DNA of 64,000 nt, taken from Candidatus Tumulicola sp. (lineage in GTDB: Bacteria; Vulcanimicrobiota; Vulcanimicrobiia; Vulcanimicrobiales; Vulcanimicrobiaceae). The stretch spans positions 1,054,001 to 1,118,000 of the forward strand of contig DASXDT010000006.1 in assembly GCA_036490475.1 (NCBI GenBank). The letters run 5' to 3'. Below are positions 1-64,000 of the stretch, one piece after another. The number at the start of each line of letters is the position of its first letter. Position 1 is the stretch's first letter. Under the pieces are notes generated by a model. That model worked only from the letters and a program-made list of their open reading frames with translations, searched no databases and had not been told where the DNA came from. The position numbers and the translations under genes were made by a program.

Positions 1-576
1 GAGAAGTGCGGCGGGCATGAGCCACACGTGCAAGCCGAAGAATCGGTTGATAGTGGCGGTGCCGATGGTTCCCCCGCCCTGCGCGATGTTCTGCAGAATC
101 GGACCGGCGACCGGCGGCAGGCCGGCGATATTCAACGAGACTTGCGACGCGAAGTACGCGTCCATATCCCACGGCAGCAAATATCCGGTCAGACCCAAGA
201 CGAGCGTGACGAGTAGCAATAGTACGCCGACGATCCACTGCAGTTCGCGCGGCGACTTATATGCGCCCCAAATCAACACTTGCAGCAAGTGCAAAAACAC
301 GAGCGCGATCATTGCCGACGCACCCCAATAGTGCACCGAGATGATGAAGTGCGTGAACGGATTTAAATAAATTGCGCGCGTGGATTCCCACGCCGTCTCG
401 GCCGACGGAGCATAGAAGAACGTCAAGAAAATACCCGTGACGATCTGCACGATCATCGCGAACAGCGTCGCGCTGCCGAAAACGTACCAATAACTCGCGC
501 CGCCCGGAACGTCCTCGGTGAGGAATTCCTGCGTCATCGAGATAAAGCCGGTGCGTTTTTCGATCCAATTGAGCAT
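1..576 (-). CDS. qcrB: Cytochrome b (b6-type N-terminal half), cut by window edge
   Basis: Membrane diheme subunit of a quinol:cytochrome c (or plastocyanin-like acceptor) oxidoreductase. The visible 192 residues cover the first transmembrane helices. Helix B carries two histidines 14 residues apart, starting at HYWGA and ending in FLH, which matches a b-heme ligand pair. Just after it comes the conserved stretch beginning PRELQW and ending GYLLPWD. The first ligand of the helix D pair is in FFGLHVW; the partner lies beyond the edge. The ATG at 576 has CAGGAG 9 nt upstream. It lies 19 nt downstream of the Rieske gene on the same strand, the usual bc/b6f order. The C-terminus is missing only because the window ends, so whether this is a split b6 or a full-length b cannot be told. 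Confidence 0.93.
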   Translation of the reverse strand, partial: MLNWIEKRTGFISMTQEFLTEDVPGGASYWYVFGSATLFAMIVQIVTGIFLTFFYAPSAETAWESTRAIYLNPFTHFIISVHYWGASAMIALVFLHLLQVLIWGAYKSPRELQWIVGVLLLLVTLVLGLTGYLLPWDMDAYFASQVSLNIAGLPPVAGPILQNIAQGGGTIGTATINRFFGLHVWLMPAALL

Positions 577-595
577 CGGTATTAACTCCTGGCCG

Positions 596-1231
596 TTACG
601 CTTGGTACGAGATGATGACGCGATCGGGTACGTTCGGCTTGAACTGAATCCAGGTCACTTGGGCCGCCCCGCTCTGCTCGCGGAACGGCAGGGGGTCGAG
701 TCCGCGCGGTGCCGGTCCGGCTTCGTGCGTTCCATCGAAGTTGTACTGCGAACCGTGGCACGGGCACAGGAAGCGATTCGCTTCCGCGCTCCAGTTGAAG
801 CGGCATCCGAGGTGCGGGCAAATCGGGCTAAAGATAACGAAGCCGAGATTGACGGCCGGATAGTCGACGTTGCCGCCCTTCACTTGATAGATGTCCGGTC
901 GTGCCGCTTGAAACTTGGCGGCGTCGATCTTGATGCCCCACACGTATTCGTCGGCGGCCTGCTCCGGCAGATATCCGTCTTTGTATTTCAGGGTGAAGGT
1001 CATCTTGACGGGTTTCGATGTCGCGTCCGAGAGCTGGTCGATTTCCGACTTGGTCAGCCCCGACCAACTGCCTTTGTCGCCGCTTCCCACTGGGATCAGC
1101 GAACCGATCAGCGGTACGGCCAGCACCACGCCGATGATTCCGCTGATCGTCATGGTGGCGTTGGCCATGAACGTCCGCCGGGATATCTCGTCGCCGGTTT
1201 CTGGTTCTTCGTACGCGCGATGCATGGACAA
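596..1231 (-). CDS. qcrA: Rieske [2Fe-2S] protein of the bc complex
   Basis: Iron-sulfur subunit that takes electrons from quinol and passes them to cytochrome c1 or f. It has a Tat-type leader (SRRTF followed by a hydrophobic helix, about residues 15-45). Cluster-binding boxes are CPHLGC and CPCHGS about 20 residues apart, with the terminal GPAPRGLDPLP loop. The open frame extends to an ATG at 1270, but AGGAG at 1244-1240 lies 8 nt before a TTG at 1231-1229, so I choose that start (211 aa). The ATG at 1225 is the other option. It is followed at once by cytochrome b. The Tat dependence fits with tatA and tatC lying further upstream in the same cluster. Confidence 0.93.
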   Translation of the reverse strand: MSMHRAYEEPETGDEISRRTFMANATMTISGIIGVVLAVPLIGSLIPVGSGDKGSWSGLTKSEIDQLSDATSKPVKMTFTLKYKDGYLPEQAADEYVWGIKIDAAKFQAARPDIYQVKGGNVDYPAVNLGFVIFSPICPHLGCRFNWSAEANRFLCPCHGSQYNFDGTHEAGPAPRGLDPLPFREQSGAAQVTWIQFKPNVPDRVIISYQA

Positions 1232-1339
1232 ATCGAGTTCTCCTAATAGGCGTGACCGCTTCTGGGCCATCTTCCCGGCATTGTAAGCCCGCCCTCTAGA
1301 AGAAGCAAAGGACGAAACTCGGGAGCGAGGTGCGCCGGG

Positions 1340-2293
1340 CTAGACTTTGTAGCTATGCAGGCCCGAAATCCAGATGTTAACGCCTAAGTAGCAGAAGACG
1401 ATCGAGACAAAACCGAGCACGCTCACCCAGTTGGTGCGAACGCCGCGCCAGGCATGGCGCGTATGCAAATGCATGTACGCCAAATAGATGATCCACGAAA
1501 ACAGCGCGGCCGTTTCCTTCGGATCCCATTGCCAGTACGCGCCCCACGCCTCTTTGGCCCACATCGCGCCGGTGATGATGCCGATCGAAATGAGCGGCAA
1601 TCCGATCGCAACGGCGCGATAGACGACGACGTCGAGCTGCGGGAGCGTCGGAAGCGACATAAACCAGGTAGCGACCGTGCTGCCGTTGGCGGCGGCGGCT
1701 TCGAGCGCGGGCGTGTCGCGGCGCATCGATAGCGCGGGCGACGCACCGGCTGGAAAGGTCGTGCCGGTTGAGGTGGCCAGCGCCGGCGAAGGCCCGCGTT
1801 CGAACGCACGCTCGGCGTAAAACTTCACCAGGTAGATGCCGGAAAAGACGAATGCGACTAAAAACGCAGCATAGGATGACACGACGATCGGCACGTGGAT
1901 TTTTGCCCAATACGATTGCAGCGATGGTACCGCCGGCATCGTTCCCTCGTTCCACGTGACGCCGTAGGCCAGAAAAATTGCCGCCAGCGCAAGCACAAAT
2001 CCGCCGGCAAACCACAGCTTGTAGCGGATCGCGAAGCCGATAAAAATCGCGACGGCCATCGCAGCAAACAGCGAAAGCGAGCCGTAGAGGTTGAGCAGCG
2101 GCCAGACGCCGGTGGTTTCGAATCGGACCGCCAGCTGGGCGAACTGGGCGGCACAGCCCAATACCGCCAACGGGACGCCGAACAGTCGCAGCCACTCCTC
2201 GCGCGAAAAGAAATAGACCAGCAGCGCCAACGCCGCGAGCACGTACGAGCCGAGAGCCGTTACCATCAGCACTTCGTCGAGCGGCATTTTCAT
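1340..2293 (-). CDS. ccsA: Cytochrome c biogenesis protein CcsA/ResC
   Basis: Heme handling and ligation subunit of the system II cytochrome c synthase, acting with ResB in the membrane. The 317-residue protein is almost all hydrophobic helices. The heme-binding WWD signature appears as WGAYWQWDPKET near residue 250, and the family C-terminal signature GVNIWISGLHSY ends the protein. An Ala- and Ser-rich insert of about 50 residues (about 165-215) sits between two helices, where family members usually have a shorter loop. The ATG is 7 nt after the resB stop, so the two are almost certainly co-transcribed and made as a pair. About 70 bp separate it from the Rieske gene. Confidence 0.93.
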   Translation of the reverse strand: MKMPLDEVLMVTALGSYVLAALALLVYFFSREEWLRLFGVPLAVLGCAAQFAQLAVRFETTGVWPLLNLYGSLSLFAAMAVAIFIGFAIRYKLWFAGGFVLALAAIFLAYGVTWNEGTMPAVPSLQSYWAKIHVPIVVSSYAAFLVAFVFSGIYLVKFYAERAFERGPSPALATSTGTTFPAGASPALSMRRDTPALEAAAANGSTVATWFMSLPTLPQLDVVVYRAVAIGLPLISIGIITGAMWAKEAWGAYWQWDPKETAALFSWIIYLAYMHLHTRHAWRGVRTNWVSVLGFVSIVFCYLGVNIWISGLHSYKV

Positions 2294-2300
2294 ATCAGCA

Positions 2301-3665
2301 TCATCCTGGGTTCAACGCTAGCACGAGTTTCTGAAACTCTTGTTCGAAAACGTCGTACCCCTTGACCGTTGTCGCCGCGACGCCGACGCGCGACCTCTGC
2401 GGGCCGTCCGGATCGACCCGGACGAATAAGCGCGCGGGCAGCACGTAGAACGAAACGATGAGGCCGATGAGCAGCACGATCGCGCCGATGCCGACCAGCG
2501 GTACGCCCGGGTCGTACCGATATTGAAAGCCACTGTAGAGCGTGTAGCGCTGCGGCGTCACGCGCCAGCCGCCGCCGATATCGATCCACGTGCGCAGCGG
2601 AACCGCGGCTTCACCGACGGGTTGGCCGTCGATCACGGCTTGCAGAATCGCCGCCGGATTGTTGACGCGCGGGTCGGCGGCGGGTAATCCGGTACGGCGG
2701 TCGACCGTCGGCACGAAGCGTTCGTAGATCAGCGTCCGGCCATCGGGGAATTGGATCGAGTCACCCTCCAGCAAGGTCCGGCTGGAGCGATCGACGTCCG
2801 GACGACCGTTGTGCGTTATGTTGAAGCGCACGCCGAAGCCGTAACTCGCTTGGTAATACAGCGTCTTGTCGATGTCGACCGGATGGTTGACGCGAACCGT
2901 CAGCGCTTGCGACCGGCCGTCGTTGCCGACTGCGGTTACGTGCGAAACGTAATCGACCGGCTGATACACCATTCCGCTCTTGGTTAGAATTGGTTGGATT
3001 TTGTAAGCGAAGTCGTCGAGCCGCAGCACCGCGCCCGTCTGCGGAATGCGTACCGACTGCCCGGTTAGCACTGCGGTTTCGCCGGAAAATCCACGAGCCC
3101 AATAGAGCGTCGTGCCGGCCGCGATGATCACGAACCCTAGATGCGCGATCAACACGCCGCGACGCGCCCAATTGTTTTTGTCCGCGAACGTCCACTCGAC
3201 GCCGCCGAAGGCTTTCTCTCGAATCGTCCAGCCCCGTTTGCGCAGCGTCGCAGCGACGCGGTCGCGTACCGCGGCTTCGTCGCCATCGGCATCGAAGGTC
3301 GCATGCAATGGAATCTTCTCGACTGCGACCGGATGCAACCGCGGTAACCGAGCCGGAATGACGCGTTTGAACGTGCACACGGTGAGCGAGATCAAGATCA
3401 GTGCGACGATGCCCACGTACCACGCCGAATGGTAGATGTTATCGAAGCCGAGGCGCACGATGGCGCGCGCCAATGGCGCGTCGTACGATGCAACGTAGGT
3501 CGAAAAATCTTTGTCCTGATCGACGACGACGCCGATCAGCGTCAGCAGTCCCCATACCAAGAATAAGCTAACGGCGAACAGCACGTTGCCGAACGTGTTG
3601 ACGAAATCGGAATACGCGCGAACGAATCCCGCGCGCTCGAGTGCGGCTACTCCCCCTTGCGCCAC
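2301..3665 (-). CDS. resB: Cytochrome c biogenesis protein ResB/Ccs1
   Basis: Partner of CcsA in system II cytochrome c maturation; it is thought to keep apocytochrome reduced and to help deliver heme. The 454-residue protein shows the family plan: two N-terminal membrane helices, a third around residue 175 (WARRGVLIAHLGFVII), a large extracytoplasmic domain, and a last helix near residue 400. The C-terminal cytoplasmic tail follows. The GTG start at 3665 overlaps the end of tatC by 19 nt, which suggests coupling. No clear Shine-Dalgarno supports this exact start, and a slightly later one is possible. Confidence 0.9.
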   Translation of the reverse strand: MAQGGVAALERAGFVRAYSDFVNTFGNVLFAVSLFLVWGLLTLIGVVVDQDKDFSTYVASYDAPLARAIVRLGFDNIYHSAWYVGIVALILISLTVCTFKRVIPARLPRLHPVAVEKIPLHATFDADGDEAAVRDRVAATLRKRGWTIREKAFGGVEWTFADKNNWARRGVLIAHLGFVIIAAGTTLYWARGFSGETAVLTGQSVRIPQTGAVLRLDDFAYKIQPILTKSGMVYQPVDYVSHVTAVGNDGRSQALTVRVNHPVDIDKTLYYQASYGFGVRFNITHNGRPDVDRSSRTLLEGDSIQFPDGRTLIYERFVPTVDRRTGLPAADPRVNNPAAILQAVIDGQPVGEAAVPLRTWIDIGGGWRVTPQRYTLYSGFQYRYDPGVPLVGIGAIVLLIGLIVSFYVLPARLFVRVDPDGPQRSRVGVAATTVKGYDVFEQEFQKLVLALNPG

Positions 3666-4411
3666 GTGCGCCCGAGAAGCAGAATGATCCAGATCGATAT
3701 CTCGTACAGCACGTACATCGGCACGGCCAGCATCGCCATGGTCAACGGATTACCGTCGGGCGCTGCGACTCCGCCCGCAACGAAGAAACCAAACAATGCG
3801 TGACGGCGGTAACGTTTGAGCGCGGGCGCATCGACGATTCCAAGACGGGCGAGACCGACGAGAATGATCGGCGTTTGGAATACGATCGCGAACAGCGCGA
3901 GCAGAATGATGACGAAATTGAGCGTGGTCGTGATGCCGAAGGTCGGAGTCGCCACCTCGCTGGTGATGTTCAGAAGTGCCGCTACGACGCGCGGGATGAC
4001 GACGAAGTGCGCGAACGCCAGTCCGGTCAACGCCAACAGAAACGATGGTATGACGAATGCGTAGACCATTCGCCGGGTGCGCGGCGCGATCGCCGGAACC
4101 ACGAACAGCCACAACTGCTGTATCAATACCGGCAATCCGAACACCACACCGCCGACGATCGACAGCTTGAACTCGGTGAAAATCACGTCCGCCGGCCCGA
4201 ATGCGTGCAGCGCGATGCCGTGAAAATATTCGTTCATCATCCATTTGATGATGAACTGCGACGGCCAAAAGAGCAGAACTGCAATCCCGCCGACGGTCGC
4301 CAGCGAGATCAAAATACGGCGACGGAGCTCCCTCAGGTGCTCCGTAAACGGCATCTCCTTTTGGTCCCACGGATCCTCAGAGGGCGCGGGAGATTGCCGC
4401 TGCAGCAGCAT
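3647..4411 (-). CDS. tatC: Sec-independent translocase TatC
   Basis: Core twin-arginine signal receptor of the Tat pathway. It is 254 residues with six predicted membrane helices. The conserved N-terminal cytoplasmic motif is present as FTEHLRELRRRI (about residues 20-31). A negatively charged face and the family FxxGxxFxxPxx-type helix (VVFGLPVLIQQLW) follow. The ATG has AGGA 8 nt upstream and lies 10 nt after tatA. It overlaps resB at its 3' end. Its place in a cluster with the Rieske gene, a typical Tat substrate, makes biological sense. Confidence 0.95.
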   Translation of the reverse strand: MLLQRQSPAPSEDPWDQKEMPFTEHLRELRRRILISLATVGGIAVLLFWPSQFIIKWMMNEYFHGIALHAFGPADVIFTEFKLSIVGGVVFGLPVLIQQLWLFVVPAIAPRTRRMVYAFVIPSFLLALTGLAFAHFVVIPRVVAALLNITSEVATPTFGITTTLNFVIILLALFAIVFQTPIILVGLARLGIVDAPALKRYRRHALFGFFVAGGVAAPDGNPLTMAMLAVPMYVLYEISIWIILLLGRTWRKGE

Positions 4412-4421
4412 CGACGAATTC

Positions 4422-4724
4422 CTAGGAGCTCAGCGTTCCCTTACCGGGTGTCGGCGGCGGGACGGCTTCGCCGGTCATCGAGCCTGCCTCGACGTTGTTC
4501 ATGATGTCGGAATGTTGTTCTGCCACACGGCGGCGCGCTTCTTCTCGGGCGCGCGTCGTCGCCTCGTCGGCCTCCATTTGACCCATCACAAACTCTTTTT
4601 TTGCTTGTCCGGCGCTACGCGCCAGTTTCGGCAGCTTGTCCGCGCCGAAGAGCAAAGCGCCGACGACCAAGATGCCGATGATGATCGGTGCGTCGATAAA
4701 GGCTAGTTGGACGTGCATGCTCAT
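4422..4724 (-). CDS. tatA: Tat pore-forming protein TatA/TatB
   Basis: Small Tat component of 100 residues. It has a single N-terminal membrane helix (about residues 12-28), then the hinge and amphipathic helix with the family motif GADKLPKLARSAG, then a charged Ala/Glu/Arg-rich tail. An AAGGGAG ribosome site lies 6 nt before the ATG. Only one such gene is seen here, so this may be a minimal TatA-TatC system, or a separate tatB may lie elsewhere. It lies 11 nt downstream of the polyprenyl synthase and 10 nt before tatC. Confidence 0.92.
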   Translation of the reverse strand: MSMHVQLAFIDAPIIIGILVVGALLFGADKLPKLARSAGQAKKEFVMGQMEADEATTRAREEARRRVAEQHSDIMNNVEAGSMTGEAVPPPTPGKGTLSS

Positions 4725-4735
4725 GAGGTTCTCCC

Positions 4736-5728
4736 TTATCCATTCGATTCGCCGGGTGCGCCGGACAGCGCATCGGCAAGTTTCGACAGTTCGTGTTTCG
4801 CCGGGCTCGCTGCAATCGGCTCCAGCGCGGCCCGGGCTTTCTCTACGTACCCGGCGATTCGGCGGCGCGTCGCGTCGATGCCGAATTCTCTAATGCCGGC
4901 TACGATCGCCGGAATCGCGTCCGGGCTGTCCCCCTCGTAGAAACGCCGCACTACGGCTCGAAAGTCGCCGCCGCTACGCGCCAGCGCGTCAATTAATGGA
5001 ATCGTTACCTTTCGTTCGGCTAGGTCGTTTCCGACCGGCTTGCCCAGCGAGCGTTCGTCGGCGGTCATATCCAGAACGTCGTCACGCATCTGAAACGCGA
5101 TGCCGAGATATTCGCCGAAGGCGTGTAGCGCCGTCGTTTGTTCGTCGGACGCTCCAACGGTCACCGCGCCGCACTGTGCCGACGCCGCGAACAGCGAGGC
5201 CGTTTTCTTGCGAGCGATTTCGACGTACTCGTTGGATGTGAGACTGAGATTGCCGAGCGCCTGTAGCTGTAACACTTCGCCGTCGCAAATATCCGCCAGC
5301 GTGGCCGACAGTACGTGCGGGATCGGGTGCGGATAACCGGCCGTGACGTTCTTGAAAATCCAGGCGAACAGATAATCGCCGGCGAGTACGCTCACGCGAT
5401 TGCCGTAATCGACCGCGGTGGCGTTGACGCCGCGACGGGTGCTCGCGTTGTCGACCACATCGTCGTGTACTAACGTGGCGACGTGGATCAGCTCCATGTA
5501 CGCCGCTAACGAAAGATGTTCGGCCGGACGTCCGCCGCAGGCAGCCGCCGCGAGCAGCGTGATCCGCGGGCGGATGCGTTTTCCGCCGGCCGCCAGCATG
5601 CGTTTGACGGCTTCGGTAACGATGGCGTTGTCGGTCGAGAATCGCGAGGCGAAGAAATGCTCGACCAGGCCGCGCAGATCGTCGTTGTCGTTGGCGTCGA
5701 GCGCCGGAGAAAAGAGGGCGTCGCTCAC
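4736..5728 (-). CDS. Trans-polyprenyl diphosphate synthase (quinone side chain)
   Basis: Makes the all-trans prenyl chain of the respiratory quinone by adding isopentenyl diphosphate units. The 330-residue protein has the first Asp-rich motif in LVHDDVVDNASTRRG (about residue 90) and the second in FQMRDDVLDM (about 215). The KRIRP motif for allylic substrate binding is near residue 52. It overlaps the quinone methyltransferase by 4 nt (ATGA). Family rules suggest a long product (heptaprenyl to octaprenyl), but chain length cannot be read safely, so no symbol is given (hepT- or ispB-like). Context with the methyltransferase and the bc complex supports the quinone role. Confidence 0.9.
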   Translation of the reverse strand: MSDALFSPALDANDNDDLRGLVEHFFASRFSTDNAIVTEAVKRMLAAGGKRIRPRITLLAAAACGGRPAEHLSLAAYMELIHVATLVHDDVVDNASTRRGVNATAVDYGNRVSVLAGDYLFAWIFKNVTAGYPHPIPHVLSATLADICDGEVLQLQALGNLSLTSNEYVEIARKKTASLFAASAQCGAVTVGASDEQTTALHAFGEYLGIAFQMRDDVLDMTADERSLGKPVGNDLAERKVTIPLIDALARSGGDFRAVVRRFYEGDSPDAIPAIVAGIREFGIDATRRRIAGYVEKARAALEPIAASPAKHELSKLADALSGAPGESNG

Positions 5729-6447
5729 GGTTTGATTCCGTGGTGGATCGCGATCGTACCACCCATCAACGGAACGAAGCCTGCGCTCGCGAACCCGGCG
5801 GCCGCGAAGCGGTCGCGTAACTGCCTTGCATTCGGATGATGCGTCAAGGAGTTCGGCAGATAGGCGTACGCTTGGCGCGAGCCGCCCACCAGACCGCCGA
5901 CGATCGGAACGATGCCGTAGAAGTACGCGTCGAACGCACGCTTCATAAGAGGATTGGGCGCTTTACTCACGTCGAGATTCACGAATCGCGCGCCGGGCCG
6001 CAGCACGCGCAGTACCTCGTGTAGCACGCGATCCACGTCCTCGACGTTGCGCAGGCTGAACCCCATGGTGGCCCCGTCGACCGACGCATCCTCGAACGGC
6101 AGCGCCATGACGTCGCCTTCGATGAATACGGCGTTCGAGCGAACCGTCGCCGCGCGCTCCCGGGCCCGGTCTAACATCGGCTCGCAAAAATCTACGCCCG
6201 TTACCGCCAGCGTGGCGTCGTGCTTCAATAAATTGAAGACGAGGTCGCCGGTGCCGCAGCACAAGTCGGCGATGCGATCGTGCGGCCGCGGGGCGAGTAC
6301 GGCAATGGCACGCCGGCGCCAGCGCTCGTCGAGTCCGGCGGTCAGCACTCGGTTCGTGGTGTCATAGCGGGGAGCAATACGGGCAAACATCGCTCGTACG
6401 AATGCTCCCTTGTCGCCGTTTGCGCGCTCGATCTGGCTCGAAGTCAT
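5725..6447 (-). CDS. menG: Demethylmenaquinone/ubiquinone methyltransferase (MenG/UbiE)
   Basis: SAM-dependent C-methyltransferase that completes the quinone ring. The 240-residue protein begins with the family signature FARIAPRYDTTNRVL (about residues 20-34), then the SAM motif DLCCGTGDL, and the post-motif GFSLRNVEDVDRVL. The C-terminal region with RQAYAYLPNSL is typical of the UbiE/COQ5 family. GGAG lies 4 nt before the ATG. It is the first gene of the minus-strand respiratory cluster and overlaps the prenyl synthase as ATGA. Menaquinone versus ubiquinone use cannot be decided from this sequence. Confidence 0.93.
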   Translation of the reverse strand: MTSSQIERANGDKGAFVRAMFARIAPRYDTTNRVLTAGLDERWRRRAIAVLAPRPHDRIADLCCGTGDLVFNLLKHDATLAVTGVDFCEPMLDRARERAATVRSNAVFIEGDVMALPFEDASVDGATMGFSLRNVEDVDRVLHEVLRVLRPGARFVNLDVSKAPNPLMKRAFDAYFYGIVPIVGGLVGGSRQAYAYLPNSLTHHPNARQLRDRFAAAGFASAGFVPLMGGTIAIHHGIKP

Positions 6448-6526
6448 GGGTCTCCGGCTGCTTTCCGGCGGGCGAGGCCCTCTCCTGGGCTAGCGGTGCC
6501 GCGGCAAGGTGGGATCGAGGTTCGTC

Positions 6527-7402
6527 ATGGTGCGACTAAGTTCGGGCTCGGCCGCCCTCGCGTCGGTCGGCAAGGGCCGCGATATCGCGATGATCGCCTA
6601 CACATTGCGGTCGCGGCCCTTGCTGCATGCGCTCGAAGACGCCGCCCGGCGAGGTGCGCGGGTTGCGGTACGCCTCGAAGGCGCACCCTATGGGGATCCC
6701 GACGGTTCGTTCGCTACCTATAACCATCGCCTAGCGATCGAGCTGCGCCGTAGCGGGGCGTCGGTTCGTTTAAATCAGCCGGCGGCCGGCGACGCCCCGC
6801 TGCACGCCAAAGCGCTGGCGGTCGACGGCGAGTTGTTTCTCGACGACCGGAACTGGGCGCGCGATGACGTGATCGTACGCGACGACGATGCGGCCGACTC
6901 GGCAGCTGTCCGAAACGCGGCGGCCGGCCGGGTGCCCTCGGACCGGACGGGATTCGCGCTGCACAAACGGCCGGCGCTGCAGTTGGAGGCTCGCATGTTG
7001 GAACGCGCTCGAGCCGGCGATCGCGTGAGGGTCGAAACGGAAACGTTCGGTAGTTCGAACGCCGTTTGCCGCGCGCTGGACGATCTCGGCAAACGCGGCC
7101 TGCATCCGCAGTTGCTCGTGGAACGCCGGCCGCTGGCTTCGAACGCCCGCGAGCGCGCGACGCTACAGCGCCTCACAAAGGACGGCGTCGAAGTGCGCAC
7201 CACCACCGATACCGAGAAGTTTGCGATGTGCGGACGTGAAGCGTGGATCGGATCGGCCAACGCGTCGCCGGCCTTCGGAACGCCGGACGAGATCGACTGG
7301 GGTACATGCACCCGGAACGGCGCGATTGTGAGCGCGGTGGCCGAGCGACTCGAAACGCGCTGGCTCGATGCCCGTGCCCTGGAGCCGTCCGGCGCGCGTT
7401 AA
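6527..7402 (+). CDS. Phospholipase D-like protein with degenerate second HKD site
   Basis: Likely two-domain PLD-fold protein of 291 residues. The first half carries a complete HxKx4D site in HAKALAVDGELFL, near residue 90. The matching place in the second half reads TEKFAMCGREAWIGSAN: the lysine and the Gly-Ser-x-Asn tail are kept, but the histidine is replaced, so two-site catalysis is doubtful. No signal peptide is seen. A GTG at 6509 extends the frame, but GAGG lies 6 nt before the ATG at 6527, so I use that. It starts divergently from menG, and its TAA shares the TTAA of the tatD stop (4-bp tail overlap). Substrate unknown: lipid, nucleic acid or none. Confidence 0.75.
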   Translation: MVRLSSGSAALASVGKGRDIAMIAYTLRSRPLLHALEDAARRGARVAVRLEGAPYGDPDGSFATYNHRLAIELRRSGASVRLNQPAAGDAPLHAKALAVDGELFLDDRNWARDDVIVRDDDAADSAAVRNAAAGRVPSDRTGFALHKRPALQLEARMLERARAGDRVRVETETFGSSNAVCRALDDLGKRGLHPQLLVERRPLASNARERATLQRLTKDGVEVRTTTDTEKFAMCGREAWIGSANASPAFGTPDEIDWGTCTRNGAIVSAVAERLETRWLDARALEPSGAR

Positions 7403-8157
7403 ATGGAAAACAACGCAGCGGCGTTGCGGCCGGTAATCTCCTCGACCTCGGCGATATCGATGCCGAAGAGTTCCGACAGCGTGCGCGCGACGTACGGCAC
7501 GAACGCCGGTTCGTTACGTTTTCCGCGCATCGGCACCGGTGCCAGATACGGTGCATCGGTCTCGAGCACGACCGCGTCGAGTCCGACGCGTACCACTGCA
7601 TCCCGCAACGGCTGCGCGTTCTTAAACGTCAAGACGCCCCCGATTCCGAGTTTTACATCGAACTCGCGCACCAGCATTTCGGCCTGCTCGGCATCGCCCG
7701 TGAAACAATGCACGACGCCGCGAAGACCCGGAAATTCATCGCGTAGCACGCCGAGAAAATCGTCGAACGCGTCGCGTTGATGAAAGATGAGCGGCAGTTT
7801 CCGCTCGCGCGCGAGCCCGATCTGCTCGCGCAGCACGCGAATCTGATCCTCGCGCGGACTGTGGTTGTAATAGTAATCGAGTCCGGTTTCGCCGATGGCG
7901 ACGACGCGTTCGTCACGCGCGAACTCGTTCAAGGTTTGCAAATAGTCGGCTGCTACATCCTCGGCTTCGTGCGGATGCACGCCGGCGCTGGCGAAAAGAT
8001 CGTACTCACGCGCGGTTGCGAGCGCGCGCCGGCTGTCTTCGACATCGCAACCTACCGTGATCATGCGGTCGACGCCGAGTTCTCTCGCGTGCGCGATTGC
8101 AACCGCGCGATCGTCGTCGAAGCGCTTGTCGTGCAGATGACAATGCGTGTCGATCAT
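7399..8157 (-). CDS. tatD: TatD family metal-dependent deoxyribonuclease
   Basis: Cytoplasmic TIM-barrel hydrolase of the TatD/YcfH family, with 3'-5' DNA exonuclease or repair roles in known members. It is 252 residues. The metal site starts at MIDTHCHLHDKRF; further ligands are seen in IGETGLDYYYNH, FHQRDAFDDF, VVHCFTGD and VLETDAPYLAP. The frame is open 71 codons further upstream inside metG, but the ATG at 8157 overlaps the metG stop as ATGA and starts exactly at the family N-terminus. Despite its name it is not part of Tat export. It lies in the rsmI-metG-tatD order common to many bacteria. Confidence 0.95.
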   Translation of the reverse strand: MIDTHCHLHDKRFDDDRAVAIAHARELGVDRMITVGCDVEDSRRALATAREYDLFASAGVHPHEAEDVAADYLQTLNEFARDERVVAIGETGLDYYYNHSPREDQIRVLREQIGLARERKLPLIFHQRDAFDDFLGVLRDEFPGLRGVVHCFTGDAEQAEMLVREFDVKLGIGGVLTFKNAQPLRDAVVRVGLDAVVLETDAPYLAPVPMRGKRNEPAFVPYVARTLSELFGIDIAEVEEITGRNAAALFSI

Positions 8158-9695
8158 CTGTCGGACAGTTCTTCGGGTTTGCTCGTGTCGATGCGCGGAA
8201 AGAGTGGCGCACCCCCCGAAACGCGGGCTCCGCCGGTCGATCCCCAAGCGCCCAGCGACGACCAATCGCCGTCGATCCGTCCGGTCGCGCCCAGGCGTTG
8301 CCACATCTCCTTGGACTTGGATGGCATGAACGGATGCAACAGCATCGCCAGACGCCGCAAGCCTTCCCACAAGTCGAACAGCAACGCGTCCAGCTCCTCG
8401 TTCCGGCCCTCTTTAAACATCAGCCAAGGTTTGCCGTCGTCGACCGATCGGTTCAATGCGGTAACCAATTCCCACGCGGATTCAAGTGCTTCGCGGAAGC
8501 GCAAGTCCAGGACGTGCGTTGCGAAGCTCGCCGGGAGCGCGGCGAAGCGTTCTTGCAACGGATTCACAACGTCCGGCCGCGCCGGCACCACGCTATCGCG
8601 ATATTTTTGCAGCATCGATGCAGTGCGATGCAGCAGGTTTCCAAGGTCGTTCCCGAGATCGCTGTTGTGGCGTTGCGCGATCTTGTCTTCCGAATATGAA
8701 AAATCGCTGCCGAAGGGCGCTTCGCGCAATAAGAAGTAGCGCAGCGAATCGGCGCCAAACGTCTCGACCAATGCGAACGGATCCACCGCATTGCCCAGGC
8801 TTTTGCCCATCTTTTGACCGTCTACCGTGATCCAGCCATGGGCGAATACGAGATCGGGCGCCACCTCGCCGATCGACCACAGCAACGCCGGCCAGATCAA
8901 GGTGTGAAAGCGCGCGATTTCTTTTCCGACCAGTTGCACCGACGCCGGCCAGTAGGTGGAGAACATCGTTTCATCGGTCGACCATCCGATGGCCGAAATG
9001 TAGTTGAGCAATGCGTCGAACCAGACGTAGATCACTCCGTCGTCGCCGCCGCCCGGAACGGGAATCCCCCAAGCTAAATTCTTGCGCGTGATCGACAGAT
9101 CGTCGAGGCCCTCTTCGAGCAGCGCCATCATCTCGTTGTAGACGCTGCGCGGACGCACCCAATCCGGATGATCGCGGAAGTGCGCTAGCAGGCGGTCGCG
9201 GTAATTCGAAAGTCGAAAAAACCAATCTTCTTCGGAAATCCGCGTGACTTCGCGGCCGCACGTGGGGCAACGCCCGTCGCGCAACTTCGATTCAGGCCAA
9301 AATGTCTCGTCTGAGACGCAATACCAGCCTTCATACGTCCCGAGGTAGACATCGCCGTTGGCGCGCATGCGTTCGAACACGGCTTGTACGACCCGTTCGT
9401 GACGCGGTTGGGTGGTGCGAATAAAATCGTCGTACTCAACGTCGTACGCGGCGAACAGCGCCTGCCAGCGCGGCACCAATTCGTCGCACCATTCTTGCGG
9501 CGTTTTGCCGGCTTGGGCAGCGGCATCGGCGACCTTTTGCCCGTGTTCGTCGGTGCCGGTGAGAAAACGAGCCGGGCCGCGAGTGCGAGCCATCCGCGCT
9601 AGCACGTCGGCGACGATCGTCGTGTATGCGTGGCCGATATGCGGATTGCCGCTAATATAATAAATCGGCGTGGTGACGTAAAAGGCGCGGCTCAT
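8154..9695 (-). CDS. metG: Methionyl-tRNA synthetase
   Basis: Class I synthetase that charges tRNA-Met, 513 residues. The HIGH motif is intact (NPHIGHAYTT, residues about 18-27). The KMSKS loop reads KMGKS (QKMGKSLGN, about residue 300), a variant found in other MetG proteins. A zinc-knuckle-like region has the CPTCG pair near residue 145. The anticodon-binding helical domain follows. The C-terminal tRNA-binding EMAP-like domain is absent, so this is the short form. The start overlaps rsmI as ATGA and the stop overlaps tatD as ATGA, so three genes are translationally linked. Confidence 0.96.
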   Translation of the reverse strand: MSRAFYVTTPIYYISGNPHIGHAYTTIVADVLARMARTRGPARFLTGTDEHGQKVADAAAQAGKTPQEWCDELVPRWQALFAAYDVEYDDFIRTTQPRHERVVQAVFERMRANGDVYLGTYEGWYCVSDETFWPESKLRDGRCPTCGREVTRISEEDWFFRLSNYRDRLLAHFRDHPDWVRPRSVYNEMMALLEEGLDDLSITRKNLAWGIPVPGGGDDGVIYVWFDALLNYISAIGWSTDETMFSTYWPASVQLVGKEIARFHTLIWPALLWSIGEVAPDLVFAHGWITVDGQKMGKSLGNAVDPFALVETFGADSLRYFLLREAPFGSDFSYSEDKIAQRHNSDLGNDLGNLLHRTASMLQKYRDSVVPARPDVVNPLQERFAALPASFATHVLDLRFREALESAWELVTALNRSVDDGKPWLMFKEGRNEELDALLFDLWEGLRRLAMLLHPFMPSKSKEMWQRLGATGRIDGDWSSLGAWGSTGGARVSGGAPLFPRIDTSKPEELSDR

Positions 9696-10564
9696 CGCGC
9701 AGGCCTTTCGCCGGTTGCCGCGGCTCCCTTGCCGCGTTTACGTTCCACCACGCGATCGTATACGTCGCCGCGCGTGCCGAGGCCGCGCGCCGCGAGTTCT
9801 TTGGCGATGTCGTTGGTACGCTCGCCGGCCGCCAACAGCACATCGATTGCGTCGTCGAGCCGCGCGTGGCCGGCGCCGGATTCATCGTCGATCGCCGGAA
9901 ACGTGCCGGGCGCCAACGCGAATGCGATCTCGCCTCGGACCGGCTCCGGTAACGCGGCTGCCACTTCGGACGGCGTTCCGAGGACCTGTTGCTCGTGCAG
10001 TTTTGTATATTCGCGTACTAAGAACATGCGGGTGACGGGCGCGATGGTATCCAGCGATTCGAGTGTCGCACGGATGCGACGCGGCGACTCGTACCAAATC
10101 GACGTGACGCCCGAGCACAGGGCCCGCAAAAAGCCGGCGCTACGGTCGCGCGCCGTTCGAGCCGCAAAACCTTCGAAGGAGAATCGGTCCAGCGGAAAGC
10201 CGCTCAATACCGCAACCCCGAGCGCGGCGCTGGGGCCGGGCAACACCTCGACGTCGACGCCCGCTCCGCGCGCTGCGGCGATCAGCTCGGTGCCGGGATC
10301 GGAAACGCCGGGCATCCCGGCGTCGGTCGTGAGCGCCACCACGCCGTCCCGCGCGCGCTGCAGGATGCCGTCGGTTACCGAGCGCGCATTTTGTTCGCGA
10401 TAGCTCCAGCACGGTTTCGCCGGCAGATCTAGCGCCGAGAGCAGTTTACGCGCCACCCGCGTATCTTCGGCGACGATCAGTTCGGCGTCGCGCAACGTAT
10501 CGAGCGCGCGCAGCGTAATGTCGCGCAAATTGCCGAGCGGCGTCGGAACCACGATTAGCGGCAC
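9692..10564 (-). CDS. rsmI: 16S rRNA 2'-O-ribose C1402 methyltransferase RsmI
   Basis: SAM-dependent tetrapyrrole-methylase-fold enzyme that methylates C1402 in the decoding centre. It is 290 residues. Family signatures are VVPTPLGNLRDITLRAL at the N-terminus, VAEDTRVARKLL near residue 35, and TDAGMPGVSDPGTEL near 82, followed by GPSAALGVAVLSGFP. A TTG at 10591 would add nine residues, but GAGG lies 5 nt before the GTG at 10564, which gives the expected N-terminus. It is the first gene of the rsmI-metG-tatD operon. Confidence 0.93.
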   Translation of the reverse strand: MPLIVVPTPLGNLRDITLRALDTLRDAELIVAEDTRVARKLLSALDLPAKPCWSYREQNARSVTDGILQRARDGVVALTTDAGMPGVSDPGTELIAAARGAGVDVEVLPGPSAALGVAVLSGFPLDRFSFEGFAARTARDRSAGFLRALCSGVTSIWYESPRRIRATLESLDTIAPVTRMFLVREYTKLHEQQVLGTPSEVAAALPEPVRGEIAFALAPGTFPAIDDESGAGHARLDDAIDVLLAAGERTNDIAKELAARGLGTRGDVYDRVVERKRGKGAAATGERPAR

Positions 10565-10651
10565 GCCAACCTCTCTCGCTGAAGGAGCCAAGCGGCGCCG
10601 TCCCGCAGTCGCCGGTACGTTGCTCTGCTATGTGTTGAGAGGTGTTTGGTT

Positions 10652-10984
10652 ATGCATGATTCGACCGATTCAATGACCGGAGCCGCGACCGCCGGCCTCG
10701 TCGGAATGTTCGGCATGATCGCCGTCATCGGCATCGCGCTCACCATTTTCTTCGTTTGGCTGTTCTGGCGTATCTTCGCGCGCACCGGCCAGAACGGCGC
10801 ACTCGGTCTACTGTGTTTGATTCCTTCGGTTGGGCCGCTTATCTGTTTACTGATGCTGGCCTTCAGCCGCTGGCCGATCGAAGACGCTATAGCCGCGCAC
10901 GCCTATGGAACGACGCCGCCGACAAACTATCCCCCGAGCTTCCCGCCAACCGATCCGCCCGGCACGTCGGTGATGCCTAGCTAG
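10652..10984 (+). CDS. Small two-helix membrane protein with Pro/Thr-rich tail
   Basis: I do not recognise a named family. The 110-residue protein has two clear hydrophobic helices (about residues 10-40 and 50-70) separated by a short basic loop with RTGQNG. A Pro-, Thr- and Tyr-rich tail starts after residue 85. The first helix and the loop resemble small DUF805-like or phospholipase-D-nuclease-N-like membrane proteins, but the match is weak. The ATG at 10652 has GAGAGG upstream with about 9 nt spacing; an upstream TTG at 10646 is less likely. It stands alone, divergent from rsmI and convergent with the aminopeptidase. Confidence 0.7.
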   Translation: MHDSTDSMTGAATAGLVGMFGMIAVIGIALTIFFVWLFWRIFARTGQNGALGLLCLIPSVGPLICLLMLAFSRWPIEDAIAAHAYGTTPPTNYPPSFPPTDPPGTSVMPS

Positions 10985-11000
10985 CGTCGTCCCTCGCGGC

Positions 11001-12422
11001 TCACGCCGACCAGATCCCGGCGATCCAGGCTTCTAGTTCGCCGGCTCGCGAGGGCAGCACCGACGACAGATTTTCGAAACCGCCGGATGTGACGACCACA
11101 TCGTCCTCGATGCGCACGCCGATGCCGCGAAAGCCTTCGGGGACGGTGGCGTCGTCGGGCTGGAAATACAATCCCGGCTCGACGGTCAACGCCATCCCCT
11201 GGCGCAGCGTTCCGTAGCGATAGTTTTCGGAACGCGCTTTTGCGCAGTCGTGCACGTCCATTCCGAGCATGTGGCTGACGTTATGCAGTGTGTAACGGCG
11301 ATAGAGTTGACGTTGCGGATCCAACACCTCGTCGACCGATCCGCGTAGAATGCCGAGATCGATCAAGCCCTGCGCCAACACCGCCATCGCGCGGCGGTTC
11401 GGCTCGAGAAAATCGTTACCGGGCGCGACCGCTTCCATCGCTTGTCGCTGCGCTTCCCACACTAATTCATAGATCTGCCGCTGCTCGGGCGTAAACGTTC
11501 CCGAGATCGGCAACGTGCGCGTCACGTCGGCGGTATAGAGCGAGTCGCACTCGACGCCGGCGTCGAGCAACAGCAAGTCGCCGGGTTGCAGAACGCCGTT
11601 ATTTCGCGTCCAGTGCAACGTGCACGCGTGATCTCCGGCGGCCGCTATCGTCAAGTAGCCGACGTCGTTGGCTTCGATCCGCGCGCGATTCCAAAACGCG
11701 CCTTCGATCGCGCGTTCGCTCGCGGTCTCGCGCATCGCAACGATCGCGTCCTCGAAGGCGCGTTTCGTGATGGCGCATGCCGTGCGGAGTTCGGCGACCT
11801 CGTACTCGTCCTTGATCAGCCGGGCCTCGGAACAATAGGTGGCCAGCTCGTCGTCCGCGGCATAGGCTGCATCCAGGGTCGTGTCGAGACCGCCGATCGC
11901 GCGTACCCGCGCGTTCGACCGGTCCAGGCCCTGTAGATACGAAACGGCGTCGTGAAGCGGCCGGCACTCATCGACGCCATAATACGGAAGGCTCTCGTCG
12001 ACCCCACGATGCCGCCCCACCCAGAGCTCGCCGTGCGCGCGGTCGGTGAAGAAATCGGCGGTGCCGCGATTATGCGGCCGTACGAACAGGATGGATCGGT
12101 GCCCGGTACCATCCGGCTCGAGCACCAGCAGGTCGCCGGGTTCGCCGCCGCCGGTGAAATACGCAAAATCGGTCGCCGGGCGGAAGCGGAAATTCGTATC
12201 GTTGGCCCGCACCCGCTCACCGCCCGCCGGCAGAATGAGGTGCGTGGCCGGAAAAGCGCGCGATAGCACGGCGCGTCGCTCTCGCAGACGGTCCACTTGC
12301 GGATGGACGGTCGAAGCGGCCTTTCGTTCGAGCCAGCCGTCGCGCATGAAGTCGATCAGCGCTTCCGGAGCGTCGGTGTCGTAGCCCGTCCGAGCGACGG
12401 GGGCTGAACGCGGAGAGGTCAT
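11001..12422 (-). CDS. pepP: Xaa-Pro aminopeptidase (M24B, aminopeptidase P)
   Basis: Cytoplasmic dinuclear metallopeptidase that removes an N-terminal residue before proline. It is 473 residues. The N-terminal aminopeptidase-P domain contains NFRFRPATDFAYFTGG. The pita-bread catalytic domain shows the ligands in order: LLLDAGVECDSLYTADVTRT (two Asp), VSHMLGMDVHD (His), TVEPGLYF (Glu) and GVRIEDDVVV (Glu). The frame is open 45 codons upstream, but that stretch lacks family similarity; the ATG at 12422 starts just before the conserved domain. A GAGG lies 13 nt upstream, which is rather far. Divergent from the DUF202 gene. Confidence 0.93.
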   Translation of the reverse strand: MTSPRSAPVARTGYDTDAPEALIDFMRDGWLERKAASTVHPQVDRLRERRAVLSRAFPATHLILPAGGERVRANDTNFRFRPATDFAYFTGGGEPGDLLVLEPDGTGHRSILFVRPHNRGTADFFTDRAHGELWVGRHRGVDESLPYYGVDECRPLHDAVSYLQGLDRSNARVRAIGGLDTTLDAAYAADDELATYCSEARLIKDEYEVAELRTACAITKRAFEDAIVAMRETASERAIEGAFWNRARIEANDVGYLTIAAAGDHACTLHWTRNNGVLQPGDLLLLDAGVECDSLYTADVTRTLPISGTFTPEQRQIYELVWEAQRQAMEAVAPGNDFLEPNRRAMAVLAQGLIDLGILRGSVDEVLDPQRQLYRRYTLHNVSHMLGMDVHDCAKARSENYRYGTLRQGMALTVEPGLYFQPDDATVPEGFRGIGVRIEDDVVVTSGGFENLSSVLPSRAGELEAWIAGIWSA

Positions 12423-12493
12423 GCGGATGCTTTCGCCTCGCGGCGATTTCGCGGCCTGCAGGCCCGGTTTCCGGCAAGCGAGCGTCGAACCGA

Positions 12494-12868
12494 GTGGGGG
12501 TGCAAAGCGACGTGCGCACCGCCGACGCCCTCGCCAACGAACGAACGTTCCTCGCATACGTACGAACGGCGCTGGCGTTCGTTGCGTTCGGGTTCGTTAT
12601 CGCGAAATTTTCGTTGTTCGCGCGCGAGTTTGCCGTACTGGTGCGCATCCATCCGGCGCACGAGAACGTCTCGACCGGCTTTGGAACCGCAATGGCCATC
12701 GCGGGGGTCGCGATTGCGCTACTCGGTGCGTTCCGGTACGCGGCGACCGATCGCGCGCTCAAGCAAGGCCGCATCAAACCGATGTCGATCGTAACCGGCT
12801 ATGCGATCGCCGGCCTCGTCGCAGCGATCGGCGCGGTCGTCGCCATGGCGTTGCTGGCCTACCGCTAG
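12494..12868 (+). CDS. DUF202 (YidH-like) membrane protein
   Basis: Small inner-membrane protein of 124 residues with three predicted helices. The family signature LANERTFLAYVRTALAFVAFG is at residues 13-33 (quoted in part: NERTFLAYVRTALA). Members are found widely; their role is not known, although some are linked to the vacuolar-transporter-chaperone fold. The start is a GTG at 12494 or at 12500; no strong ribosome site separates them. It is 70 bp from the divergent pepP start and 9 bp from the following secreted protein gene. Confidence 0.85.
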   Translation: MGVQSDVRTADALANERTFLAYVRTALAFVAFGFVIAKFSLFAREFAVLVRIHPAHENVSTGFGTAMAIAGVAIALLGAFRYAATDRALKQGRIKPMSIVTGYAIAGLVAAIGAVVAMALLAYR

Positions 12869-12877
12869 AGCGTAGCC

Positions 12878-13438
12878 ATGTGCAGGATGGGTCACATCGC
12901 GATTTCGGCAGTTGTCGCCGCCTGCATCAGCCTCATCGTTCCTGTTGAAGTGCGCGCGAGTTGCGAGCCGGGCGGCACTCCAACGTACGACGACATCTCC
13001 GGCATAGCCGTACGCCGCGGGTGCGGCACCGATCGATTTCATTACCTAGCGTGGGCGCGCAACGACGGCCTCATATTTTTCGCCGCTAAAAGTGAAACCC
13101 CAGTCAAAGGTTATTACGATGGCCGCGACGGACGGCCGTTGTTCGTGCGATTGCGACAAACGCTACGCGATGAAGACTTTCTTGCCGTGCGCTTAAAACC
13201 GTCGCCGACCGTCTATTTTGATGGGCCGTGCCAGACCGTGGAAATAATGCGCTGCGGTGTGGTTATCGCCGTCGGCGGGTTAAGTCCCGGAATACTTCCC
13301 TTTGAGGCCGATACGAGCGACCCTCAAATCCGTCGCTTCGAGGCAATCGTCGACAAACTGCAAGCGTCGATTTTCGCATGGCCATGGCAAAACGAGCACC
13401 CGGAAGTGAAACCATCACCGAGCCCGACGCCAAAGTAG
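12878..13438 (+). CDS. Small secreted Cys protein, TPTYDDI family (copy 1 of 3)
   Basis: Not a named family that I can assign with confidence. The 186-residue protein has a signal peptide ending near RASC. The mature part opens with CEPGGTPTYDDISGIAVRRGCG, the same layout (Cys, Gly, TxTYxDI, then a strand) as genes at 30799 and 63308. The last of those resembles DUF6438. Four Cys in the mature part could form disulfides. The tail is Pro/Ser-rich. The ATG at 12878 or at 12887 may start it; neither has a good ribosome site. It lies 9 bp after the DUF202 gene and ends 3 bp from nadC, on the opposite strand. Confidence 0.72.
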   Translation: MCRMGHIAISAVVAACISLIVPVEVRASCEPGGTPTYDDISGIAVRRGCGTDRFHYLAWARNDGLIFFAAKSETPVKGYYDGRDGRPLFVRLRQTLRDEDFLAVRLKPSPTVYFDGPCQTVEIMRCGVVIAVGGLSPGILPFEADTSDPQIRRFEAIVDKLQASIFAWPWQNEHPEVKPSPSPTPK

Positions 13439-13440
13439 CC

Positions 13441-14307
13441 TTAGTTTGACATTTCGATATCGAGGCCGACGTCCAGTGCCGGCGCGCTGTGCGTTATCCA
13501 GCCGGTGCTGATGACGTCGACGCCGGTGCGAGCGATCGTGGCGATCGATTGCAGCGTGACACCGCCGCTGGCTTCGGTCAAAACGCGCCCGGCGACCATC
13601 TCGACCGCACGCCGCAGCACGTCCGGCGGCATGTTGTCGAGCAGCACGGCGTCGATCGGCGTTTCAAGTGCTTCGCGCAACTGTTCGAGCGAATCGACTT
13701 CGACTTCCACCTTCATCATGTGACCGATGCGCGCACGCACCGCGGCGACTGCATCGCGAATCGATCCGGCCAGCGCGAGATGGTTGTCTTTGATCAGCAC
13801 AGCGTCGTCGAGACCGAAACGATGATTGATGCCGCCGCCGCAACGCACGGCGTATTTTTCCAACGCGCGCAAACCGGGCGTCGTTTTACGCGTATCGGCA
13901 ACCTGAGCCCGCGCGGGGGCGATCGCATCGACCATGCTTCGCGTCGCGGTCGCAATTCCACAAAGGCGCCCGAGTAGGTTGAGCGCGACGCGTTCGCCGC
14001 TCAATATGCAGCGCGCACTCCCCGATACGTGCGCGATCGCTCCACCGGCTGTTACGCGTTCGCCATCGGGAACGTCGATCGTCCATTCGATCGACGGCTC
14101 GAGCAAACGAAAGGCCAACAATGCAATCGACGTTCCGGCGACGACGCCGTCGCGCCGAGCCGCGAGCACGGCGCGCGCCCGCACCTCCGGCGAAACGATG
14201 GCGTCGGTCGTTACGTCGCCGCCGCGGCCGAGATCTTCGGCCAGCGCGGCTCGCACGACCGGCTCGGCGACCACCTCGAGAAATTGCGCCGAAACGCTAA
14301 CCGGCAT
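13441..14307 (-). CDS. nadC: Nicotinate-nucleotide diphosphorylase (quinolinate phosphoribosyltransferase)
   Basis: Converts quinolinate and PRPP to nicotinate mononucleotide, CO2 and diphosphate in de novo NAD synthesis. It is 288 residues. Family motifs are LAEDLGRGGDVTTDA near the N-terminus, SGERVALNLLGRLCGIAT, the substrate-binding DTRKTTPGLR, CGGGINHRFGLDDAVLIKDNH, and LLDNMPPD. The frame is open another 29 codons upstream, but the ATG at 14307 overlaps the nadB end by 11 nt and gives the normal N-terminus. It is the last gene of nadA-nadB-nadC. Confidence 0.96.
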   Translation of the reverse strand: MPVSVSAQFLEVVAEPVVRAALAEDLGRGGDVTTDAIVSPEVRARAVLAARRDGVVAGTSIALLAFRLLEPSIEWTIDVPDGERVTAGGAIAHVSGSARCILSGERVALNLLGRLCGIATATRSMVDAIAPARAQVADTRKTTPGLRALEKYAVRCGGGINHRFGLDDAVLIKDNHLALAGSIRDAVAAVRARIGHMMKVEVEVDSLEQLREALETPIDAVLLDNMPPDVLRRAVEMVAGRVLTEASGGVTLQSIATIARTGVDVISTGWITHSAPALDVGLDIEMSN

Positions 14308-15796
14308 CGCGTAACCGCGTAAACGAACGCTTTGCCAGCGCTTCATCGGAGGTCGGATTGTCGCTGCGATAGTGGCTGCCGCGGCTTTCGGCACGCGCTA
14401 ATGCGGCTTCGGCGATCAAGCGTCCGACCACCAAGAGATTGCGCAACTCGTCGCTGGGATCGCTAACCGATCGCTTCAGCTCTCCAATGCGTAACAACGC
14501 TTCACGTAAGCCGCGTTCGTGGCGTACGAGACCGACGTTCGAATACATGACGTTGCGCAGATCGCTAACGGCCTGTACGCCGGTTCCGCGTGGCGGCGGT
14601 TTCGGTGCGCGCGATGTCGGGCGACCTTTGGGCGCGGGCGCCGCGTCGAGTATATCGGTTGCGACCCGCGACCCATAGACCAACGCCTCGAGCAGCGAGT
14701 TGCTCGCTAAACGGTTCGCTCCGTGGACGCCGGTCGCGCTGGTCTCGCCACACGCCCAGAGTCGCGCCAAACTTGCGCGGCCCCACTCGTCGACGGCGAT
14801 ACCGCCCATGTGATAATGCGCCGCAGGAGCGACCGGAATGTTTTCGATGCGCGGATCGATGCCGGCCTCGCTGCAAAACGCGAACACGGTTGGAAACTTC
14901 GTGGGAAACGCCGCGCCGATGCGGCGCGCGTCCAGTCCGACGGTTCGTCCGTGATGCAACTGCTCGAAAATGGCTCGCGCGACCACGTCACGCGGTGCGA
15001 GTTCGGCGTCGGCATGGCGCCCCAACATAAATCGTTCGCCGAGATCGTTCACGAGAACGGCGCCTTCGCCGCGCACCGCCTCGGTCACCAACGGCATCGG
15101 GTCGCGTCCGATCGCAAGCGCAGTCGGATGAAATTGGACGAATTCCATATCGGCCAACAGTGCGCCGGCACGAGCAGCCATCGCGATTCCGTCGCCTGTG
15201 GCTTGCGGCGGATTCGTTGTAAACCGGTAGAGCCGGCCGATACCGCCGGTTGCCAGAATGACCGCGCCGGCGCGGTACTCGACGATTTCGCCGGACGCGT
15301 CGTCGCGACCGTACACGCCATATACACGGTCGGCGTCGGCGATCAAATCCAACGCCGATACGTTTTCGACGACATCGATCGACGGGTGCGAGAGGACCGC
15401 TTCGATCAGCGTGCTGAGAATCGCGTGGCCGGTTGCGTCGCCGCCCGATTTAACGATACGACGGCGCCCGTGCGCGGCTTCCCGGCCGAGTTCGAGTTCG
15501 CCCTCGGCGTCGCGATCGAACGTGGCGCCTAGTTCGAGCAGTTCTTCGATGCGGGCGGGTGCGTCGTCGGTTAAAATGTCGACGATCGCCTTGTCGCTGA
15601 TTCCCGCGCCGGCACGCTGCGTGTCGAGTGCGTGCAAGTGGGGAGAGTCGTCTTTGCCGACGGCTGCAGCGATGCCGCCTTGCGCCCAATCGGTCGCCGC
15701 GCCTTTCCCCAGGCGCGTTTTACACAGGACGGTGGTTCCACGCGGGGCGAGTTTGAGCGCGGCCATCAAGCCGGCGATGCCGGCTCCGACGACCAA
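14297..15796 (-). CDS. nadB: L-aspartate oxidase
   Basis: FAD enzyme that oxidises L-aspartate to iminoaspartate for NadA. It is about 499 residues. The dinucleotide-binding site VVGAGIAGLMAAL is right at the start, then the family TDWAQGGIAAAV loop, the HRRIVKSGGDATG-like region, the substrate HFHPTAL box (read here as VQFHPTAL) and the GANRLASNSLLEA motif. The start is unsure: TTG at 15796 is the first standard start in frame and removes most of the usual short N-terminal lead. The open frame runs on upstream without ATG, GTG or TTG, so a non-standard start is possible. It follows nadA after 28 bp. Confidence 0.93.
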   Translation of the reverse strand: MVVGAGIAGLMAALKLAPRGTTVLCKTRLGKGAATDWAQGGIAAAVGKDDSPHLHALDTQRAGAGISDKAIVDILTDDAPARIEELLELGATFDRDAEGELELGREAAHGRRRIVKSGGDATGHAILSTLIEAVLSHPSIDVVENVSALDLIADADRVYGVYGRDDASGEIVEYRAGAVILATGGIGRLYRFTTNPPQATGDGIAMAARAGALLADMEFVQFHPTALAIGRDPMPLVTEAVRGEGAVLVNDLGERFMLGRHADAELAPRDVVARAIFEQLHHGRTVGLDARRIGAAFPTKFPTVFAFCSEAGIDPRIENIPVAPAAHYHMGGIAVDEWGRASLARLWACGETSATGVHGANRLASNSLLEALVYGSRVATDILDAAPAPKGRPTSRAPKPPPRGTGVQAVSDLRNVMYSNVGLVRHERGLREALLRIGELKRSVSDPSDELRNLLVVGRLIAEAALARAESRGSHYRSDNPTSDEALAKRSFTRLRDAG

Positions 15797-15824
15797 CGTT
15801 TCGCTGCGACGAATCGTCGGGGCG

Positions 15825-16856
15825 TCAATCGCGCGGACGGCTAAACTCCAACATGCGGTCGACCGATAACCGAGCGCGGCGCGCGATCTCGGGATCGATC
15901 GTCACTTCATATTCCATCGATTGCAGCGAGTGCAGTATTTTGGGCAACGTATTGCGCTTCATGTGCGGACACAGGTTGCACGGCCGTACGAAATCGACAT
16001 TCGGATTCTTTGCCGCCACGTTATCGGCCATCGAGCATTCGGTCATCATCAATACGCGCGGCCGCTTCGTCGCCGGCGTCTCGTCGAGACCGCCGACGTA
16101 TTCGGCCATGCCTTGCGTCGAACCGACGTAATCGGCCGCGGCCAAAACATCGGGCGGACATTCCGGATGCGCCAACACGATCAGTCCCGGATCGCCCTCG
16201 CGATAACGTCGAATATCGTCTCCGCTAAAACGCTCGTGCACCTCGCAGTGGCCTTGCCACGCGATGATTTCGACATCGGTTTTGGACGCGACGTACGCGG
16301 CCAGATATTCATCCGGAAGAAAGATCACGCGCGGCACACCCAAGGCCCGAACGATTTGCACCGCGTTGCCGCTGGTGACGCACACGTCGGATTCGGCTTT
16401 GACTTCGGCCGACGTATTCACGTACGTTACGATCGGAACGCCGGGATACTTCTCGCGCAGCAGCCGTACGTCGGCGCCGGTGATCGATTCGGCCAGCGAA
16501 CATCCGGCTTTGAGATCGGGCACCAGCACGGTCTTTTGCGGATTGACCAGTTTCGCGGTTTCGGCCATGAAATGCACGCCGCATAAGACGATCACGTCGG
16601 CTTCCGTTTCCGCCGCCTTGATCGCCAACGCGAGTGAGTCGCCCACGATGTCGGCGACGGTATAATAGATTTCCGGCACTTGATAATTGTGAGCGAGGAT
16701 GACCGCGTTTCGCTCGCGCTTGAGACGCTGAATGGCCGCGACGTACGGAGCGTACAGCGGCCATTCGACTTCGGGGATAACGCCGCCGGCTCGCTCGAAC
16801 GTTTCGTGCGTTTCGGCGGCGATTTCAGGCGTGTAGGTGAGCTCGGCGATGGTCAT
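15825..16856 (-). CDS. nadA: Quinolinate synthase NadA
   Basis: [4Fe-4S] enzyme that condenses iminoaspartate with dihydroxyacetone phosphate to give quinolinate. It is 343 residues. Motifs are [32 protein letters not shown] with the first cluster Cys, [10 protein letters not shown], and the late [12 protein letters not shown] with a further cluster Cys. AAGGA is 5 nt before the ATG. The gap to the upstream hydrolase is only 12 bp and on the same strand, so the nad genes may be read from the promoter at 18460-18488. Confidence 0.96.
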
Positions 16857-16868
16857 TGATTCCTTACC

Positions 16869-17837
16869 TTACAACCCGGACGGCGAAGACCCGTTTGCGG
16901 CCGGAGCCGGTAACCCGTTGATAAACTGGTGCACGGCCGTATAAAACGCTTCCGGACGGTCCAACATCACGAAGTGGCGCGACGGACCGATTGCGACGAC
17001 GGTTGCCTGCGGCGCCCCCTTCAGGAGAGAAGTGTAGAACGCGACGCCTTGGTCTTGCGTGAAGCCGGCTTTCGAACCCATCTGCGGGTCGTACGGCATA
17101 ATCTCGAGGACGGGAATCGTGATTTTCGAGAGATCCGGGCGCAGATCGGCGATCAGGTCGGCTTGCAGCCAGGCAGCCACAATTTTTGGATCGCTGCTCG
17201 CTTCGAGCTGCGCCGTCGGAGCGACGAGCTGCGGATCGAGCGTACCGATGTTCTGCATGTATCTCGTTTCATACGCAAGCGCTCCGGCAGGCGATAACCC
17301 GGCGTACGATCCAGCCGCTTGTTTGGCAACCACGGTACGCTGATCGGTCGTTTGCGTGCTCAGCAGCGGGAAGATCGGCAGGCCGTCGGCGGCGACGATG
17401 GCGCGTAAGCGCTCGGGATGTTGCTCCGCTAGGTAGATCGCGAGCGTTCCGCCGAGGCTGTGCCCCACCACCACCGGCGACGCGATGTTGTGCGCCGACA
17501 GCATTTGCCAGAAGTCGTTTGAAAACGCCTCGAAGGTCGGCGTTTGAGCGGGCGCGGGCGTTCCGTCGAACCCGGCGAGCGTGACCGCATAGACGGTGAA
17601 GTACTGCGAAAAGTGTTCAATGGTGCCGTACCACGACCACGGCCCGCTACCTAAGCCTGGAATCAAGATCAAGTTCTGCGGTCCGGAACCGTATTTGTCC
17701 ACGTGGAGCATTCCGGAATCGAAGGACGCCGACGGCTTAGGAGCGGGCGGCAGCGTCGCAGCCGAAGCCGGTGCGGCTGCGACGGCGAGCGCGATGAGGG
17801 TGAGCGCGACCGCGATTCGGTTGACGAGGCGGATCAT
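16869..17837 (-). CDS. Secreted alpha/beta hydrolase
   Basis: Serine hydrolase of the alpha/beta fold, 322 residues, exported by a signal peptide that ends near ASAATLPP (about residue 28). The oxyanion strand LILIPGLGSGPWSW is near residue 55, the nucleophile elbow is GHSLGG near 130, and the late histidine is in GPSRHFVMLDRPEAF. Substrate unknown; esterase or haloperoxidase-like activities fit. The ATG at 17837 overlaps the XRE regulator stop as ATGA and has GGAGG 10 nt upstream. The open frame extends further but without family similarity. It is third in an operon with a membrane protein and an XRE regulator. Confidence 0.88.
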   Translation of the reverse strand: MIRLVNRIAVALTLIALAVAAAPASAATLPPAPKPSASFDSGMLHVDKYGSGPQNLILIPGLGSGPWSWYGTIEHFSQYFTVYAVTLAGFDGTPAPAQTPTFEAFSNDFWQMLSAHNIASPVVVGHSLGGTLAIYLAEQHPERLRAIVAADGLPIFPLLSTQTTDQRTVVAKQAAGSYAGLSPAGALAYETRYMQNIGTLDPQLVAPTAQLEASSDPKIVAAWLQADLIADLRPDLSKITIPVLEIMPYDPQMGSKAGFTQDQGVAFYTSLLKGAPQATVVAIGPSRHFVMLDRPEAFYTAVHQFINGLPAPAANGSSPSGL

Positions 17838-18052
17838 CGTGAGGGTTCCTCCATGGTGAGTGGGTCGGCTTCGAAAACGTCTTCCACCTGCCGCCCGAAG
17901 ATTTGGCTTATTTTGAACGCCAGCGGTAAGCTGGGTGCGTATTTCCCGGCTTCCAGCGCGACCACGGTCTGGCGCGCGACGCCCAGCCGGTCGGCCAGTT
18001 CGGCCTGAGACCAGTCCCGCTCGGCGCGTAGGACGCGTAACCGGTTTTTCAT
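17834..18052 (-). CDS. XRE-family helix-turn-helix regulator
   Basis: Compact DNA-binding protein of 72 residues consisting of one Cro/C1-type domain. The HTH reads WSQAELADRLGVARQTVVAL (residues about 14-33), followed by the conserved YAPSLPLAFKIS helix and a short acidic tail. Such short regulators often sit beside a small four-helix membrane protein, as here. Both edges overlap neighbours by ATGA. It may autoregulate from the promoter and repeats at 18460-18520; that is inference. Confidence 0.9.
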   Translation of the reverse strand: MKNRLRVLRAERDWSQAELADRLGVARQTVVALEAGKYAPSLPLAFKISQIFGRQVEDVFEADPLTMEEPSR

Positions 18053-18453
18053 CGGTAGCGCAACCGCAGGGCGACACGCGCAACTCCCCAGCTGCCCATC
18101 ACGACGAGCCAGGTGTACCACGCAGAGAGATGGGGCAGACCCGCCGATTCTAGAAAAGCGTATGTGACTGAGAATACGGCCGTTACACCGGCTGCGATGG
18201 CCAGCGACTCGGTCGTAAGCTGCCGCTCGAATTCATCTGTATCGCGAACGTACCGTAGCACCGCCGGAACGATGGCGACGACCGGTAGTAGCGGTACCAG
18301 AATCAAGAGATAGCGCCAGGCGCCCTCGATGTTCAGCCGCTGAACCGCCAGTATGCTGCCGACCAGCAAAAGCACGTAGAGCGACATCGCGATCGTGAGT
18401 TGCACGGTGTACCGGCGGCTGGCGCGAGTGGTGGGGTTGGTGAGGCGTTGCAT
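18049..18453 (-). CDS. Four-helix membrane protein partner of the XRE regulator
   Basis: The 134-residue protein has four predicted helices (about residues 20-40, 47-67, 82-103, 110-128) and a basic first loop. I do not know its function; small membrane proteins encoded directly before a short XRE regulator are a recurring arrangement. The ATG at 18453 lies only 6 nt after the -10 box of the upstream promoter, so the mRNA should begin at or next to the start codon. No ribosome site precedes it, consistent with leaderless translation. The ending overlaps the regulator start as ATGA. Confidence 0.8.
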   Translation of the reverse strand: MQRLTNPTTRASRRYTVQLTIAMSLYVLLLVGSILAVQRLNIEGAWRYLLILVPLLPVVAIVPAVLRYVRDTDEFERQLTTESLAIAAGVTAVFSVTYAFLESAGLPHLSAWYTWLVVMGSWGVARVALRLRYR

Positions 18454-18459
18454 GAACAA

Positions 18460-18488
18460 ATAGTATCTTGTAGCGTACTTTATGTCAA
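18460..18488 (-). promoter_or_regulatory. Sigma70-like promoter, predicted leaderless
   Basis: Read on the minus strand, TTGACA (18488-18483, perfect -35) is followed after exactly 17 bp by TACTAT (18465-18460, four of six to the -10 consensus). The ATG of the membrane protein gene starts 6 nt later, so initiation at the usual distance falls on the start codon. It may drive six genes down to nadC. Confidence 0.75.
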
Positions 18489-18492
18489 GTAT

Positions 18493-18520
18493 AGACGACA
18501 TTTTGTGAAATGAAGACGAC
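18493..18520. repeat. Two AGACGAC direct repeats 21 bp apart upstream of the promoter
   Basis: AGACGAC occurs at 18493-18499 and again at 18514-18520 (GTCGTCT on the minus strand). The repeat distance is 21 bp, two helical turns, and the first copy ends just upstream of the -35 box. Such spacing suits a protein bound on one face of DNA. The XRE regulator encoded by this operon is one candidate; this is inference. Confidence 0.45.
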
Positions 18521-18567
18521 TTTATGACGTCCGAACGCGCCATTGCGTCCGCGAGGTGTGACATGTG

Positions 18568-18587
18568 CGATTCCGTGGTAGGAATCG
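18568..18587 (+). promoter_or_regulatory. Inverted repeat before the microprotein gene
   Basis: CGATTCC at 18568-18574 and GGAATCG at 18581-18587 form a perfect 7-bp inverted repeat with a 6-nt spacer. It ends 11 nt before the strong AGGAGG ribosome site of the 49-residue protein. It could be an operator or a 5' UTR hairpin. I do not see a convincing -35/-10 pair nearby. Confidence 0.4.
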
Positions 18588-18609
18588 AAGACGCACAGAG
18601 GAGGTAACA

Positions 18610-18759
18610 ATGAATCGTTGGTTTGCCGGAATGGTCCTGACCGCCGTGGTGATTATGGGCGCTGGCGCAGCTCGAGCAACAGCCGCTCAACCGATGCCAT
18701 CCACGTCCCCGATGCCATCGGACACCCCGACTCCAATGTCGAGCATGCAGCCAAGGTAG
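18610..18759 (+). CDS. 49-residue secreted Met/Pro/Ser-rich microprotein
   Basis: Short gene with a perfect AGGAGG at 18599-18604, 5 nt before the ATG. The protein is a signal peptide (MNRWFAGMVLTAVVIMGAGA, then cleavage near ATAAQ) followed by only about 23 mature residues made of Met, Pro, Ser and Thr with repeats of PMPS. It has its own terminator at 18801-18832. Such Met-rich secreted tails can bind copper or act as low-complexity linkers, but no function is known. It does not match a family I recognise. The strong ribosome site and terminator argue that it is real and expressed. Confidence 0.75.
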   Translation: MNRWFAGMVLTAVVIMGAGAARATAAQPMPSTSPMPSDTPTPMSSMQPR

Positions 18760-18800
18760 ATCTTCGCAGCGCCGCCTAGGGCGGCCGGTTCCATGGAAGA

Positions 18801-18832
18801 GGCGCGTCCCGTGAGGGGCGCGCCGTCTTTTT
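18801..18832 (+). terminator. Intrinsic terminator after the microprotein
   Basis: GGCGCGTCCC (18801-18810), loop GTGA, then GGGGCGCGCC (18815-18824) forms a 10-bp stem with one G-T pair. It is followed by GTCTTTTT. It separates the microprotein from the sulfate transport operon. Confidence 0.9.
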
Positions 18833-18936
18833 GTCCCAGCCTTCGTTGCTCCCAGAGGAATAATAACCACAGTCATTAATCCGAGGCGGCAAATAGTAAC
18901 TAATGTCAACTTCTTGTAGTTTGGAGCGAACCTCGA

Positions 18937-19953
18937 ATGCGATGGACAAAGCCCCTTCTCGTACTTTGTGTGCTTGCCACGGCGGCGGTGGGGGTGGTTG
19001 GGCCTGCATCCGCCGCCAACGGCTCCATGATTTTGAACGTGTCGTTCGACCCGACGCGCGAACTCTACAATGACTTCAACGACGCGTTCGCCCGCTATTG
19101 GAAGGCCAAGACCGGCCAGACCATCACCGTACAGCAGTCCAACGGGGGCTCGGGGAAGCAGGCGCGAGCGGTTATCGACGGCTTACAGGCCGACGTCGTG
19201 ACCCTCGCGCTGGCATACGACATCGATGCGATCGCCGACAAGGCGCAGTTGCTGCCCGCCAATTGGCAGTCGCGTTTGCCGGAGAATAGCACGCCGTACA
19301 CATCGACGATCGTGTTCTTGGTGCGCAAGGGCAATCCGAAGCACATCAAGGATTGGAGCGACCTTATTCGCCCCGGCGTTTCGGTCGTGATGCCCAATCC
19401 GAAAACGTCCGGAGGCGCGCGCTGGAACTTTCTCGCGGCGTGGGCCTACGCGTTGCGCCGTCCCGGCGGTAACGAAGGCGCGGCTCGCGATTTCGTAACC
19501 AAACTGTATAAGAACGTTCCGGTGCTCGATTCGGGCGCGCGTGGTTCGACCACGACGTTCACAGAGCGCAACATCGGCGACGTACTCGTCGGCTGGGAAA
19601 GCGACGCGCTACTCGCGACGCGCGATCTTGGTCCCGACAAGTATTCGATCGTGTATCCGCCTACCAGCATCCTGGCGGAGCCGCCGGTGGCCGTGGTCGA
19701 CAAAGTCGTCGACGCCAAAGGCACGCGCGGGATCGCCGAGGCGTACGTTAGGTATCTCTACACTCCGCAAGGCCAGGAAATCATCGCCAAGCATTTCTTT
19801 CGTCCGCGCTTGCCGTCGGTCGTCAAGAAATATGCATCGACGTTTCCGAGCATCCGGATGGTGACCATTTCGCAAGTATTCGGCAACTGGAAAAGCGCGC
19901 AGAAGAAGTTCTTCGATGACGGCGCGCTGTTCGACCAAATCTATCAGCCGTAG
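18937..19953 (+). CDS. sbp: Sulfate ABC transporter periplasmic binding protein
   Basis: Binds sulfate or thiosulfate outside the membrane and delivers it to the CysTWA transporter. It is 338 residues with a signal peptide (cleavage near PASAAN, about residue 27). Family motifs are SFDPTRELY near residue 38, [22 protein letters not shown], and [17 protein letters not shown] near 155. GGAG lies 10 nt before the ATG. It is the first gene of the plus-strand operon, 9 bp before cysT. Sequence alone does not separate Sbp from CysP. Confidence 0.95.
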
Positions 19954-19962
19954 TAACCCAAC

Positions 19963-20823
19963 ATGATCGCCGCCGCCCGCCGCCCGCGCAGCATTCTGCC
20001 GGGCTTTGGATTAACGCTCGGTCTGACCGTTGCGTATCTGTCGCTCATCGTGCTTATTCCGCTGGCGGCGGCGTTCTTCAAGGCATCGACGCTCGGCTGG
20101 TTCGGCTTTTGGCACGATGTAACGACGCCGCGGGCGCTGGCATCGTACCAGATCACGTTCGGCGCATCGTTCCTCGCCGCGTGCATCAACTTAGTGATGG
20201 GTGTTTTGACGGCATGGGTGCTGGTCCGTTACCAGTTTCCGCTGAAAAAACTGTTCGATTCGCTGGTCGATCTGCCGTTCGCGCTGCCGACGGCCGTAGC
20301 GGGCATCGCGCTCTCGACGATCTACGGTCCAAGTGGAATATTCGGAAAGCCGCTGCTCAAGTTGGGCATTCATGCCGCGTATTCGCGTATCGGCATCGTC
20401 ATCGCGCTGACGTTCATCGGGCTACCGTTTATCGTACGTACCGTGCAACCGGTGCTGGCCGATATCGACCGCGAACTCGAAGAAGCGGCCGCGAGTCTTG
20501 GCGCTAACCGGTTCCAAACGTTTACGCGCGTACTGTTGCCCGCGATTTTGCCGGCGGCTATTACCGGCTTCGCATTAGCGTTCGCTCGTGCCATCGGCGA
20601 ATACGGCTCGGTCATTTTTATCGCCGGCAACATGCCGATGCGCACCGAAATCACGCCGCTGTTGATCGTAACCAAGCTCGAGCAGTACGATTACGCCGGT
20701 GCCACCGCTATCGCAGTGGCAATGCTGGTCGTTTCGTTCGCGATGCTGCTGGCGATCAATCTGTTGCAGAAGTGGGGCGGCGGTCGCGAGTCTCGCGGCC
20801 AAGCGAGGCCAGCGCGTGGCTAA
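19963..20823 (+). CDS. cysT: Sulfate ABC transporter permease CysT (CysU)
   Basis: First membrane subunit of the sulfate importer, 286 residues, with about six helices. The permease coupling loop is seen as [21 protein letters not shown], near residue 175 (the EAA motif). The [19 protein letters not shown] stretch is typical of the sulfate permease family. It starts 9 bp after the binding-protein gene and its end overlaps the cysW start by 8 nt, so the two permeases should be made in step. Confidence 0.95.
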
Positions 20824-21679
20824 ATCGATGGCGTGGGGTACTCCACAGCACATCGCAGCGCGCCGGCTCGCCGCGACGTCCGAATCGCCTGCGGTCAAGT
20901 GGCTGCTCGTCAGTATTGCCGTGGCGTTTCTCGTGGTGTTTCTATTCGTACCGTTAGGTGTTGTGTTCGGCTCCGCGTTCGCAGCCGGCATCATGCCGTA
21001 CTTCAAATCGTTCGCCGACCCCGACACGCAGGCGTCGATAAGACTGACATTGATAGCGGCTGCGATCTCCGTCCCGCTAAACGTGGCGTTTGGAATGTGC
21101 GCGGCGTGGGCGATCGGAAAGTTTCAGTTTCCCGGCCGCAGCCTGCTGATCACCTTGATCGACCTCCCGTTCTCGGTTTCGCCGGTCGTCGCCGGTTTGG
21201 TCTACGTTCTGCTATTCGGACTGCAGGGCGTGTTTGGGAAATGGCTGCAGGCGCATGACATCCACATCATCTTCGCGATTCCCGGAATCGTATTGGTGAC
21301 AATTTTTGTGACGTTCCCGTTCGTCGCGCGCGAGTTGCTACCGATGATGCAGGCGCAAGGCAACGACGAAGAAGAGGCCGCGCTGACGCTGGGCGCCGGC
21401 GGTTGGCAAACGTTCACTCGTATAACGTTGCCGAACGTTCGCTGGGCGCTTATTTACGGCGTGATCCTATGTAACGCTCGCGCGATGGGCGAGTTTGGCG
21501 CGGTATCCGTCGTTTCGGGTCACATCCGCGGTTTGACGGATACGATGCCGTTGCAGGTGGAATTTTTGTACAACGACTACCAGTTCGTCCCGGCGTTTGC
21601 GGTGGCATCGCTTCTAGCGTTGCTCGCGCTGGTCACACTGGTCGTCAAGACCGTCGTGGAGGCTCGTTTCGAGTCATGA
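20816..21679 (+). CDS. cysW: Sulfate ABC transporter permease CysW
   Basis: Second membrane subunit, 287 residues. Family features are [15 protein letters not shown], the coupling loop [22 protein letters not shown] near residue 190, and [19 protein letters not shown]. The frame is open well upstream inside cysT, but GAGG lies 7 nt before the GTG at 20816, which overlaps the cysT stop; the ATG at 20828 has no such site. The end overlaps cysA as ATGA. Confidence 0.95.
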
Positions 21680-22728
21680 GCATCAGCGTTCGCGGGGTAA
21701 GTAAGCGCTTCGGCGCGTTTACCGCGCTCGACAACGTCGATTTAGAAGTGCCGGCCGGCCAGCTCGTCGCACTGTTGGGGCCTTCGGGGTCCGGTAAGAC
21801 GACGCTGTTACGGATTATTGCCGGTCTCGAATTCGCCGACGCCGGCGAGATCCGGTTCGACGGGACGGACGTGGCGAATCGCCGTACGGCCGAACGGCGC
21901 GTCGGCTTCGTTTTCCAGCACTATGCGCTCTTCCGGCACATGACGGTGTTCGACAACATCGCGTTCGGCTTGCGCGTGCGGCCCCGTTCGACGCGCCCGT
22001 CGGAAAGCGCGATTCGCAAGAAAGTCGGCGACTTGCTGGACCTCATTCAGTTGCAGACGCTGGCCGAGCGCTTCCCGTCGCAGTTGAGCGGCGGCCAGCG
22101 TCAACGCGTCGCGCTGGCGCGTGCGCTCGCGGTCGAGCCGAGCGTGCTGCTATTGGACGAACCGTTCGGAGCGCTGGACGCAAAGGTTCGCTTGGAGCTG
22201 CGCCGTTGGTTGCGGCACCTGCACGACGAGGTGCAAATAACGAGTTTATTCGTTACGCACGATCAGGAAGAAGCGCTCGAAGTCGCCGATACCGTCGCCG
22301 TCATGAACGAAGGACGTTTCGAACAAATCGGAACGCCCGACGAAGTGTACGGTAAGCCGGCAACCTCGTTCGTGTTCAAGTTTCTCGGCAACGTCAATCT
22401 GTTCCACGGTCGCATCGACAACGGCGTTACGTACATCCAGCAAACCGAAACCGATCACGTCGTCTTCGTTCGGCCGCACGCGCTGGATATCGCGCGCGAA
22501 GCGCCGGCCGGACGAAATGCGTTCCGAGCTACCATCGTGCACGTTAACGCGGCGGGACCGTTGGCGAAGATCGAAGCGCAAGCTGAGTGGGGCAGTCGGG
22601 TGCAAGTAGAGATCCCGCAACCGCAGTTTCGAGAGCTGGCGCTAGCCAAGGGTGATGAGGTATTCGTCGTTCCGCGCGAGCTGGCTGTCTTCAGTAATGG
22701 CGAGGTCGCCAAGGGCGCCGGCATCTAG
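21676..22728 (+). CDS. cysA: Sulfate/thiosulfate import ATPase CysA
   Basis: ABC ATPase that powers the CysTW importer, 350 residues. Walker A is [12 protein letters not shown] near residue 36, the signature is [15 protein letters not shown] near 136, Walker B is [12 protein letters not shown], and the switch histidine is in [13 protein letters not shown]-terminal TOBE-like domain follows after residue 240. It begins inside the cysW stop (ATGA). No cys reductase genes are nearby. Confidence 0.96.
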
Positions 22729-22795
22729 TGCCTGGAAGCCGCCGGTCGAGCCGCCGCGGGGAGTCGGCGCATGCTAGACGAACGAGCGGCCGATA

Positions 22796-23578
22796 ATGCT
22801 CTTGAACCTCGAGATCATTCTCATAGGCCTTGCCGTCGGGACCATCGTCGGCTTAACCGGTGTCGGCGCAGCCGGGATCATGACCCCGCTGCTGATCATC
22901 GCGCTGCACGTCAACCCGATGAAAGCCGTCGGCACCGACCTCTTGTACAGCGTCCCAACCAAGCTCTACGGAGCGTTCCTCCACAACCGTCAGAAGACCG
23001 TGAATCCCGATGTGGTCAAATCGCTGCTTTGGGGCGGTTTGCCGGCGTCGCTGATTGGACTGATCGCACTCTTCTGGCTGCGTCACCACGTCGAGGTCAC
23101 GGTCATCGAAGACTGGACCCGTCGCGCGATCGGCGTGACCCTATTCGTCGCGGCGCTCATCATCATCGTCCAGCCGCTTATCCGGCGCAACATCGTGACG
23201 CAGACGTTCGAGTGGCACCCCCGGCAGCGTGGACGCGTGATCGCGATCGGTGCGTTGGTCGGATTAATCGTTACCGTCACGTCGATCGGGTCCGGTTCGG
23301 TAACGTTGCCGCTGCTGACGCTGGTATTACCGTTCGCGGGCCTAGCACAACTGATCGGTTCGGACATCGCATTCGCAGCGTTCCTCATCCCGATGGCGGC
23401 GCTCGGCCGTTGGTCGATGGGTGACGTCGATCTGTCTCTCGTGCTCAAGCTGTTGATCGGTTCGTTGCCGGGCATCTACATTGGCAGTAAATTGTGCGGC
23501 CGCCTCGACCAGCGCTATTTGCGCCCGGTCGTCGCCATCGTGCTGATCGTGGTCGGAACCCGCCTCATTTGGCGATAA
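22796..23578 (+). CDS. TauE/SafE family anion (sulfite) exporter
   Basis: Integral membrane transporter of the TauE/SafE family, 260 residues with about eight helices. The two family repeats are visible: VGLTGVGAAGIMTPLLI near residue 20 and VTVTSIGSGSVTLPLL near residue 158. Members export sulfite, sulfonates or related organic anions. It starts 67 bp after cysA on the same strand, so it may share the sulfate operon and handle sulfur overflow; that is inference from context. The ATG at 22796 has no strong ribosome site. Confidence 0.88.
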   Translation: MLLNLEIILIGLAVGTIVGLTGVGAAGIMTPLLIIALHVNPMKAVGTDLLYSVPTKLYGAFLHNRQKTVNPDVVKSLLWGGLPASLIGLIALFWLRHHVEVTVIEDWTRRAIGVTLFVAALIIIVQPLIRRNIVTQTFEWHPRQRGRVIAIGALVGLIVTVTSIGSGSVTLPLLTLVLPFAGLAQLIGSDIAFAAFLIPMAALGRWSMGDVDLSLVLKLLIGSLPGIYIGSKLCGRLDQRYLRPVVAIVLIVVGTRLIWR

Positions 23579-25557
23579 AGCACGCGGGCGTCGCTGACCC
23601 CGCGAGCGACCGTCGACCGGAACTTACCTTGCGCGGGCTCCTTTTGGGAGCCGCGATCACATTGGTGTTCACGGCCGCGAACGTTTACCTCGGGTTGAAG
23701 GTCGGCCTTACGTTCGCGTCCACGATTCCCGCTGCGGTCATTTCCATGGCCGTCTTGCGCGCCGTTAAGAACGCCACGATCGTCGAAAACAACATCGTGC
23801 AGACGGTCGCGTCCGCGGCCGGGACGCTGTCGGCCGTTATCTTCGTTCTACCGGGTCTAGTAATGATCGGCTGGTGGAGCGGTTTTCCGTTTTGGGAAAC
23901 CTTCGGCGTGTGCGCCGCCGGCGGCATTCTGGGCGTGATGTACAGCGTGCCGTTACGGCGCGCGCTGGTCGTGCAAAGCGATCTCCCATATCCCGAAGGC
24001 GTTGCAGCGGCCGAAGTGCTCAAGGTCGGCGCGGAGCGGTCGCCCGAGGCTTCCGGTGGTGGATTGCGAGCGTTGGTCACCGGGAGCCTCGCGTCGTTCG
24101 GGTTTGCAGCCGTCGTCGCCAGCCAACTCTTCACCGGTGAAATCGACGAATACGGGCGCATCGGACCATCGACGACGGGCATCGGTTTCGCGCTCTCGCT
24201 CGCGTTGATCGGCGCCGGACACTTGATCGGATTGACCGTCGGTATTGCCATACTCGCCGGCTTGGTCATTGCGTGGGGCGTCGCAATTCCGCTGTTGACC
24301 GCGCTCCATCCGTTGGCCGGCGACGCCGCCACCGTCGCGACCGCCGTCTGGTCGCATCAGGTACGTTTTATTGGTGCGGGTGCGATCGGCATCGCATCGA
24401 TTTGGACGATCGGACAACTCGTCAAGCCGGTCGTGAACGGATTGCGTTCGTCGATCCAAGCGTCGCGACACGCCGCCGCCGGAAACGACGTTCCGATCAC
24501 GGAACGCGACTTGCCGATCGGCACGGTCGCGATCATCGCCGCGTTGTCGCTCATTCCGGTGGCGCTATTGTTCGTCGAGTTCCTCCGCGGTTCGGTGCCG
24601 CCCGGATTGATGGCAGCATTGGTTGCCGGTGCGGTGGCGTACGTCGTCGTGGCTGGATTCGCGGTCGCAGCCGCCTGCGGCTATATGGCCGGGTTGATTG
24701 GGTCGTCGAATAGCCCGGTGTCGGGCCTCGCGATTTTAGCGGTGATCGGTGCATCGCTACTGTTGGTCGCGCTGGCCGGTTCGCAAATTGCCGCGCTCGG
24801 GCACGCGCTGGTCGCGTATTCGTTGTTCGTTACCGCCATTTTATTGTGCGTCGCAACGATCGCAAACGATAACCTGCAAGACCTCAAGACCGGACAACTC
24901 GTCGGTGCCACGCCGTGGAAGCAGCAGGTCGCATTGATTGCCGGCGTGATCGCCGGCTCGCTCGTCATTCCGCCGATTTTGAATGTGCTCGCGCACGCGT
25001 ACGGATTTCCCGGCGCGCCGGCGCACGGCAACATCCAGCCGCTGGCAGCACCGCAGGCGACGCTGATCTCGGCATTGGCGCGCGGCGTCATTCAAGGCCA
25101 GATCGATTGGCGCCTCATCGGCGCGGGTGCGATCCTCGGTGCTGCGATCGTCGCGATCGACGAACTTCTGCGCAAAACGACGCGCCTGCGTTTGCCGCCC
25201 CTCGCCGTTGGTCTGGGAATTTATTTACCCGCATCGAGTACGGCGCCGGTCGTCGTCGGTGCCGTCGCCGGCTTCTACTTCAACCGCTGGGCCGCGCGAC
25301 AACGCGACGAAGGTCGCGCCCGCCAGATGGGCGTCCTCGTGGCTTCCGGTTTCATCGTGGGCGAAAGTCTCTTCGGCGTGCTGTTAGCCGGCCTGATCGT
25401 GACGACTGGCCGTCCGACGCCGCTCGCCGTCGTGGGAGACGGATTTGCGATGCCTGCGCTGTTGCTCGGCGCGGCTGGGTTCGTCATCGTGGTTGCGGCA
25501 TTGTATCGAGCGGCGGCTTCGCTGTACTTGCGGTCGGAGCGGCGCTCGGCAGCTTAA
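23569..25557 (+). CDS. OPT family oligopeptide/metal-chelate transporter
   Basis: Large membrane transporter of the OPT superfamily, about 662 residues with some 15 predicted helices. The N-terminal signature is clear: TLRGLLLGAAITLVFTAANVY followed by LKVGLT, with FASTIPAAVISMAVLR and NNIVQTVASAAGTLSA next. Later LPYPEGVAAAEVLKVG and SNSPVSGLAILAV agree with the bacterial TIGR00733-like branch. Substrates in the family are short peptides or metal chelates. The start is unsure: TTG at 23569 overlaps the end of the exporter gene by 10 nt and has no ribosome site; the frame is open to 23494. Confidence 0.88.
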   Translation: MAIKHAGVADPASDRRPELTLRGLLLGAAITLVFTAANVYLGLKVGLTFASTIPAAVISMAVLRAVKNATIVENNIVQTVASAAGTLSAVIFVLPGLVMIGWWSGFPFWETFGVCAAGGILGVMYSVPLRRALVVQSDLPYPEGVAAAEVLKVGAERSPEASGGGLRALVTGSLASFGFAAVVASQLFTGEIDEYGRIGPSTTGIGFALSLALIGAGHLIGLTVGIAILAGLVIAWGVAIPLLTALHPLAGDAATVATAVWSHQVRFIGAGAIGIASIWTIGQLVKPVVNGLRSSIQASRHAAAGNDVPITERDLPIGTVAIIAALSLIPVALLFVEFLRGSVPPGLMAALVAGAVAYVVVAGFAVAAACGYMAGLIGSSNSPVSGLAILAVIGASLLLVALAGSQIAALGHALVAYSLFVTAILLCVATIANDNLQDLKTGQLVGATPWKQQVALIAGVIAGSLVIPPILNVLAHAYGFPGAPAHGNIQPLAAPQATLISALARGVIQGQIDWRLIGAGAILGAAIVAIDELLRKTTRLRLPPLAVGLGIYLPASSTAPVVVGAVAGFYFNRWAARQRDEGRARQMGVLVASGFIVGESLFGVLLAGLIVTTGRPTPLAVVGDGFAMPALLLGAAGFVIVVAALYRAAASLYLRSERRSAA

Positions 25558-25612
25558 GCGCAATCCCGGCTAAACGGGAGGCGCGCCGCGGCGGGGGCGT
25601 GAAACGTCGAGC

Positions 25613-26260
25613 GTGCTTTCAGCAATCGCCGCCCTACCGTTGATGCTGGCGCTGGCGAATTCGCCGGCTCCCAGCCCGAAGATTTTCCATCCGACCGCGC
25701 TAACAGCCAAGGCTCCGGCCAAATACGACGTCGCATTCAAAACGACGGCTGGTTCGTTTGTCGTCGAGGTCGACCGGTCGTGGGCGCCGCAGGGCGCCGA
25801 CCGCTTTTACAATCTCGTGAAGTATGGATTTTACAATGGCGCGACGTTCTTCCGGGTCGTTCCGCATTTCGTCATTCAGTTCGGTTTGAGCTCCAATCCG
25901 AAGATCAACGCCGCGTGGACCGATGCCGACCTTCACGACGATCCGGTGAAGGGTAGCAACAAGACCGGCTATTTGAGTTTTGCGTCGGCCGGTCCGAACA
26001 CGCGCACCACGCAAGTGTTCATCAATCTGGCCGACAATGCACGTCTCGACGCCATGGGCTTCGCACCGTTCGGCAAGGTGATCAGCGGAATGAATGCCGT
26101 TAGCAAAATATTTGCAGGTTACGGCGAGCAACCGGATCAAAACGAAATCACGTCGGAAGGCAAAGCCTACACCGACAAGTCGTACCCGAAACTCGACAAG
26201 ATCGAGTCGGCGACGATTTCGATACCGGCCCCGGCGCCGAAGAAAACGCCGGGACACTAG
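25613..26260 (+). CDS. Secreted cyclophilin-type peptidyl-prolyl isomerase
   Basis: Folding catalyst of the cyclophilin fold, 215 residues. A short hydrophobic N-terminus suggests export (about residues 1-17). Family residues appear in RFYNLVKYGFYNGATFFRVV (the FHR-like box reads FFRVVPHFVIQFG), then STNTRTTQVFINLADNARLD-like sequence and GFAPFGKVISGM. The catalytic Arg is in FFRVV. The C-terminus is Pro/Lys-rich. The start is a GTG at 25613 with no clear ribosome site; it lies 55 bp after the OPT gene. Confidence 0.88.
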   Translation: MLSAIAALPLMLALANSPAPSPKIFHPTALTAKAPAKYDVAFKTTAGSFVVEVDRSWAPQGADRFYNLVKYGFYNGATFFRVVPHFVIQFGLSSNPKINAAWTDADLHDDPVKGSNKTGYLSFASAGPNTRTTQVFINLADNARLDAMGFAPFGKVISGMNAVSKIFAGYGEQPDQNEITSEGKAYTDKSYPKLDKIESATISIPAPAPKKTPGH

Positions 26261-26273
26261 CCTCAGCTATCGA

Positions 26274-27626
26274 CTACTCGTAGTCGACCTCGTGCAGCGA
26301 CGGTCGCTCGTGCACGAATCGTCTGATCGGATATTCGGACGCGATCGGCTTGAACGGAATCGGCTTCTGATTGAAATCGAAGCAGTCCAGCATACTCGCG
26401 GCACGCCGATCGGTCGTTCCCAGGCTCTGCAGTCCGTCGATGTTTTCGACGAACTGCAAGATGCTGCCGAATTCGTATTGCGTGTGTGAGATGTACCCCG
26501 GTCGCGCATACGGCGAAACGACCAGCATCGGCACGCGGAATCCGAGACCTTGTAAGTCGATCTGCTTCGGGGCGACGTGATCGAAGAAACCGCCCCAGTC
26601 GTCCCAGGTAATGATGATCGCCGTCGACTTCCACAGTTGCGGATTCTCGCCGATCGAATTAACGACCGAGGCGACCCACGACGGTCCGGTGTTGGAATTC
26701 GATAGCGGATGATCGGAGTTCTTGTAATCCGGGATGACCCACGAGACTGCGGGCAGATTGCCGTTCTTCGCATCGGTGAGGACCGTGGTCTCGGGCGTGA
26801 TCACGTTCGCCTTCCATTCCGGCCCGTAGCGAACGGCGTGAATCGCATCGAACGCCGTCCACAACCACCCGCCGCCGTGTTGCTCGAACGTCGGCGCATA
26901 GTATTTCCACGAGACGCCGGCGGCGTCGAGCGTGTCGCGCATCGTCTTGTACGTCAGACACGGAAACGGCCCTTGGTTCACGAGAATTTCTCGCGACTGC
27001 GTGAGCAGCGACGTCGCGGTACCGGACGGTGCGTCACACCCCCACGGGGTACTCGAGGGAAGGTTGACGAGCACTTGGCTCGAGTTGATCGCGGTATCGC
27101 CGGCGATGAGATCTTGATGCGCGACGAAGCTGCCGCTACTTTGCGTTTCGAACATCTCGTCGGAAAGCGTGAACTCTTTGGCCATCGTCCAATACGGCGC
27201 GATATTCGTGGGATCCACGTACTGATAGGGCCAGTTGCCGGCCGGTTGGCCATTTGCAAAATCGATGGAGCCGAAGCCGTTCATCTTACCGTTGTTGTAT
27301 TCGGTTTGAAACGTTTCGAAGTAATGACGGATGTCGACCGGATCCTTGAGCGGATACTTCATCAACTTGACGATTCCGTGTTTGCCTTTGCCGCTGGTCG
27401 CACCGTTAGCACCCGGAAACGTCGCGAACAAATTGTCGAAGCTACGATTTTCTTGAACGATGATGACGATGTGTTTGATGTACGGATTGGGAGAGGATAT
27501 CGGCCCGGTGGTCGGCTGCACGGGCGGGCTGCTCGAGCTTCCCGAGCCTCCGCCCGAACATGCGCTTGCCAGGATTGCTAAAGCGAATATCCACGAACGT
27601 TTCATGAAAACGCCATACGTATGCAT
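26274..27626 (-). CDS. Phosphoesterase-family lipoprotein (PLC/acid phosphatase-like), tandem copy B
   Basis: Secreted PF04185-type phosphoesterase, about 450 residues. It has a lipobox (LAILASAC) followed by a Gly/Ser-rich linker. The family start [20 protein letters not shown] is near residue 55 (quoted in part: [10 protein letters not shown]); SDHPL and [13 protein letters not shown] are near residues 300 and 345. Members cleave phosphate esters, including phosphatidylcholine. The ATG at 27626 has AGGGA about 10 nt upstream; the ATG at 27605 would give a shorter leader without a ribosome site. It lies 38 bp after copy A and is very similar to it, so this is a tandem duplication. Confidence 0.9.
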
Positions 27627-27664
27627 GCGGTGTGATTCCCTTCGAGGTACTTTCGATACACGGA

Positions 27665-29011
27665 CTATTCGGAATCGACTTCGATCGACGAGGGGCGCTC
27701 GTTGATGAACGTCGACATACTCGTTTTGGCTTGAATCGGCTTGAACTTGAGGGGCGTTTGGCTGAAGTCGAAGCAATCCATCATGCTGGTGGATCGGACG
27801 TCGGTCGTGTTTAAGCTCGGTAAGCCAAACGTTTGCTCGACGAACTTGATGATGCTTCCGAATTCGTACTGCGTGTGTGAAATGTGATGGGGGCGCGCGT
27901 ACGGCGAAACGACGATCATCGGAACGCGGAAGCCTAGGCCTTGCAAATCGATTTGCTTGGGGGCTACGTGATCGTAGAATCCACCCCAGTCGTCCCATGT
28001 AATCAGGATCGCCGTCGACTTCCAGAGGTCGGGATTTTCACCGATTGCGTTGACGACTTGTGCCACCCAAGACGGTCCGGTGCTCGATGGCGAGCCGGGG
28101 TGGTCGGAGTTGAGGTAATCGGGAATAACCCACGATACTGCCGGCAAATCGCCGTTCCGAGCATCCGTCAACACCCGCGTTTCGGGCGAAATCACGTTGG
28201 ATTTCCATTCGGGGCCGTATCGAACGGCGTGAATCGCGTCGAACGCCGTCCATATCCAGCCGCGGCTCTTGGCGGTAAACGGCGGCGCGTAGTATTTCCA
28301 CGATACGTTCGAACCGTCGAGCGTATCGCGTAGCGTCTTATACGTCAGACACGGAAATGGCCCCTGATTCGATAAGAAAACCCGCGGCTTCTTGAGCAGC
28401 GAAGTGAGCGTACCTTGCGGTGAATCGCAACCCCACGGTTCGTGTGTCGGGATATTCGCCAGTACCTCGTCGGAATTGATCGCCGTGTCACCGGCGATGA
28501 GATCTTGATGTGCCACGAAGCTGCCGCTGCTCTGCGTTTCGAACATTTCATCGGACAGGGTATATTGCTTGGCCATCGACCAATAGGGTTGGATATCGTT
28601 GGGATCGACGTACTGATACGGAAAGCTTCCCGCCGGCGACCCGTCGTTGTACCCGATGTTTCCGAATCCATCCATCGCACCGTTGTCGTATTCGGTTATG
28701 AACGTCTGCCAAATATGGTGAATGTCGAGCGGATCTTCAAGCGGGTATTTGGCGAGCCGGACGGTGCCCTTCTTCGTCTTTCCGCTGGTCGCTCCGTCGG
28801 CGCCCGGGAATGTTGCGAAGAGGTTGTCGAGGCTGCGATTTTCTTGAACGATAATGACGACGTGTTTGATGAGTGGATTCGGCGTTGGGGCCGGGCCGGT
28901 CGTCGGTCCCGATATTGGCGGCGAGCCCGAGCTCGACGATCCGCCTCCACCCGAGCATCCGGCGGCGACAACAAGCAAGAGCGCGAAAGCCAGCATTCTC
29001 CTATCGAGCAT
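27665..29011 (-). CDS. Phosphoesterase-family lipoprotein, tandem copy A
   Basis: Closely related to the next gene, 448 residues. The lipobox is VVAAGCSG, followed by a Gly/Ser linker. It shares with copy B long stretches such as [43 protein letters not shown] and [10 protein letters not shown]. The metal and catalytic region begins at [10 protein letters not shown]. The ATG at 29011 has GAGG 11 nt upstream; ATG 28996 is the alternative. It is divergent from the PEP mutase-family gene and probably leads a two-gene transcript. Both copies keep all family motifs that I can see, so both may be active. Confidence 0.9.
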
Positions 29012-29078
29012 AGAACGTTGTACCTCGACGCCGTCGAGGCTTCCCTCCCTGCGCTTCTCAGAAAGGCCGGTTCTCATC

Positions 29079-29885
29079 GTGCGTAGATCCGTAAACGCGT
29101 TCCGCGAATTGCACGAGGACGGCGAAATACTCGTTCTCGCCAATGTGTGGGATGCGGGCTCGGCCGGTCTCGTTGCCGCAAGCGGTGCTCGCGCCATCGC
29201 GACCAGCAGTGCCGGCGTCGCCTGGGCGTGGGGCTATCCCGACGGCGACATTCTGCCGCGCGAGCGCCTGTTCGACACCGTCGAGACGGTGTGTCGCGCC
29301 GCCGGCGACGTTCCAGTCACGGTCGACATCGAGAGCGGTTTTTCCGACGACCCTGTGGACGTGGGCGAGCTCGCGCAACATTTGTGCGACCTCGGTGCCG
29401 CAGGCATTAACTTGGAAGACGGAACCGGATCGCCCGATTTGCTCTGCGAAAAAATCGCGGCGGTCAAGCGGATGACGCACGATGCGGGATTGTTTGTCAA
29501 TGCGCGAGCCGACGTGTATCTGCGCGAGTTAACGCCGGAAGCGCAGGCGTTACGTGAGTCGATGGATCGTGTCGAACTGTACGCGCAAGCGGGTGCCGAC
29601 GGCGTGTTCGTGCCCGGCGTCGTACGCGCCGGCGATATCGCTTCGCTCGTTCAGTCGGTCGCGCGACCGCTGAACGTACTGGCGGTAGCGGGACTGCCGT
29701 CGCTTTCGGAGCTGCGGCGACTGGGTGTGCGGCGCGTTAGCGCCGGAGCGCTCGGCGCCAAGCTCGCGTATGGAACCGCACTGGCGGCGACCCACCGTTT
29801 TCTACAAAGCGCTGTTGCGTCGGAGTTCTTTTCGGGCGATTCTTTGGATTATACGGAGACGAACCGAATCTTCACGCGCGAGTAG
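29079..29885 (+). CDS. Isocitrate lyase/PEP mutase superfamily enzyme
   Basis: TIM-barrel enzyme of the ICL/PEPM superfamily, 268 residues. The N-terminal [21 protein letters not shown], the [12 protein letters not shown] metal-binding region and the GINLEDGTG loop are as in the short PEPM branch. The ICL Cys signature KKCGH is absent, so it is not an isocitrate lyase; oxaloacetate decarboxylase, 2,3-dimethylmalate lyase-like or carboxy-PEP functions are all possible. The frame is open to 28854 inside the neighbour's antisense; the GTG at 29079 begins the family domain, with AAAGG about 11 nt upstream. Confidence 0.85.
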
Positions 29886-29889
29886 ACGC

Positions 29890-30696
29890 TCATTCCGTGC
29901 CGTAGTCGAATTCAACCGACATCTCGCTGACGACCGGCGTGCATAGGAACTTCGCAGGTTTGTAATGCGATTGTTCGGCGCCGGCTATCGCTACGTCGTC
30001 GACTCCTGCGACTCCGCTGCTCTTTTCGAGCGTTGCGTTGACCGGATGACCTGCGGAATCTAAATACACGTGTATCGTGGTCGTCAATGGGCGATCTCCG
30101 AAGTGACCGATGTCCGGGCCCTCGCGACTGAGCAACACCGGCTCGATGTACGCCGCGCCACAGTCCAGCGCCGGCAGATCTTGTTTGAACGCTGCAGCGG
30201 TGATGGCCACGCCGGCAAAGGACGGCGCATCTTTGCCGGTGGCTAGTTTCCCCTGCATCGAGTGCACTTCTTGCACGACGCTCGGGCACGGTGTCTGCGC
30301 CGCACCATCCACCCCCACGCTGTCGATGTAGGCGAACTCGACATCGCGCGGTGCGTCGAAACCGACCATCATCGCGGGGGCGTAATACTTCTTGTCGTCG
30401 CCTTGCTTCAGCAGCGTGCGATCCATCGTGACGCTATACGCACCTTGCGTCGAAATGAGCGTGACCGTCGCCGCCACGGAACTCGTGCCATCCGCGCTCA
30501 GATCCAACACGTAGCGATCGCTCCGGCCGAGCGGTGCGGGTTCGTCGCGCCTGTGATCCCAGGGAAACACTTGCACGTCGGCCGAGCAGAACGGATTGTG
30601 CCATGCCGACGGGCCATCGGCTCGCGCCGCCGGGCCACCGACGAGCGTACAAAGCAAGAAAACCGCGGACATGAATGCCCAAGGACGAAATCGCAC
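29890..30696 (-). CDS. Secreted protein with TonB-C-like terminal domain
   Basis: Exported protein of 268 residues, with a signal peptide ending near PAARADG (residue 27). The last 80 residues look like a TonB C-terminal fold: TTTIHVYLDSAGHPVNATLEKSSG followed by a conserved VDDVAIAGAEQSHYKPA helix (quoted in part). The N-terminal 180 residues have no family I recognise. Without a membrane anchor or Pro-rich spacer it is not a classic TonB energy transducer; such standalone domains are common in this kind of genome. It ends 4 bp from the PEPM gene on the other strand. Confidence 0.7.
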   Translation of the reverse strand: MRFRPWAFMSAVFLLCTLVGGPAARADGPSAWHNPFCSADVQVFPWDHRRDEPAPLGRSDRYVLDLSADGTSSVAATVTLISTQGAYSVTMDRTLLKQGDDKKYYAPAMMVGFDAPRDVEFAYIDSVGVDGAAQTPCPSVVQEVHSMQGKLATGKDAPSFAGVAITAAAFKQDLPALDCGAAYIEPVLLSREGPDIGHFGDRPLTTTIHVYLDSAGHPVNATLEKSSGVAGVDDVAIAGAEQSHYKPAKFLCTPVVSEMSVEFDYGTE

Positions 30697-30798
30697 GCCC
30701 CGGTTTTCGGCGCCACGTCCCTTCTATCCCTATGGGACTAGTTTCGAATTGCCGCCTGCTTAGCAGGGCCGGGGACGCAAGGGGCATCATCAACCCCT

Positions 30799-31365
30799 AT
30801 GCGCCGTACGTGTGGTGTAATGAAGTGGGCCGTGATCTGTGCCGGCGCGCTGGTGACAGCACTTTGTTTTGCTGCGCCGGCGCCGGCTGCTTGCGTTCCC
30901 GGGACGACATGGACGTACGACGACATCCGCTATGTGTCCGTCGTGCAATCTGCGTTCCCCAACGGTGGTTGGCCGGACTACTCCTTTGAGGCGACGTATT
31001 TCCCCGCTCGAGCGACGTACGCCGAGCGCGCTTCCGCGCGATTGACGGCCAAGCGAAACGTCCCGCGAACGGGTGTTTTCGTTGCGTCCGATCCGATTGC
31101 GTCGTTTCGAAAAATAGTCGGTGTGCTGAAAGCGGCATCTTTCTTCGATATGCGCCTAGCACCAGCGACGAGTTCGTACATCGATGGCCCGGAGGACACG
31201 GTTACCGTCGCACTTTGCGGAATCCGCTGGTCGCTGGGGACGATCGTTCAACCGGGTCAAGTAGCACAAAATGACGATAGCGGGCGACGCTTCTTTGCAT
31301 TGGAAAGCGAATTGCGCAAAATGATTTTCGCGGACGCCTGGTCGACATCTACGACTGAGCCCTAG
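30799..31365 (+). CDS. Small secreted Cys protein, TPTYDDI family (copy 2 of 3)
   Basis: The 188-residue protein has a signal peptide ending near APAAC. The mature start CVPGTTWTYDDIRYVSVVQS aligns with copies at 12878 (CEPGGTPTYDDISGIAV) and 63308 (CGVGKTPTYTDISAVRY). Each has a later segment that reads (V/I)-DGP-x-x-x-V or similar, here YIDGPEDTVTVALCG and in copy 1 YFDGPCQTVEIMRCG, so homology spans the length. Function unknown. The ATG at 30799 or 30820 may start it. It is divergent from the TonB-C-like gene across about 100 bp, where I find only a 5-bp hairpin and no clear promoter. Confidence 0.7.
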   Translation: MRRTCGVMKWAVICAGALVTALCFAAPAPAACVPGTTWTYDDIRYVSVVQSAFPNGGWPDYSFEATYFPARATYAERASARLTAKRNVPRTGVFVASDPIASFRKIVGVLKAASFFDMRLAPATSSYIDGPEDTVTVALCGIRWSLGTIVQPGQVAQNDDSGRRFFALESELRKMIFADAWSTSTTEP

Positions 31366-31424
31366 CGCCTCGCCAGACGCCTGGCAAGCGCGGGAGCGAC
31401 AATGGATGGCAAAGGAGCCTTCGC

Positions 31425-32024
31425 ATGCCATTGTTTGTATTCGGGGCGTTTATGGTTTGCGTGCTGGGTGCCGGCATCGCCGCCGCATCGCCAGCCGCAC
31501 CGTCGCCTCAATCGTCTAGCGGTCCAACGACCGCCATCGTTCCGCGCGGTACCGTCATTCCGGTGCTCGTCACCAAAGAGATCCGCGTTGGCGGATTCGG
31601 GCGGTCGCAAGAAGAGCATAAAGTAAAACTTACGGTAGCCGAAGACGTCATCGCGGGCGGTTTCGTTATCGCCAAGCGCGGCGATCTCGCCGAGGCCGTC
31701 TACGTTACGCAAACCAATGAAACGCGTCGCGTTTTCAGCACCAACGTTTCGCAGGAGGTCGAACTCGACGTCGACGACGTCGTCAATTTCTGCGGCGACA
31801 CGTTGCACGTGCAGTTTGCTCGCACGTTTGTCGGCGGTGGGCGAGCCGGCGCATTCTCCTTCGGACCGCACGCGCACGACGCGGTGTTTTCCAAGGGCGC
31901 CGTTCTTAAAGCGGAGACCGACCGCGTCGAGAAATCTATTTGTGCCGAGGCGACCAGCGCAACACCCGAGCCACCTCCCAGCGATATCGTCTTGCCCGAC
32001 GACGAAGTGTCACCGGAGCCGTGA
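31425..32024 (+). CDS. Secreted protein of unknown function
   Basis: The 199-residue protein has a signal peptide (cleavage near GIAAAS, about residue 21) and an excellent AAAGGAG site 7 nt before the ATG. The mature part has a strand-rich domain with the pattern IVPRGTVIPVLVTKEI then EDVIAGGFVIAKRGDLAEAVV-like sequence (quoted from the protein as VIAGGFVIAKRGD). This pattern recalls the TrbI/VirB10-type barrel core, where a small beta domain carries GTxIxVxL and later VIxKG, but no membrane anchor is present. A Pro/Glu-rich tail ends it. It overlaps the next gene as GTGA. Confidence 0.72.
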   Translation: MPLFVFGAFMVCVLGAGIAAASPAAPSPQSSSGPTTAIVPRGTVIPVLVTKEIRVGGFGRSQEEHKVKLTVAEDVIAGGFVIAKRGDLAEAVYVTQTNETRRVFSTNVSQEVELDVDDVVNFCGDTLHVQFARTFVGGGRAGAFSFGPHAHDAVFSKGAVLKAETDRVEKSICAEATSATPEPPPSDIVLPDDEVSPEP

Positions 32025-32419
32025 GCGCGCTTTCGATGACCATCCGCGAGTTTGACGAGCGTCTATATCTCCAGCTGCGGTTATGTCTCGATGGCGACTA
32101 TATTGGCGTCGGCAGCGACGCGCTGACGCCGCTCATGCTCGCAGGTCTGCGACGGTCGGTCGACGTGGCAAGCGTCGGACGGCTATGCGATTGCGGCGAG
32201 CCGTGGTGCCGGAGCTTTCAAATAGCCGGAAGGCAGGCCTCGCGTGAGTCGCGCCGTGTGCGCTTTCGCGTGCACGGCGAGCTGGCCGTCGTATGCGACG
32301 CGTTCGGCGACCTGCAACGCATCGAGTGGCTCCCCGAACTTCCGAACGAGACCTCACGCCGCCACGAGCAGCGCGAGGAAGCGTGTATCGAAGTTTCGGT
32401 CTGCCCGTTTCCAGATTGA
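32021..32419 (+). CDS. Hypothetical protein, coupled to the preceding gene
   Basis: No recognised family. The 132-residue cytoplasmic-looking protein contains two Cys pairs in the middle (LCDCGEPWC), which could form a small metal site, and an Arg-rich segment after it. The GTG at 32021 overlaps the upstream TGA as GTGA, a pattern seen several times in this window; ATG 32036 is the other start. The downstream gap to the P-loop gene is 41 bp, so these three genes may form one transcript. Confidence 0.6.
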   Translation: MSALSMTIREFDERLYLQLRLCLDGDYIGVGSDALTPLMLAGLRRSVDVASVGRLCDCGEPWCRSFQIAGRQASRESRRVRFRVHGELAVVCDAFGDLQRIEWLPELPNETSRRHEQREEACIEVSVCPFPD

Positions 32420-32460
32420 TTTCGCCGGGACGTGCCATTCGCTAGGCGAATCGTCGGTGG

Positions 32461-32982
32461 ATGATCGTCTATCTCAACGGTGCGTTCGGTATCGGAAAGA
32501 CCACCGTTGCAAGGCTGCTAATGGCGAGGATTCCGGAGGCGATTCTCTTCGATCCGGAATTGATCGGGAGCGTCGTAACCGAAACGCTCGGCAGTCTCGA
32601 CCCCAAGAGCGATTTCCAACAGTACGAGTCCTGGAGCGAACTCGTTGGGGCATGTTTACGATCGTTTCGAAACGCGTATCCTCGCTCGACGATCGTGGTC
32701 CCGATGAGTCTATCGAACGAGCGCATCCGAGATCGAACGATCGCGGCGATGCGCGAGGCCGATGCGGATTTCTGTCCGTTTACGCTGGTGGCCAACACGG
32801 AAGAGCTAGAGCGGCGAATATATGGGCGTGAGTGTTCCGACGCGTCGCGTGCGTGGTGTTTGCAACACGTGGCCGCCGCTCCGAAGCCGCAGGCCGGCGA
32901 CGAGACCGTTATCGATACCACCGCGCTCGCCCCGGAAGCAGTCGCCGATCGGATCCTCGACGCCATCGCCAAACGGGGCTGA
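32461..32982 (+). CDS. TmrB-like P-loop ATPase/kinase
   Basis: Small P-loop protein of 173 residues, similar in plan to the tunicamycin-resistance protein TmrB and the AAA_33 nucleotide kinases. The N-terminus is MIVYLNGAFGIGKTTVARLL, with Walker A GAFGIGKTT at residues 7-15. A lid-like region with Arg residues (ERRIYGREC) is near residue 120, and LFDPELIG near 30 matches the TmrB second strand. Substrate unknown. The ATG at 32461 has no strong ribosome site. It ends 31 bp from a convergent gene. Confidence 0.8.
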   Translation: MIVYLNGAFGIGKTTVARLLMARIPEAILFDPELIGSVVTETLGSLDPKSDFQQYESWSELVGACLRSFRNAYPRSTIVVPMSLSNERIRDRTIAAMREADADFCPFTLVANTEELERRIYGRECSDASRAWCLQHVAAAPKPQAGDETVIDTTALAPEAVADRILDAIAKRG

Positions 32983-33013
32983 TAGAAATGTTCCGCAAGA
33001 GCATGGGCGATCG

Positions 33014-33421
33014 CTAAGGAGTAGATTCAGCTCGAGCGTTCGTACTCTTGTCGTCCTCTTGAGTGGTCCAGTCTAGCCAGTCGTCGATTAGCGGTGGATG
33101 CGTAGCATTCTGCAACGGCAAAAATACGGCGTTTATAACGAGTACCAACGGCAATAGCATTCGATAAAAATACATTGCAAAAGTCGGTCGCGCCACGACG
33201 AACCGTGATGCAATCAATAGGGTTACGGTGAAAACCGCTGCGATTGCCAGCCCCGAACACACCTGGAGGAGATACGTTCGACGACTCCACGTCGAGCGAT
33301 ACGCCGCCGTCGTGAAGGAAGACCACCACTTCGGTCGCGTGCGATTGAGAAGCGCACACAACCCGAAAGTGACGATAAGGGAAACCACGATCGGTATCGA
33401 CCCGATGAGATTTTCACGCAC
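33014..33421 (-). CDS. Small three-helix membrane protein downstream of comEC
   Basis: Unassigned 135-residue protein with three predicted helices (about residues 8-25, 53-73, 85-103) and a charged C-terminus. It starts with GTG at 33421, 42 bp after the comEC stop on the same strand, so it may share the comEC transcript. No good ribosome site is visible. The region is lower in GC than the neighbours. Confidence is moderate because support is only hydrophobicity and position. Confidence 0.55.
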   Translation of the reverse strand: MRENLIGSIPIVVSLIVTFGLCALLNRTRPKWWSSFTTAAYRSTWSRRTYLLQVCSGLAIAAVFTVTLLIASRFVVARPTFAMYFYRMLLPLVLVINAVFLPLQNATHPPLIDDWLDWTTQEDDKSTNARAESTP

Positions 33422-33463
33422 AACGATCTCATTAGACGAGCGATGTTTAGCTCCTCGCTGCCG

Positions 33464-35767
33464 CTACGGCAAGAGCATGGGGCGAACGTCGAACGTGAAG
33501 CCGTCGCTCGTAACCTCGATTGCGCCGTTTTGGTCGGTGCGATAGATCGTAGCGCCGGCTTGCTGGAGCGCTTCGATCGTGGACTGTGCCGGATGGCCGA
33601 AAAGATTGTGGCGTCCGACTGAGATGAGTGCGTACGTCGGCCGCACTGCTTCGAGAAACGCAGGTGTCGAGCTATATGCTGAGCCGTGGTGGCCGACCTT
33701 GAGAATCGCGCATCGTAGGTCGACATCTTCGCGCAGAAAGCGCTGCTCGGCGATTGCGCCGGCATCGCCGGTAAAGAGCATACAAAACGTACCGTATCGC
33801 AGCGTGAACGCCAGCGAGTTTTCGTTGATGTTGTTCTTGGTGTTCGCAACCAATGGCAACGACGGGCCGATGAACTGGATCCGCACGCCGTCATCGGTCG
33901 ACCACGACGACCCGGAGCGGGGCAACAGGATCGGAATCGATTTTGCGCGCGCGGTGGCGACCGCGTCGCGATAGGCGTGCCCGCCGTAGGACTGTCCGCT
34001 GTCGATGATCTCGTCGACGCCAATGCGTCGCAGGATCGGAGCGGCGCCGCCGGCGTGATCGCCGTGTGGATGTGAAATCGCCAATACATCGAGCCGGTGG
34101 ATGCCTCGTCGAAGCAAGAACGGGACGACCGTTCGTTCGCCGACGCGTTCGGCGATCGAATCGCCGGCCGGCCCTCCACGTTCCAGCCGGCCGCCGGCAT
34201 CGATCGCGATCGCGTGGCCGCGCGGGGTCTGGACGACGATAGAGTCGGCCTGTCCGACGTCGAGCATGGTGATGTGCAATCGCATATCTGTTGTGCGCGG
34301 CGGCCACAGTACGAACGTTGCCGACGCGAGTAGGAGCAGGATTGCGCCCGCGGCGGCACCGCGTCGCGCGAGGATCGGCGCGAACACGATCGTCGCGTCA
34401 TACAGACCGATGCACCAGGCGGGCGGCGGCGTCATCGGCAGGCTCGACCCCGGCAGCGACGCGACGGTGCGAACGACGCCGAGCATCCATTCGAGTAGCC
34501 AATTATCGAGATTGGCCAACGCTTGCGCCAGCGGTTCGGACCAGGCGACGGCTAGCTGCGATGCGGCGAGTCCCATCGTAACCGCGACACACGGCACGAC
34601 GGCGACGTTGGCGGCGATCGCATACGGCGAAAACTGCAAGAAGACCGCGGCGCCGAGCGGCCACGTTCCCAGTTGCGTTGCGATCGACAGCACGAGCGCT
34701 TCGCGAACGCGTGCGGGCAACGCGACGTGCGACTCGAGCCAATGCTCGATCGGCGAAGCGCACGCAAAAATCGCACCGACGCACGAGAACGACAACGCGA
34801 ACGATGCGGTTGCGACGCTCGCAGGTCGAAACGCGCAAATGCCGATCGCTGCCAATGCCAATGCGTTCCAAGATAGGGACGCCCGGCCGCAAGCGCGCGC
34901 GGCCAATACCGCGGTAGCCATGCATGCGGCGCGAACCGACGGTAGTTGCGCGCCGCTCCACACCACGAACAGCCACGCAGCCGCGATAGCGATCGCGCAC
35001 GTCGCTGCACGCGGCAAAGCGAATGCGGTGAGTAACGCGACGACTAGTGCGACCACGGCGCCTAAATGCAGTCCCGCCGTAACGAGCACGTGCACGGTTC
35101 CGGTTTCCTGAAATTCGGCTTTCAGGTTCGGTGGTAATTCCGAGCGTTCGCCCCACAGTTCGCCCGCAAGAACGGTCGCTTGCGGTTCTCCAAGCCGAGC
35201 GGCCAGCTGTTGATGCGCCCACCGATGCACCCGTGCGAGCAGCACGCGCCAGTCGCTTCCATCTCCGGGAGCTTGCGACACGATATGCGCCGTCTCGAGA
35301 CGCGCGTCGAAACCGCGTTCGTGTTGGATCGCCCGCTCCGACGGCTCGCCTGGATTGCGCGGACCGTCGAACTCGGCAAGCCGGCCGAGCACCACGACGT
35401 GCGATCCGATCGGCGGAATGGGCGTTGGCAAAGCAGCCAGCAGACGCGGCCCGGCGTCGACCTGTAGCACCGCATCTTGGCCGGCGACATCGATGACGGT
35501 CGCGGCATAGCGCTGCGTTCGCAGCTCGATTGTTTCCGTTGCTGCCGGTTCGCCTCGGATCGCACCGTTGAGCACCGCCAAAGTGACGACCGCCAGTAGC
35601 GCCCACATCAGGCCTCGATTTGGTCGGGCGAGTCTCGCGGCCAGCAAGAACGCGCCGGCGATCGACGCCGCCGCGCACACGCGATCCGTGGGCGACAGCG
35701 CTTGCGTCGACGCAAGCGTCGACGCGACGGCTACGGCGGCGCACGCCACCAGTGCGTACGGCTGCAC
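33464..35767 (-). CDS. comEC: DNA uptake channel ComEC/Rec2
   Basis: Membrane channel that brings single-stranded DNA into the cell in natural transformation. It is 767 residues and complete: two N-terminal helices, an OB-like DUF4131 region (residues 85-210), the competence-domain helices (about 215-490) with ELWGERSELP and VLVTAGLHLGAVVALVVALL, and a C-terminal metallo-beta-lactamase domain with ISHPHGDHAGG near residue 565. The C-terminal domain keeps the HxHxDH set, so it may be an active nuclease. GTG start at 35767. comEA lies 6 kb away at 41719, not beside it as in many genomes. Confidence 0.95.
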   Translation of the reverse strand: MQPYALVACAAVAVASTLASTQALSPTDRVCAAASIAGAFLLAARLARPNRGLMWALLAVVTLAVLNGAIRGEPAATETIELRTQRYAATVIDVAGQDAVLQVDAGPRLLAALPTPIPPIGSHVVVLGRLAEFDGPRNPGEPSERAIQHERGFDARLETAHIVSQAPGDGSDWRVLLARVHRWAHQQLAARLGEPQATVLAGELWGERSELPPNLKAEFQETGTVHVLVTAGLHLGAVVALVVALLTAFALPRAATCAIAIAAAWLFVVWSGAQLPSVRAACMATAVLAARACGRASLSWNALALAAIGICAFRPASVATASFALSFSCVGAIFACASPIEHWLESHVALPARVREALVLSIATQLGTWPLGAAVFLQFSPYAIAANVAVVPCVAVTMGLAASQLAVAWSEPLAQALANLDNWLLEWMLGVVRTVASLPGSSLPMTPPPAWCIGLYDATIVFAPILARRGAAAGAILLLLASATFVLWPPRTTDMRLHITMLDVGQADSIVVQTPRGHAIAIDAGGRLERGGPAGDSIAERVGERTVVPFLLRRGIHRLDVLAISHPHGDHAGGAAPILRRIGVDEIIDSGQSYGGHAYRDAVATARAKSIPILLPRSGSSWSTDDGVRIQFIGPSLPLVANTKNNINENSLAFTLRYGTFCMLFTGDAGAIAEQRFLREDVDLRCAILKVGHHGSAYSSTPAFLEAVRPTYALISVGRHNLFGHPAQSTIEALQQAGATIYRTDQNGAIEVTSDGFTFDVRPMLLP
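35699..35718. repeat. Perfect 20-bp palindrome inside the comEC 5' end
   Basis: CGCTTGCGTC followed by its exact complement makes a 20-bp spacerless palindrome. It overlaps a near-tandem 12-bp direct repeat with the core GCGTCGACGC. It lies in codons 17-23 of comEC. It is probably codon-driven by two Ala-Ser-Thr repeats, but the mRNA could form a hairpin close to the GTG start. Confidence 0.4.
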
Positions 35768-35853
35768 GCTCGTCTATCGCGACGTACGCCCGCGCGGCTA
35801 GTGCGGCCCAACGTGTCGCAGGCGCAGCCTTGGAGCATGAGAAGATACGCGAT

Positions 35854-36930
35854 GTGAAACAGCTATTTGTGGCGATCGTCCTGGTGGCGCTCTGCGCGTG
35901 CTCGAATTCCTCGAATACATCGAGTTTCTCGCCGGCATCGCAACTCGCCGGAGCGGTACGCCGTGCCACTGCGACAGCATACGTTGCTGAAGTGTGCGAG
36001 CGTAAGAACGAGAAGTGTCCGTTTCCGAAAGGCCTGGTCGAAACGCTCGACGGTACGACCATTACCGACGGGATTTTCGATCCGTGGTCGCTCGCGTTCG
36101 ACGCAAGCGGCGATCTGTATGCGGGCAACCAGAGCGGTACCAGTCCCAGCGGCTTCGTCACCGAATACGCATCCGGAAGTGCGTCGCCGTCCCGAACCAT
36201 CGACCTGGGCTGGACGCCGCACGGCCTGGCGGTCGACGCTTCGAACGATCTGTACGTCGTTGGCAACGCCAAAGCCGGATGCTGCGGTTTTCAGGGGTTC
36301 GGCGCTGCGTACGGGCCTAGCGGAAAGAAGCGATTGCAGAAGCTCACCGGCGTTGCGAGTTTCCCAGGCCGCCCGGCGATCGACTCACAAGGCAATCTGT
36401 ACGTACCAAACTTCGATACGTTTCCCGGCGACGTCGTCGTGTACGCACCGGGCGCGAACAAGCCGACGCGCGCGATTCAAAACGGTATCGGCTTTCCGAA
36501 AGTGCTGGCGTTCGATTCATCCGGAAACCTCTACGTACTCAACAACACGTTTCAGTTCGGCTCGAACGTAACCGTGTACGCGGCTGGAACCGGCACGTTG
36601 ATTCGCACCATTTCGAAAGGTATGAAAAGTGCCTATACGATGGCGCTCGATTCGCACGACAACGTCTACGTTGCGAACGACGCGGCAAGGGGCGTAACGA
36701 ATCAAGTGTTCGTCTATGCGGCCGGCACGACGACCTTACTGCGATCGATCGTGAATGGCGTGAAATATCCGGTGGGGCTCGCTTTCGATGCAAGCGGTAA
36801 TCTGTACGTCGCAAACGCGCCGAAACGTGGAGCGACGGTAACCGTCTATCCGCCGGGTGCGTCGGACCCGTCGAAAACCTACAAGCTGCGAGAGTCGCCG
36901 ACGGCGATCGTCGTTCCGCCGGGCGAATAA
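35854..36930 (+). CDS. NHL/SMP-30-like beta-propeller lipoprotein
   Basis: Secreted lipoprotein of 358 residues with a lipobox (VALCACS at about residue 15). The mature part is a repeated beta-propeller: the motif LAFDASGDLYAGN recurs as LAVDASNDLYVVGN, AIDSQGNLYVPN, LAFDSSGNLYVLN, MALDSHDNVYVAN and LAFDASGNLYVAN, about 40-50 residues apart, with VTVYAAGT-type strands in between. At least six blades are visible. Such proteins bind ligands or act in the cell envelope; no activity can be assigned. The start is a GTG at 35854; only a weak ribosome site is present. Confidence 0.85.
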   Translation: MKQLFVAIVLVALCACSNSSNTSSFSPASQLAGAVRRATATAYVAEVCERKNEKCPFPKGLVETLDGTTITDGIFDPWSLAFDASGDLYAGNQSGTSPSGFVTEYASGSASPSRTIDLGWTPHGLAVDASNDLYVVGNAKAGCCGFQGFGAAYGPSGKKRLQKLTGVASFPGRPAIDSQGNLYVPNFDTFPGDVVVYAPGANKPTRAIQNGIGFPKVLAFDSSGNLYVLNNTFQFGSNVTVYAAGTGTLIRTISKGMKSAYTMALDSHDNVYVANDAARGVTNQVFVYAAGTTTLLRSIVNGVKYPVGLAFDASGNLYVANAPKRGATVTVYPPGASDPSKTYKLRESPTAIVVPPGE

Positions 36931-36950
36931 CGCAACGGTCGTAGGACGTT

Positions 36951-37031
36951 CGGACTAGTCTCTTCGGAATAAAGTCCGGTTGGCAGAGGGGGGCGCAGGC
37001 AACCGTCAAAACCTCGGCCCGTCATAAGGAG
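36951..37031 (+). promoter_or_regulatory. Structured 5' leader with possible pseudoknot before the epimerase
   Basis: Stem 1 is GGACT (36952-36956) with AGTCC (36973-36977), capped by a cUUCGg tetraloop region at 36962-36967. Stem 2, directly adjacent, is GGTTG (36978-36982) with CAACC (37000-37004). The loop of stem 2 holds GAGG (36986-36989), which can pair with CCTC (37012-37015) downstream and form an H-type pseudoknot. The AAGGAG ribosome site follows at 37026-37031. It does not match a riboswitch class I know. Confidence 0.4.
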
Positions 37032-37036
37032 AATCC

Positions 37037-37963
37037 ATGCGGATCATCGTTACCGGCGGCGCCGGTTTTATCGGCTCGCACGTCATCGCAGCATATCGCG
37101 AACTTGGCCACGAGGTGCTCGTGGTCGATTCGTTGTGGGATCACGGTGGGGGAAAACGTGAAAACGTGCCCGACGGCGTCGAGTTCGTACACATGGACAT
37201 ACGCGATAAGGCGTTGGCCGGCGTGTTCGATCGTTTCAAACCGGACGTCATCAATCATCACGCTGCGCAGCACTCCGTTGCGATCTCGTCGCGCGATCCT
37301 ATGTACGACGCCGACGTGAACATCGTTGGTTTGTTGAACGTATTGGAGAACGCGTCGCGCACCGGCGTGAAGAAGGCGATTTTCGCTTCGAGCGGCGCGA
37401 CCTTTGGCAATCCGCCGTCGCTGCCGATCAACGATGAGACGCCGCAACGGCCGACCTCGCCGTACGGCATCAGCAAAATGATCGCGGAACATTATCTGCG
37501 ATTCTACAAAGCCGAGCGCGGCATGGATTTTACGGCGTTACGCTACGGCAACGTGTACGGACCGCGCCAGGACGCCAGTGGCGAGGCAGGCGTGATCGCA
37601 ATCTTCATAGGCGCGTTCTTACGCAATGAGGGAGTGCGGATCGATTCCGACGGCGAGCAGACTCGCGACTACGTATACGCCGGCGACGTCGCGCGTGCCA
37701 ACGTGGCGGCGCTCGAACGTGGCGGCGGTGAATGCTATGCGATCGGCACCGGCGTCAAAACCAGCGTCAATCAGCTGCATAAAAACCTCGTGGCCATCAC
37801 GGGCTTCGATGCGCCGGTGACCCGCGCGCCGAGACGTCCGGGCGACGCTCGCGACGCACAGTTCGATTCCTCGCGTGCGGCCGTGGAATTAGCTTGGACC
37901 CCACAGACGCAGCTCGACGAAGGCATGCGTCTGACCTACGACTACTTCAAGAAGGCGAAGTAA
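37037..37963 (+). CDS. NAD-dependent sugar-nucleotide epimerase (GalE-like)
   Basis: Extended short-chain dehydrogenase of 308 residues, closest in motifs to UDP-glucose 4-epimerases. The NAD site is VTGGAGFIGSH (residues 5-15), the early Asp is in VVDSLW, the middle motif is NHHAAQHSV, and the catalytic pair is in SPYGISKMIAEHY with Ser upstream in ASSGATFG. RYGNVYGPRQ is the substrate loop. GalE versus other 4-epimerase or dehydratase specificity cannot be fixed. AAGGAG lies 5 nt before the ATG. The 3' end overlaps the convergent monooxygenase gene by 17 bp. Confidence 0.9.
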   Translation: MRIIVTGGAGFIGSHVIAAYRELGHEVLVVDSLWDHGGGKRENVPDGVEFVHMDIRDKALAGVFDRFKPDVINHHAAQHSVAISSRDPMYDADVNIVGLLNVLENASRTGVKKAIFASSGATFGNPPSLPINDETPQRPTSPYGISKMIAEHYLRFYKAERGMDFTALRYGNVYGPRQDASGEAGVIAIFIGAFLRNEGVRIDSDGEQTRDYVYAGDVARANVAALERGGGECYAIGTGVKTSVNQLHKNLVAITGFDAPVTRAPRRPGDARDAQFDSSRAAVELAWTPQTQLDEGMRLTYDYFKKAK

Positions 37964-39179
37964 AGGCGTCGGGCGTCCGGACGTGTTCCGGGCGTACCCC
38001 CATGCCGATCAGCCTCGCCGGTAATCCGCGCAAGCGGGGAAATGCCTCGAATAAACGCATCGCGAGCGGCGGCCGGTCGATCGTCGCCGTTCCGCCGATT
38101 ATCGGCGCGATTGCGTGCTCTTGCACGAACACCTGGAACGCTTGCGTCACTTTGGTCGGAAACATTCGTCGCACTTGAATCCGTTCGAGCGCCGGGCCGG
38201 TGTCTTCTCCGGCCAATAGCGGCGCGGCCAGCGCGTTGGCCGAGGCCACCGCATCTTGGATTGCCAGATTGATGCCGACGCCACCGATCGGCGACATCGC
38301 GTGCGCCGCGTCGCCGATGCACAGCAAGCCGGGGCGATACCACTTTTCGAGCCGGTCGACACGCACTTCGAGCAGCGAAACTTTCGACCAATCGTCAATT
38401 TCTTTTACTCGGTCTTCCAACTGCGGTACCGCGTCGACGATATCGCGCTGCAGTGCCTCGATGCCGGCAGCCTTGAGTTGATCGAACGTTCCCTTCGGGA
38501 TCAAGAACGCACACTGCCAGTATTCGTTACGGTCGATCGTAACGAGAATGCGGCCGTCGCGCATCGACCCGAGCGGCTGCACGGGATCGCCGGCACGCTT
38601 GGTGATACGCATCCACAACACGTCCATCGGCGCGCCGAGGTTTTCTACAGCCATCCCGGCTCGCTCGCGCATCGTCGAGTGGCGTCCGTCGGTGCCGACG
38701 ACGAGTTTCGCGTCGATGGTCGCGCTGCCGTCGTCGTCGCTCGCAATTACGCCCGTTACGCGACCGTTCTGCACGACGATATCGGTGCCGTTAGTTTTCA
38801 TCAACAGACGAAAGGTCGGATAACGTTTGCCGCGTTCGGCGAGAAAATTGAGGAAATCCCACTGCGGCATCAGAGCGATAAATTTACAGTGCGTCGGTAA
38901 GCGAGTAAAATCGCCGACCTCCACATACTCACCGTTGATTCTCGCGCCGACACGTTCCAGTTGGTCGTGCGGTAGTTTCAGGAAATCGTCGAGCCAGCCG
39001 AGCTCGTACAATAGTTCCAACGTAGACGGATGAATCGTGTCGCCGCGAAAATCGCGAAAGAAATCCGGATACTTCTCAAGCACCGTCACGTCGACGCCGG
39101 CCCGCGCCAACAAGACGCCCAGCATCATGCCACACGGGCCTCCGCCCACGATCGCACAGGTCGTCGTTATCGGTTTCAT
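37947..39179 (-). CDS. FAD-dependent aromatic-ring monooxygenase-like oxidoreductase
   Basis: Class A flavin monooxygenase-like protein of 410 residues. The FAD GxGxxG region is AIVGGGPCGMMLGVLLARAG (residues 9-28, in part), the DG motif is VVGTDGRHSTMRERAG near 160, and the second FAD motif GDAAHAMSPIGGVGINLAIQDA is near 290. Members hydroxylate phenols, polyketides or quinones. The leuS stop codon side overlaps its start by 4 nt (ATGA), so it is translated after leuS in one operon, an unusual pair. Substrate unknown; a quinone-ring hydroxylase would fit the general metabolism but is speculative. Confidence 0.88.
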   Translation of the reverse strand: MKPITTTCAIVGGGPCGMMLGVLLARAGVDVTVLEKYPDFFRDFRGDTIHPSTLELLYELGWLDDFLKLPHDQLERVGARINGEYVEVGDFTRLPTHCKFIALMPQWDFLNFLAERGKRYPTFRLLMKTNGTDIVVQNGRVTGVIASDDDGSATIDAKLVVGTDGRHSTMRERAGMAVENLGAPMDVLWMRITKRAGDPVQPLGSMRDGRILVTIDRNEYWQCAFLIPKGTFDQLKAAGIEALQRDIVDAVPQLEDRVKEIDDWSKVSLLEVRVDRLEKWYRPGLLCIGDAAHAMSPIGGVGINLAIQDAVASANALAAPLLAGEDTGPALERIQVRRMFPTKVTQAFQVFVQEHAIAPIIGGTATIDRPPLAMRLFEAFPRLRGLPARLIGMGVRPEHVRTPDAFTSPS

Positions 39180-41644
39180 CCCACCACCAAGTTCAACAGT
39201 TTGCCTGGAACGAAAATCTGCTTTCGAAGCGTGCGGTTTTCCAACTGCGAGCGCACCGCCTGCTGCTCCATTGCCAACGCCAAGGCGTCCTCGGCGGTGA
39301 CGTCGGGTGCTACCGAAACGCGCGCTCGGACTTTTCCGTTTACTTGGATCACCAGTTCGATTCGCGCGACGGCGAGAGCGCGGTCGTCGGGCTGCAGAAA
39401 GCGCTCCAAGTGGACAGACGTTCCATGGCCCGTCCGCTCCCAGAGTTCCTCGGCTATATGCGGAGCGAAGGGCGCGAGCAGAATCGGCAGCGCGTGCGCG
39501 GCATACGCGGTGGCCGGCGAGTCGAGCCGGTCGCGAACCGCTGCCGTGAGTGCGTTCACCAACTCGTCGAGCTTGGCGATCGTGGCGTTGTAATGAAATC
39601 GCCGGCTGAACGTTTCATCGACCGCCGACTTAGCGGCGATGTGGACGGCACGGACGAGTGCCCGGTCTTCGTCGCTCGACATGGCGGGCAGATCGCCATT
39701 ACCGGCATGCGGACGTCCGAAGAGCGGCTCGCACGCGCGCCAGACGCGATTGAGGAACCGGACGCGCCCGCTGATGCCTTCGTCGGTCCACTCGGCCGTA
39801 TCTTCGGGCGGCGTGACATACAACAAGAAGAGCCGCATCGCGTCGACGCCATACGTGCTCGCGGTCTCGTCGACGCCGACCACGTTTCCGCGCGATTTCG
39901 ACATCTTCTCGCCGTTCGACAGCACCATACCCTGATGAAAAAGCCGTTCGAACGGTTCGTCGCTCCCGCCGACCCATCCGCAGTCGTGAAAAAACATGTA
40001 GAAGAATCGCGCGTACAGCAAGTGCAGCACCGTGTGTTCTGCGCCGCCGATGTATTGATCGACGTTCATCCAGGTGTCGGCGTCGCTACGTTCCCAGGGA
40101 GCGACCGTGTCGTGCGGGCTAAGATAGCGCAGATAGTACCAAGACGACTCGAAGAATGTATCCATCGTGTCGGTTTCGCGGCGCGCCGGGCCGCCGCAGC
40201 GCGGGCAGGTCGTGTTTACGAACGACTCCATGCGCGACAGCGGCGCGCCTTCACCGTCGAGCGGTGCACCTGGCGGAAGCAGTACCGGCAGCGCATCGTC
40301 GGGCACCGGAACCTCGCCGCACGCGTCGCAGTACACGATTGGAATCGGCGTGCCCCAATAGCGTTGGCGCGACACCAGCCAATCGCGTATGCGCGTGGTG
40401 ACGGTTACCTGTCCGGTGCCGCGTTGCTCGAGATCTGCCGCCATGGCCGCGCGCGCCTGTAAACTGCTCAGGCCGTCGTACTTTCCGCTGTCGAACAAAC
40501 GCCCATCATCGGTGAACGCTTGGCCGGCTGGGGCGCTCGCATCGTCGAGGGGTTCGATGACCGTCACCACCGGCAAGTCGTATGTTTTCGCGAACTCGGA
40601 GTCGCGTTGATCGTGCGCCGGAACGCCCATCACCGCGCCGGTCCCGTAGTCGGCCAGCACGTAATTCGTGACGTAGATCGGAACGCGACCGGCGGACAGC
40701 GGATTGATCGCGTACGCACCGGTGAAGACGCCTTCTTTTTGCATCAGGCTCGTACGCTCGAGTTCGGTCTTTGCCGAGATGCGTTCGGCGAACGCCGACA
40801 CCGCTTCGCTGCGTGCCGCCGGCACGATCGTCTCGAATCGCGCGACCAGCGGGTGCTCGGGCGCGATCGCCAAAAACGTAACGCCGAACGCCGTGTCGAC
40901 ACGCGTGGTGAACACCGGGATCGTTTCGTCCAGGCCGTCCACCGCGAATTCGAAACGAACGCCTTCGCTGCGGCCGATCCAGTTGCGTTGCATCGTTTTC
41001 GTGCGCTCGGGCCATCCGTCGAGCCGGTCGAGATTCGACAGCAGGCGGTCGGAGTAGTTGGTGATTTTCAAAAACCACTGCGACAGGTTCCGCCGTTCGA
41101 CCAAATGCTCGCAACGCCAGCAGCGTCCGTCGACGACTTGCTCGTTGGCGAGCACGGTCTTGTCGTTGGGGCACCAATTGACCGGAGCTTCGCGCTTATA
41201 TGCGAGCCCGCGCTCGTACAGACGCAAGAACAGCCATTGATTCCAGCGATAGTAGTCGGGAAAACACGTTGCGAATTCGCGCGACCAATCGTAACCGGTG
41301 CCCATCAGACGAATCTGGCGCTGCATGTTGGCGATGTTTTCGGCCGTCCAACTCGCCGGGTCGACGCCGCGAGAGATGGCTGCGTTCTCGGCGGGCAAAC
41401 CGAACGCGTCGAATCCCATCGGATGCAGCACGTCGAAGCCGCTCATGCGCATCATTCGCGCGATCGCATCGCCGAACGAATAGTTCTTGGCGTGTCCGAC
41501 GTGCAAGTCGCCCGACGGATAGGGCAACATCTCGAGCACGTAGGACTTCGGCCGCCCATCGGAGCGCGCACGATACGTCGCGTCCAGCTCCCATCGCTCG
41601 CGCCATTTTGGTTCTACGTTGCGAAAATCGTACGCTTCGGCCAT
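39176..41644 (-). CDS. leuS: Leucyl-tRNA synthetase
   Basis: Class I synthetase for tRNA-Leu, 822 residues. The HIGH motif reads HVGH (GDLHVGHAKNYS, near residue 45). The CP1 editing domain with the T-rich TTRVDTAFGVTFLAIAPEHP region (in part) is near 245. KMSKS is intact (KMSKSRGNVVG, near residue 575). Zn-like Cys pairs are at WCPNDKTVLA and CWRCEH. The frame is open seven codons upstream; the ATG at 41644 gives the expected start (MAEAYDFRNVEPKWRERW). No ribosome site is evident. Divergent from comEA. Confidence 0.97.
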   Translation of the reverse strand: MAEAYDFRNVEPKWRERWELDATYRARSDGRPKSYVLEMLPYPSGDLHVGHAKNYSFGDAIARMMRMSGFDVLHPMGFDAFGLPAENAAISRGVDPASWTAENIANMQRQIRLMGTGYDWSREFATCFPDYYRWNQWLFLRLYERGLAYKREAPVNWCPNDKTVLANEQVVDGRCWRCEHLVERRNLSQWFLKITNYSDRLLSNLDRLDGWPERTKTMQRNWIGRSEGVRFEFAVDGLDETIPVFTTRVDTAFGVTFLAIAPEHPLVARFETIVPAARSEAVSAFAERISAKTELERTSLMQKEGVFTGAYAINPLSAGRVPIYVTNYVLADYGTGAVMGVPAHDQRDSEFAKTYDLPVVTVIEPLDDASAPAGQAFTDDGRLFDSGKYDGLSSLQARAAMAADLEQRGTGQVTVTTRIRDWLVSRQRYWGTPIPIVYCDACGEVPVPDDALPVLLPPGAPLDGEGAPLSRMESFVNTTCPRCGGPARRETDTMDTFFESSWYYLRYLSPHDTVAPWERSDADTWMNVDQYIGGAEHTVLHLLYARFFYMFFHDCGWVGGSDEPFERLFHQGMVLSNGEKMSKSRGNVVGVDETASTYGVDAMRLFLLYVTPPEDTAEWTDEGISGRVRFLNRVWRACEPLFGRPHAGNGDLPAMSSDEDRALVRAVHIAAKSAVDETFSRRFHYNATIAKLDELVNALTAAVRDRLDSPATAYAAHALPILLAPFAPHIAEELWERTGHGTSVHLERFLQPDDRALAVARIELVIQVNGKVRARVSVAPDVTAEDALALAMEQQAVRSQLENRTLRKQIFVPGKLLNLVVG

Positions 41645-41718
41645 CGCACGACATCGTACACGCAAGCAACGCGGGCGGTCTACCTTTCCGGTCGGAGAAC
41701 GGCGCGTGATGGTACTGC

Positions 41719-42378
41719 GTGCTGAAAAAACTGGGTCTGGGCATGGTCGCGATCGTCGTTATGGCCGCACTGCTATGGCATCCGCCGCCTCGCCCGGCAT
41801 GGACCGCAGCGTCGCCGTCGCCGCTCGCATCGTCGCGATCTCCCGAGTCGCGCCGAACGGCCGCGTCTGCGGCTTCGGTGGTATACGTTGCCGGAGCGGT
41901 CGTGCGGCCAGGGTTGTACGCGTTGCGCGACGGTGCGCGGGCGGCCGAAGCGGTAGCCCGTGCCGGAGGCTTGCGAACCGATGCCGATTCGGCCAGCGTC
42001 AATCTCGCGCAGCGAGTTTCCGACGGTGACGAGGTCGACGTGGCGGTCCTGGGGGAGCGTCCGGCCCGAAGCCGCTCGCGAACGTCAGGCTCGCGGTTCC
42101 GACGGTCGCGGTCGGCTCACACGCGATCCGGACGGTCGCGTCGCGACGACGATGCATCGCCCTCGAATGACGCATCGACGGAATCGCCGGTCGACGTCAA
42201 TGCGGCGGATGCGGCTGCATTATCGGCCGTTCCGGGAATCGGGCGTTCGATCGCCGGTCGAATTGTCGAACTACGCGAGCGAACCGGTCCGTTCGCAACG
42301 TTGGACGAGTTGCTGGACGTCGCGGGCATGACGCAATCGCGACTCGAGCGAGCCCGTCCATATTTGCACGAACCGTAA
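41719..42378 (+). CDS. comEA: DNA-binding competence protein ComEA
   Basis: Membrane-anchored DNA receptor for transformation, 219 residues. It has one N-terminal helix (about residues 5-22), an SLBB domain with VYVAGAVVRPGLYALRDGAR near residue 60 (in part), an Arg/Ser-rich linker, and a C-terminal double helix-hairpin-helix with VDVNAADAAALSAVPGIG and IAGRIVELRERTGPFATLDEL (in part). The GTG at 41719 starts it. It is 71 bp from the divergent leuS start and 32 bp before the acyl-CoA synthetase. The missing neighbour comEC lies at 33464. Confidence 0.92.
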   Translation: MLKKLGLGMVAIVVMAALLWHPPPRPAWTAASPSPLASSRSPESRRTAASAASVVYVAGAVVRPGLYALRDGARAAEAVARAGGLRTDADSASVNLAQRVSDGDEVDVAVLGERPARSRSRTSGSRFRRSRSAHTRSGRSRRDDDASPSNDASTESPVDVNAADAAALSAVPGIGRSIAGRIVELRERTGPFATLDELLDVAGMTQSRLERARPYLHEP

Positions 42379-42410
42379 GGGTTGCTTTTTCCACCGGCGA
42401 AGTTCGATAC

Positions 42411-44210
42411 ATGGCGTTCGAGCTGAGCGACAAAGTAACGCTCCCGCAGCTCGTTCGAGCGGCGCTCGCGACGCCGCGCCCCAACGCGATGACCGAACGT
42501 GTCGACGGCGTATGGACTTCGACTTCGAGCAACGACGTGCTGCGCCGGATCGAAGACCTCGCGTGCGCTATACGCTCCGCCGGTCTATCCGCCGGCGATC
42601 GAGTCGCGTTGATCGCGCATAACAGTGTCGATTGGTTGGTCGCCGACTTCGCAACGGTATTTGCCGGATGCGTCGTGGTGCCGGTCTATCCGACGCAAGC
42701 CCTCGACCACACCGCGCACATTCTGGGCCACTCCGGTGCAAAGCTCGCATTCGTCGACTCACAAGCGACGCGCGAACGCGTCGAATCGAGCGGTGCCGAG
42801 GTCGCGCGAATTGTCGTGTTCGACGATGTCGGTGTGAACGGTTTAGGGGCGTTCGAAGGGGCCGGCCGCGCGATTCGCGATGCCAACCCGGCGCTGCCCG
42901 GCGCGTACGAGGCTGCGCTGCATCCCGACGATCTCGCGATTATCGCGTACACCTCGGGAACGACCGGGGATCCGAAAGGCGTGATGCTGTCGCACGACAA
43001 CGTCGGATTCGACGCTCGTTCGGCGGCGCGTTCCGCGTTGTCGGAGTTACGCGTGGACTCGCCCGCGCTCTCGGTGCTTCCGTTTTCGCATATCTACGAG
43101 CATACGATCGCATACGTGTACGCAGCGGCGCGCGTTGCACACTACATCTGTCACGAGCCCGAGCAAATGCCGGCCGACGTACGTGACGTGCGCCCCGAAA
43201 TCATGACCGCGGTGCCTCGTATTTTCGATCGCCTGCTCTCGGCCGTTGCCGAGCGAGCGCTTTCGACCGGCGGCCTGCAAGCCAAACTCATCCCCTGGGC
43301 GCTCAAGATCGGCCGGCGATACGCTCGAGCCGAAACGTTTGATGGCGGTGCCGGTCCCGGGCTGCGCCTTCGCTACGCGGTCGCGAATTCGCTAGTGTTG
43401 CGCAAGCTGCGCGTGCGGTTGGGGCTCGACCGGTTACGGTTTTTCGTGAGTGGAAGCGCGGCACTTCACGTCGACACCGCGATGACGTTCTTAGGTATGG
43501 GTTTGCCCATCATGCAAGGGTACGGGCTGACGGAAGCCTCGCCGGTGGTCGCTGCCAGCCGCTTCACCAATAATCGGTACGGCTGCGCCGGACAAGCGAT
43601 CGAAGGCGTCGAGTTGCGGGCCGACGCAGACGGAGAAATTCTCACGCGCGGCCGGCATGTGATGCAGGGGTACTATCGCGACCGGGAAGCGACTGCGGCA
43701 GTCATTCGCGACGGCTGGCTGCACACGGGCGACATCGGCACAGTGGATGCGAACGGATTTCTGCACATCACCGATCGCAAACGCGAGATTTTCAAGACGG
43801 ATGCCGGCAAGTGGGTTTCCCCCGCGCGGGTCGAGTCGGCCATCAAACGCTCGCCGCTGGTGCGACAGGCGATGGTCGTCGGCGATGGGAGGCCGTACCC
43901 GAGTGCGCTCATCTGCCCGAACTGGGAGTTGGTGCGGCTAACGATCGGCGCCGATCCGCTCGAACCCGGAGGTCGCCTCGCCCGGCGCTCCGACGTCCTC
44001 GAACTGCTACGCTCTGCGGTCGCAAAGCAAACGTCGGAGTTAGCCGCCTACGAGCGAATCCGCCGCATCGTCGTCGTTCCGGACGAATTTAGCGTCGCGG
44101 GCGGCGAACTGTCGCCCGCCATGAAAATCAAACGCCGGTCGGTCGAGTCCCGCTACGCTAGCCAGATCGAAACAATGTATGACAACCCCGCCGGTGTAGC
44201 CACCGCCTGA
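42411..44210 (+). CDS. Long-chain fatty-acid-CoA ligase (FadD15-like)
   Basis: AMP-forming acyl-CoA synthetase, 599 residues. The ATP loop is IAYTSGTTGDPKGVMLSH near residue 178, the adenylate motif is QGYGLTEASPVV near 365, the DGWLHTGDIG hinge is near 435, and ITDRKREIFKTDAGKWVSP carries the A8/A10 region (in part). It activates long-chain fatty acids with ATP and CoA. It lies 32 bp after comEA and its TGA overlaps the next ATG. No fad regulator or beta-oxidation genes are in the window. Confidence 0.93.
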   Translation: MAFELSDKVTLPQLVRAALATPRPNAMTERVDGVWTSTSSNDVLRRIEDLACAIRSAGLSAGDRVALIAHNSVDWLVADFATVFAGCVVVPVYPTQALDHTAHILGHSGAKLAFVDSQATRERVESSGAEVARIVVFDDVGVNGLGAFEGAGRAIRDANPALPGAYEAALHPDDLAIIAYTSGTTGDPKGVMLSHDNVGFDARSAARSALSELRVDSPALSVLPFSHIYEHTIAYVYAAARVAHYICHEPEQMPADVRDVRPEIMTAVPRIFDRLLSAVAERALSTGGLQAKLIPWALKIGRRYARAETFDGGAGPGLRLRYAVANSLVLRKLRVRLGLDRLRFFVSGSAALHVDTAMTFLGMGLPIMQGYGLTEASPVVAASRFTNNRYGCAGQAIEGVELRADADGEILTRGRHVMQGYYRDREATAAVIRDGWLHTGDIGTVDANGFLHITDRKREIFKTDAGKWVSPARVESAIKRSPLVRQAMVVGDGRPYPSALICPNWELVRLTIGADPLEPGGRLARRSDVLELLRSAVAKQTSELAAYERIRRIVVVPDEFSVAGGELSPAMKIKRRSVESRYASQIETMYDNPAGVATA

Positions 44211-44512
44211 TGCCGTTTATCGCCATCGTCCATCTTCGCGAGTTGCAGTGCCCGGAATGCAGCCTCCCGATCGCCGAGGCCGGTGCGCGATCGTTCGTCG
44301 TCGGCACCGACGGCGCTCCGGTCTGGTTCGCCGAAGCGGATATGCCTTCAGAACTCGCAGTCGATGTTGCATGCGAAAATGGCCATCCGGTACGCTTGCT
44401 ACTGCCCAACGAAGTTGGCGCCGAGGAGGCCGCAAACGTACCCGAGGGTGCTCCGTTTGCACCCGACGCCGTGTTGGAATCGGGCCTCACAGAGCCGGAC
44501 ACGGTGCTTTGA
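44210..44512 (+). CDS. Small Cys-pair protein coupled to the acyl-CoA ligase
   Basis: The 100-residue protein starts in the stop of the ligase (TGATG). A Cys-x2-Cys pair (LQCPECSLP) near residue 15 and ACENGH near residue 55 could bind zinc as a loose ribbon. The rest is acidic. I do not recognise the family. Strong coupling to the ligase suggests a linked role, but none can be named. Confidence 0.65.
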   Translation: MPFIAIVHLRELQCPECSLPIAEAGARSFVVGTDGAPVWFAEADMPSELAVDVACENGHPVRLLLPNEVGAEEAANVPEGAPFAPDAVLESGLTEPDTVL

Positions 44513-44518
44513 TATAAC
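44510..44518 (+). promoter_or_regulatory. Candidate extended -10 promoter before the S10 pair
   Basis: TGATATAAC matches the extended -10 pattern TGnTATAAT at eight of nine places. No good -35 is seen. Initiation about 7 nt later would leave an 80-nt leader before the first peptidase gene. Confidence 0.4.
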
Positions 44519-44605
44519 TTTGACCGTTTCGAGCAGGCAGAGTGAAAGGGTGCGGGCATCCCGGCAGTAAGTAGTTCGTCCAACCGCCTCTCCGTGGAGG
44601 TTTCC

Positions 44606-46135
44606 TTGAGTTTTCGCTATCGACCATTGCGAGCGCTGTTGCTCGCCGGGTTTCTATCGTCCGCAATCGTCCCGTCAGGGGCGCAGGCTGCGCCGCCGCC
44701 GCCGATCCCGAAGCTGACTGCCGACGCCGTCACGCATCAGACGTTACAGCTCAACGGCCGGACGTACGCCTATACGGCGCGCGCCGGCACGATTACGCTA
44801 CGCAACGAGACCGACCAACCGACCGCTCGTGTGTTTTACACGGCGTTCACGCTGGACGGGTCGGAGTCGACGCATCGTCCGGTTACGTTTTTGTATAACG
44901 GAGGACCGGGCAGTTCGACGATTTGGCTCCGCATGGGCTCGTTCGCGCCGATGCGGGTACAGACGGCCGACGGGACGACGACCGCCGGGCCGCCCTTCAC
45001 GCTTTCGCCCAACAAGTTCAGTTTGATCGATAAGACCGACTTGGTGTTCATCGATATGCCGGGAAGCGGTTACGGCCGCATCATCGGTGCCGGAACGCCG
45101 AAAGACTTCTGGGGTGTCGATCAGGACGCCAACGCGTTCGCGCAGTTCATTCAACGCTACGTTACCAACTTCAATCGTTGGAATTCGCCGAAATTCTTAT
45201 TCGGCGAATCGTACGGAACGACGCGTTCGGCCGTATTGTCTAACATTCTGGCACAAAAGGGCATCGCGCTTAACGGTATCGTGCTGCTGTCGTCGTTCCT
45301 GAACCCGATGGTCGATTACAACGACGGCGCACCGATCGGTGGTGGCGACTGGGCCTACGTGCTCTACTTGCCGACCGAAACCGCAACGGCGTGGTATCAC
45401 GGCGCGCTCGGTCGCGGCGTGCCGCTCAACTCGCTGCTTTCGGAAGTGAAGTCGTTCGCACTTGGCGAGTACCTCGACGGGCTCGCGCAGGGTTCGCGCC
45501 TCGATCAAGGGCGCTTCAACGATATCGTCGCTAAGCTGCACCGGTACACCGGGCTCAGCGAACAATATATTCGTAACTCGAATCTGCGTATTCCGTACGA
45601 CCGGTTCGAAAACGAGTTGTTGCGCAGCCGCGGGCTCACCGTCGGGCGCCTCGACGGACGTTTCCAGACCTACGTTCTGGACCGTCCGGAGATCTCTCCC
45701 GACTGGGATGCGACCGATTCGGCGATCGACGGCGCGTTTATCGCAACCGGCAACTACTATTTGCAGCAAGTGCTCAAGTATAACCCTCCGTTGCTCTACC
45801 GGTCGGAGATCTACGACCTGATCTATTCCGATGGAAACAGTTGGGATTTCAAGCACGGCAACAATCCGCAAGACTTTAACGTCGCGCCCGATCTGGCACA
45901 AACCATGACGCTGGAGCCGCGAATGAAAGTCTTTTCGGCGAACGGCTACTTCGATTTCGCGACCCCGTTCTTCGCGACGCAGTACGTGCTGAGCCACCTG
46001 TACCTGGCGCCGGCGCTGCAACGCAACATCAGCTACGGATTCTACGAATCGGGTCATATGGTGTATCTCCATCCGGCCGCACTGGCAAAGTTCCACGCCG
46101 ACTTGGAACGCTGGTACGCTCAGGTGCTTCGTTAA
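44606..46135 (+). CDS. Secreted S10 serine carboxypeptidase-like protein, copy 1
   Basis: Exported peptidase of the S10 (carboxypeptidase Y) family, 509 residues. The signal peptide ends near GAQAAPP. The oxyanion motif is YNGGPGSST; the catalytic Ser (about residue 202) is in FGESYGTTR, Asp (about 450) in SANGYFDFATP and His (about 484) in YESGHMVYLH. A GTG at 44594 extends the frame, but GGAGG at 44596-44600 lies 5 nt before the TTG at 44606, so I start there. It would release C-terminal residues from peptides outside the cell. It is followed by a homologous gene after 1 to 16 bp. Confidence 0.92.
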   Translation: MSFRYRPLRALLLAGFLSSAIVPSGAQAAPPPPIPKLTADAVTHQTLQLNGRTYAYTARAGTITLRNETDQPTARVFYTAFTLDGSESTHRPVTFLYNGGPGSSTIWLRMGSFAPMRVQTADGTTTAGPPFTLSPNKFSLIDKTDLVFIDMPGSGYGRIIGAGTPKDFWGVDQDANAFAQFIQRYVTNFNRWNSPKFLFGESYGTTRSAVLSNILAQKGIALNGIVLLSSFLNPMVDYNDGAPIGGGDWAYVLYLPTETATAWYHGALGRGVPLNSLLSEVKSFALGEYLDGLAQGSRLDQGRFNDIVAKLHRYTGLSEQYIRNSNLRIPYDRFENELLRSRGLTVGRLDGRFQTYVLDRPEISPDWDATDSAIDGAFIATGNYYLQQVLKYNPPLLYRSEIYDLIYSDGNSWDFKHGNNPQDFNVAPDLAQTMTLEPRMKVFSANGYFDFATPFFATQYVLSHLYLAPALQRNISYGFYESGHMVYLHPAALAKFHADLERWYAQVLR

Positions 46136-46151
46136 CGTGGAAAGACGATAC

Positions 46152-47699
46152 GTGCTAATCAATCGCTTTGCTCTCGCGTTCGCCGCTCTCGCGATGGGGT
46201 TTGCGGGCGCTTCACTGCCGGCCGCGGCCGCAGGTCCCCCGGCCGCCGCAGCGCCGGTCGGCCCGCCGCCCGAGGGCGGTTTCCCGGATTCCGTAACGCA
46301 ACAATCGATTACGCTCGCGGGACGCGCCTATCCGTATACCGCGCGCGCCGGAACGATCACGTTGCAAAGCCAACAAGGACAGCCGGCGTGCCGGATGTTC
46401 TTCACCGCCTTTACGCTCGACGGCACCAATCCTAGCACGAGACCGGTCACGTTTTTGTATAATGGCGGGCCGGGAAGCTCGACGATTTGGCTGCGCATGG
46501 GTTCGTTCGGTCCGATGCGCGTCGCGATCGGCGACGCCGCCCAGGGTTCGAATGCGCCGTTTCATCTGGTCGAAAATCAGAATACGTTGCTGGATCGCAC
46601 CGACTTGGTTTTCGTCGATGCACCCGGCACGGGTTTCAGCCGCCTGATCAACGGCGCAAAACCGTCCGATTTTTATGGCGTCGATCAAGATATGCGCGCG
46701 TTCACGCAGTTCGTTTCGCGCTATATCAGTACGTACAACCGCTGGAACTCGCCGAAATTTTTGTTCGGCGAATCGTACGGCACGCCGCGTTCGGCCGTGC
46801 TCGTCAACAATCTTCAACAGGCCGGCATCGGGATCAACGGCGTCGTGCTGCTTTCGTCGGTACTCGACTTTGGCTTAGATTGGGACATCAATTTTTCGCC
46901 GACCGCAATCGGCGGCGGCGATTGGGCGTTCCCGCTGTATCTGCCGACCGAAGCCGCCTCGTCGTGGTATCACAATGCATTGCCGGGACCGCAAACGACG
47001 CTCGCGCAGCTGTTGCCGCAAGTCGAGCAGTTCGCGATGGGCGAATATCTCAACGCGCTGGCGCAAGGTGCGAATCTGTCGCCGTCGACCTACAACGACG
47101 TCGTCGCCAAACTGCATGCGTACACAGGGTTATCGGAGCAGTATATTCGCGCCTCGAATCTGCGCATTCCATACTCGCGCTATTCCACCGAGTTGCTTCG
47201 CAACACGGGGCAGACGTTGGGACGCTACGATGCTCGTTACACGTCGTACGCGCTCGATCGCATCGCCGATCAACCTGAGTTCGACGCGACGGATTCGGCC
47301 ATCGATGCCGCGTTTGTCGGCGGCGGTAACTTCTTCATGCGCTCGATGCTGCGTTACAATCCGCCGATGGAGTACCTGCCGGTCGCGTACGGCATCAACC
47401 GCCAGTGGGATTGGAAGCACGGCGGCGCCGTCCCGACCAACACGGCGCAAGACCTCGCGCACGCGATGGTCTTCAATCCGGGTTTACGGATCTTTTCGGC
47501 CAACGGCTACTACGATTTTGCGACGCCGTTCTTCGGGACGGTCTACACGCTGAATCATCTGAGTCTTCCGCCGGAACTGCAGAGCAACATCAGCTACGGA
47601 TTCTACGAATCCGGGCACATGGTGTACCTCCATCCGCAAGCGCTGCAGCAGTTCCACGACGATCTCGAACGGTGGTACGCCGACGTTCTCAAACAGTAA
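46152..47699 (+). CDS. Secreted S10 serine carboxypeptidase-like protein, copy 2
   Basis: Tandem homologue of the gene before it, 515 residues. The signal peptide ends near PAAAAGPP. It keeps YNGGPGSST, FGESYGTPRS, FSANGYYDFATP and YESGHMVYLHP, so the full catalytic triad is present. GGAAAG lies 7 nt before the GTG at 46152; the GTG at 46137 (2 bp after the upstream stop) is the alternative. Large parts are identical to copy 1, for instance LNALAQG and RYNPP-type segments, so this is a tandem duplication. The pair ends at the hairpin at 47721. Confidence 0.92.
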   Translation: MLINRFALAFAALAMGFAGASLPAAAAGPPAAAAPVGPPPEGGFPDSVTQQSITLAGRAYPYTARAGTITLQSQQGQPACRMFFTAFTLDGTNPSTRPVTFLYNGGPGSSTIWLRMGSFGPMRVAIGDAAQGSNAPFHLVENQNTLLDRTDLVFVDAPGTGFSRLINGAKPSDFYGVDQDMRAFTQFVSRYISTYNRWNSPKFLFGESYGTPRSAVLVNNLQQAGIGINGVVLLSSVLDFGLDWDINFSPTAIGGGDWAFPLYLPTEAASSWYHNALPGPQTTLAQLLPQVEQFAMGEYLNALAQGANLSPSTYNDVVAKLHAYTGLSEQYIRASNLRIPYSRYSTELLRNTGQTLGRYDARYTSYALDRIADQPEFDATDSAIDAAFVGGGNFFMRSMLRYNPPMEYLPVAYGINRQWDWKHGGAVPTNTAQDLAHAMVFNPGLRIFSANGYYDFATPFFGTVYTLNHLSLPPELQSNISYGFYESGHMVYLHPQALQQFHDDLERWYADVLKQ

Positions 47700-47720
47700 A
47701 CGGTAACTCGTACGGATACA

Positions 47721-47750
47721 CAAAGGGCGCCGGGAAACCGGCGCCCTTTG
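47721..47750. terminator. Perfect 13-bp hairpin with GAAA loop between convergent genes
   Basis: CAAAGGGCGCCGG, loop GAAA, CCGGCGCCCTTTG. The arms are perfect complements. No long U-run follows either side, but the arms end in AAA/TTT. It lies exactly between the stop of the S10 pair (47699) and the stop of the minus-strand gene (47780), so it probably ends both transcripts. Confidence 0.7.
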
Positions 47751-47779
47751 CAATTCGCTCGCAAGCCGGCGAGGGGACT

Positions 47780-48196
47780 TTATGGTCCGCTGGGGTGCGA
47801 AACGAAATGCGGGTTCGCACACGGATGCGGATACGCGTTCATCACCGCGTCGAAGCGCTTTTTGACAGACGCGGGGAGGTTGGCGGGCGGCAGCGCTCCC
47901 GAATATGTCCAGCGTCCGTTACGCTCTGCGAAGTACATACCGAATTCGCCTTTCCACTCCAGCTCTGCGAGCGCGAACGAATCGACGACGATCAGATACA
48001 TGATCCGGCTTCGATCGTGCGGCGGCCGGCCGAACGCAAGCGTTTCAACCATCTTCGTATCGGCGGGCGGTCCGCAATACGCCGCGAGCGCGGGTTGCGA
48101 CGACAGACCCGCCATCGCAAGCGTTAGGAGCGCGCCGGTTGCCCAGCGCCGTGCGATCGTGCTACCAGCCGCCGCCGGAATCTCCGCCGCCGCCAC
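47780..48196 (-). CDS. Small secreted protein, start inside the TPM gene
   Basis: The C-terminal 95 residues are a real-looking secreted domain after a signal peptide (TGALLTLAMAGLSSQPALA then AYCG). No family is recognised; a WTYSG segment and Cys near the end stand out. The start is unsure: standard starts appear only upstream in the overlap with the Gly-rich end of the TPM gene, three GTG codons in a row at 48202, 48199 and 48196. I list 48196. The overlap of about 35 bp is unusual; the ORF runs on to 48364 but that is the antisense-free Gly/Ala repeat of the TPM tail in another frame. Confidence 0.6.
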   Translation of the reverse strand: MAAAEIPAAAGSTIARRWATGALLTLAMAGLSSQPALAAYCGPPADTKMVETLAFGRPPHDRSRIMYLIVVDSFALAELEWKGEFGMYFAERNGRWTYSGALPPANLPASVKKRFDAVMNAYPHPCANPHFVSHPSGP

Positions 48197-49187
48197 CACC
48201 ACCGAAATCGCCGCCGCCGCCTCCGCCGAAGTCACCGCCGCCGAAGCCGCCGCCACTCCAGTCGCCACCGCTGGCGCCACCCATATCGGCTTGTCCGGCG
48301 TCGCTCTGGAAGCCGCCGGCATCCGGAGCCGAACCGGAACCGCCCCAGCCGCCGCTGCTGTCACCGGTCACCGCGGTTTGGCCCGCGTCTTGCCCGGTCA
48401 TAGCGCCGCCGCCGCGGTTGAACATTTCATTGCCGAGCCACGCGCCGCCGAGTCCGCCCAGCAAGCCACTCCAGAAACTGCCGCCGCCACCGAAGCCGCC
48501 ACCCTGCCCGTAGCCGTAACCGGCGGGCGGAACGCCGCCCGGCGGTACCGCACCGGGCGGAACGCCCGGCGGACCGTAGCGCGGGGCCGACATGGCGCGC
48601 ATAACCGATCGCAAGACTAAGAAGCCGATGCCGATGATAACGATCCACCACAGCATGGAAATATGAATGCCTCCGTTGGTCGAGCGCCGGGTCGTCGCCG
48701 GGACGGATCCGCTACCGTTCTGGGTGCGTCCGCTGGACGAAAGATGCGCGCGGTAGATATTGAGAACGCCGTCGACCGCCGACGTTACGCCGCCGTCGTA
48801 ATCCTCGGCCTTGAACTGCGATTCCATCGTCGCCCGGATCGAATCGAGCGTATCGCGCGTAAACCAGCCGGCTTCGACGCCCGCCGCATCCGGCACGATG
48901 ATGTCGCGGCGATCGTCGCGTGCGATGAAGATGAGGATACCGTTGACGTTCCGTTGCGTGTACGCTTGGTGCGCGGCGTCGGCCAGCGACGTACCGTTGA
49001 GCGATGCGACCGTGTCGACCACGATCTCCTTACCGGTTTGCGCGTTGAAGTTGCCGATGACGCGGTTGAGCGAAGCCACCGTGCCGGCCGACAGCATGTT
49101 TGCGCCGTCTTGCACGAAGGTTGCGGCCAGGGCGGGAAGGGCGATCGCGGCGCAGACGAGCGCACAGAGTCCGGACAAGCGTTTCAT
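48162..49187 (-). CDS. TPM-domain (YgcG-like) secreted protein with Gly-rich tail
   Basis: The 341-residue protein has a signal peptide (about residues 1-20), then a TPM phosphatase-like domain with SLNRVIGNFNAQTGKEIVV, LADAAHQAY, RNVNGILIFIARDDRRDI and a family Asp-rich patch around residue 90. One membrane helix is near residue 175. The C-terminal half is very rich in Gly, Ser and Ala with FGGGG repeats, typical of YgcG/TPM_phosphatase proteins. AGGAGG lies 6 nt before the ATG at 49187; the frame is open further upstream but without support. Cellular role is not settled. Confidence 0.88.
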   Translation of the reverse strand: MKRLSGLCALVCAAIALPALAATFVQDGANMLSAGTVASLNRVIGNFNAQTGKEIVVDTVASLNGTSLADAAHQAYTQRNVNGILIFIARDDRRDIIVPDAAGVEAGWFTRDTLDSIRATMESQFKAEDYDGGVTSAVDGVLNIYRAHLSSSGRTQNGSGSVPATTRRSTNGGIHISMLWWIVIIGIGFLVLRSVMRAMSAPRYGPPGVPPGAVPPGGVPPAGYGYGQGGGFGGGGSFWSGLLGGLGGAWLGNEMFNRGGGAMTGQDAGQTAVTGDSSGGWGGSGSAPDAGGFQSDAGQADMGGASGGDWSGGGFGGGDFGGGGGGDFGGGGGGGDSGGGW

Positions 49188-49230
49188 CGTGTTCCTCCTC
49201 CGGTTTGTACCGGCGGCGCGATTTGAAGTT

Positions 49231-49368
49231 TCAGTGGGAGATGCCGACGATGAATGCCGCACCGGCCGCACTGAGTGCGAAAAACGCGATGAATATCCAC
49301 AACAGCAGCCGCTTTAGCAAGTCGCGGCGCGCCCGGCTGGCGCGCGTTTCGTGACTGGCCCGCTTCAC
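49231..49368 (-). CDS. 45-residue membrane microprotein after rsfS
   Basis: Short gene with GTG at 49368-49366 overlapping the rsfS stop as GTGA. The product has a basic N-terminus (KRASHETRASRARRDLLKR) and one strong helix (LLLWIFIAFFALSAAG, residues about 21-36), ending in AFIVGISH. No upstream ribosome site is seen, consistent with coupling. The longer frame to 49485 lies inside rsfS antisense-free overlap and is less likely. Unknown function; could be an anchor remnant of a larger protein. Confidence 0.5.
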   Translation of the reverse strand: MKRASHETRASRARRDLLKRLLLWIFIAFFALSAAGAAFIVGISH

Positions 49369-49697
49369 GCTCGTTCGACGCCGGCCGGCGGGGCTTCGGC
49401 CCACAAGCGTTCGATGTTGTAGAACGACCGCTGCTCGGGCGTGAAGACGTGGACGATCACCGAACCGAGGTCTAACAAGATCCAAGTGGCGTCGGCATAG
49501 CCCTCGGTTTTGCCGGTCCTTCCACCCTCACGTTCGACCGCCTCGGTGATAGCGTCGGCGATCGCGCGGGTCTGCACGTTGGAACGTCCCGATACGATTG
49601 CGAACTGGTCGGCTAAAATAGTACGGCTCGATACCTCGAGCACTACGAAGTCCTCGCCCTTCTTATCTAGGGCCGCGTCGCGAACGACGTCGATCAA
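49365..49697 (-). CDS. rsfS: Ribosomal silencing factor RsfS
   Basis: Binds uL14 and stops ribosomal subunits joining in slow growth. It is 110 residues. The Iojap-like domain shows DKKGEDFVVLEVSSRTILADQF, the GRSNVQTRAIADAI helix, the KTEGYADATWILLDLG strand and VHVFTPEQRSFYNIERLW (each in part). The frame is open far upstream, but the TTG at 49697 overlaps the yqeK stop as TTGA, and an ATT at 49706 lies 8 nt after GGAGG; I prefer TTG. Partner nadD is not in the window. Confidence 0.9.
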   Translation of the reverse strand: MIDVVRDAALDKKGEDFVVLEVSSRTILADQFAIVSGRSNVQTRAIADAITEAVEREGGRTGKTEGYADATWILLDLGSVIVHVFTPEQRSFYNIERLWAEAPPAGVERA

Positions 49698-50284
49698 CTC
49701 TCGAATGCCGTTATCTCCTCCGGATGTAATCCGAACGCACGCGCCGCTTCGTAGGTTTGCGGTGCGACCACGCGTCCGTGCGAAATCGTGTATAAGAGCC
49801 CGTGATACAAAACCGCCTTCATTCCTTCGTGCAAATCCTCCATAGCCGTGTCCCATAGCGAAGCGCGCTCGTCGAAGGTTCGGCCCGGTTCGACGCCGTC
49901 GGCGATGTATACGATGCAATCGAGCGGCGACATCGCCGCCGCCGCAAGCGTGTGGCGCGCGATAGCCGACGTGATCTCGGGGTCGCGGACACCGAACAAC
50001 TCTTCGGCCAACGCGGCGCTCAGTGGGGCGTGCAGCACGATGGGGTGAGCTGCCTCGAACGCATCGATCGCGATATTGCGCGTTCGACACTCCCCCACCA
50101 AGCGGTCGGCGGTGTATAAGCGCGCTAGATCGTGCAGCATGCCCGCGACGCGCGCTTTTTCGGACGAGACGCCGTGCCGCATGGCCAGTAGCTCTGCGCT
50201 GCGTGCGACGCGCACGCAATGCGCGTAGCGATGCGCCTGGCCGACGTGTTCGCGAACGCCGCACGACAAATCGTTAAACGTCAT
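49694..50284 (-). CDS. yqeK: HD-domain YqeK-like bis(5'-nucleosyl)-tetraphosphatase
   Basis: Metal-dependent HD hydrolase, 196 residues; family members cleave Ap4A and related dinucleotides. HD ligands are seen in RYAHCVRVARSAELLA (His), AGMLHDLAR (His-Asp), HAPLSAALAEE (His) and ARHTLAAAAMSPLDCIVYIAD (His and Asp). The GVEPGRTFDE segment is conserved in YqeK. It precedes rsfS in the order usual for many bacteria, and its last codons contain the rsfS start. It is 19 bp from rimI. Confidence 0.9.
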   Translation of the reverse strand: MTFNDLSCGVREHVGQAHRYAHCVRVARSAELLAMRHGVSSEKARVAGMLHDLARLYTADRLVGECRTRNIAIDAFEAAHPIVLHAPLSAALAEELFGVRDPEITSAIARHTLAAAAMSPLDCIVYIADGVEPGRTFDERASLWDTAMEDLHEGMKAVLYHGLLYTISHGRVVAPQTYEAARAFGLHPEEITAFES

Positions 50285-50303
50285 CGCGCTGCCGCGCGGC
50301 GCG

Positions 50304-50834
50304 CTACCGGCAGCGAGAACGAAGCACCTGCAATCGGTTGCGATACAGGTCGCTGCGCAAGTTCCCTGCCCACATCACCAGCGCGCTCTCGTTATCGTCG
50401 CTGTAGTAGCCGCGTCGAACGGTAACGGTGGTAAAGCCGTATTTGCGATATAACTGTTGCGCCGTCGCGTTACTTTCACGCACCTCGAGCGTCATCCACG
50501 AAGCACCGCGTTCGAGCGCTTCGTCGATCAAACGCAGCAACATGACTTCGCCGAAGCGCCGTCCGCGATGATCGGGCGCAACCGCGATCGTCGTTACGTG
50601 CGAATCTTCGAGTATCGACCAGATGCCGCCGTAGGCGACGATGCGCCCGTCCAACCGTCCGACGAAATAATGCGCGAGCTTGTTCGTTGCCAGTTCGTTG
50701 GCGAACGCATCCGCGGGCCACACCGTCGAGAACGACGCGCGTTCGATTTCCAGCACCGCTGGAATATCCGGTTGCAGCATCGGTACGATGGCGAGCGCGC
50801 TGGGCGAAATTTCGTGTCCGAGTTCGGCCTTCAC
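50304..50834 (-). CDS. rimI: Ribosomal protein alanine N-acetyltransferase RimI-like
   Basis: GNAT-fold acetyltransferase, 176 residues, related to RimI, which acetylates bS18. The acetyl-CoA loop is APDHRGRRFGEVML near residue 90; the N-terminal AVLEIERASFSTVWP and ESNATAQQLYRKYGFTTV segments are typical. It overlaps tsaB by 4 nt. RimI often sits in the t6A cluster (tsaE-tsaB-rimI), as here. tsaD is not in the window. Confidence 0.88.
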   Translation of the reverse strand: MKAELGHEISPSALAIVPMLQPDIPAVLEIERASFSTVWPADAFANELATNKLAHYFVGRLDGRIVAYGGIWSILEDSHVTTIAVAPDHRGRRFGEVMLLRLIDEALERGASWMTLEVRESNATAQQLYRKYGFTTVTVRRGYYSDDNESALVMWAGNLRSDLYRNRLQVLRSRCR

Positions 50835-51493
50835 GAGCGGCTCCAGGGGCGTGCCGGGACCTTCGCGACGGGCAGTTCCCCGTAGTCGGCATGCAAGGCG
50901 TGTACGCTTTGCTCCGCCTCAATCGAAGCGGCGATGACGGCGATGGCGGCGGCGGGCGGAACGATGGCCGGGAGACGGGCGGAAGCCACGATACCGCGTT
51001 CGGCGAGCGCGGCAATCACGTCCTCTGGCGCACCGGCAACGACGCTCGGCGCGGAGCGGTGGGCCAGGACCTCGTCGAGCGCTTGTGCGATCGGACCGGA
51101 CGCCCGGGACACGCGCGTGCCGTCACGTAGACGTAACGAAACGATGCCTGGACGCGGTGCGACGACGGTCAACACGTTGTCTTCGTTTATGCCCAATTCG
51201 AGTGCGTCGAACGACGAAACGCCGGCCAATGGCAGGTCCCATGCCTGAGCGAGAGACTTTGCGTAGGCGATCGCAATCCGCAAACCCGTGAAGGTGCCGG
51301 GGCCGATGCCGACCGCGATTCGGTCGAGCCGTTCGGGCCGCATGGCTGCGCCTTCCAACACCATGGCTACGAGGTGCAAACCGCGTTCCAACGCGACGTT
51401 GCCCGGTATGGACGCGCTGGCCCGCTCGCCTGCGTCGCCTGCGAACGCGACCGAAAACGATCCGAGCGCCCCGTCCAGTGCCAACACGTTCAC
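50831..51493 (-). CDS. tsaB: tRNA threonylcarbamoyladenosine biosynthesis protein TsaB
   Basis: ASKHA-fold scaffold protein that binds TsaD and TsaE in t6A37 synthesis, 220 residues. The N-terminus is LALDGALGSFSVA, the central motif is VGIGPGTFTGLRIAIAYAKSLA (in part), followed by GVSSFDAL. The GTG at 51493 overlaps the tsaE stop as GTGA and gives the normal start (NVLALDG); the frame is open upstream without support. Confidence 0.93.
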   Translation of the reverse strand: MNVLALDGALGSFSVAFAGDAGERASASIPGNVALERGLHLVAMVLEGAAMRPERLDRIAVGIGPGTFTGLRIAIAYAKSLAQAWDLPLAGVSSFDALELGINEDNVLTVVAPRPGIVSLRLRDGTRVSRASGPIAQALDEVLAHRSAPSVVAGAPEDVIAALAERGIVASARLPAIVPPAAAIAVIAASIEAEQSVHALHADYGELPVAKVPARPWSRS

Positions 51494-51921
51494 GCCGGTT
51501 CGCGCACCACGATCGAACGTGGGCCATCGCCTGCGCCGTCGATCACGATTTCGAAGCGCCGCTCCGGAATCATCGAGGCGCCACGTTCCCACCATTCGAC
51601 GAACGCGATACTGTCGGCCACATCGAACGCGATCTCCGCGCCGAGTTCGAATAATTCGGCGGAATTCTCGATCCGATAAAAATCGAGATGGTCGATCGGC
51701 GGCGTCCCCGGATAGCGGTTCCAGATCGTAAACGTCGGGCTGGTGACCGTTTCCTCACCGTGCAACTCCGCCACGGCCGCTCGCACGAATGCGGTCTTGC
51801 CGGCACCCAGCGGACCGCTCAGTGCGACGACGTCGCCCGGGCGCAACGAGGCCGCGAAACGGCGAGCGAATGCTTGCAGATCGGCTTCCGAGGCGGCGAC
51901 GAAGACGATATCCGAGGTCAT
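51490..51921 (-). CDS. tsaE: tRNA threonylcarbamoyladenosine ATPase TsaE
   Basis: P-loop ATPase that cycles the TsaB-TsaD complex, 143 residues. Walker A is LSGPLGAGKTAFVRA near residue 36, SPTFTIWNRY near 63 and HLDFYRIENSAE near 80 are family segments, and FVEWWERG near 110 is the terminal motif. The ATG at 51921 starts it. It is first in the tsaE-tsaB-rimI run and divergent from the phosphoesterase gene. Confidence 0.94.
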   Translation of the reverse strand: MTSDIVFVAASEADLQAFARRFAASLRPGDVVALSGPLGAGKTAFVRAAVAELHGEETVTSPTFTIWNRYPGTPPIDHLDFYRIENSAELFELGAEIAFDVADSIAFVEWWERGASMIPERRFEIVIDGAGDGPRSIVVREPA

Positions 51922-51978
51922 CAAACTGCGCGACTACGCGTCGAGGAACGGAACAATCCTGCGGGAAGTGTGCCAAAC

Positions 51979-53394
51979 ATGCTGGGAATTTTTTCGCGCA
52001 TCCGTCTGTGGCCGCTGGTCGCGGCCGCCGGTTTGTTGCTGAGCGCGTGCGGTGGCGGAGGGGGCGGCGGCAGTTCGAGCGTGCCCAATCCGACGGCACA
52101 GCCCACGACCAATCCGGCGCAACCGATCCAACACGTTATTATCATGATTCAGGAAAATCGCACCCCGGACCAGCTTTTTCAGGCGTTTCCGGGCGCCGAC
52201 ACGCAATCGTACGGATACACGCATACCGGTGAGAAAGTCAATCTGCACAAGGTTGCGCTGCGATCGCCGTTCACGCCGAGCAATTATTACATCGACTTCA
52301 AAGACGATTGCAACAGCAAAACCGGCCCTCCGGGAAAAGATTGCCAGATGAATGGCTTCGATCTACCGCCGATCGGAGGCCATCCTCCGGGAACGCAGAC
52401 GTATCAGTTCGTTAACCCGGCCGACATCGAGCCGTATTGGTCGATCGCCAAACAATACGTGCTGGGCGATCGCATGTTCCAAACGCAAGGCAGCGGAAGT
52501 TTTACGGCGCACCAAGATCTGATCCGCGGCGGCACCGCCATCAACGACTCGCAGTCGGAAATCGACTTTCCTTGGAATAAGCAGAACGCTTTCGGTCACT
52601 GGGGATGCGACGATCTCCAGGGATCGACGACCGCGCTGATCACCAATAAACTGCAATATTTGGGTGCGTCGCCGCACCCCGGCTATACGCCGCCGGGGCC
52701 GTTTCCGTGTTTTAAGTATACGACGCTGCGCGATCTGCTCGATGCGAAATCGATCGGCTGGAAATACTACGTGCCGGAGTTTACTACCGATCTCGGCGGC
52801 TCGCTGTGGAACGCGTTCGACGCGATTCACGACGTCCGCTACGGATCGGAGTGGGGCACCAACGTGCAGTGGCCGCAAACCAACGTGCTCAAGGATATCG
52901 CCAACGGACAACTGGCATCGGTCAGTTGGGTGATCCCCGATTTTGTCAACTCCGATCACCCGGGAGCATCGTCCGACACGGGGCCGTCGTGGGTGGCCTC
53001 GGTCGTCAACGCCGTCGGCAACAGCCAATACTGGAAGTCGACGGCGATCGTCGTCGTCTGGGACGACTGGGGCGGATTTTACGATCACGTCCCGCCGCCG
53101 TTCGTCGACGCACAAGGCGGCTTGGGCTTCCGCGTGCCGTTACTGGTGGTGTCACCGTACGCCAAAGCCGGCTACGTTTCGCACACGCAATACGAGTTCG
53201 GCAGCATCGTTCGTTTCGTCGAGGACAACTGGAATTTAGGTCGCCTCAATACGACCGACACGCGAGCCGCCAACATTCTGGACTGCTTCGATTTCAAGCA
53301 GCAGCCGCGTGCGTTTTCGACCATCCAAGCCAAGTATTCCCGCGCGTTTTTCTTGAAGCAAAAGCCCTCGTATCACTGGGTCGACAGCAACTAA
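51979..53394 (+). CDS. Phosphoesterase-family lipoprotein, dispersed copy C
   Basis: Third PF04185-type lipoprotein, 471 residues. The lipobox is LLLSACGG with a Gly run. IQENRTPDQLFQAFPGAD is near residue 55, TAHQDLIRGGTAIN near 180, [20 protein letters not shown] near 330 (in part), and [14 protein letters not shown] near 360. The catalytic region differs from copies A and B (TPDQL in place of SFDNL/SLDNL), and an extra segment with Cys residues (DDCNSKTGPPGKDC) is inserted near 110. It is distant from the tandem pair, so this is an older duplication or a different function. Confidence 0.9.
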   Translation: MLGIFSRIRLWPLVAAAGLLLSACGGGGGGGSSSVPNPTAQPTTNPAQPIQHVIIMIQENRTPDQLFQAFPGADTQSYGYTHTGEKVNLHKVALRSPFTPSNYYIDFKDDCNSKTGPPGKDCQMNGFDLPPIGGHPPGTQTYQFVNPADIEPYWSIAKQYVLGDRMFQTQGSGSFTAHQDLIRGGTAINDSQSEIDFPWNKQNAFGHWGCDDLQGSTTALITNKLQYLGASPHPGYTPPGPFPCFKYTTLRDLLDAKSIGWKYYVPEFTTDLGGSLWNAFDAIHDVRYGSEWGTNVQWPQTNVLKDIANGQLASVSWVIPDFVNSDHPGASSDTGPSWVASVVNAVGNSQYWKSTAIVVVWDDWGGFYDHVPPPFVDAQGGLGFRVPLLVVSPYAKAGYVSHTQYEFGSIVRFVEDNWNLGRLNTTDTRAANILDCFDFKQQPRAFSTIQAKYSRAFFLKQKPSYHWVDSN

Positions 53395-53448
53395 CGGCGG
53401 CACCCCGGCATAGGTTCAACGGGCCTCTGTGGCGAAGATACAAGGCCC

Positions 53449-55953
53449 TTGAATAACGATATTATCCGCCAGGTCAACGTCGAAGATGAAATGCGGGAGA
53501 GCTATCTCTCGTATGCCATGTCCGTCATCGCTTCGCGCGCGCTGCCGGACGTTCGCGACGGCCTAAAACCAGTTCAGCGGCGCATCCTGTACGCGATGCG
53601 CGAGATGGGATTCGACCCGTCCAAGCAGCACCGTAAGTGTGCCGGTATCATCGGCGAAGTGCTCAAGAGCTATCACCCGCATGGTGACAGTTCGGTGTAC
53701 GACGCATTGGTGCGGCTGGCGCAAGACTTTACCATGCGCTACAAGTTGGTCGACGGACACGGCAACTTCGGTTCGATCGACCCCGATCCGCCGGCCGCCT
53801 ACCGGTATACCGAAGCGCGTCTCGCCCGCACGGCGCTGGAGATGCTCGGCGATATCGATAAAGAAACCGTCGGCTTCGTTCCGAATTTCGACAATCAGGG
53901 CGTCGAGCCGACCGTGCTTCCGGGCCGCATGCCGCAGTTGCTGGTCAATGGATCGTCGGGCATCGCCGTCGGAATGGCGACCAACATTCCGCCGCACAAT
54001 CTCACCGAAATTTCCAACGCGATCGTCGCCCTGATCGACGAGCCGGACATCACCGACGACGCGTTGATCGATCACGTGAGCGGTCCCGACTTTCCGACCG
54101 GCGGGACCATTCTCGGCATCGAGGCGATCCGCGAGGCGTATCGTACCGGTCGCGGTTCGATTGCCATTCGCGGCAAGGCCGAAATCGTCGAAGAGAACGG
54201 CCGCTACAAGATCGTCATCACCGAGATTCCGTATCAGGTCTATAAGTCGCGCATCGTCGAAGCCATCGCCGAAGCGCATTCGGAAAAGCGGATTCAAGGC
54301 ATCGCGCGGCTCGACGATGAGTCGAACCGCAAGGGTATGCGCGTCGTCGTCGAGTTGCAACGATCGGCGACGCCAAAAGTCGTGCTTAACCAGCTCTTCA
54401 AGCACACGCCGCTGCAGGCTAGCTTCGGCTTTAATATGCTGGCGCTGGTGCCGGTCGGCCCGCCGCGTGCCGACGGATCGGTCGCGCTCGAACCCCAGGT
54501 GCTGTCGCTCAAACAAATGCTGACGCACTTCATCGACCACCGCAAAATCGTCGTCGTGCGGCGCACGCGGTACGATTTGCGCAAGGCCGAAGAGCGCGCG
54601 CATCTGCTCGAAGGCTACCGCATCGCGCTCGACAACATCGACGAAGTCATCGAGATCGTTCGCGGCAGCCAGACGACCGACGAGGCCAAGAAACGGTTAT
54701 CGGCGCGGTTCGAACTAAGCGACGTGCAGGCGCAGGCGATCGTCGACATGCGTTTGCGGACGTTGGTCGGGCTCGAACGCAAGAAAATCGAGGACGAATA
54801 CGCAGAACTCATAAAGACGATCGCAGAATTGACCGATATCCTCAACAGTCCGCGACGCATAGCCGAGATTATCAAAGGCGAAACGCTCGAACTCAAGCGG
54901 CGTTTCGGCGACGAGCGGCGGACCAGCATCGAAGCCGCCGACAACGAAATTTCGATGGAACAGCTGATTCCGAACGTCGAGGTCGTCGTTACCTACACCG
55001 TGGGCGGCTACATCAAACGCGTTAGCCTCGATACGTTCCGGACGCAGAATCGCGGCGGTCGCGGCGTTACCGGCATTTCCAACCTCAAGCGCGAGGACGT
55101 CGTCCGCAATTTCTTCGTGACGAAGACGCACGACCACGTCCTGTTTTTCAGCAACAAGGGCCGAGTGTATCGTTTACGCGGGTACGAAATTCCGGACACG
55201 ACGCGCCAAGCGCGCGGAACCGCGTTGGTCAACCTGCTGACGTTGCCGCCGGGCGAAGAAGTGTCGGCCGTTTTCCCGACCGACACGTTTGCCGGCGAGC
55301 AATACCTCGTCATGATCACGCGTCGCGGCGTCATCAAAAAGACCAAGCTCGCGGAGTTCGCCAACGTCCGGCGCAACGGTCTCAATGCGATCAATCTCGA
55401 TGAAGACGACGAATTGCTGGCCGTCAATCTGTCGGACGGCTCGCACGACATCATTCTCGCATCGACGATCGGCATGGCGGTTCATTTCAACGAGCGTAAC
55501 GTCCGCCCGATGGGCCGCAACGCACGCGGCGTCAAAGCGATGACCTTGGATCCCGGCGACTCGATCGTCGCGATGGATATCGTCGAAGATAACCGGCGCG
55601 AGGTGCTGCTCGTCACGACGCTGGCGTTCGGCAAGCGCACGCCGATCGACGATTACCGGCACACGTCGCGCGGCGGCAAGGGTGTCAAAGCGTTCGCGCG
55701 GCAACGCGACGACGTCGGCAAGGTCATCGATCAGATCCTCGTCGCGCCCGACGATGAGGTGCTCATGATCACCAGCGGAAATCAAGTCATCCGTCTCAAG
55801 GTGAACGAGATCCGCAAGACCGGCCGCGACGCAAAGGGCGTGCGACTGCAACGTCTGGGCGAAGGCGAAGAGGTCGTCGCGATCACGAACTTGGGCAAAC
55901 AGGTCGCACAGCTTACCGACATCACCGGCGAGCCGCAGCAGCCCGAGTTGTAG
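53449..55953 (+). CDS. gyrA: DNA gyrase subunit A
   Basis: Breakage-reunion subunit of gyrase, 834 residues. The start region [17 protein letters not shown] and [21 protein letters not shown] (in part) is canonical. The active-site Tyr is about residue 120 in [10 protein letters not shown]. The GyrA box is seen as QNRGGRG near residue 525, so this is gyrase and not ParC, and the six beta-pinwheel repeats follow. The TTG at 53449 gives a normal N-terminal length; AAGG lies only 3 nt upstream. gyrB is not in the window. Confidence 0.96.
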
Positions 55954-55979
55954 TTCGGCTGCGGGCCGCCACGCAGCAA

Positions 55980-56007
55980 CCCCGGCCGGAAGGCGCGCCG
56001 GCTGGGG
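55980..56007. repeat. Hairpin between gyrA and trxA without U-run
   Basis: CCCCGGCCGG (55980-55989), an 8-nt loop and CCGGCTGGGG (55998-56007) form a 10-bp stem with one G-T pair. No T-run follows, so it may slow RNA decay or act as a weak terminator. Confidence 0.4.
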
Positions 56008-56073
56008 ATGAACGTTGGAAACCTCCGAGCCGCGGAGGCGATTATAGAGCTTGGAGGTATATCCAGAAACACA

Positions 56074-56400
56074 ATGAGTGCATTAGCCGACGTAACTCAG
56101 GCGAACTTCGACGCCGAGGTATTACAAAACGCGCAGCCGGTGCTGGTCGACTTTTGGGCGCCCTGGTGCGGCCCGTGCCGCATGCTGAGCCCGGTCGTCG
56201 AAAAGGTCGCAGCCGCGAACGAGAGCAAGGCGAAATTCGTCAAGCTGAACACCGACGACAACCCCAACATCGCGGGGCAATATCAAGTTTCGGGGATTCC
56301 GTGCTTGATTCTGTTCAAGGGTGGACAGGCCGTGGATCGTATCGTCGGTTACGTGCCCGAGGGCACGATCTCGTCGATGCTCGCGCGCCACGTCGCTTAA
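56074..56400 (+). CDS. trxA: Thioredoxin
   Basis: Cytoplasmic disulfide reductase of 108 residues, the normal length. The redox site is WCGPC with Cys32 and Cys35, the cis-Pro is in VSGIPCLILF, and VDFWAPW precedes the site. The frame is open to 56008, but the ATG at 56074 gives the normal start; GGAGG lies 16 nt upstream, rather far. It follows gyrA after 120 bp that holds only a hairpin. Confidence 0.96.
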   Translation: MSALADVTQANFDAEVLQNAQPVLVDFWAPWCGPCRMLSPVVEKVAAANESKAKFVKLNTDDNPNIAGQYQVSGIPCLILFKGGQAVDRIVGYVPEGTISSMLARHVA

Positions 56401-56403
56401 CCG

Positions 56404-57960
56404 TTAGGCAGGTTCGCTAAACCAGCCCGACGGTTTAACGTCGAGGTTGATGTTGATCTGTTTGACCTCGGTGTAGGCGTCGTACCCGTAGGTTCCCAGT
56501 TCGCTTCCGAACCCAGAACGTTTCATACCGCCCCACGGTGCTTCGTTGTACGTGGGGTGGTATGTGTTTATCCAGGTAATTCCGGCGCGGAACCCGCGCA
56601 CCATCCTGTGCGCTTTGGCAGCATCTTGCGTGAACACCGCCGCGGCCAAGCCGTAGTCGGTATCGTTGGCGACGCGCAGCGCTTCGTCTTCACCAACGAA
56701 CGTTTGCACCACCAGAACCGGGCCGAAAATTTCCTCGCGCACCACGCGCATTGCGGGTCGCGTGTCGGTGAAGATCGTCGGCGCGATATAATTTCCGCCC
56801 GCCAGCGCGCCGCCTAAACGTTCGCCGCCACACAGTAGGCGCGCGCCTTCGTCGACACCCGTCGCGATGTAGCGTTCGACGCGTTCGCGTTGCAGCGCCG
56901 AAACCAACGGTCCCATCTCGGTTTGCGGATCGAAACCGTCGCCGACCCGAATTCGCATCGCCTTGCCGGCCAGACGCTCGAGGAATCGTTCCGCGATGCT
57001 GCGTTCGAGCACCAGTCGCGATCCGGCCGAGCAGACTTGGCCGGCGTTCATGAAAATTCCGAACAGTGCGTAGTCGACCGCCGTCTCGAAGTCGGCGTCG
57101 GCGAACACGACGTTAGGCGATTTACCGCCCAGCTCCAGGGAGACTTTCGTGAGATTCGGTCCGGCCGCCGCAAGAATTTGCTTGGCGGTATGGGTGCCGC
57201 CGGTGAAGGCAATTTTGTCGACCAGCGTGCTCGCTGCAATTGCAGCGCCCACGACGGGACCGGCGCCGGGCAAGATGTTCACGACCCCCGGCGGAACGCC
57301 GCACGCCTCAAAGATCGCCGCCAACCGGATCGCCGACAGCGGCGTATTCTCCGCCGGCTTGAGTACGCAGACGTTGCCGGCCGCTAGCGCCGGCGCGAGC
57401 TTCCAGACCGCCATGAGCAGCGGATAGTTCCATGGCACGATCTGACCGCACACGCCGATCGGTTGGCGGATGGTAAAGCTGGCCGTTTGACCGGGAACGT
57501 CGAAGGTTTGCCCGTGTGGTTTGGTCGTGAGTCCGGCGTAGTAGCGAAAACAATCCGCCGCGTCGGCGGCATCCATCAGCGTTTCGCGCAGCGGTTTACC
57601 GCCGTCGAGCGTGTCGATTCGCGCAAATTCGTCGCGCGCGGCGTCGATCGCATCGGCGATCCGGAAGAGCACTGCGGCGCGTTCGGTTGCAGTGGCGCGC
57701 GGCCAAGGTCCGTCGTCGAACGCGCGGCGCGCGGCGGTCAGAGCGGCTTCGACGTCCGCCGGCCCGGCTTCGGCGACGACCGCAATCGTTTCGCCGGTCG
57801 ATGGATCGATCGAGTTGCGAATGGCGCCGTCGAGCGCGGTGCAAAAACGTCCGTCGAGGTACAACGGCACGTCGCCGTCGAGGCGTGGGACGGAGTGAAG
57901 GACGTCGGCCGCCTTGGGACGCGGCGTGCCGGCGAGGTCAACGGTGTGCATGGTCTGCAA
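56404..57960 (-). CDS. NAD(P)-dependent aldehyde dehydrogenase
   Basis: ALDH superfamily enzyme of 518 residues that oxidises an aldehyde to an acid. The cofactor-binding GFTGGTHTAKQIL-type loop reads AFTGGTHTAKQI, the Glu is in LELGGKSPNVVF, and the catalytic Cys is in NAGQVCSAGSR near residue 305. PWNYPLLMAVWKLAPAL and GPVLVVQTF are also clear. Betaine aldehyde or gamma-aminobutyraldehyde branches are possible. GGAG lies 7 nt before TTG 57960; ATG 57951 is the other start. It ends 4 bp from the convergent trxA. Confidence 0.92.
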   Translation of the reverse strand: MQTMHTVDLAGTPRPKAADVLHSVPRLDGDVPLYLDGRFCTALDGAIRNSIDPSTGETIAVVAEAGPADVEAALTAARRAFDDGPWPRATATERAAVLFRIADAIDAARDEFARIDTLDGGKPLRETLMDAADAADCFRYYAGLTTKPHGQTFDVPGQTASFTIRQPIGVCGQIVPWNYPLLMAVWKLAPALAAGNVCVLKPAENTPLSAIRLAAIFEACGVPPGVVNILPGAGPVVGAAIAASTLVDKIAFTGGTHTAKQILAAAGPNLTKVSLELGGKSPNVVFADADFETAVDYALFGIFMNAGQVCSAGSRLVLERSIAERFLERLAGKAMRIRVGDGFDPQTEMGPLVSALQRERVERYIATGVDEGARLLCGGERLGGALAGGNYIAPTIFTDTRPAMRVVREEIFGPVLVVQTFVGEDEALRVANDTDYGLAAAVFTQDAAKAHRMVRGFRAGITWINTYHPTYNEAPWGGMKRSGFGSELGTYGYDAYTEVKQININLDVKPSGWFSEPA

Positions 57961-58001
57961 CAAGCTTCTCCACGCCCGGCGGCCGCCCCGCGAGACTGCG
58001 C

Positions 58002-58670
58002 TTGAGCCACGTCCCCCCGTCCGAAGAAGGCGCGCTCGACGGGCGGATCATCGAGCTGATCGAGTCGGCGCATCGCGCCGAGCCCTGGGCGTTGGGCTCG
58101 ACCCTCCTCGCGCTCGCTCGCCGGCTCGATCTTCCCGAGCCGCCGTTGCTCGATCGATTGCGCACGTTGGTCGAGGACGGCCGGCTGGTTCGGAGATTCG
58201 GCTATTTCGCGCTGTCCGGCCACACCGTCGTTCTGTCGCCCGAACAGCAAGCGTTTTTCGCAGCGCTGCTGCCGGAAGGCGACATGCCGGCACCGATAGC
58301 GTATGCGTCGCTCGCGAGTGACGTGCGGAGCAGCGGTGTCGCCGGGATCGCCAAAGCATTCGACACGTTGCTCGCGACCGGAGCGCTGATACGCGTCGGA
58401 AACGATTGTTACCGGGGCGCGCAGATTGCCGCGATGCGGCGGCAGATCGAGGCGCACTTTCGTGGGAACGCGCGGCTGACGGTTGCGGAGTTCCGCGACT
58501 TCGCACGAACGACGCGGAAGCATGCGGTGCCGCTGCTCGAGTGGTTCGACGATCGCGGTGTGACGTCGCGTGACGGAGTCGACCGCGTGCGCGGCGACGC
58601 GTCGTTAGTGGTGAACGAGCGTAGCGATTCCCACGATGAGCTCCAACGCAATCAACACGATCACGATTAG
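58002..58670 (+). CDS. Orphan SelB C-terminal winged-helix module
   Basis: The roughly 222 residues match only the C-terminal winged-helix domains of the selenocysteine elongation factor SelB. The last domain has TVAEFRDFARTTRKHAVPLLE followed by WFDDRGVTSR (in part), the RNA-binding WH4 pattern. A WH pair with LDLPEPPLLDRLRTLVEDG and a further unit with YASLASDVRSSGVAGI precede it. The GTPase half is absent: upstream DNA is the antisense of the aldehyde dehydrogenase gene, and the frame has only a weak TTG at 58002. It is probably a remnant or a domain-only RNA-binding protein. The end overlaps the next convergent gene by 66 bp. Confidence 0.6.
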   Translation: MSHVPPSEEGALDGRIIELIESAHRAEPWALGSTLLALARRLDLPEPPLLDRLRTLVEDGRLVRRFGYFALSGHTVVLSPEQQAFFAALLPEGDMPAPIAYASLASDVRSSGVAGIAKAFDTLLATGALIRVGNDCYRGAQIAAMRRQIEAHFRGNARLTVAEFRDFARTTRKHAVPLLEWFDDRGVTSRDGVDRVRGDASLVVNERSDSHDELQRNQHDHD

Positions 58671-59696
58671 CTCGAGAAACTCGTCGCGACGGCTGCGCGC
58701 GTCGTCGGTGAAGAAGCCGTAGATTTCGCCGATGCTGGCCAGTTTGCGATCGATCTGCCGTTGCCAGTCGGCCAGTCCGAGCCGTTGCGCCGCGGTCCGA
58801 TAGATTCGCGCGTCGTACGCATCGCCAACTACTTTCAACGCATTGCTGGAGCGGTCGATCAACTCCAAGACGTCGACGATCAAGTACCGCAACGAGTCGG
58901 CGCGATCGGCTTCGCGGCGTCCCAGCAGCGACCGTCCCAAACGGCGCGACCCGAGATCGTAAATTCGATCGAGTTCGCGATCGAGCAATGCGTCGTAGGT
59001 GCGCAACTCGAGCAGCTGCGAATTGGCGAATTCGAGAATATCTTCGACGGCGCGTGCGTTGTCGGGCCGGTCGAAGATAAACGACGTATCCCACTGCACG
59101 ACCGTCAAGTCGTCTTCGAAGTACGAAAAGCGGGTTCGCAGCGCTTCGACGCGCTCGTCTTCGGCCAGGCGCCGGCGTTCGCCTAACAGCAATCCGGCCA
59201 GTACGTTCGGATCGCGTTCGAGTAACTCGGTTGCGCCGGTGCTTTCGGCAAACCGGTGCACGCTGACGATAAAATAGTCTTCGACCAGCGGCACGTGCCG
59301 GTCGTCCAGATCGTCGGCATGTTCGTCGCAGAATCGCTGCATCAACTCGGATGCTAGGGCGAGCGCCGAGCCGTCGGTGCGAACCCGATCCGCGAGTGCG
59401 ACGAGTTCCGCCCACGGGCCGGCCGCATCGAACGTAAGGCGCAGCGAGACCACGCCGTATTCGTAGGCTTTCAGCCGAAGCTGACAATCGCCGCCGGCCG
59501 CGCGCCCCTCGCCGAGCTCGACGATCGCCGGGGGCACGACGAACTGCAAGTAGCCGGGAAAAACGCGACCGTCGCGCGGCGCGCCCGCCCCGGCCGGAAC
59601 GTGGGCGACGCGACCGTCGAGCGCGGCCAAATCGATCGTATCGGATACGTCGAACAGATAATAGGCGTTGACCGTTCCGGCGGTGACGTCGAGCAT
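58605..59696 (-). CDS. RMD1/DUF155-family membrane protein
   Basis: The 363-residue protein has the plan of Rmd1/RMND1-family proteins: an N-terminal domain with a AYEYGVVSLRLTFD-like strand set, an EDILEFANSQLLELRTYD helical segment near residue 200, and a single C-terminal helix (EFLELIVIVLIALELIVG, near residue 345) preceded by a basic hinge. In eukaryotes the family acts in mitochondrial translation and meiosis; bacterial roles are not known. AAGG lies 9 nt before the ATG. It is divergent from clpB and convergent with the SelB tail gene. Confidence 0.75.
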   Translation of the reverse strand: MLDVTAGTVNAYYLFDVSDTIDLAALDGRVAHVPAGAGAPRDGRVFPGYLQFVVPPAIVELGEGRAAGGDCQLRLKAYEYGVVSLRLTFDAAGPWAELVALADRVRTDGSALALASELMQRFCDEHADDLDDRHVPLVEDYFIVSVHRFAESTGATELLERDPNVLAGLLLGERRRLAEDERVEALRTRFSYFEDDLTVVQWDTSFIFDRPDNARAVEDILEFANSQLLELRTYDALLDRELDRIYDLGSRRLGRSLLGRREADRADSLRYLIVDVLELIDRSSNALKVVGDAYDARIYRTAAQRLGLADWQRQIDRKLASIGEIYGFFTDDARSRRDEFLELIVIVLIALELIVGIATLVHH

Positions 59697-59728
59697 TCTG
59701 CGCGGCCTTAGGCTCGGGAGCGGGAACG

Positions 59729-59757
59729 CCTTCCGGAAGGGCCTGCGACGCTTGAAA
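59729..59757. promoter_or_regulatory. Palindrome and heat-type -35 box in the clpB upstream region
   Basis: CCTTCCGGAAGG is a perfect 12-bp palindrome at 59729-59740. CTTGAAA at 59751-59757 matches the sigma32 -35 consensus, and TTGAAA is close to the sigma70 box. No matching -10 (CCCCAT or TATAAT-like) follows at the right distance, and no CIRCE element is present, so the promoter is not proven. Confidence 0.35.
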
Positions 59758-59796
59758 TAGGAACTGTGATGTGGCTCGTGCGGTTATGGAGAAAAG

Positions 59797-62424
59797 ATGA
59801 ACGTTGAAAAAATGACCGAGCGCGTTAGCGAAGCGCTCAATGCGGCATATTCGCGTGCGTTGGCCGAACATAACACGCAAACCACGCCCGAACACATGCT
59901 GGCGGCCATGCTCGAGCAAGAACGCGGCATCGCGGGAGACATTCTTGCGAAAGCCGGCGCGAACGTGCCGGCGCTCACCCAGCGCGTCGATGAGGCGATC
60001 GGACGTTTACCGCGTTTGAGCGGATCGAATGCGGATAGCGCACAAGTGACGCTATCGCCCGAGCTCGCGCGCGTGATGAATACTGCCGAACACGATGCGA
60101 AATCGTTGCAGGACGACTACACGTCGGTCGAACACGTGCTGCTCGCCATGTCCGAATCTCCGGGCGAGATCGGTCGTTTGCTTCGCGATTCAGGCGTTAC
60201 GCGCGACTCGTTATTGCAAGCGTTGCGCGACGTACGCGGCAATCAACGCGTGACCACCAAAGATCCCGAAGGAACGTATAAGTCGCTGGAGCGCTACGGC
60301 CGCGACCTGACGCTCGAAGCCGAGCGCGGCAAGCTGGACCCGGTGATCGGTCGCGATGAAGAAATTCGCCGCGTCGTACAAGTGCTATCGCGGCGCACCA
60401 AAAACAACCCGGTGCTGATCGGCGAACCTGGCGTCGGCAAAACCGCTATTGTCGAAGGTTTAGCGCAGCGTATCGTTCGTGGGGACGTTCCCGAGGGCTT
60501 AAAAAACAAGCGCGTGGTGTCGCTCGACATGGGCGCGCTGATTGCCGGCGCGAAATATCGCGGCGAGTTCGAAGAGCGCTTGAAAGCCGTGCTCAAAGAC
60601 GTCGCCAACTCCGAAGGCCAGATCGTGCTGTTCATCGACGAGCTGCATACGGTCGTCGGTGCCGGCAAGACCGAAGGCTCGATGGACGCCGGCAACTTGC
60701 TCAAGCCGATGCTCGCGCGCGGCGAGTTGCACATGATCGGCGCCACTACCCTCGACGAGTACCGCAAGTATATCGAAAAGGACGCGGCGTTGGAGCGCCG
60801 TTTCCAACCGATCTTCGTCGGTGAGCCTACCGTGGAAGACACGATTTCGATCCTGCGCGGCCTCAACGAGAAGTACGAAGCGCACCACGGCGTTCGCATC
60901 AAAGACGCAGCGCTCGTGGCAGCCGCCACGATGAGCAATCGCTATATCAGCGATCGCTTCTTACCGGATAAGGCGATCGACCTGGTCGATGAGTCTGCCG
61001 CTAAGCTGCGCACCGAAATCGATTCGATGCCGCAAGAGCTCGACGAGGTTTCTCGTCGCGTCATGCAGCTCGAAATCGAACGCGAAGCGCTTCGTAAAGA
61101 AACCGATAACGCCAGCGTTCGGCGCCTGGAACAACTCGAACGGGAGTTAGCCGAGCTGCGCGAGCGCCAGGCCAAGTTGCGTCTGCAATGGGATGCCGAA
61201 AAGAGTGCATCGATGAAGCTGCGCGGCTTGCGCGAGCGTATCGAGCAGACCAAAGTGCAGATCGAACAGGCCGAACGGCAGTACGATCTGAACCGCGCGG
61301 CCGAGCTGCGCTACGGGCAACTGACGCAACTCGAGCGCGAGCTGAACGAGGCCGAAACGTCTGCTGCTACGCAAAACGGCGCGCGGCTCTCGAAAGAAGA
61401 AGTCGACGAAGACGATATCGCCGAGGTGATCGCACGTTGGACCGGCATTCCGGTGGCGAAACTGCTGGAAGGCGAACGTCAGAAGCTGCTGCATCTCGAA
61501 GACGAGTTGCACAAGCGCGTTATCGGCCAAAACGAAGCGGTAGACGCGGTGGCCGAGGCGGTGTTGCGCAATCGTTCCGGGCTCGCCGATCCCAACCGGC
61601 CGATCGGATCGTTCATTTTCCTCGGACCGACCGGCGTCGGCAAGACCGAGTTGGCGCGAGCGCTAGCCGAGTACTTATTCGACGACGAACGCGCGCTGAT
61701 TCGTATCGACATGTCGGAGTATCAGGAAAAGCACACGGTTGCGCGCCTGATCGGAGCGCCGCCCGGCTACGTCGGCTACGACGAAGGCGGCCAACTGACC
61801 GAAGCCATTCGACGCCGCCCGTACAGCGTGGTGCTGTTCGATGAAATCGAAAAAGCGCACCCGGACGTATTTAACATTTTCTTGCAGATCTTGGACGACG
61901 GGCGTTTGACCGACGGCCAAGGCCGAACCGTCGACTTCAAGAACACGATCGTGATCATGACGTCGAACATCGGCAGCCATCGAATCCTCGAACATCGCGG
62001 AGCGTTCGGCGGCGCCGACTACGCCATCATGCGCGCGACCGTGCTGGACGAGTTACGACAGCACTTCCGCCCCGAGTTCCTCAACCGCGTCGACGAGATC
62101 ATCGTGTTCCACGCGCTCTCGCAAGAACAACTGGAACACATCGTCGATATCCAACTGCAACGATTGCGCAAACGTCTTGCCGAGCGGCGTATCACGCTGG
62201 AGCTCGACGAGGCGGCAAAACGTCACATCGTCAACGTTGGATACGATGCGAACTATGGCGCGCGTCCGCTCAAACGAACGATTCAAAAGGAGCTAGAAAC
62301 GCCGCTGGGCCGAAAAATTCTGGGAGGGGAGATCAACGATGGCGACACCGTCGAGGTTGGATTCGACGACGTCCGCGGCGAGCTGACGTTTACGGTCGCA
62401 TCGAAAGAAACGGTGCCGGCATAA
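59797..62424 (+). CDS. clpB: Disaggregase ClpB
   Basis: Hexameric AAA+ chaperone that frees proteins from aggregates with DnaK, 875 residues. It has an N-domain (1-145, with [11 protein letters not shown]), first Walker [14 protein letters not shown] at about residue 208, first Walker [14 protein letters not shown], a coiled-coil M-domain (about 400-530), second Walker [14 protein letters not shown] at about 610 and second Walker [18 protein letters not shown] lies 5 nt before the ATG. Its stop overlaps the galM start as TAATG. Confidence 0.97.
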
Positions 62425-63308
62425 TGGCGCTCGAGCTTCGCAATACGCACGGTGAGCGCGTCACGTTTTCGGACGTCGGCGCAGCGATCGTCGAGATCTT
62501 CGTTCGCGACGGATCCGGCGAGATCGGTAACGTGGCGATGGCAGCCGGCGGCAGCGCCGGCCGCGTCGTCGGACGTTTCGCGAACCGTATTGCTAACGGC
62601 GATTTACCGCTCGACGGCCACACCTACCGGTTGCTGACGAACGAGGGAACGACGACCCTGCACGGCGGACCCGATGGCTTTTCCAAGCGGACGTGGAACG
62701 TTGAAGACGGGGCGACCGAGAGTTCCCTAACGTTTCGGATCGAGAGCCCGGATGGCGATCAAGGCTTTCCCGGTGCAGTGACCTGCCGCGTAACCTATAC
62801 GTTCGACGACGATTCGGCGCTACGGATCGATTACGAAGCCACGACGACCGCGCCGACGGTGATCAATCTCCTCAACCATGCGTATTTCAATCTGACCGGC
62901 GACCCGAATGCTTCGATCGAAAACGTCTTGTTACAAATCGAGTCGGAAGCGTATTTGCCGGTCGACTCTGCATTGATTCCGACGGGTGAGATACTTCCGG
63001 TTGCCGGAACCGATCGCGATTTCCGCGATGTGCGTGCGATTGGATCGACGCCAATCGATTGCACGTATGTTTTGGAAGGTCAGGGCCTGCTGCAAGCCGC
63101 GCAGGCATTGGATGTGCGCTCCGGGCGCAGTCTCGCCGTTGAGACGACGCAACCGGCGATTCAACTCTATACCGGCAAGCCCGGCGCGTTTGCGCTGGAA
63201 ACCGAGCATTATCCCGACGCTCCACATCATGCGAACTTCCCGTCGACCGAGCTAACGCCGGAGCAACCGTTTCACTCGACGACGATTTACCGCTTCACGG
63301 CCAGCTGA
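62424..63308 (+). CDS. galM: Aldose 1-epimerase (galactose mutarotase)
   Basis: Interconverts alpha and beta aldoses, 294 residues. The beta-supersandwich motifs are RVVGRFANRIANG, NEGTTTLHGGPDGFSKRTW (His), INLLNHAYFNLTGDP (second catalytic His) and ALETEHYPDAPHHANFPS (Glu). It starts within the clpB stop and ends within the next ATG (TGATG). No galactose operon is nearby, but a GalE-like epimerase lies at 37037. Confidence 0.94.
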   Translation: MALELRNTHGERVTFSDVGAAIVEIFVRDGSGEIGNVAMAAGGSAGRVVGRFANRIANGDLPLDGHTYRLLTNEGTTTLHGGPDGFSKRTWNVEDGATESSLTFRIESPDGDQGFPGAVTCRVTYTFDDDSALRIDYEATTTAPTVINLLNHAYFNLTGDPNASIENVLLQIESEAYLPVDSALIPTGEILPVAGTDRDFRDVRAIGSTPIDCTYVLEGQGLLQAAQALDVRSGRSLAVETTQPAIQLYTGKPGAFALETEHYPDAPHHANFPSTELTPEQPFHSTTIYRFTAS

Positions 63309-63841
63309 TGCAGTTGCGTCTGTCTATTGCCATCGTCTCATTCCTATCGATGTTTGCTATGCCGACTGTTTGTGACGGCGAATGCGGCGTGGGAAAGACG
63401 CCAACGTACACAGATATATCTGCCGTCCGGTATGCCCGTACTTCGTGTTTCGGCAGATGTCCGAATTACCAAGTTCTCTTCGCAAAAATATCGACCCGCG
63501 ACCCGAAGTTCATTTGCGAATACGTGGCGAGATCGAACGTTTCTAAGCACGGAACGTATACGGCAGTTTGCCAAAGCGAAGTCTTGTCGAAAGTTGTCAG
63601 TCTCCTCGAGACCACCGGCTTCTACTCATTAAGCGTCGTTCCCGATCTAGTCAGCGACGTGCCGCACTTGCTGATTGCAGTTGAGCGATGCGACGTTACG
63701 ACGGTGCTCGACTGGCCGGAATACCCGCAACGGCCTGATATCGACGGTTTAGCTAAAGGACTCGATCGAATAACCGACGCGCAGACATGGAGCAAAACCA
63801 GCGACTCGAGCGAAAGCTCTTGGATCCAGGCGTCTTTTTAA
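63308..63841 (+). CDS. Small secreted Cys protein, TPTYTDI/DUF6438-like (copy 3 of 3)
   Basis: The 177-residue protein has a signal peptide (cleavage near VCDGEC). It opens CGVGKTPTYTDISAVRYART and then SCFGRCPNYQVLF, which is the Cys-x-Gly-x-Cys-Pro-x-Tyr signature of DUF6438. It is the best defined of three copies in the window; the others keep only the TxTYxDI head. The composition is lower in GC than the neighbours. It overlaps galM as TGATG, and the following gene starts 4 bp after the stop. Confidence 0.78.
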   Translation: MQLRLSIAIVSFLSMFAMPTVCDGECGVGKTPTYTDISAVRYARTSCFGRCPNYQVLFAKISTRDPKFICEYVARSNVSKHGTYTAVCQSEVLSKVVSLLETTGFYSLSVVPDLVSDVPHLLIAVERCDVTTVLDWPEYPQRPDIDGLAKGLDRITDAQTWSKTSDSSESSWIQASF

Positions 63842-63845
63842 GATA

Positions 63846-64000
63846 ATGGAACGTTTCCCAATATCGGCAATAGTGGTCACAGCGGTTTTTGCGCTGCAGG
63901 TCCTCGTTCTGAGTTCGGGCCCGCTATCGATGGTGACGGCTGCGCTTTTTTGGGGCCTCGCAATCGGGCTGGCACCGCTGATGCAGGAGACATCCATGGG
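63846..64000 (+). CDS. Start of a membrane protein, cut by window edge
   Basis: Open from ATG 63846 to the end, 51 codons. The first residues MERFPISAIVVTAVFALQVL and LFWGLAIGLAPL form two hydrophobic helices. No ribosome site is seen. Too little is visible to name a family. Confidence 0.55.
   Translation, partial: MERFPISAIVVTAVFALQVLVLSSGPLSMVTAALFWGLAIGLAPLMQETSM

Follow-up and report, generated by a model that had tools for sequence, protein, structure and literature searches.

The 64,000-nucleotide stretch of the Candidatus Tumulicola sp. contig DASXDT010000006.1 analysed here (the window) carries a truncated selB gene between gyrA and clpB. The features of this region are listed below, with G012 denoting a genome of the same genus that possesses a full-length selB:

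53449-55953, plus strand: gyrA, a syntenic anchor (profile match, synteny)
56008-56400, plus strand: thioredoxin gene (trx; profile match), which precedes selA in G012, G008 and G042
56401-56403: site of selA in G012, with 3 bases left between the stops of the thioredoxin and aldehyde dehydrogenase genes
56404-57963, minus strand: aldehyde dehydrogenase (ALDH, PF00171; profile match), divergent neighbour of the tail
57964-58025: deletion junction joining the ALDH leader to winged helix 2 (comparison with G012)
58002-58670, plus strand: SelB tail frame, 222 amino acids and a TAG stop, with a TTG start and no Shine-Dalgarno-like sequence ahead of it
58023-58214, plus strand: winged helix 2 (WH2), residues 8-71 (model secondary structure, alignment)
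58239-58415, plus strand: winged helix 3 (WH3), residues 80-138 (model secondary structure)
58416-58592, plus strand: winged helix 4 (WH4), residues 139-197 (profile, model, fold match), with SelB-wing_3 at residues 152-196
58593-58670, plus strand: run-on past the ancestral SelB end (alignment; low pLDDT)
58605-59696, minus strand: U363, an uncharacterised 363-codon gene that is convergent to selB in G012 too
59797-62424, plus strand: clpB, the syntenic anchor on the other side (profile match, synteny)

The names of gyrA, clpB, ALDH and trx (window copies) and of selA, the PucR-type regulator and the amine oxidase discussed below are based on profiles, whereas the aminotransferase, receptor and galM names are our reading. 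U363 matched no Pfam or NCBIfam family; it adjoins selB in several genera. Upstream of gyrA lies a 568-codon gene (51688-53394, plus strand) that reads as phosphoesterase-like. Relatives of it are present on the minus strand at 26283-27941 and 27668-28888, and the overlap of the matches within 26283-28888 suggests a tandem or frame-shifted copy.

The initial annotation of this DNA had reported a SelB WH4 pattern without the GTPase half, directly behind the head of a divergent aldehyde dehydrogenase. Both observations were borne out. The translation of the plus-strand frame 58002-58670 contains RKHAVPLLEWFDDRGVTSR, and it is matched by the Pfam profile SelB-wing_3 (PF09107) with 51.8 bits (E 6e-14), above the curated cut-off of 23.2 bits, so the assignment to the SelB wing domains stands. 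The NCBIfam selB profile, which has 581 positions, matches the frame at positions 537-578 only, and a search with the tail sequence found the SelB chains 5lzb, 1lva, 1wsu, 2ply and 2pjp in the PDB. Neither inspection of the frame nor the profile search revealed a GTPase (EF-Tu-like domains 1-3) in it, and the alignment showed that WH1 of SelB is missing too. Recognisable homology begins at about 58023, making WH2 the first domain kept, and profile and model agree on a series of C-terminal winged helices ending in SelB-wing_3. The ALDH gene does read away from the tail, starting at 57963.

An AlphaFold2 model of the tail (36-sequence alignment; mean pLDDT 91) showed three winged-helix units and a weakly predicted end. 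Its top fold match was 2uwm, which is SelB WH2-WH4 with SECIS RNA (E 3e-10, TM 0.49); further matches were 2ply and 1lva (TM 0.68 on the query), and a viral fold search gave weak matches only. WH4 is the main SECIS-binding wing in known SelB proteins. Two near-invariant WH4 residues are substituted in the window tail, and the WH4 fold is kept in the model. If translated, the tail domains would probably still fold, and the model together with the 2uwm match indicates that the product might bind a SECIS-like hairpin.

An open frame of 623 codons occupies the opposite strand at 58048-59919. With such long frames occurring at this G+C content, an open tail frame alone is little evidence, and judged from the sequence it is the SelB homology, not the openness of the frame, that makes the tail real. 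The frame overlaps the convergent U363, whose stop lies at 58605, by 66 bases. Since only 5 bases separate the end of U363 from the selB stop in G012, the last 25 or so residues of the window tail are run-on; the native selB stop has been lost from the frame.

The gene order in G012 is gyrA, trx, selA, ALDH (reverse), two aminotransferases (reverse), a PucR-type regulator, a 1234-codon receptor-like protein, an amine oxidase, selB, U363 (reverse), a 1076-codon gene, clpB and galM. The window has gyrA, trx, ALDH, the selB tail, U363, clpB and galM. Between aligned blocks, the selA interval measures 1409 bases in G012 and 32 in the window, the interval between ALDH and selB 11,382 bases in G012 and 449 in the window, and the interval before clpB 3062 and 81 bases. 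The 11,382-base block of G012 holds the two aminotransferases, the PucR-type regulator, the receptor-like protein, the amine oxidase and the selB head, and ALDH stands between selA and this block. The window (59697-59796) also lacks the 1076-codon gene that both G012 and G009 have between U363 and clpB. G009 belongs to another genus and has the order PucR, receptor, amine oxidase, selB, U363, 1076-codon gene, clpB. Since this order is common to G009 and G012 it is the older one, and the window represents the derived state. An insertion of ALDH into selB was considered and ruled out, ALDH being an old neighbour that was brought near by deletion. Compared with the intact orthologue that G012, of the same genus, has at this locus, the tail is thus truncated.

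The window genome (designated G000) comprises 3.32 Mb in 7 contigs and is 96% complete; the contig of the window measures 1.75 Mb. A genome-wide profile search gave no match for selA. Nine matches to the selB profile TIGR00475 were obtained, none over the cut-off, and the last of the nine was the tail itself. A complete selB elsewhere in the genome, which according to the initial annotation would have marked the tail as a dead fragment if accompanied by disrupted frames in relatives, can be rejected: the best match, a 404-codon frame, scored 195.9 bits against a cut-off of 242.25 bits, and from its length and a nearby 704-codon frame we read it as EF-Tu. The best selD match in G000 reached 69 bits (cut-off 125), and the best tRNA-Sec match 43.4 bits (gathering score 47), the latter threshold being soft because many genomes of the family give a weak second match of 43-50 bits, while clear genes score 63-78. 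The tail therefore keeps company with no selA, selD or tRNA-Sec above cut-off in this genome. By comparison, G012 has selA (510 bits), selD (379 bits), tRNA-Sec (72.2 bits) and a 619-codon selB; selD scores 370-379 bits in G012, G009, G030, G008 and G042, and selA is present in 82 of the 99 genomes of the family searched. The lineage of G000 appears, from its gene content, to have lost the selenocysteine trait. Lacking the GTPase and tRNA-binding part of SelB, SelA, and SelD or tRNA-Sec above cut-off, it is not expected to insert selenocysteine. Decay after selenocysteine loss had been one of two explanations offered for the tail by the initial annotation, and the gene order of G012, together with the missing selA and full selB, shows this to be decay by deletion. 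That the window segment is a beheaded selB at its ancestral locus after selenocysteine loss is, on this comparative evidence, as good as shown.

In three of the genomes with selD (G093:C28, G042:C4 and G009:C12) the match continues across a single in-frame TGA, which raises the possibility that the SelD of these genomes is a selenoprotein. G093, which is 83% complete, carries a second selD without the TGA; neither selA nor an above-cut-off SelB-wing_3 was found in it.

A search of the whole class with SelB-wing_3 matched 98 of 117 genomes. The check for partial loss covered the matches in frames of less than 400 codons, of which there were eight. Three of these are internal truncations, each with an open frame: the window tail and two further tails in G031 and G094, each from a different genus. 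Four lie at contig ends (G040 and G026, judged from sequence; G116 and G106, judged from coordinates only). In the eighth, G039, a selB head stands beside the SelB-wing_3 part in another frame. At this locus (L075:1-2420) two frames divide selB between them (residues 1-327 in one, 329-609 in the other) and selA is fragmented, which reflects either an error of sequencing or a further sel locus in decay. Among 49 loci obtained by scanning GTDB contigs, there were internal truncations only at L084 (JAFAMK010000192.1) and L102 (PLDY01000012.1), which apparently are the tails of G094 and G031 and hence not additional ones; L090, L108 and L122 each lie at the end of a contig, in L092 the gene is divided between two frames, and the remaining 43 loci reach from near SelB residue 1. 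Among the genomes searched there is one genome per truncation junction.

Like the window genome, G031 and G094 have no selA and a selD score below cut-off; tRNA-Sec in G031 reaches 46.2 bits, below the gathering score of 47. Where G008 and G042 have trx-selA-selB, these two genomes have trx directly followed by the tail. The trx stop of G031 is at L073:7820 and its tail begins at about 7870; in G094 the trx stop is at L077:7619 and the tail occupies 7681-8301, the junction alignment placing the trx block up to about 7606 and the selB block from about 7703. In a phylogenetic tree the G094 tail is nested among SelBs from its genus (identity of 69-77% to seven members among the matches listed), which marks it as a separate truncation, and the truncation in G000 is separate as well because the selB of G012, from the same genus, is intact. 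Horizontal spread of one tail gene is accordingly ruled out for G094. For G000, vertical descent is favoured by the gene order common to it and G012, even though the tree places the tail among long branches (G013, G047) and not with G012. The start of each of the three tails falls into the WH1/WH2 linker, within the same stretch of 30 or so codons, and the room left by the flanking genes is about 27 codons at most. For three uniform breakpoints the probability of falling within 30 codons is 0.008, and within 15 codons 0.002, both calculated post hoc.

The comparison with G012 shows how the window tail arose, the number and order of the deletion events being proposed here. In the G000 lineage, which has lost the selenocysteine trait, selA was deleted between trx and ALDH, probably in one event. 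Probably in another, some 11 kb were lost; this stretch begins just upstream of the ALDH start and takes in five genes as well as about 425 codons from the head of selB, so that WH2-WH3-WH4 remain. It is rather probable, in our judgement, that the remaining frame is a relic without function, which would persist because the loss is recent, and we regard this as more likely than its retention as a functional protein. The locus supports such a reading: it is collinear with G012 except for the selA block, the five genes with the selB head, and the 1076-codon gene. So do the signals around the frame. The TTG at 58002 is the only nearby start, it has no Shine-Dalgarno-like sequence, it lies 38 bases from the divergent start of ALDH, and the native stop is gone. 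By contrast, the TTG start of ALDH is preceded by GGAG ending four bases upstream. A promoter scan of the region found 0 sites, with 0 expected by chance, and so weighs on neither side. In genome G022 and the eight genomes of genus g18, selA is missing and no tail scores over the cut-off, which also favours a relic.

Sequence divergence of the window tail points in the same direction, if less clearly. Its SelB-wing_3 score in the class-wide search (54.4 bits) is the lowest of the 98 matched genomes, the next being 54.9. Among 42 sequences compared, 35 sites are near-invariant (identical in at least 95% of full SelBs), and the window tail fails to keep 4 of them (3 substitutions and 1 alignment gap). 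This excess is only one above G029 and G013, which fail to keep 3 each, and it vanishes when the gap is left out; G094 departs at 1 site, G031 at none, and the others at 3 at most. Of the 24 strictly invariant sites, one is changed in the window tail (rank 10 of 42). Also at odds with a relic, no stop codon interrupts the three domains in this frame, and its codon-position G+C pattern is still gene-like. However, 11-19% of simulated frames were still open at 0.2 substitutions per site, so the bound that the open frame sets on neutral age is weak. In U363, too, G000 is a faster lineage than G012 (identities: G000-G012 67%, G000-G009 62%, G012-G009 71%), so part of the divergence of the tail is lineage-wide, and the tree, as stated, does not join the tail to G012.

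Purifying selection, for which the initial annotation had suggested a dN/dS test, was assessed with a branch-omega codon model on trees set by hand, G000 being placed beside G012 by synteny, against the computed tree. The dN/dS of the tail branch was 0.146 in G000 (background 0.136), 0.102 in G031 (background 0.107) and 0.147 in G094 (background 0.081), and omega = 1 was rejected in each case (LRT 19.5, 31.2 and 7.8). None of the tails differed significantly from background omega (LRT 0.01, 0.01 and 1.72 for G000, G031 and G094). Approximate 95% upper limits from likelihood profiles were 0.38 for G000, 0.21 for G031 and 0.43 for G094. A five-taxon set gave omega 0.171 for G000, 0.085 for G012 and 0.154 for the background. 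Ten full-length SelB control branches ranged from 0.044 to 0.293, the highest value, that of G030, exceeding that of the window tail. The relaxation expected of a relic is therefore not seen. Each tail branch, however, includes time before the truncation (in G000 perhaps the greater part of the branch) and may have inherited its low omega, which means that a low dN/dS indicates recent loss or constraint, not constraint alone.

The main alternative, to which we give a clearly smaller though real chance, is that selection kept WH2-WH4 as a free hairpin-RNA-binding protein after selenocysteine loss, the GTPase and WH1 being shed. Such a protein could for example be an mRNA regulator that inherited the binding of SelB to a SECIS-like hairpin, which would imply expression and an RNA target. 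The coincidence of the breakpoints speaks for it: in three genera, three truncations fall into the same linker and keep three C-terminal winged helices (as modelled for the window tail), and for G000 and G094 relatives of the same genus have the full selB. That even the two other, independent remnants stop at the same domain border is unexpected under random decay (on the post hoc probabilities of 0.002-0.008). The rejection of omega = 1 on all three branches and the intact strictly invariant sites of G031 and G094 (0 of 24 changed in each) are in keeping with it, and so is the tail of G094, an ATG-started frame of 206 amino acids which begins 61 bases after trx and runs in the old trx-selA-selB direction. 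A precedent is known from Helicobacter. According to PMC4607533, H. pylori SelA lacking the N-terminal tRNA-binding domain has been kept by purifying selection although the Sel system was lost, and in H. pylori and H. acinonychis, as here, one shortened gene of the selenocysteine machinery outlasts the lost pathway. The cases differ in that selection on the Helicobacter SelA is, in that same text, visible in many strains, whereas the gene concerned here is SelB, each junction is represented by one genome and the catalytic half is gone.

Start signals speak against retention as a protein. In addition to the poor start in the window, the ATG of the G094 tail has no Shine-Dalgarno sequence ahead of it, and in G031 the stretch from the trx stop to WH2 contains none of the codons ATG, GTG and TTG. 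The only nearby in-frame ATG of G031 lies inside trx, which is read in another frame (L073:7699, with GGAG six bases ahead), and a start there would add about 57 foreign residues. A conserved internal start yielding WH2-WH4 as a natural second product of selB was unsupported in full-length relatives: among 38 of 39 examined (one has no anchor motif), 7 have no start among the 45 codons that precede the WH2 motif, and in the rest the starts are scattered. The tail-less, selA-less genomes G022 and g18 and the possibility that low dN/dS predates truncation count against retention as well. The domain-only RNA-binding protein that the initial annotation had envisaged thus gains from the recurrence of the same piece in G031 and G094 and from an omega not above background, and suffers from the poor starts. 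We would be more hesitant still about the general form of the idea, namely that WH2-WH4 is repeatedly released on selenocysteine loss as a free RNA-binding protein with a second, selenium-independent job.

It seems improbable that the tails are relics whose common border merely reflects DNA in the WH1/WH2 linker at which deletions tend to stop, in which case the border would be uninformative about function. The DNA around the G094 junction is G+C-rich with many short chance matches, and the assembly of G040, a genome with selA and tRNA-Sec, also breaks near the linker (its contig ends 21 bases before SelB residue 413); however, the left ends differ, being the ALDH leader in G000 and the end of trx in G031 and G094, and no microhomology was established at the G094 junction. 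Least probable is an assembly or binning artefact that dropped an existing selB head, since, although G000, G031 and G094 are all draft assemblies (that of G094 about 74% complete in about 460 contigs), the window lies on a megabase-scale contig of a nearly complete genome with continuous gene order on both sides, and selA, selD and tRNA-Sec are absent or below cut-off throughout G000 too.

We therefore return to the relic as the preferred reading. The loss of the selenocysteine trait as such is well known. What the locus adds is that the route of loss is visible, with selA cut out cleanly, selB beheaded in place and an intact sister genome as reference. The tail resembles the crystallised C-terminal fragments of SelB (2uwm, 2ply, 1lva) in having the same three winged helices, and it lies at the selB locus of G012; it differs from them in being encoded alone, without GTPase and WH1, in a genome without a detectable selenocysteine pathway. 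In the literature searched, with subscription papers and preprints outside its scope, no earlier report of such SelB tails was found. Genomes with an orphan SelD, as described in PMC5029168 and PMC1794560, likewise contain an isolated component of the pathway, selD in those cases and a selB tail here.

These tails bear on how the selenocysteine trait is recognised in genomes. SelB is reported in PMC5029168 as perfectly consistent with the trait. Searching with nothing but the SelB C-terminus would upset this agreement; in the present case such a search would call a genome without the pathway selenocysteine-positive. What the three genomes have kept is either a fossil that formed more than once or an RNA-binding protein that was salvaged. 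If it is true that selection kept WH2-WH4 three times, the RNA-binding arm of SelB has a use of its own.
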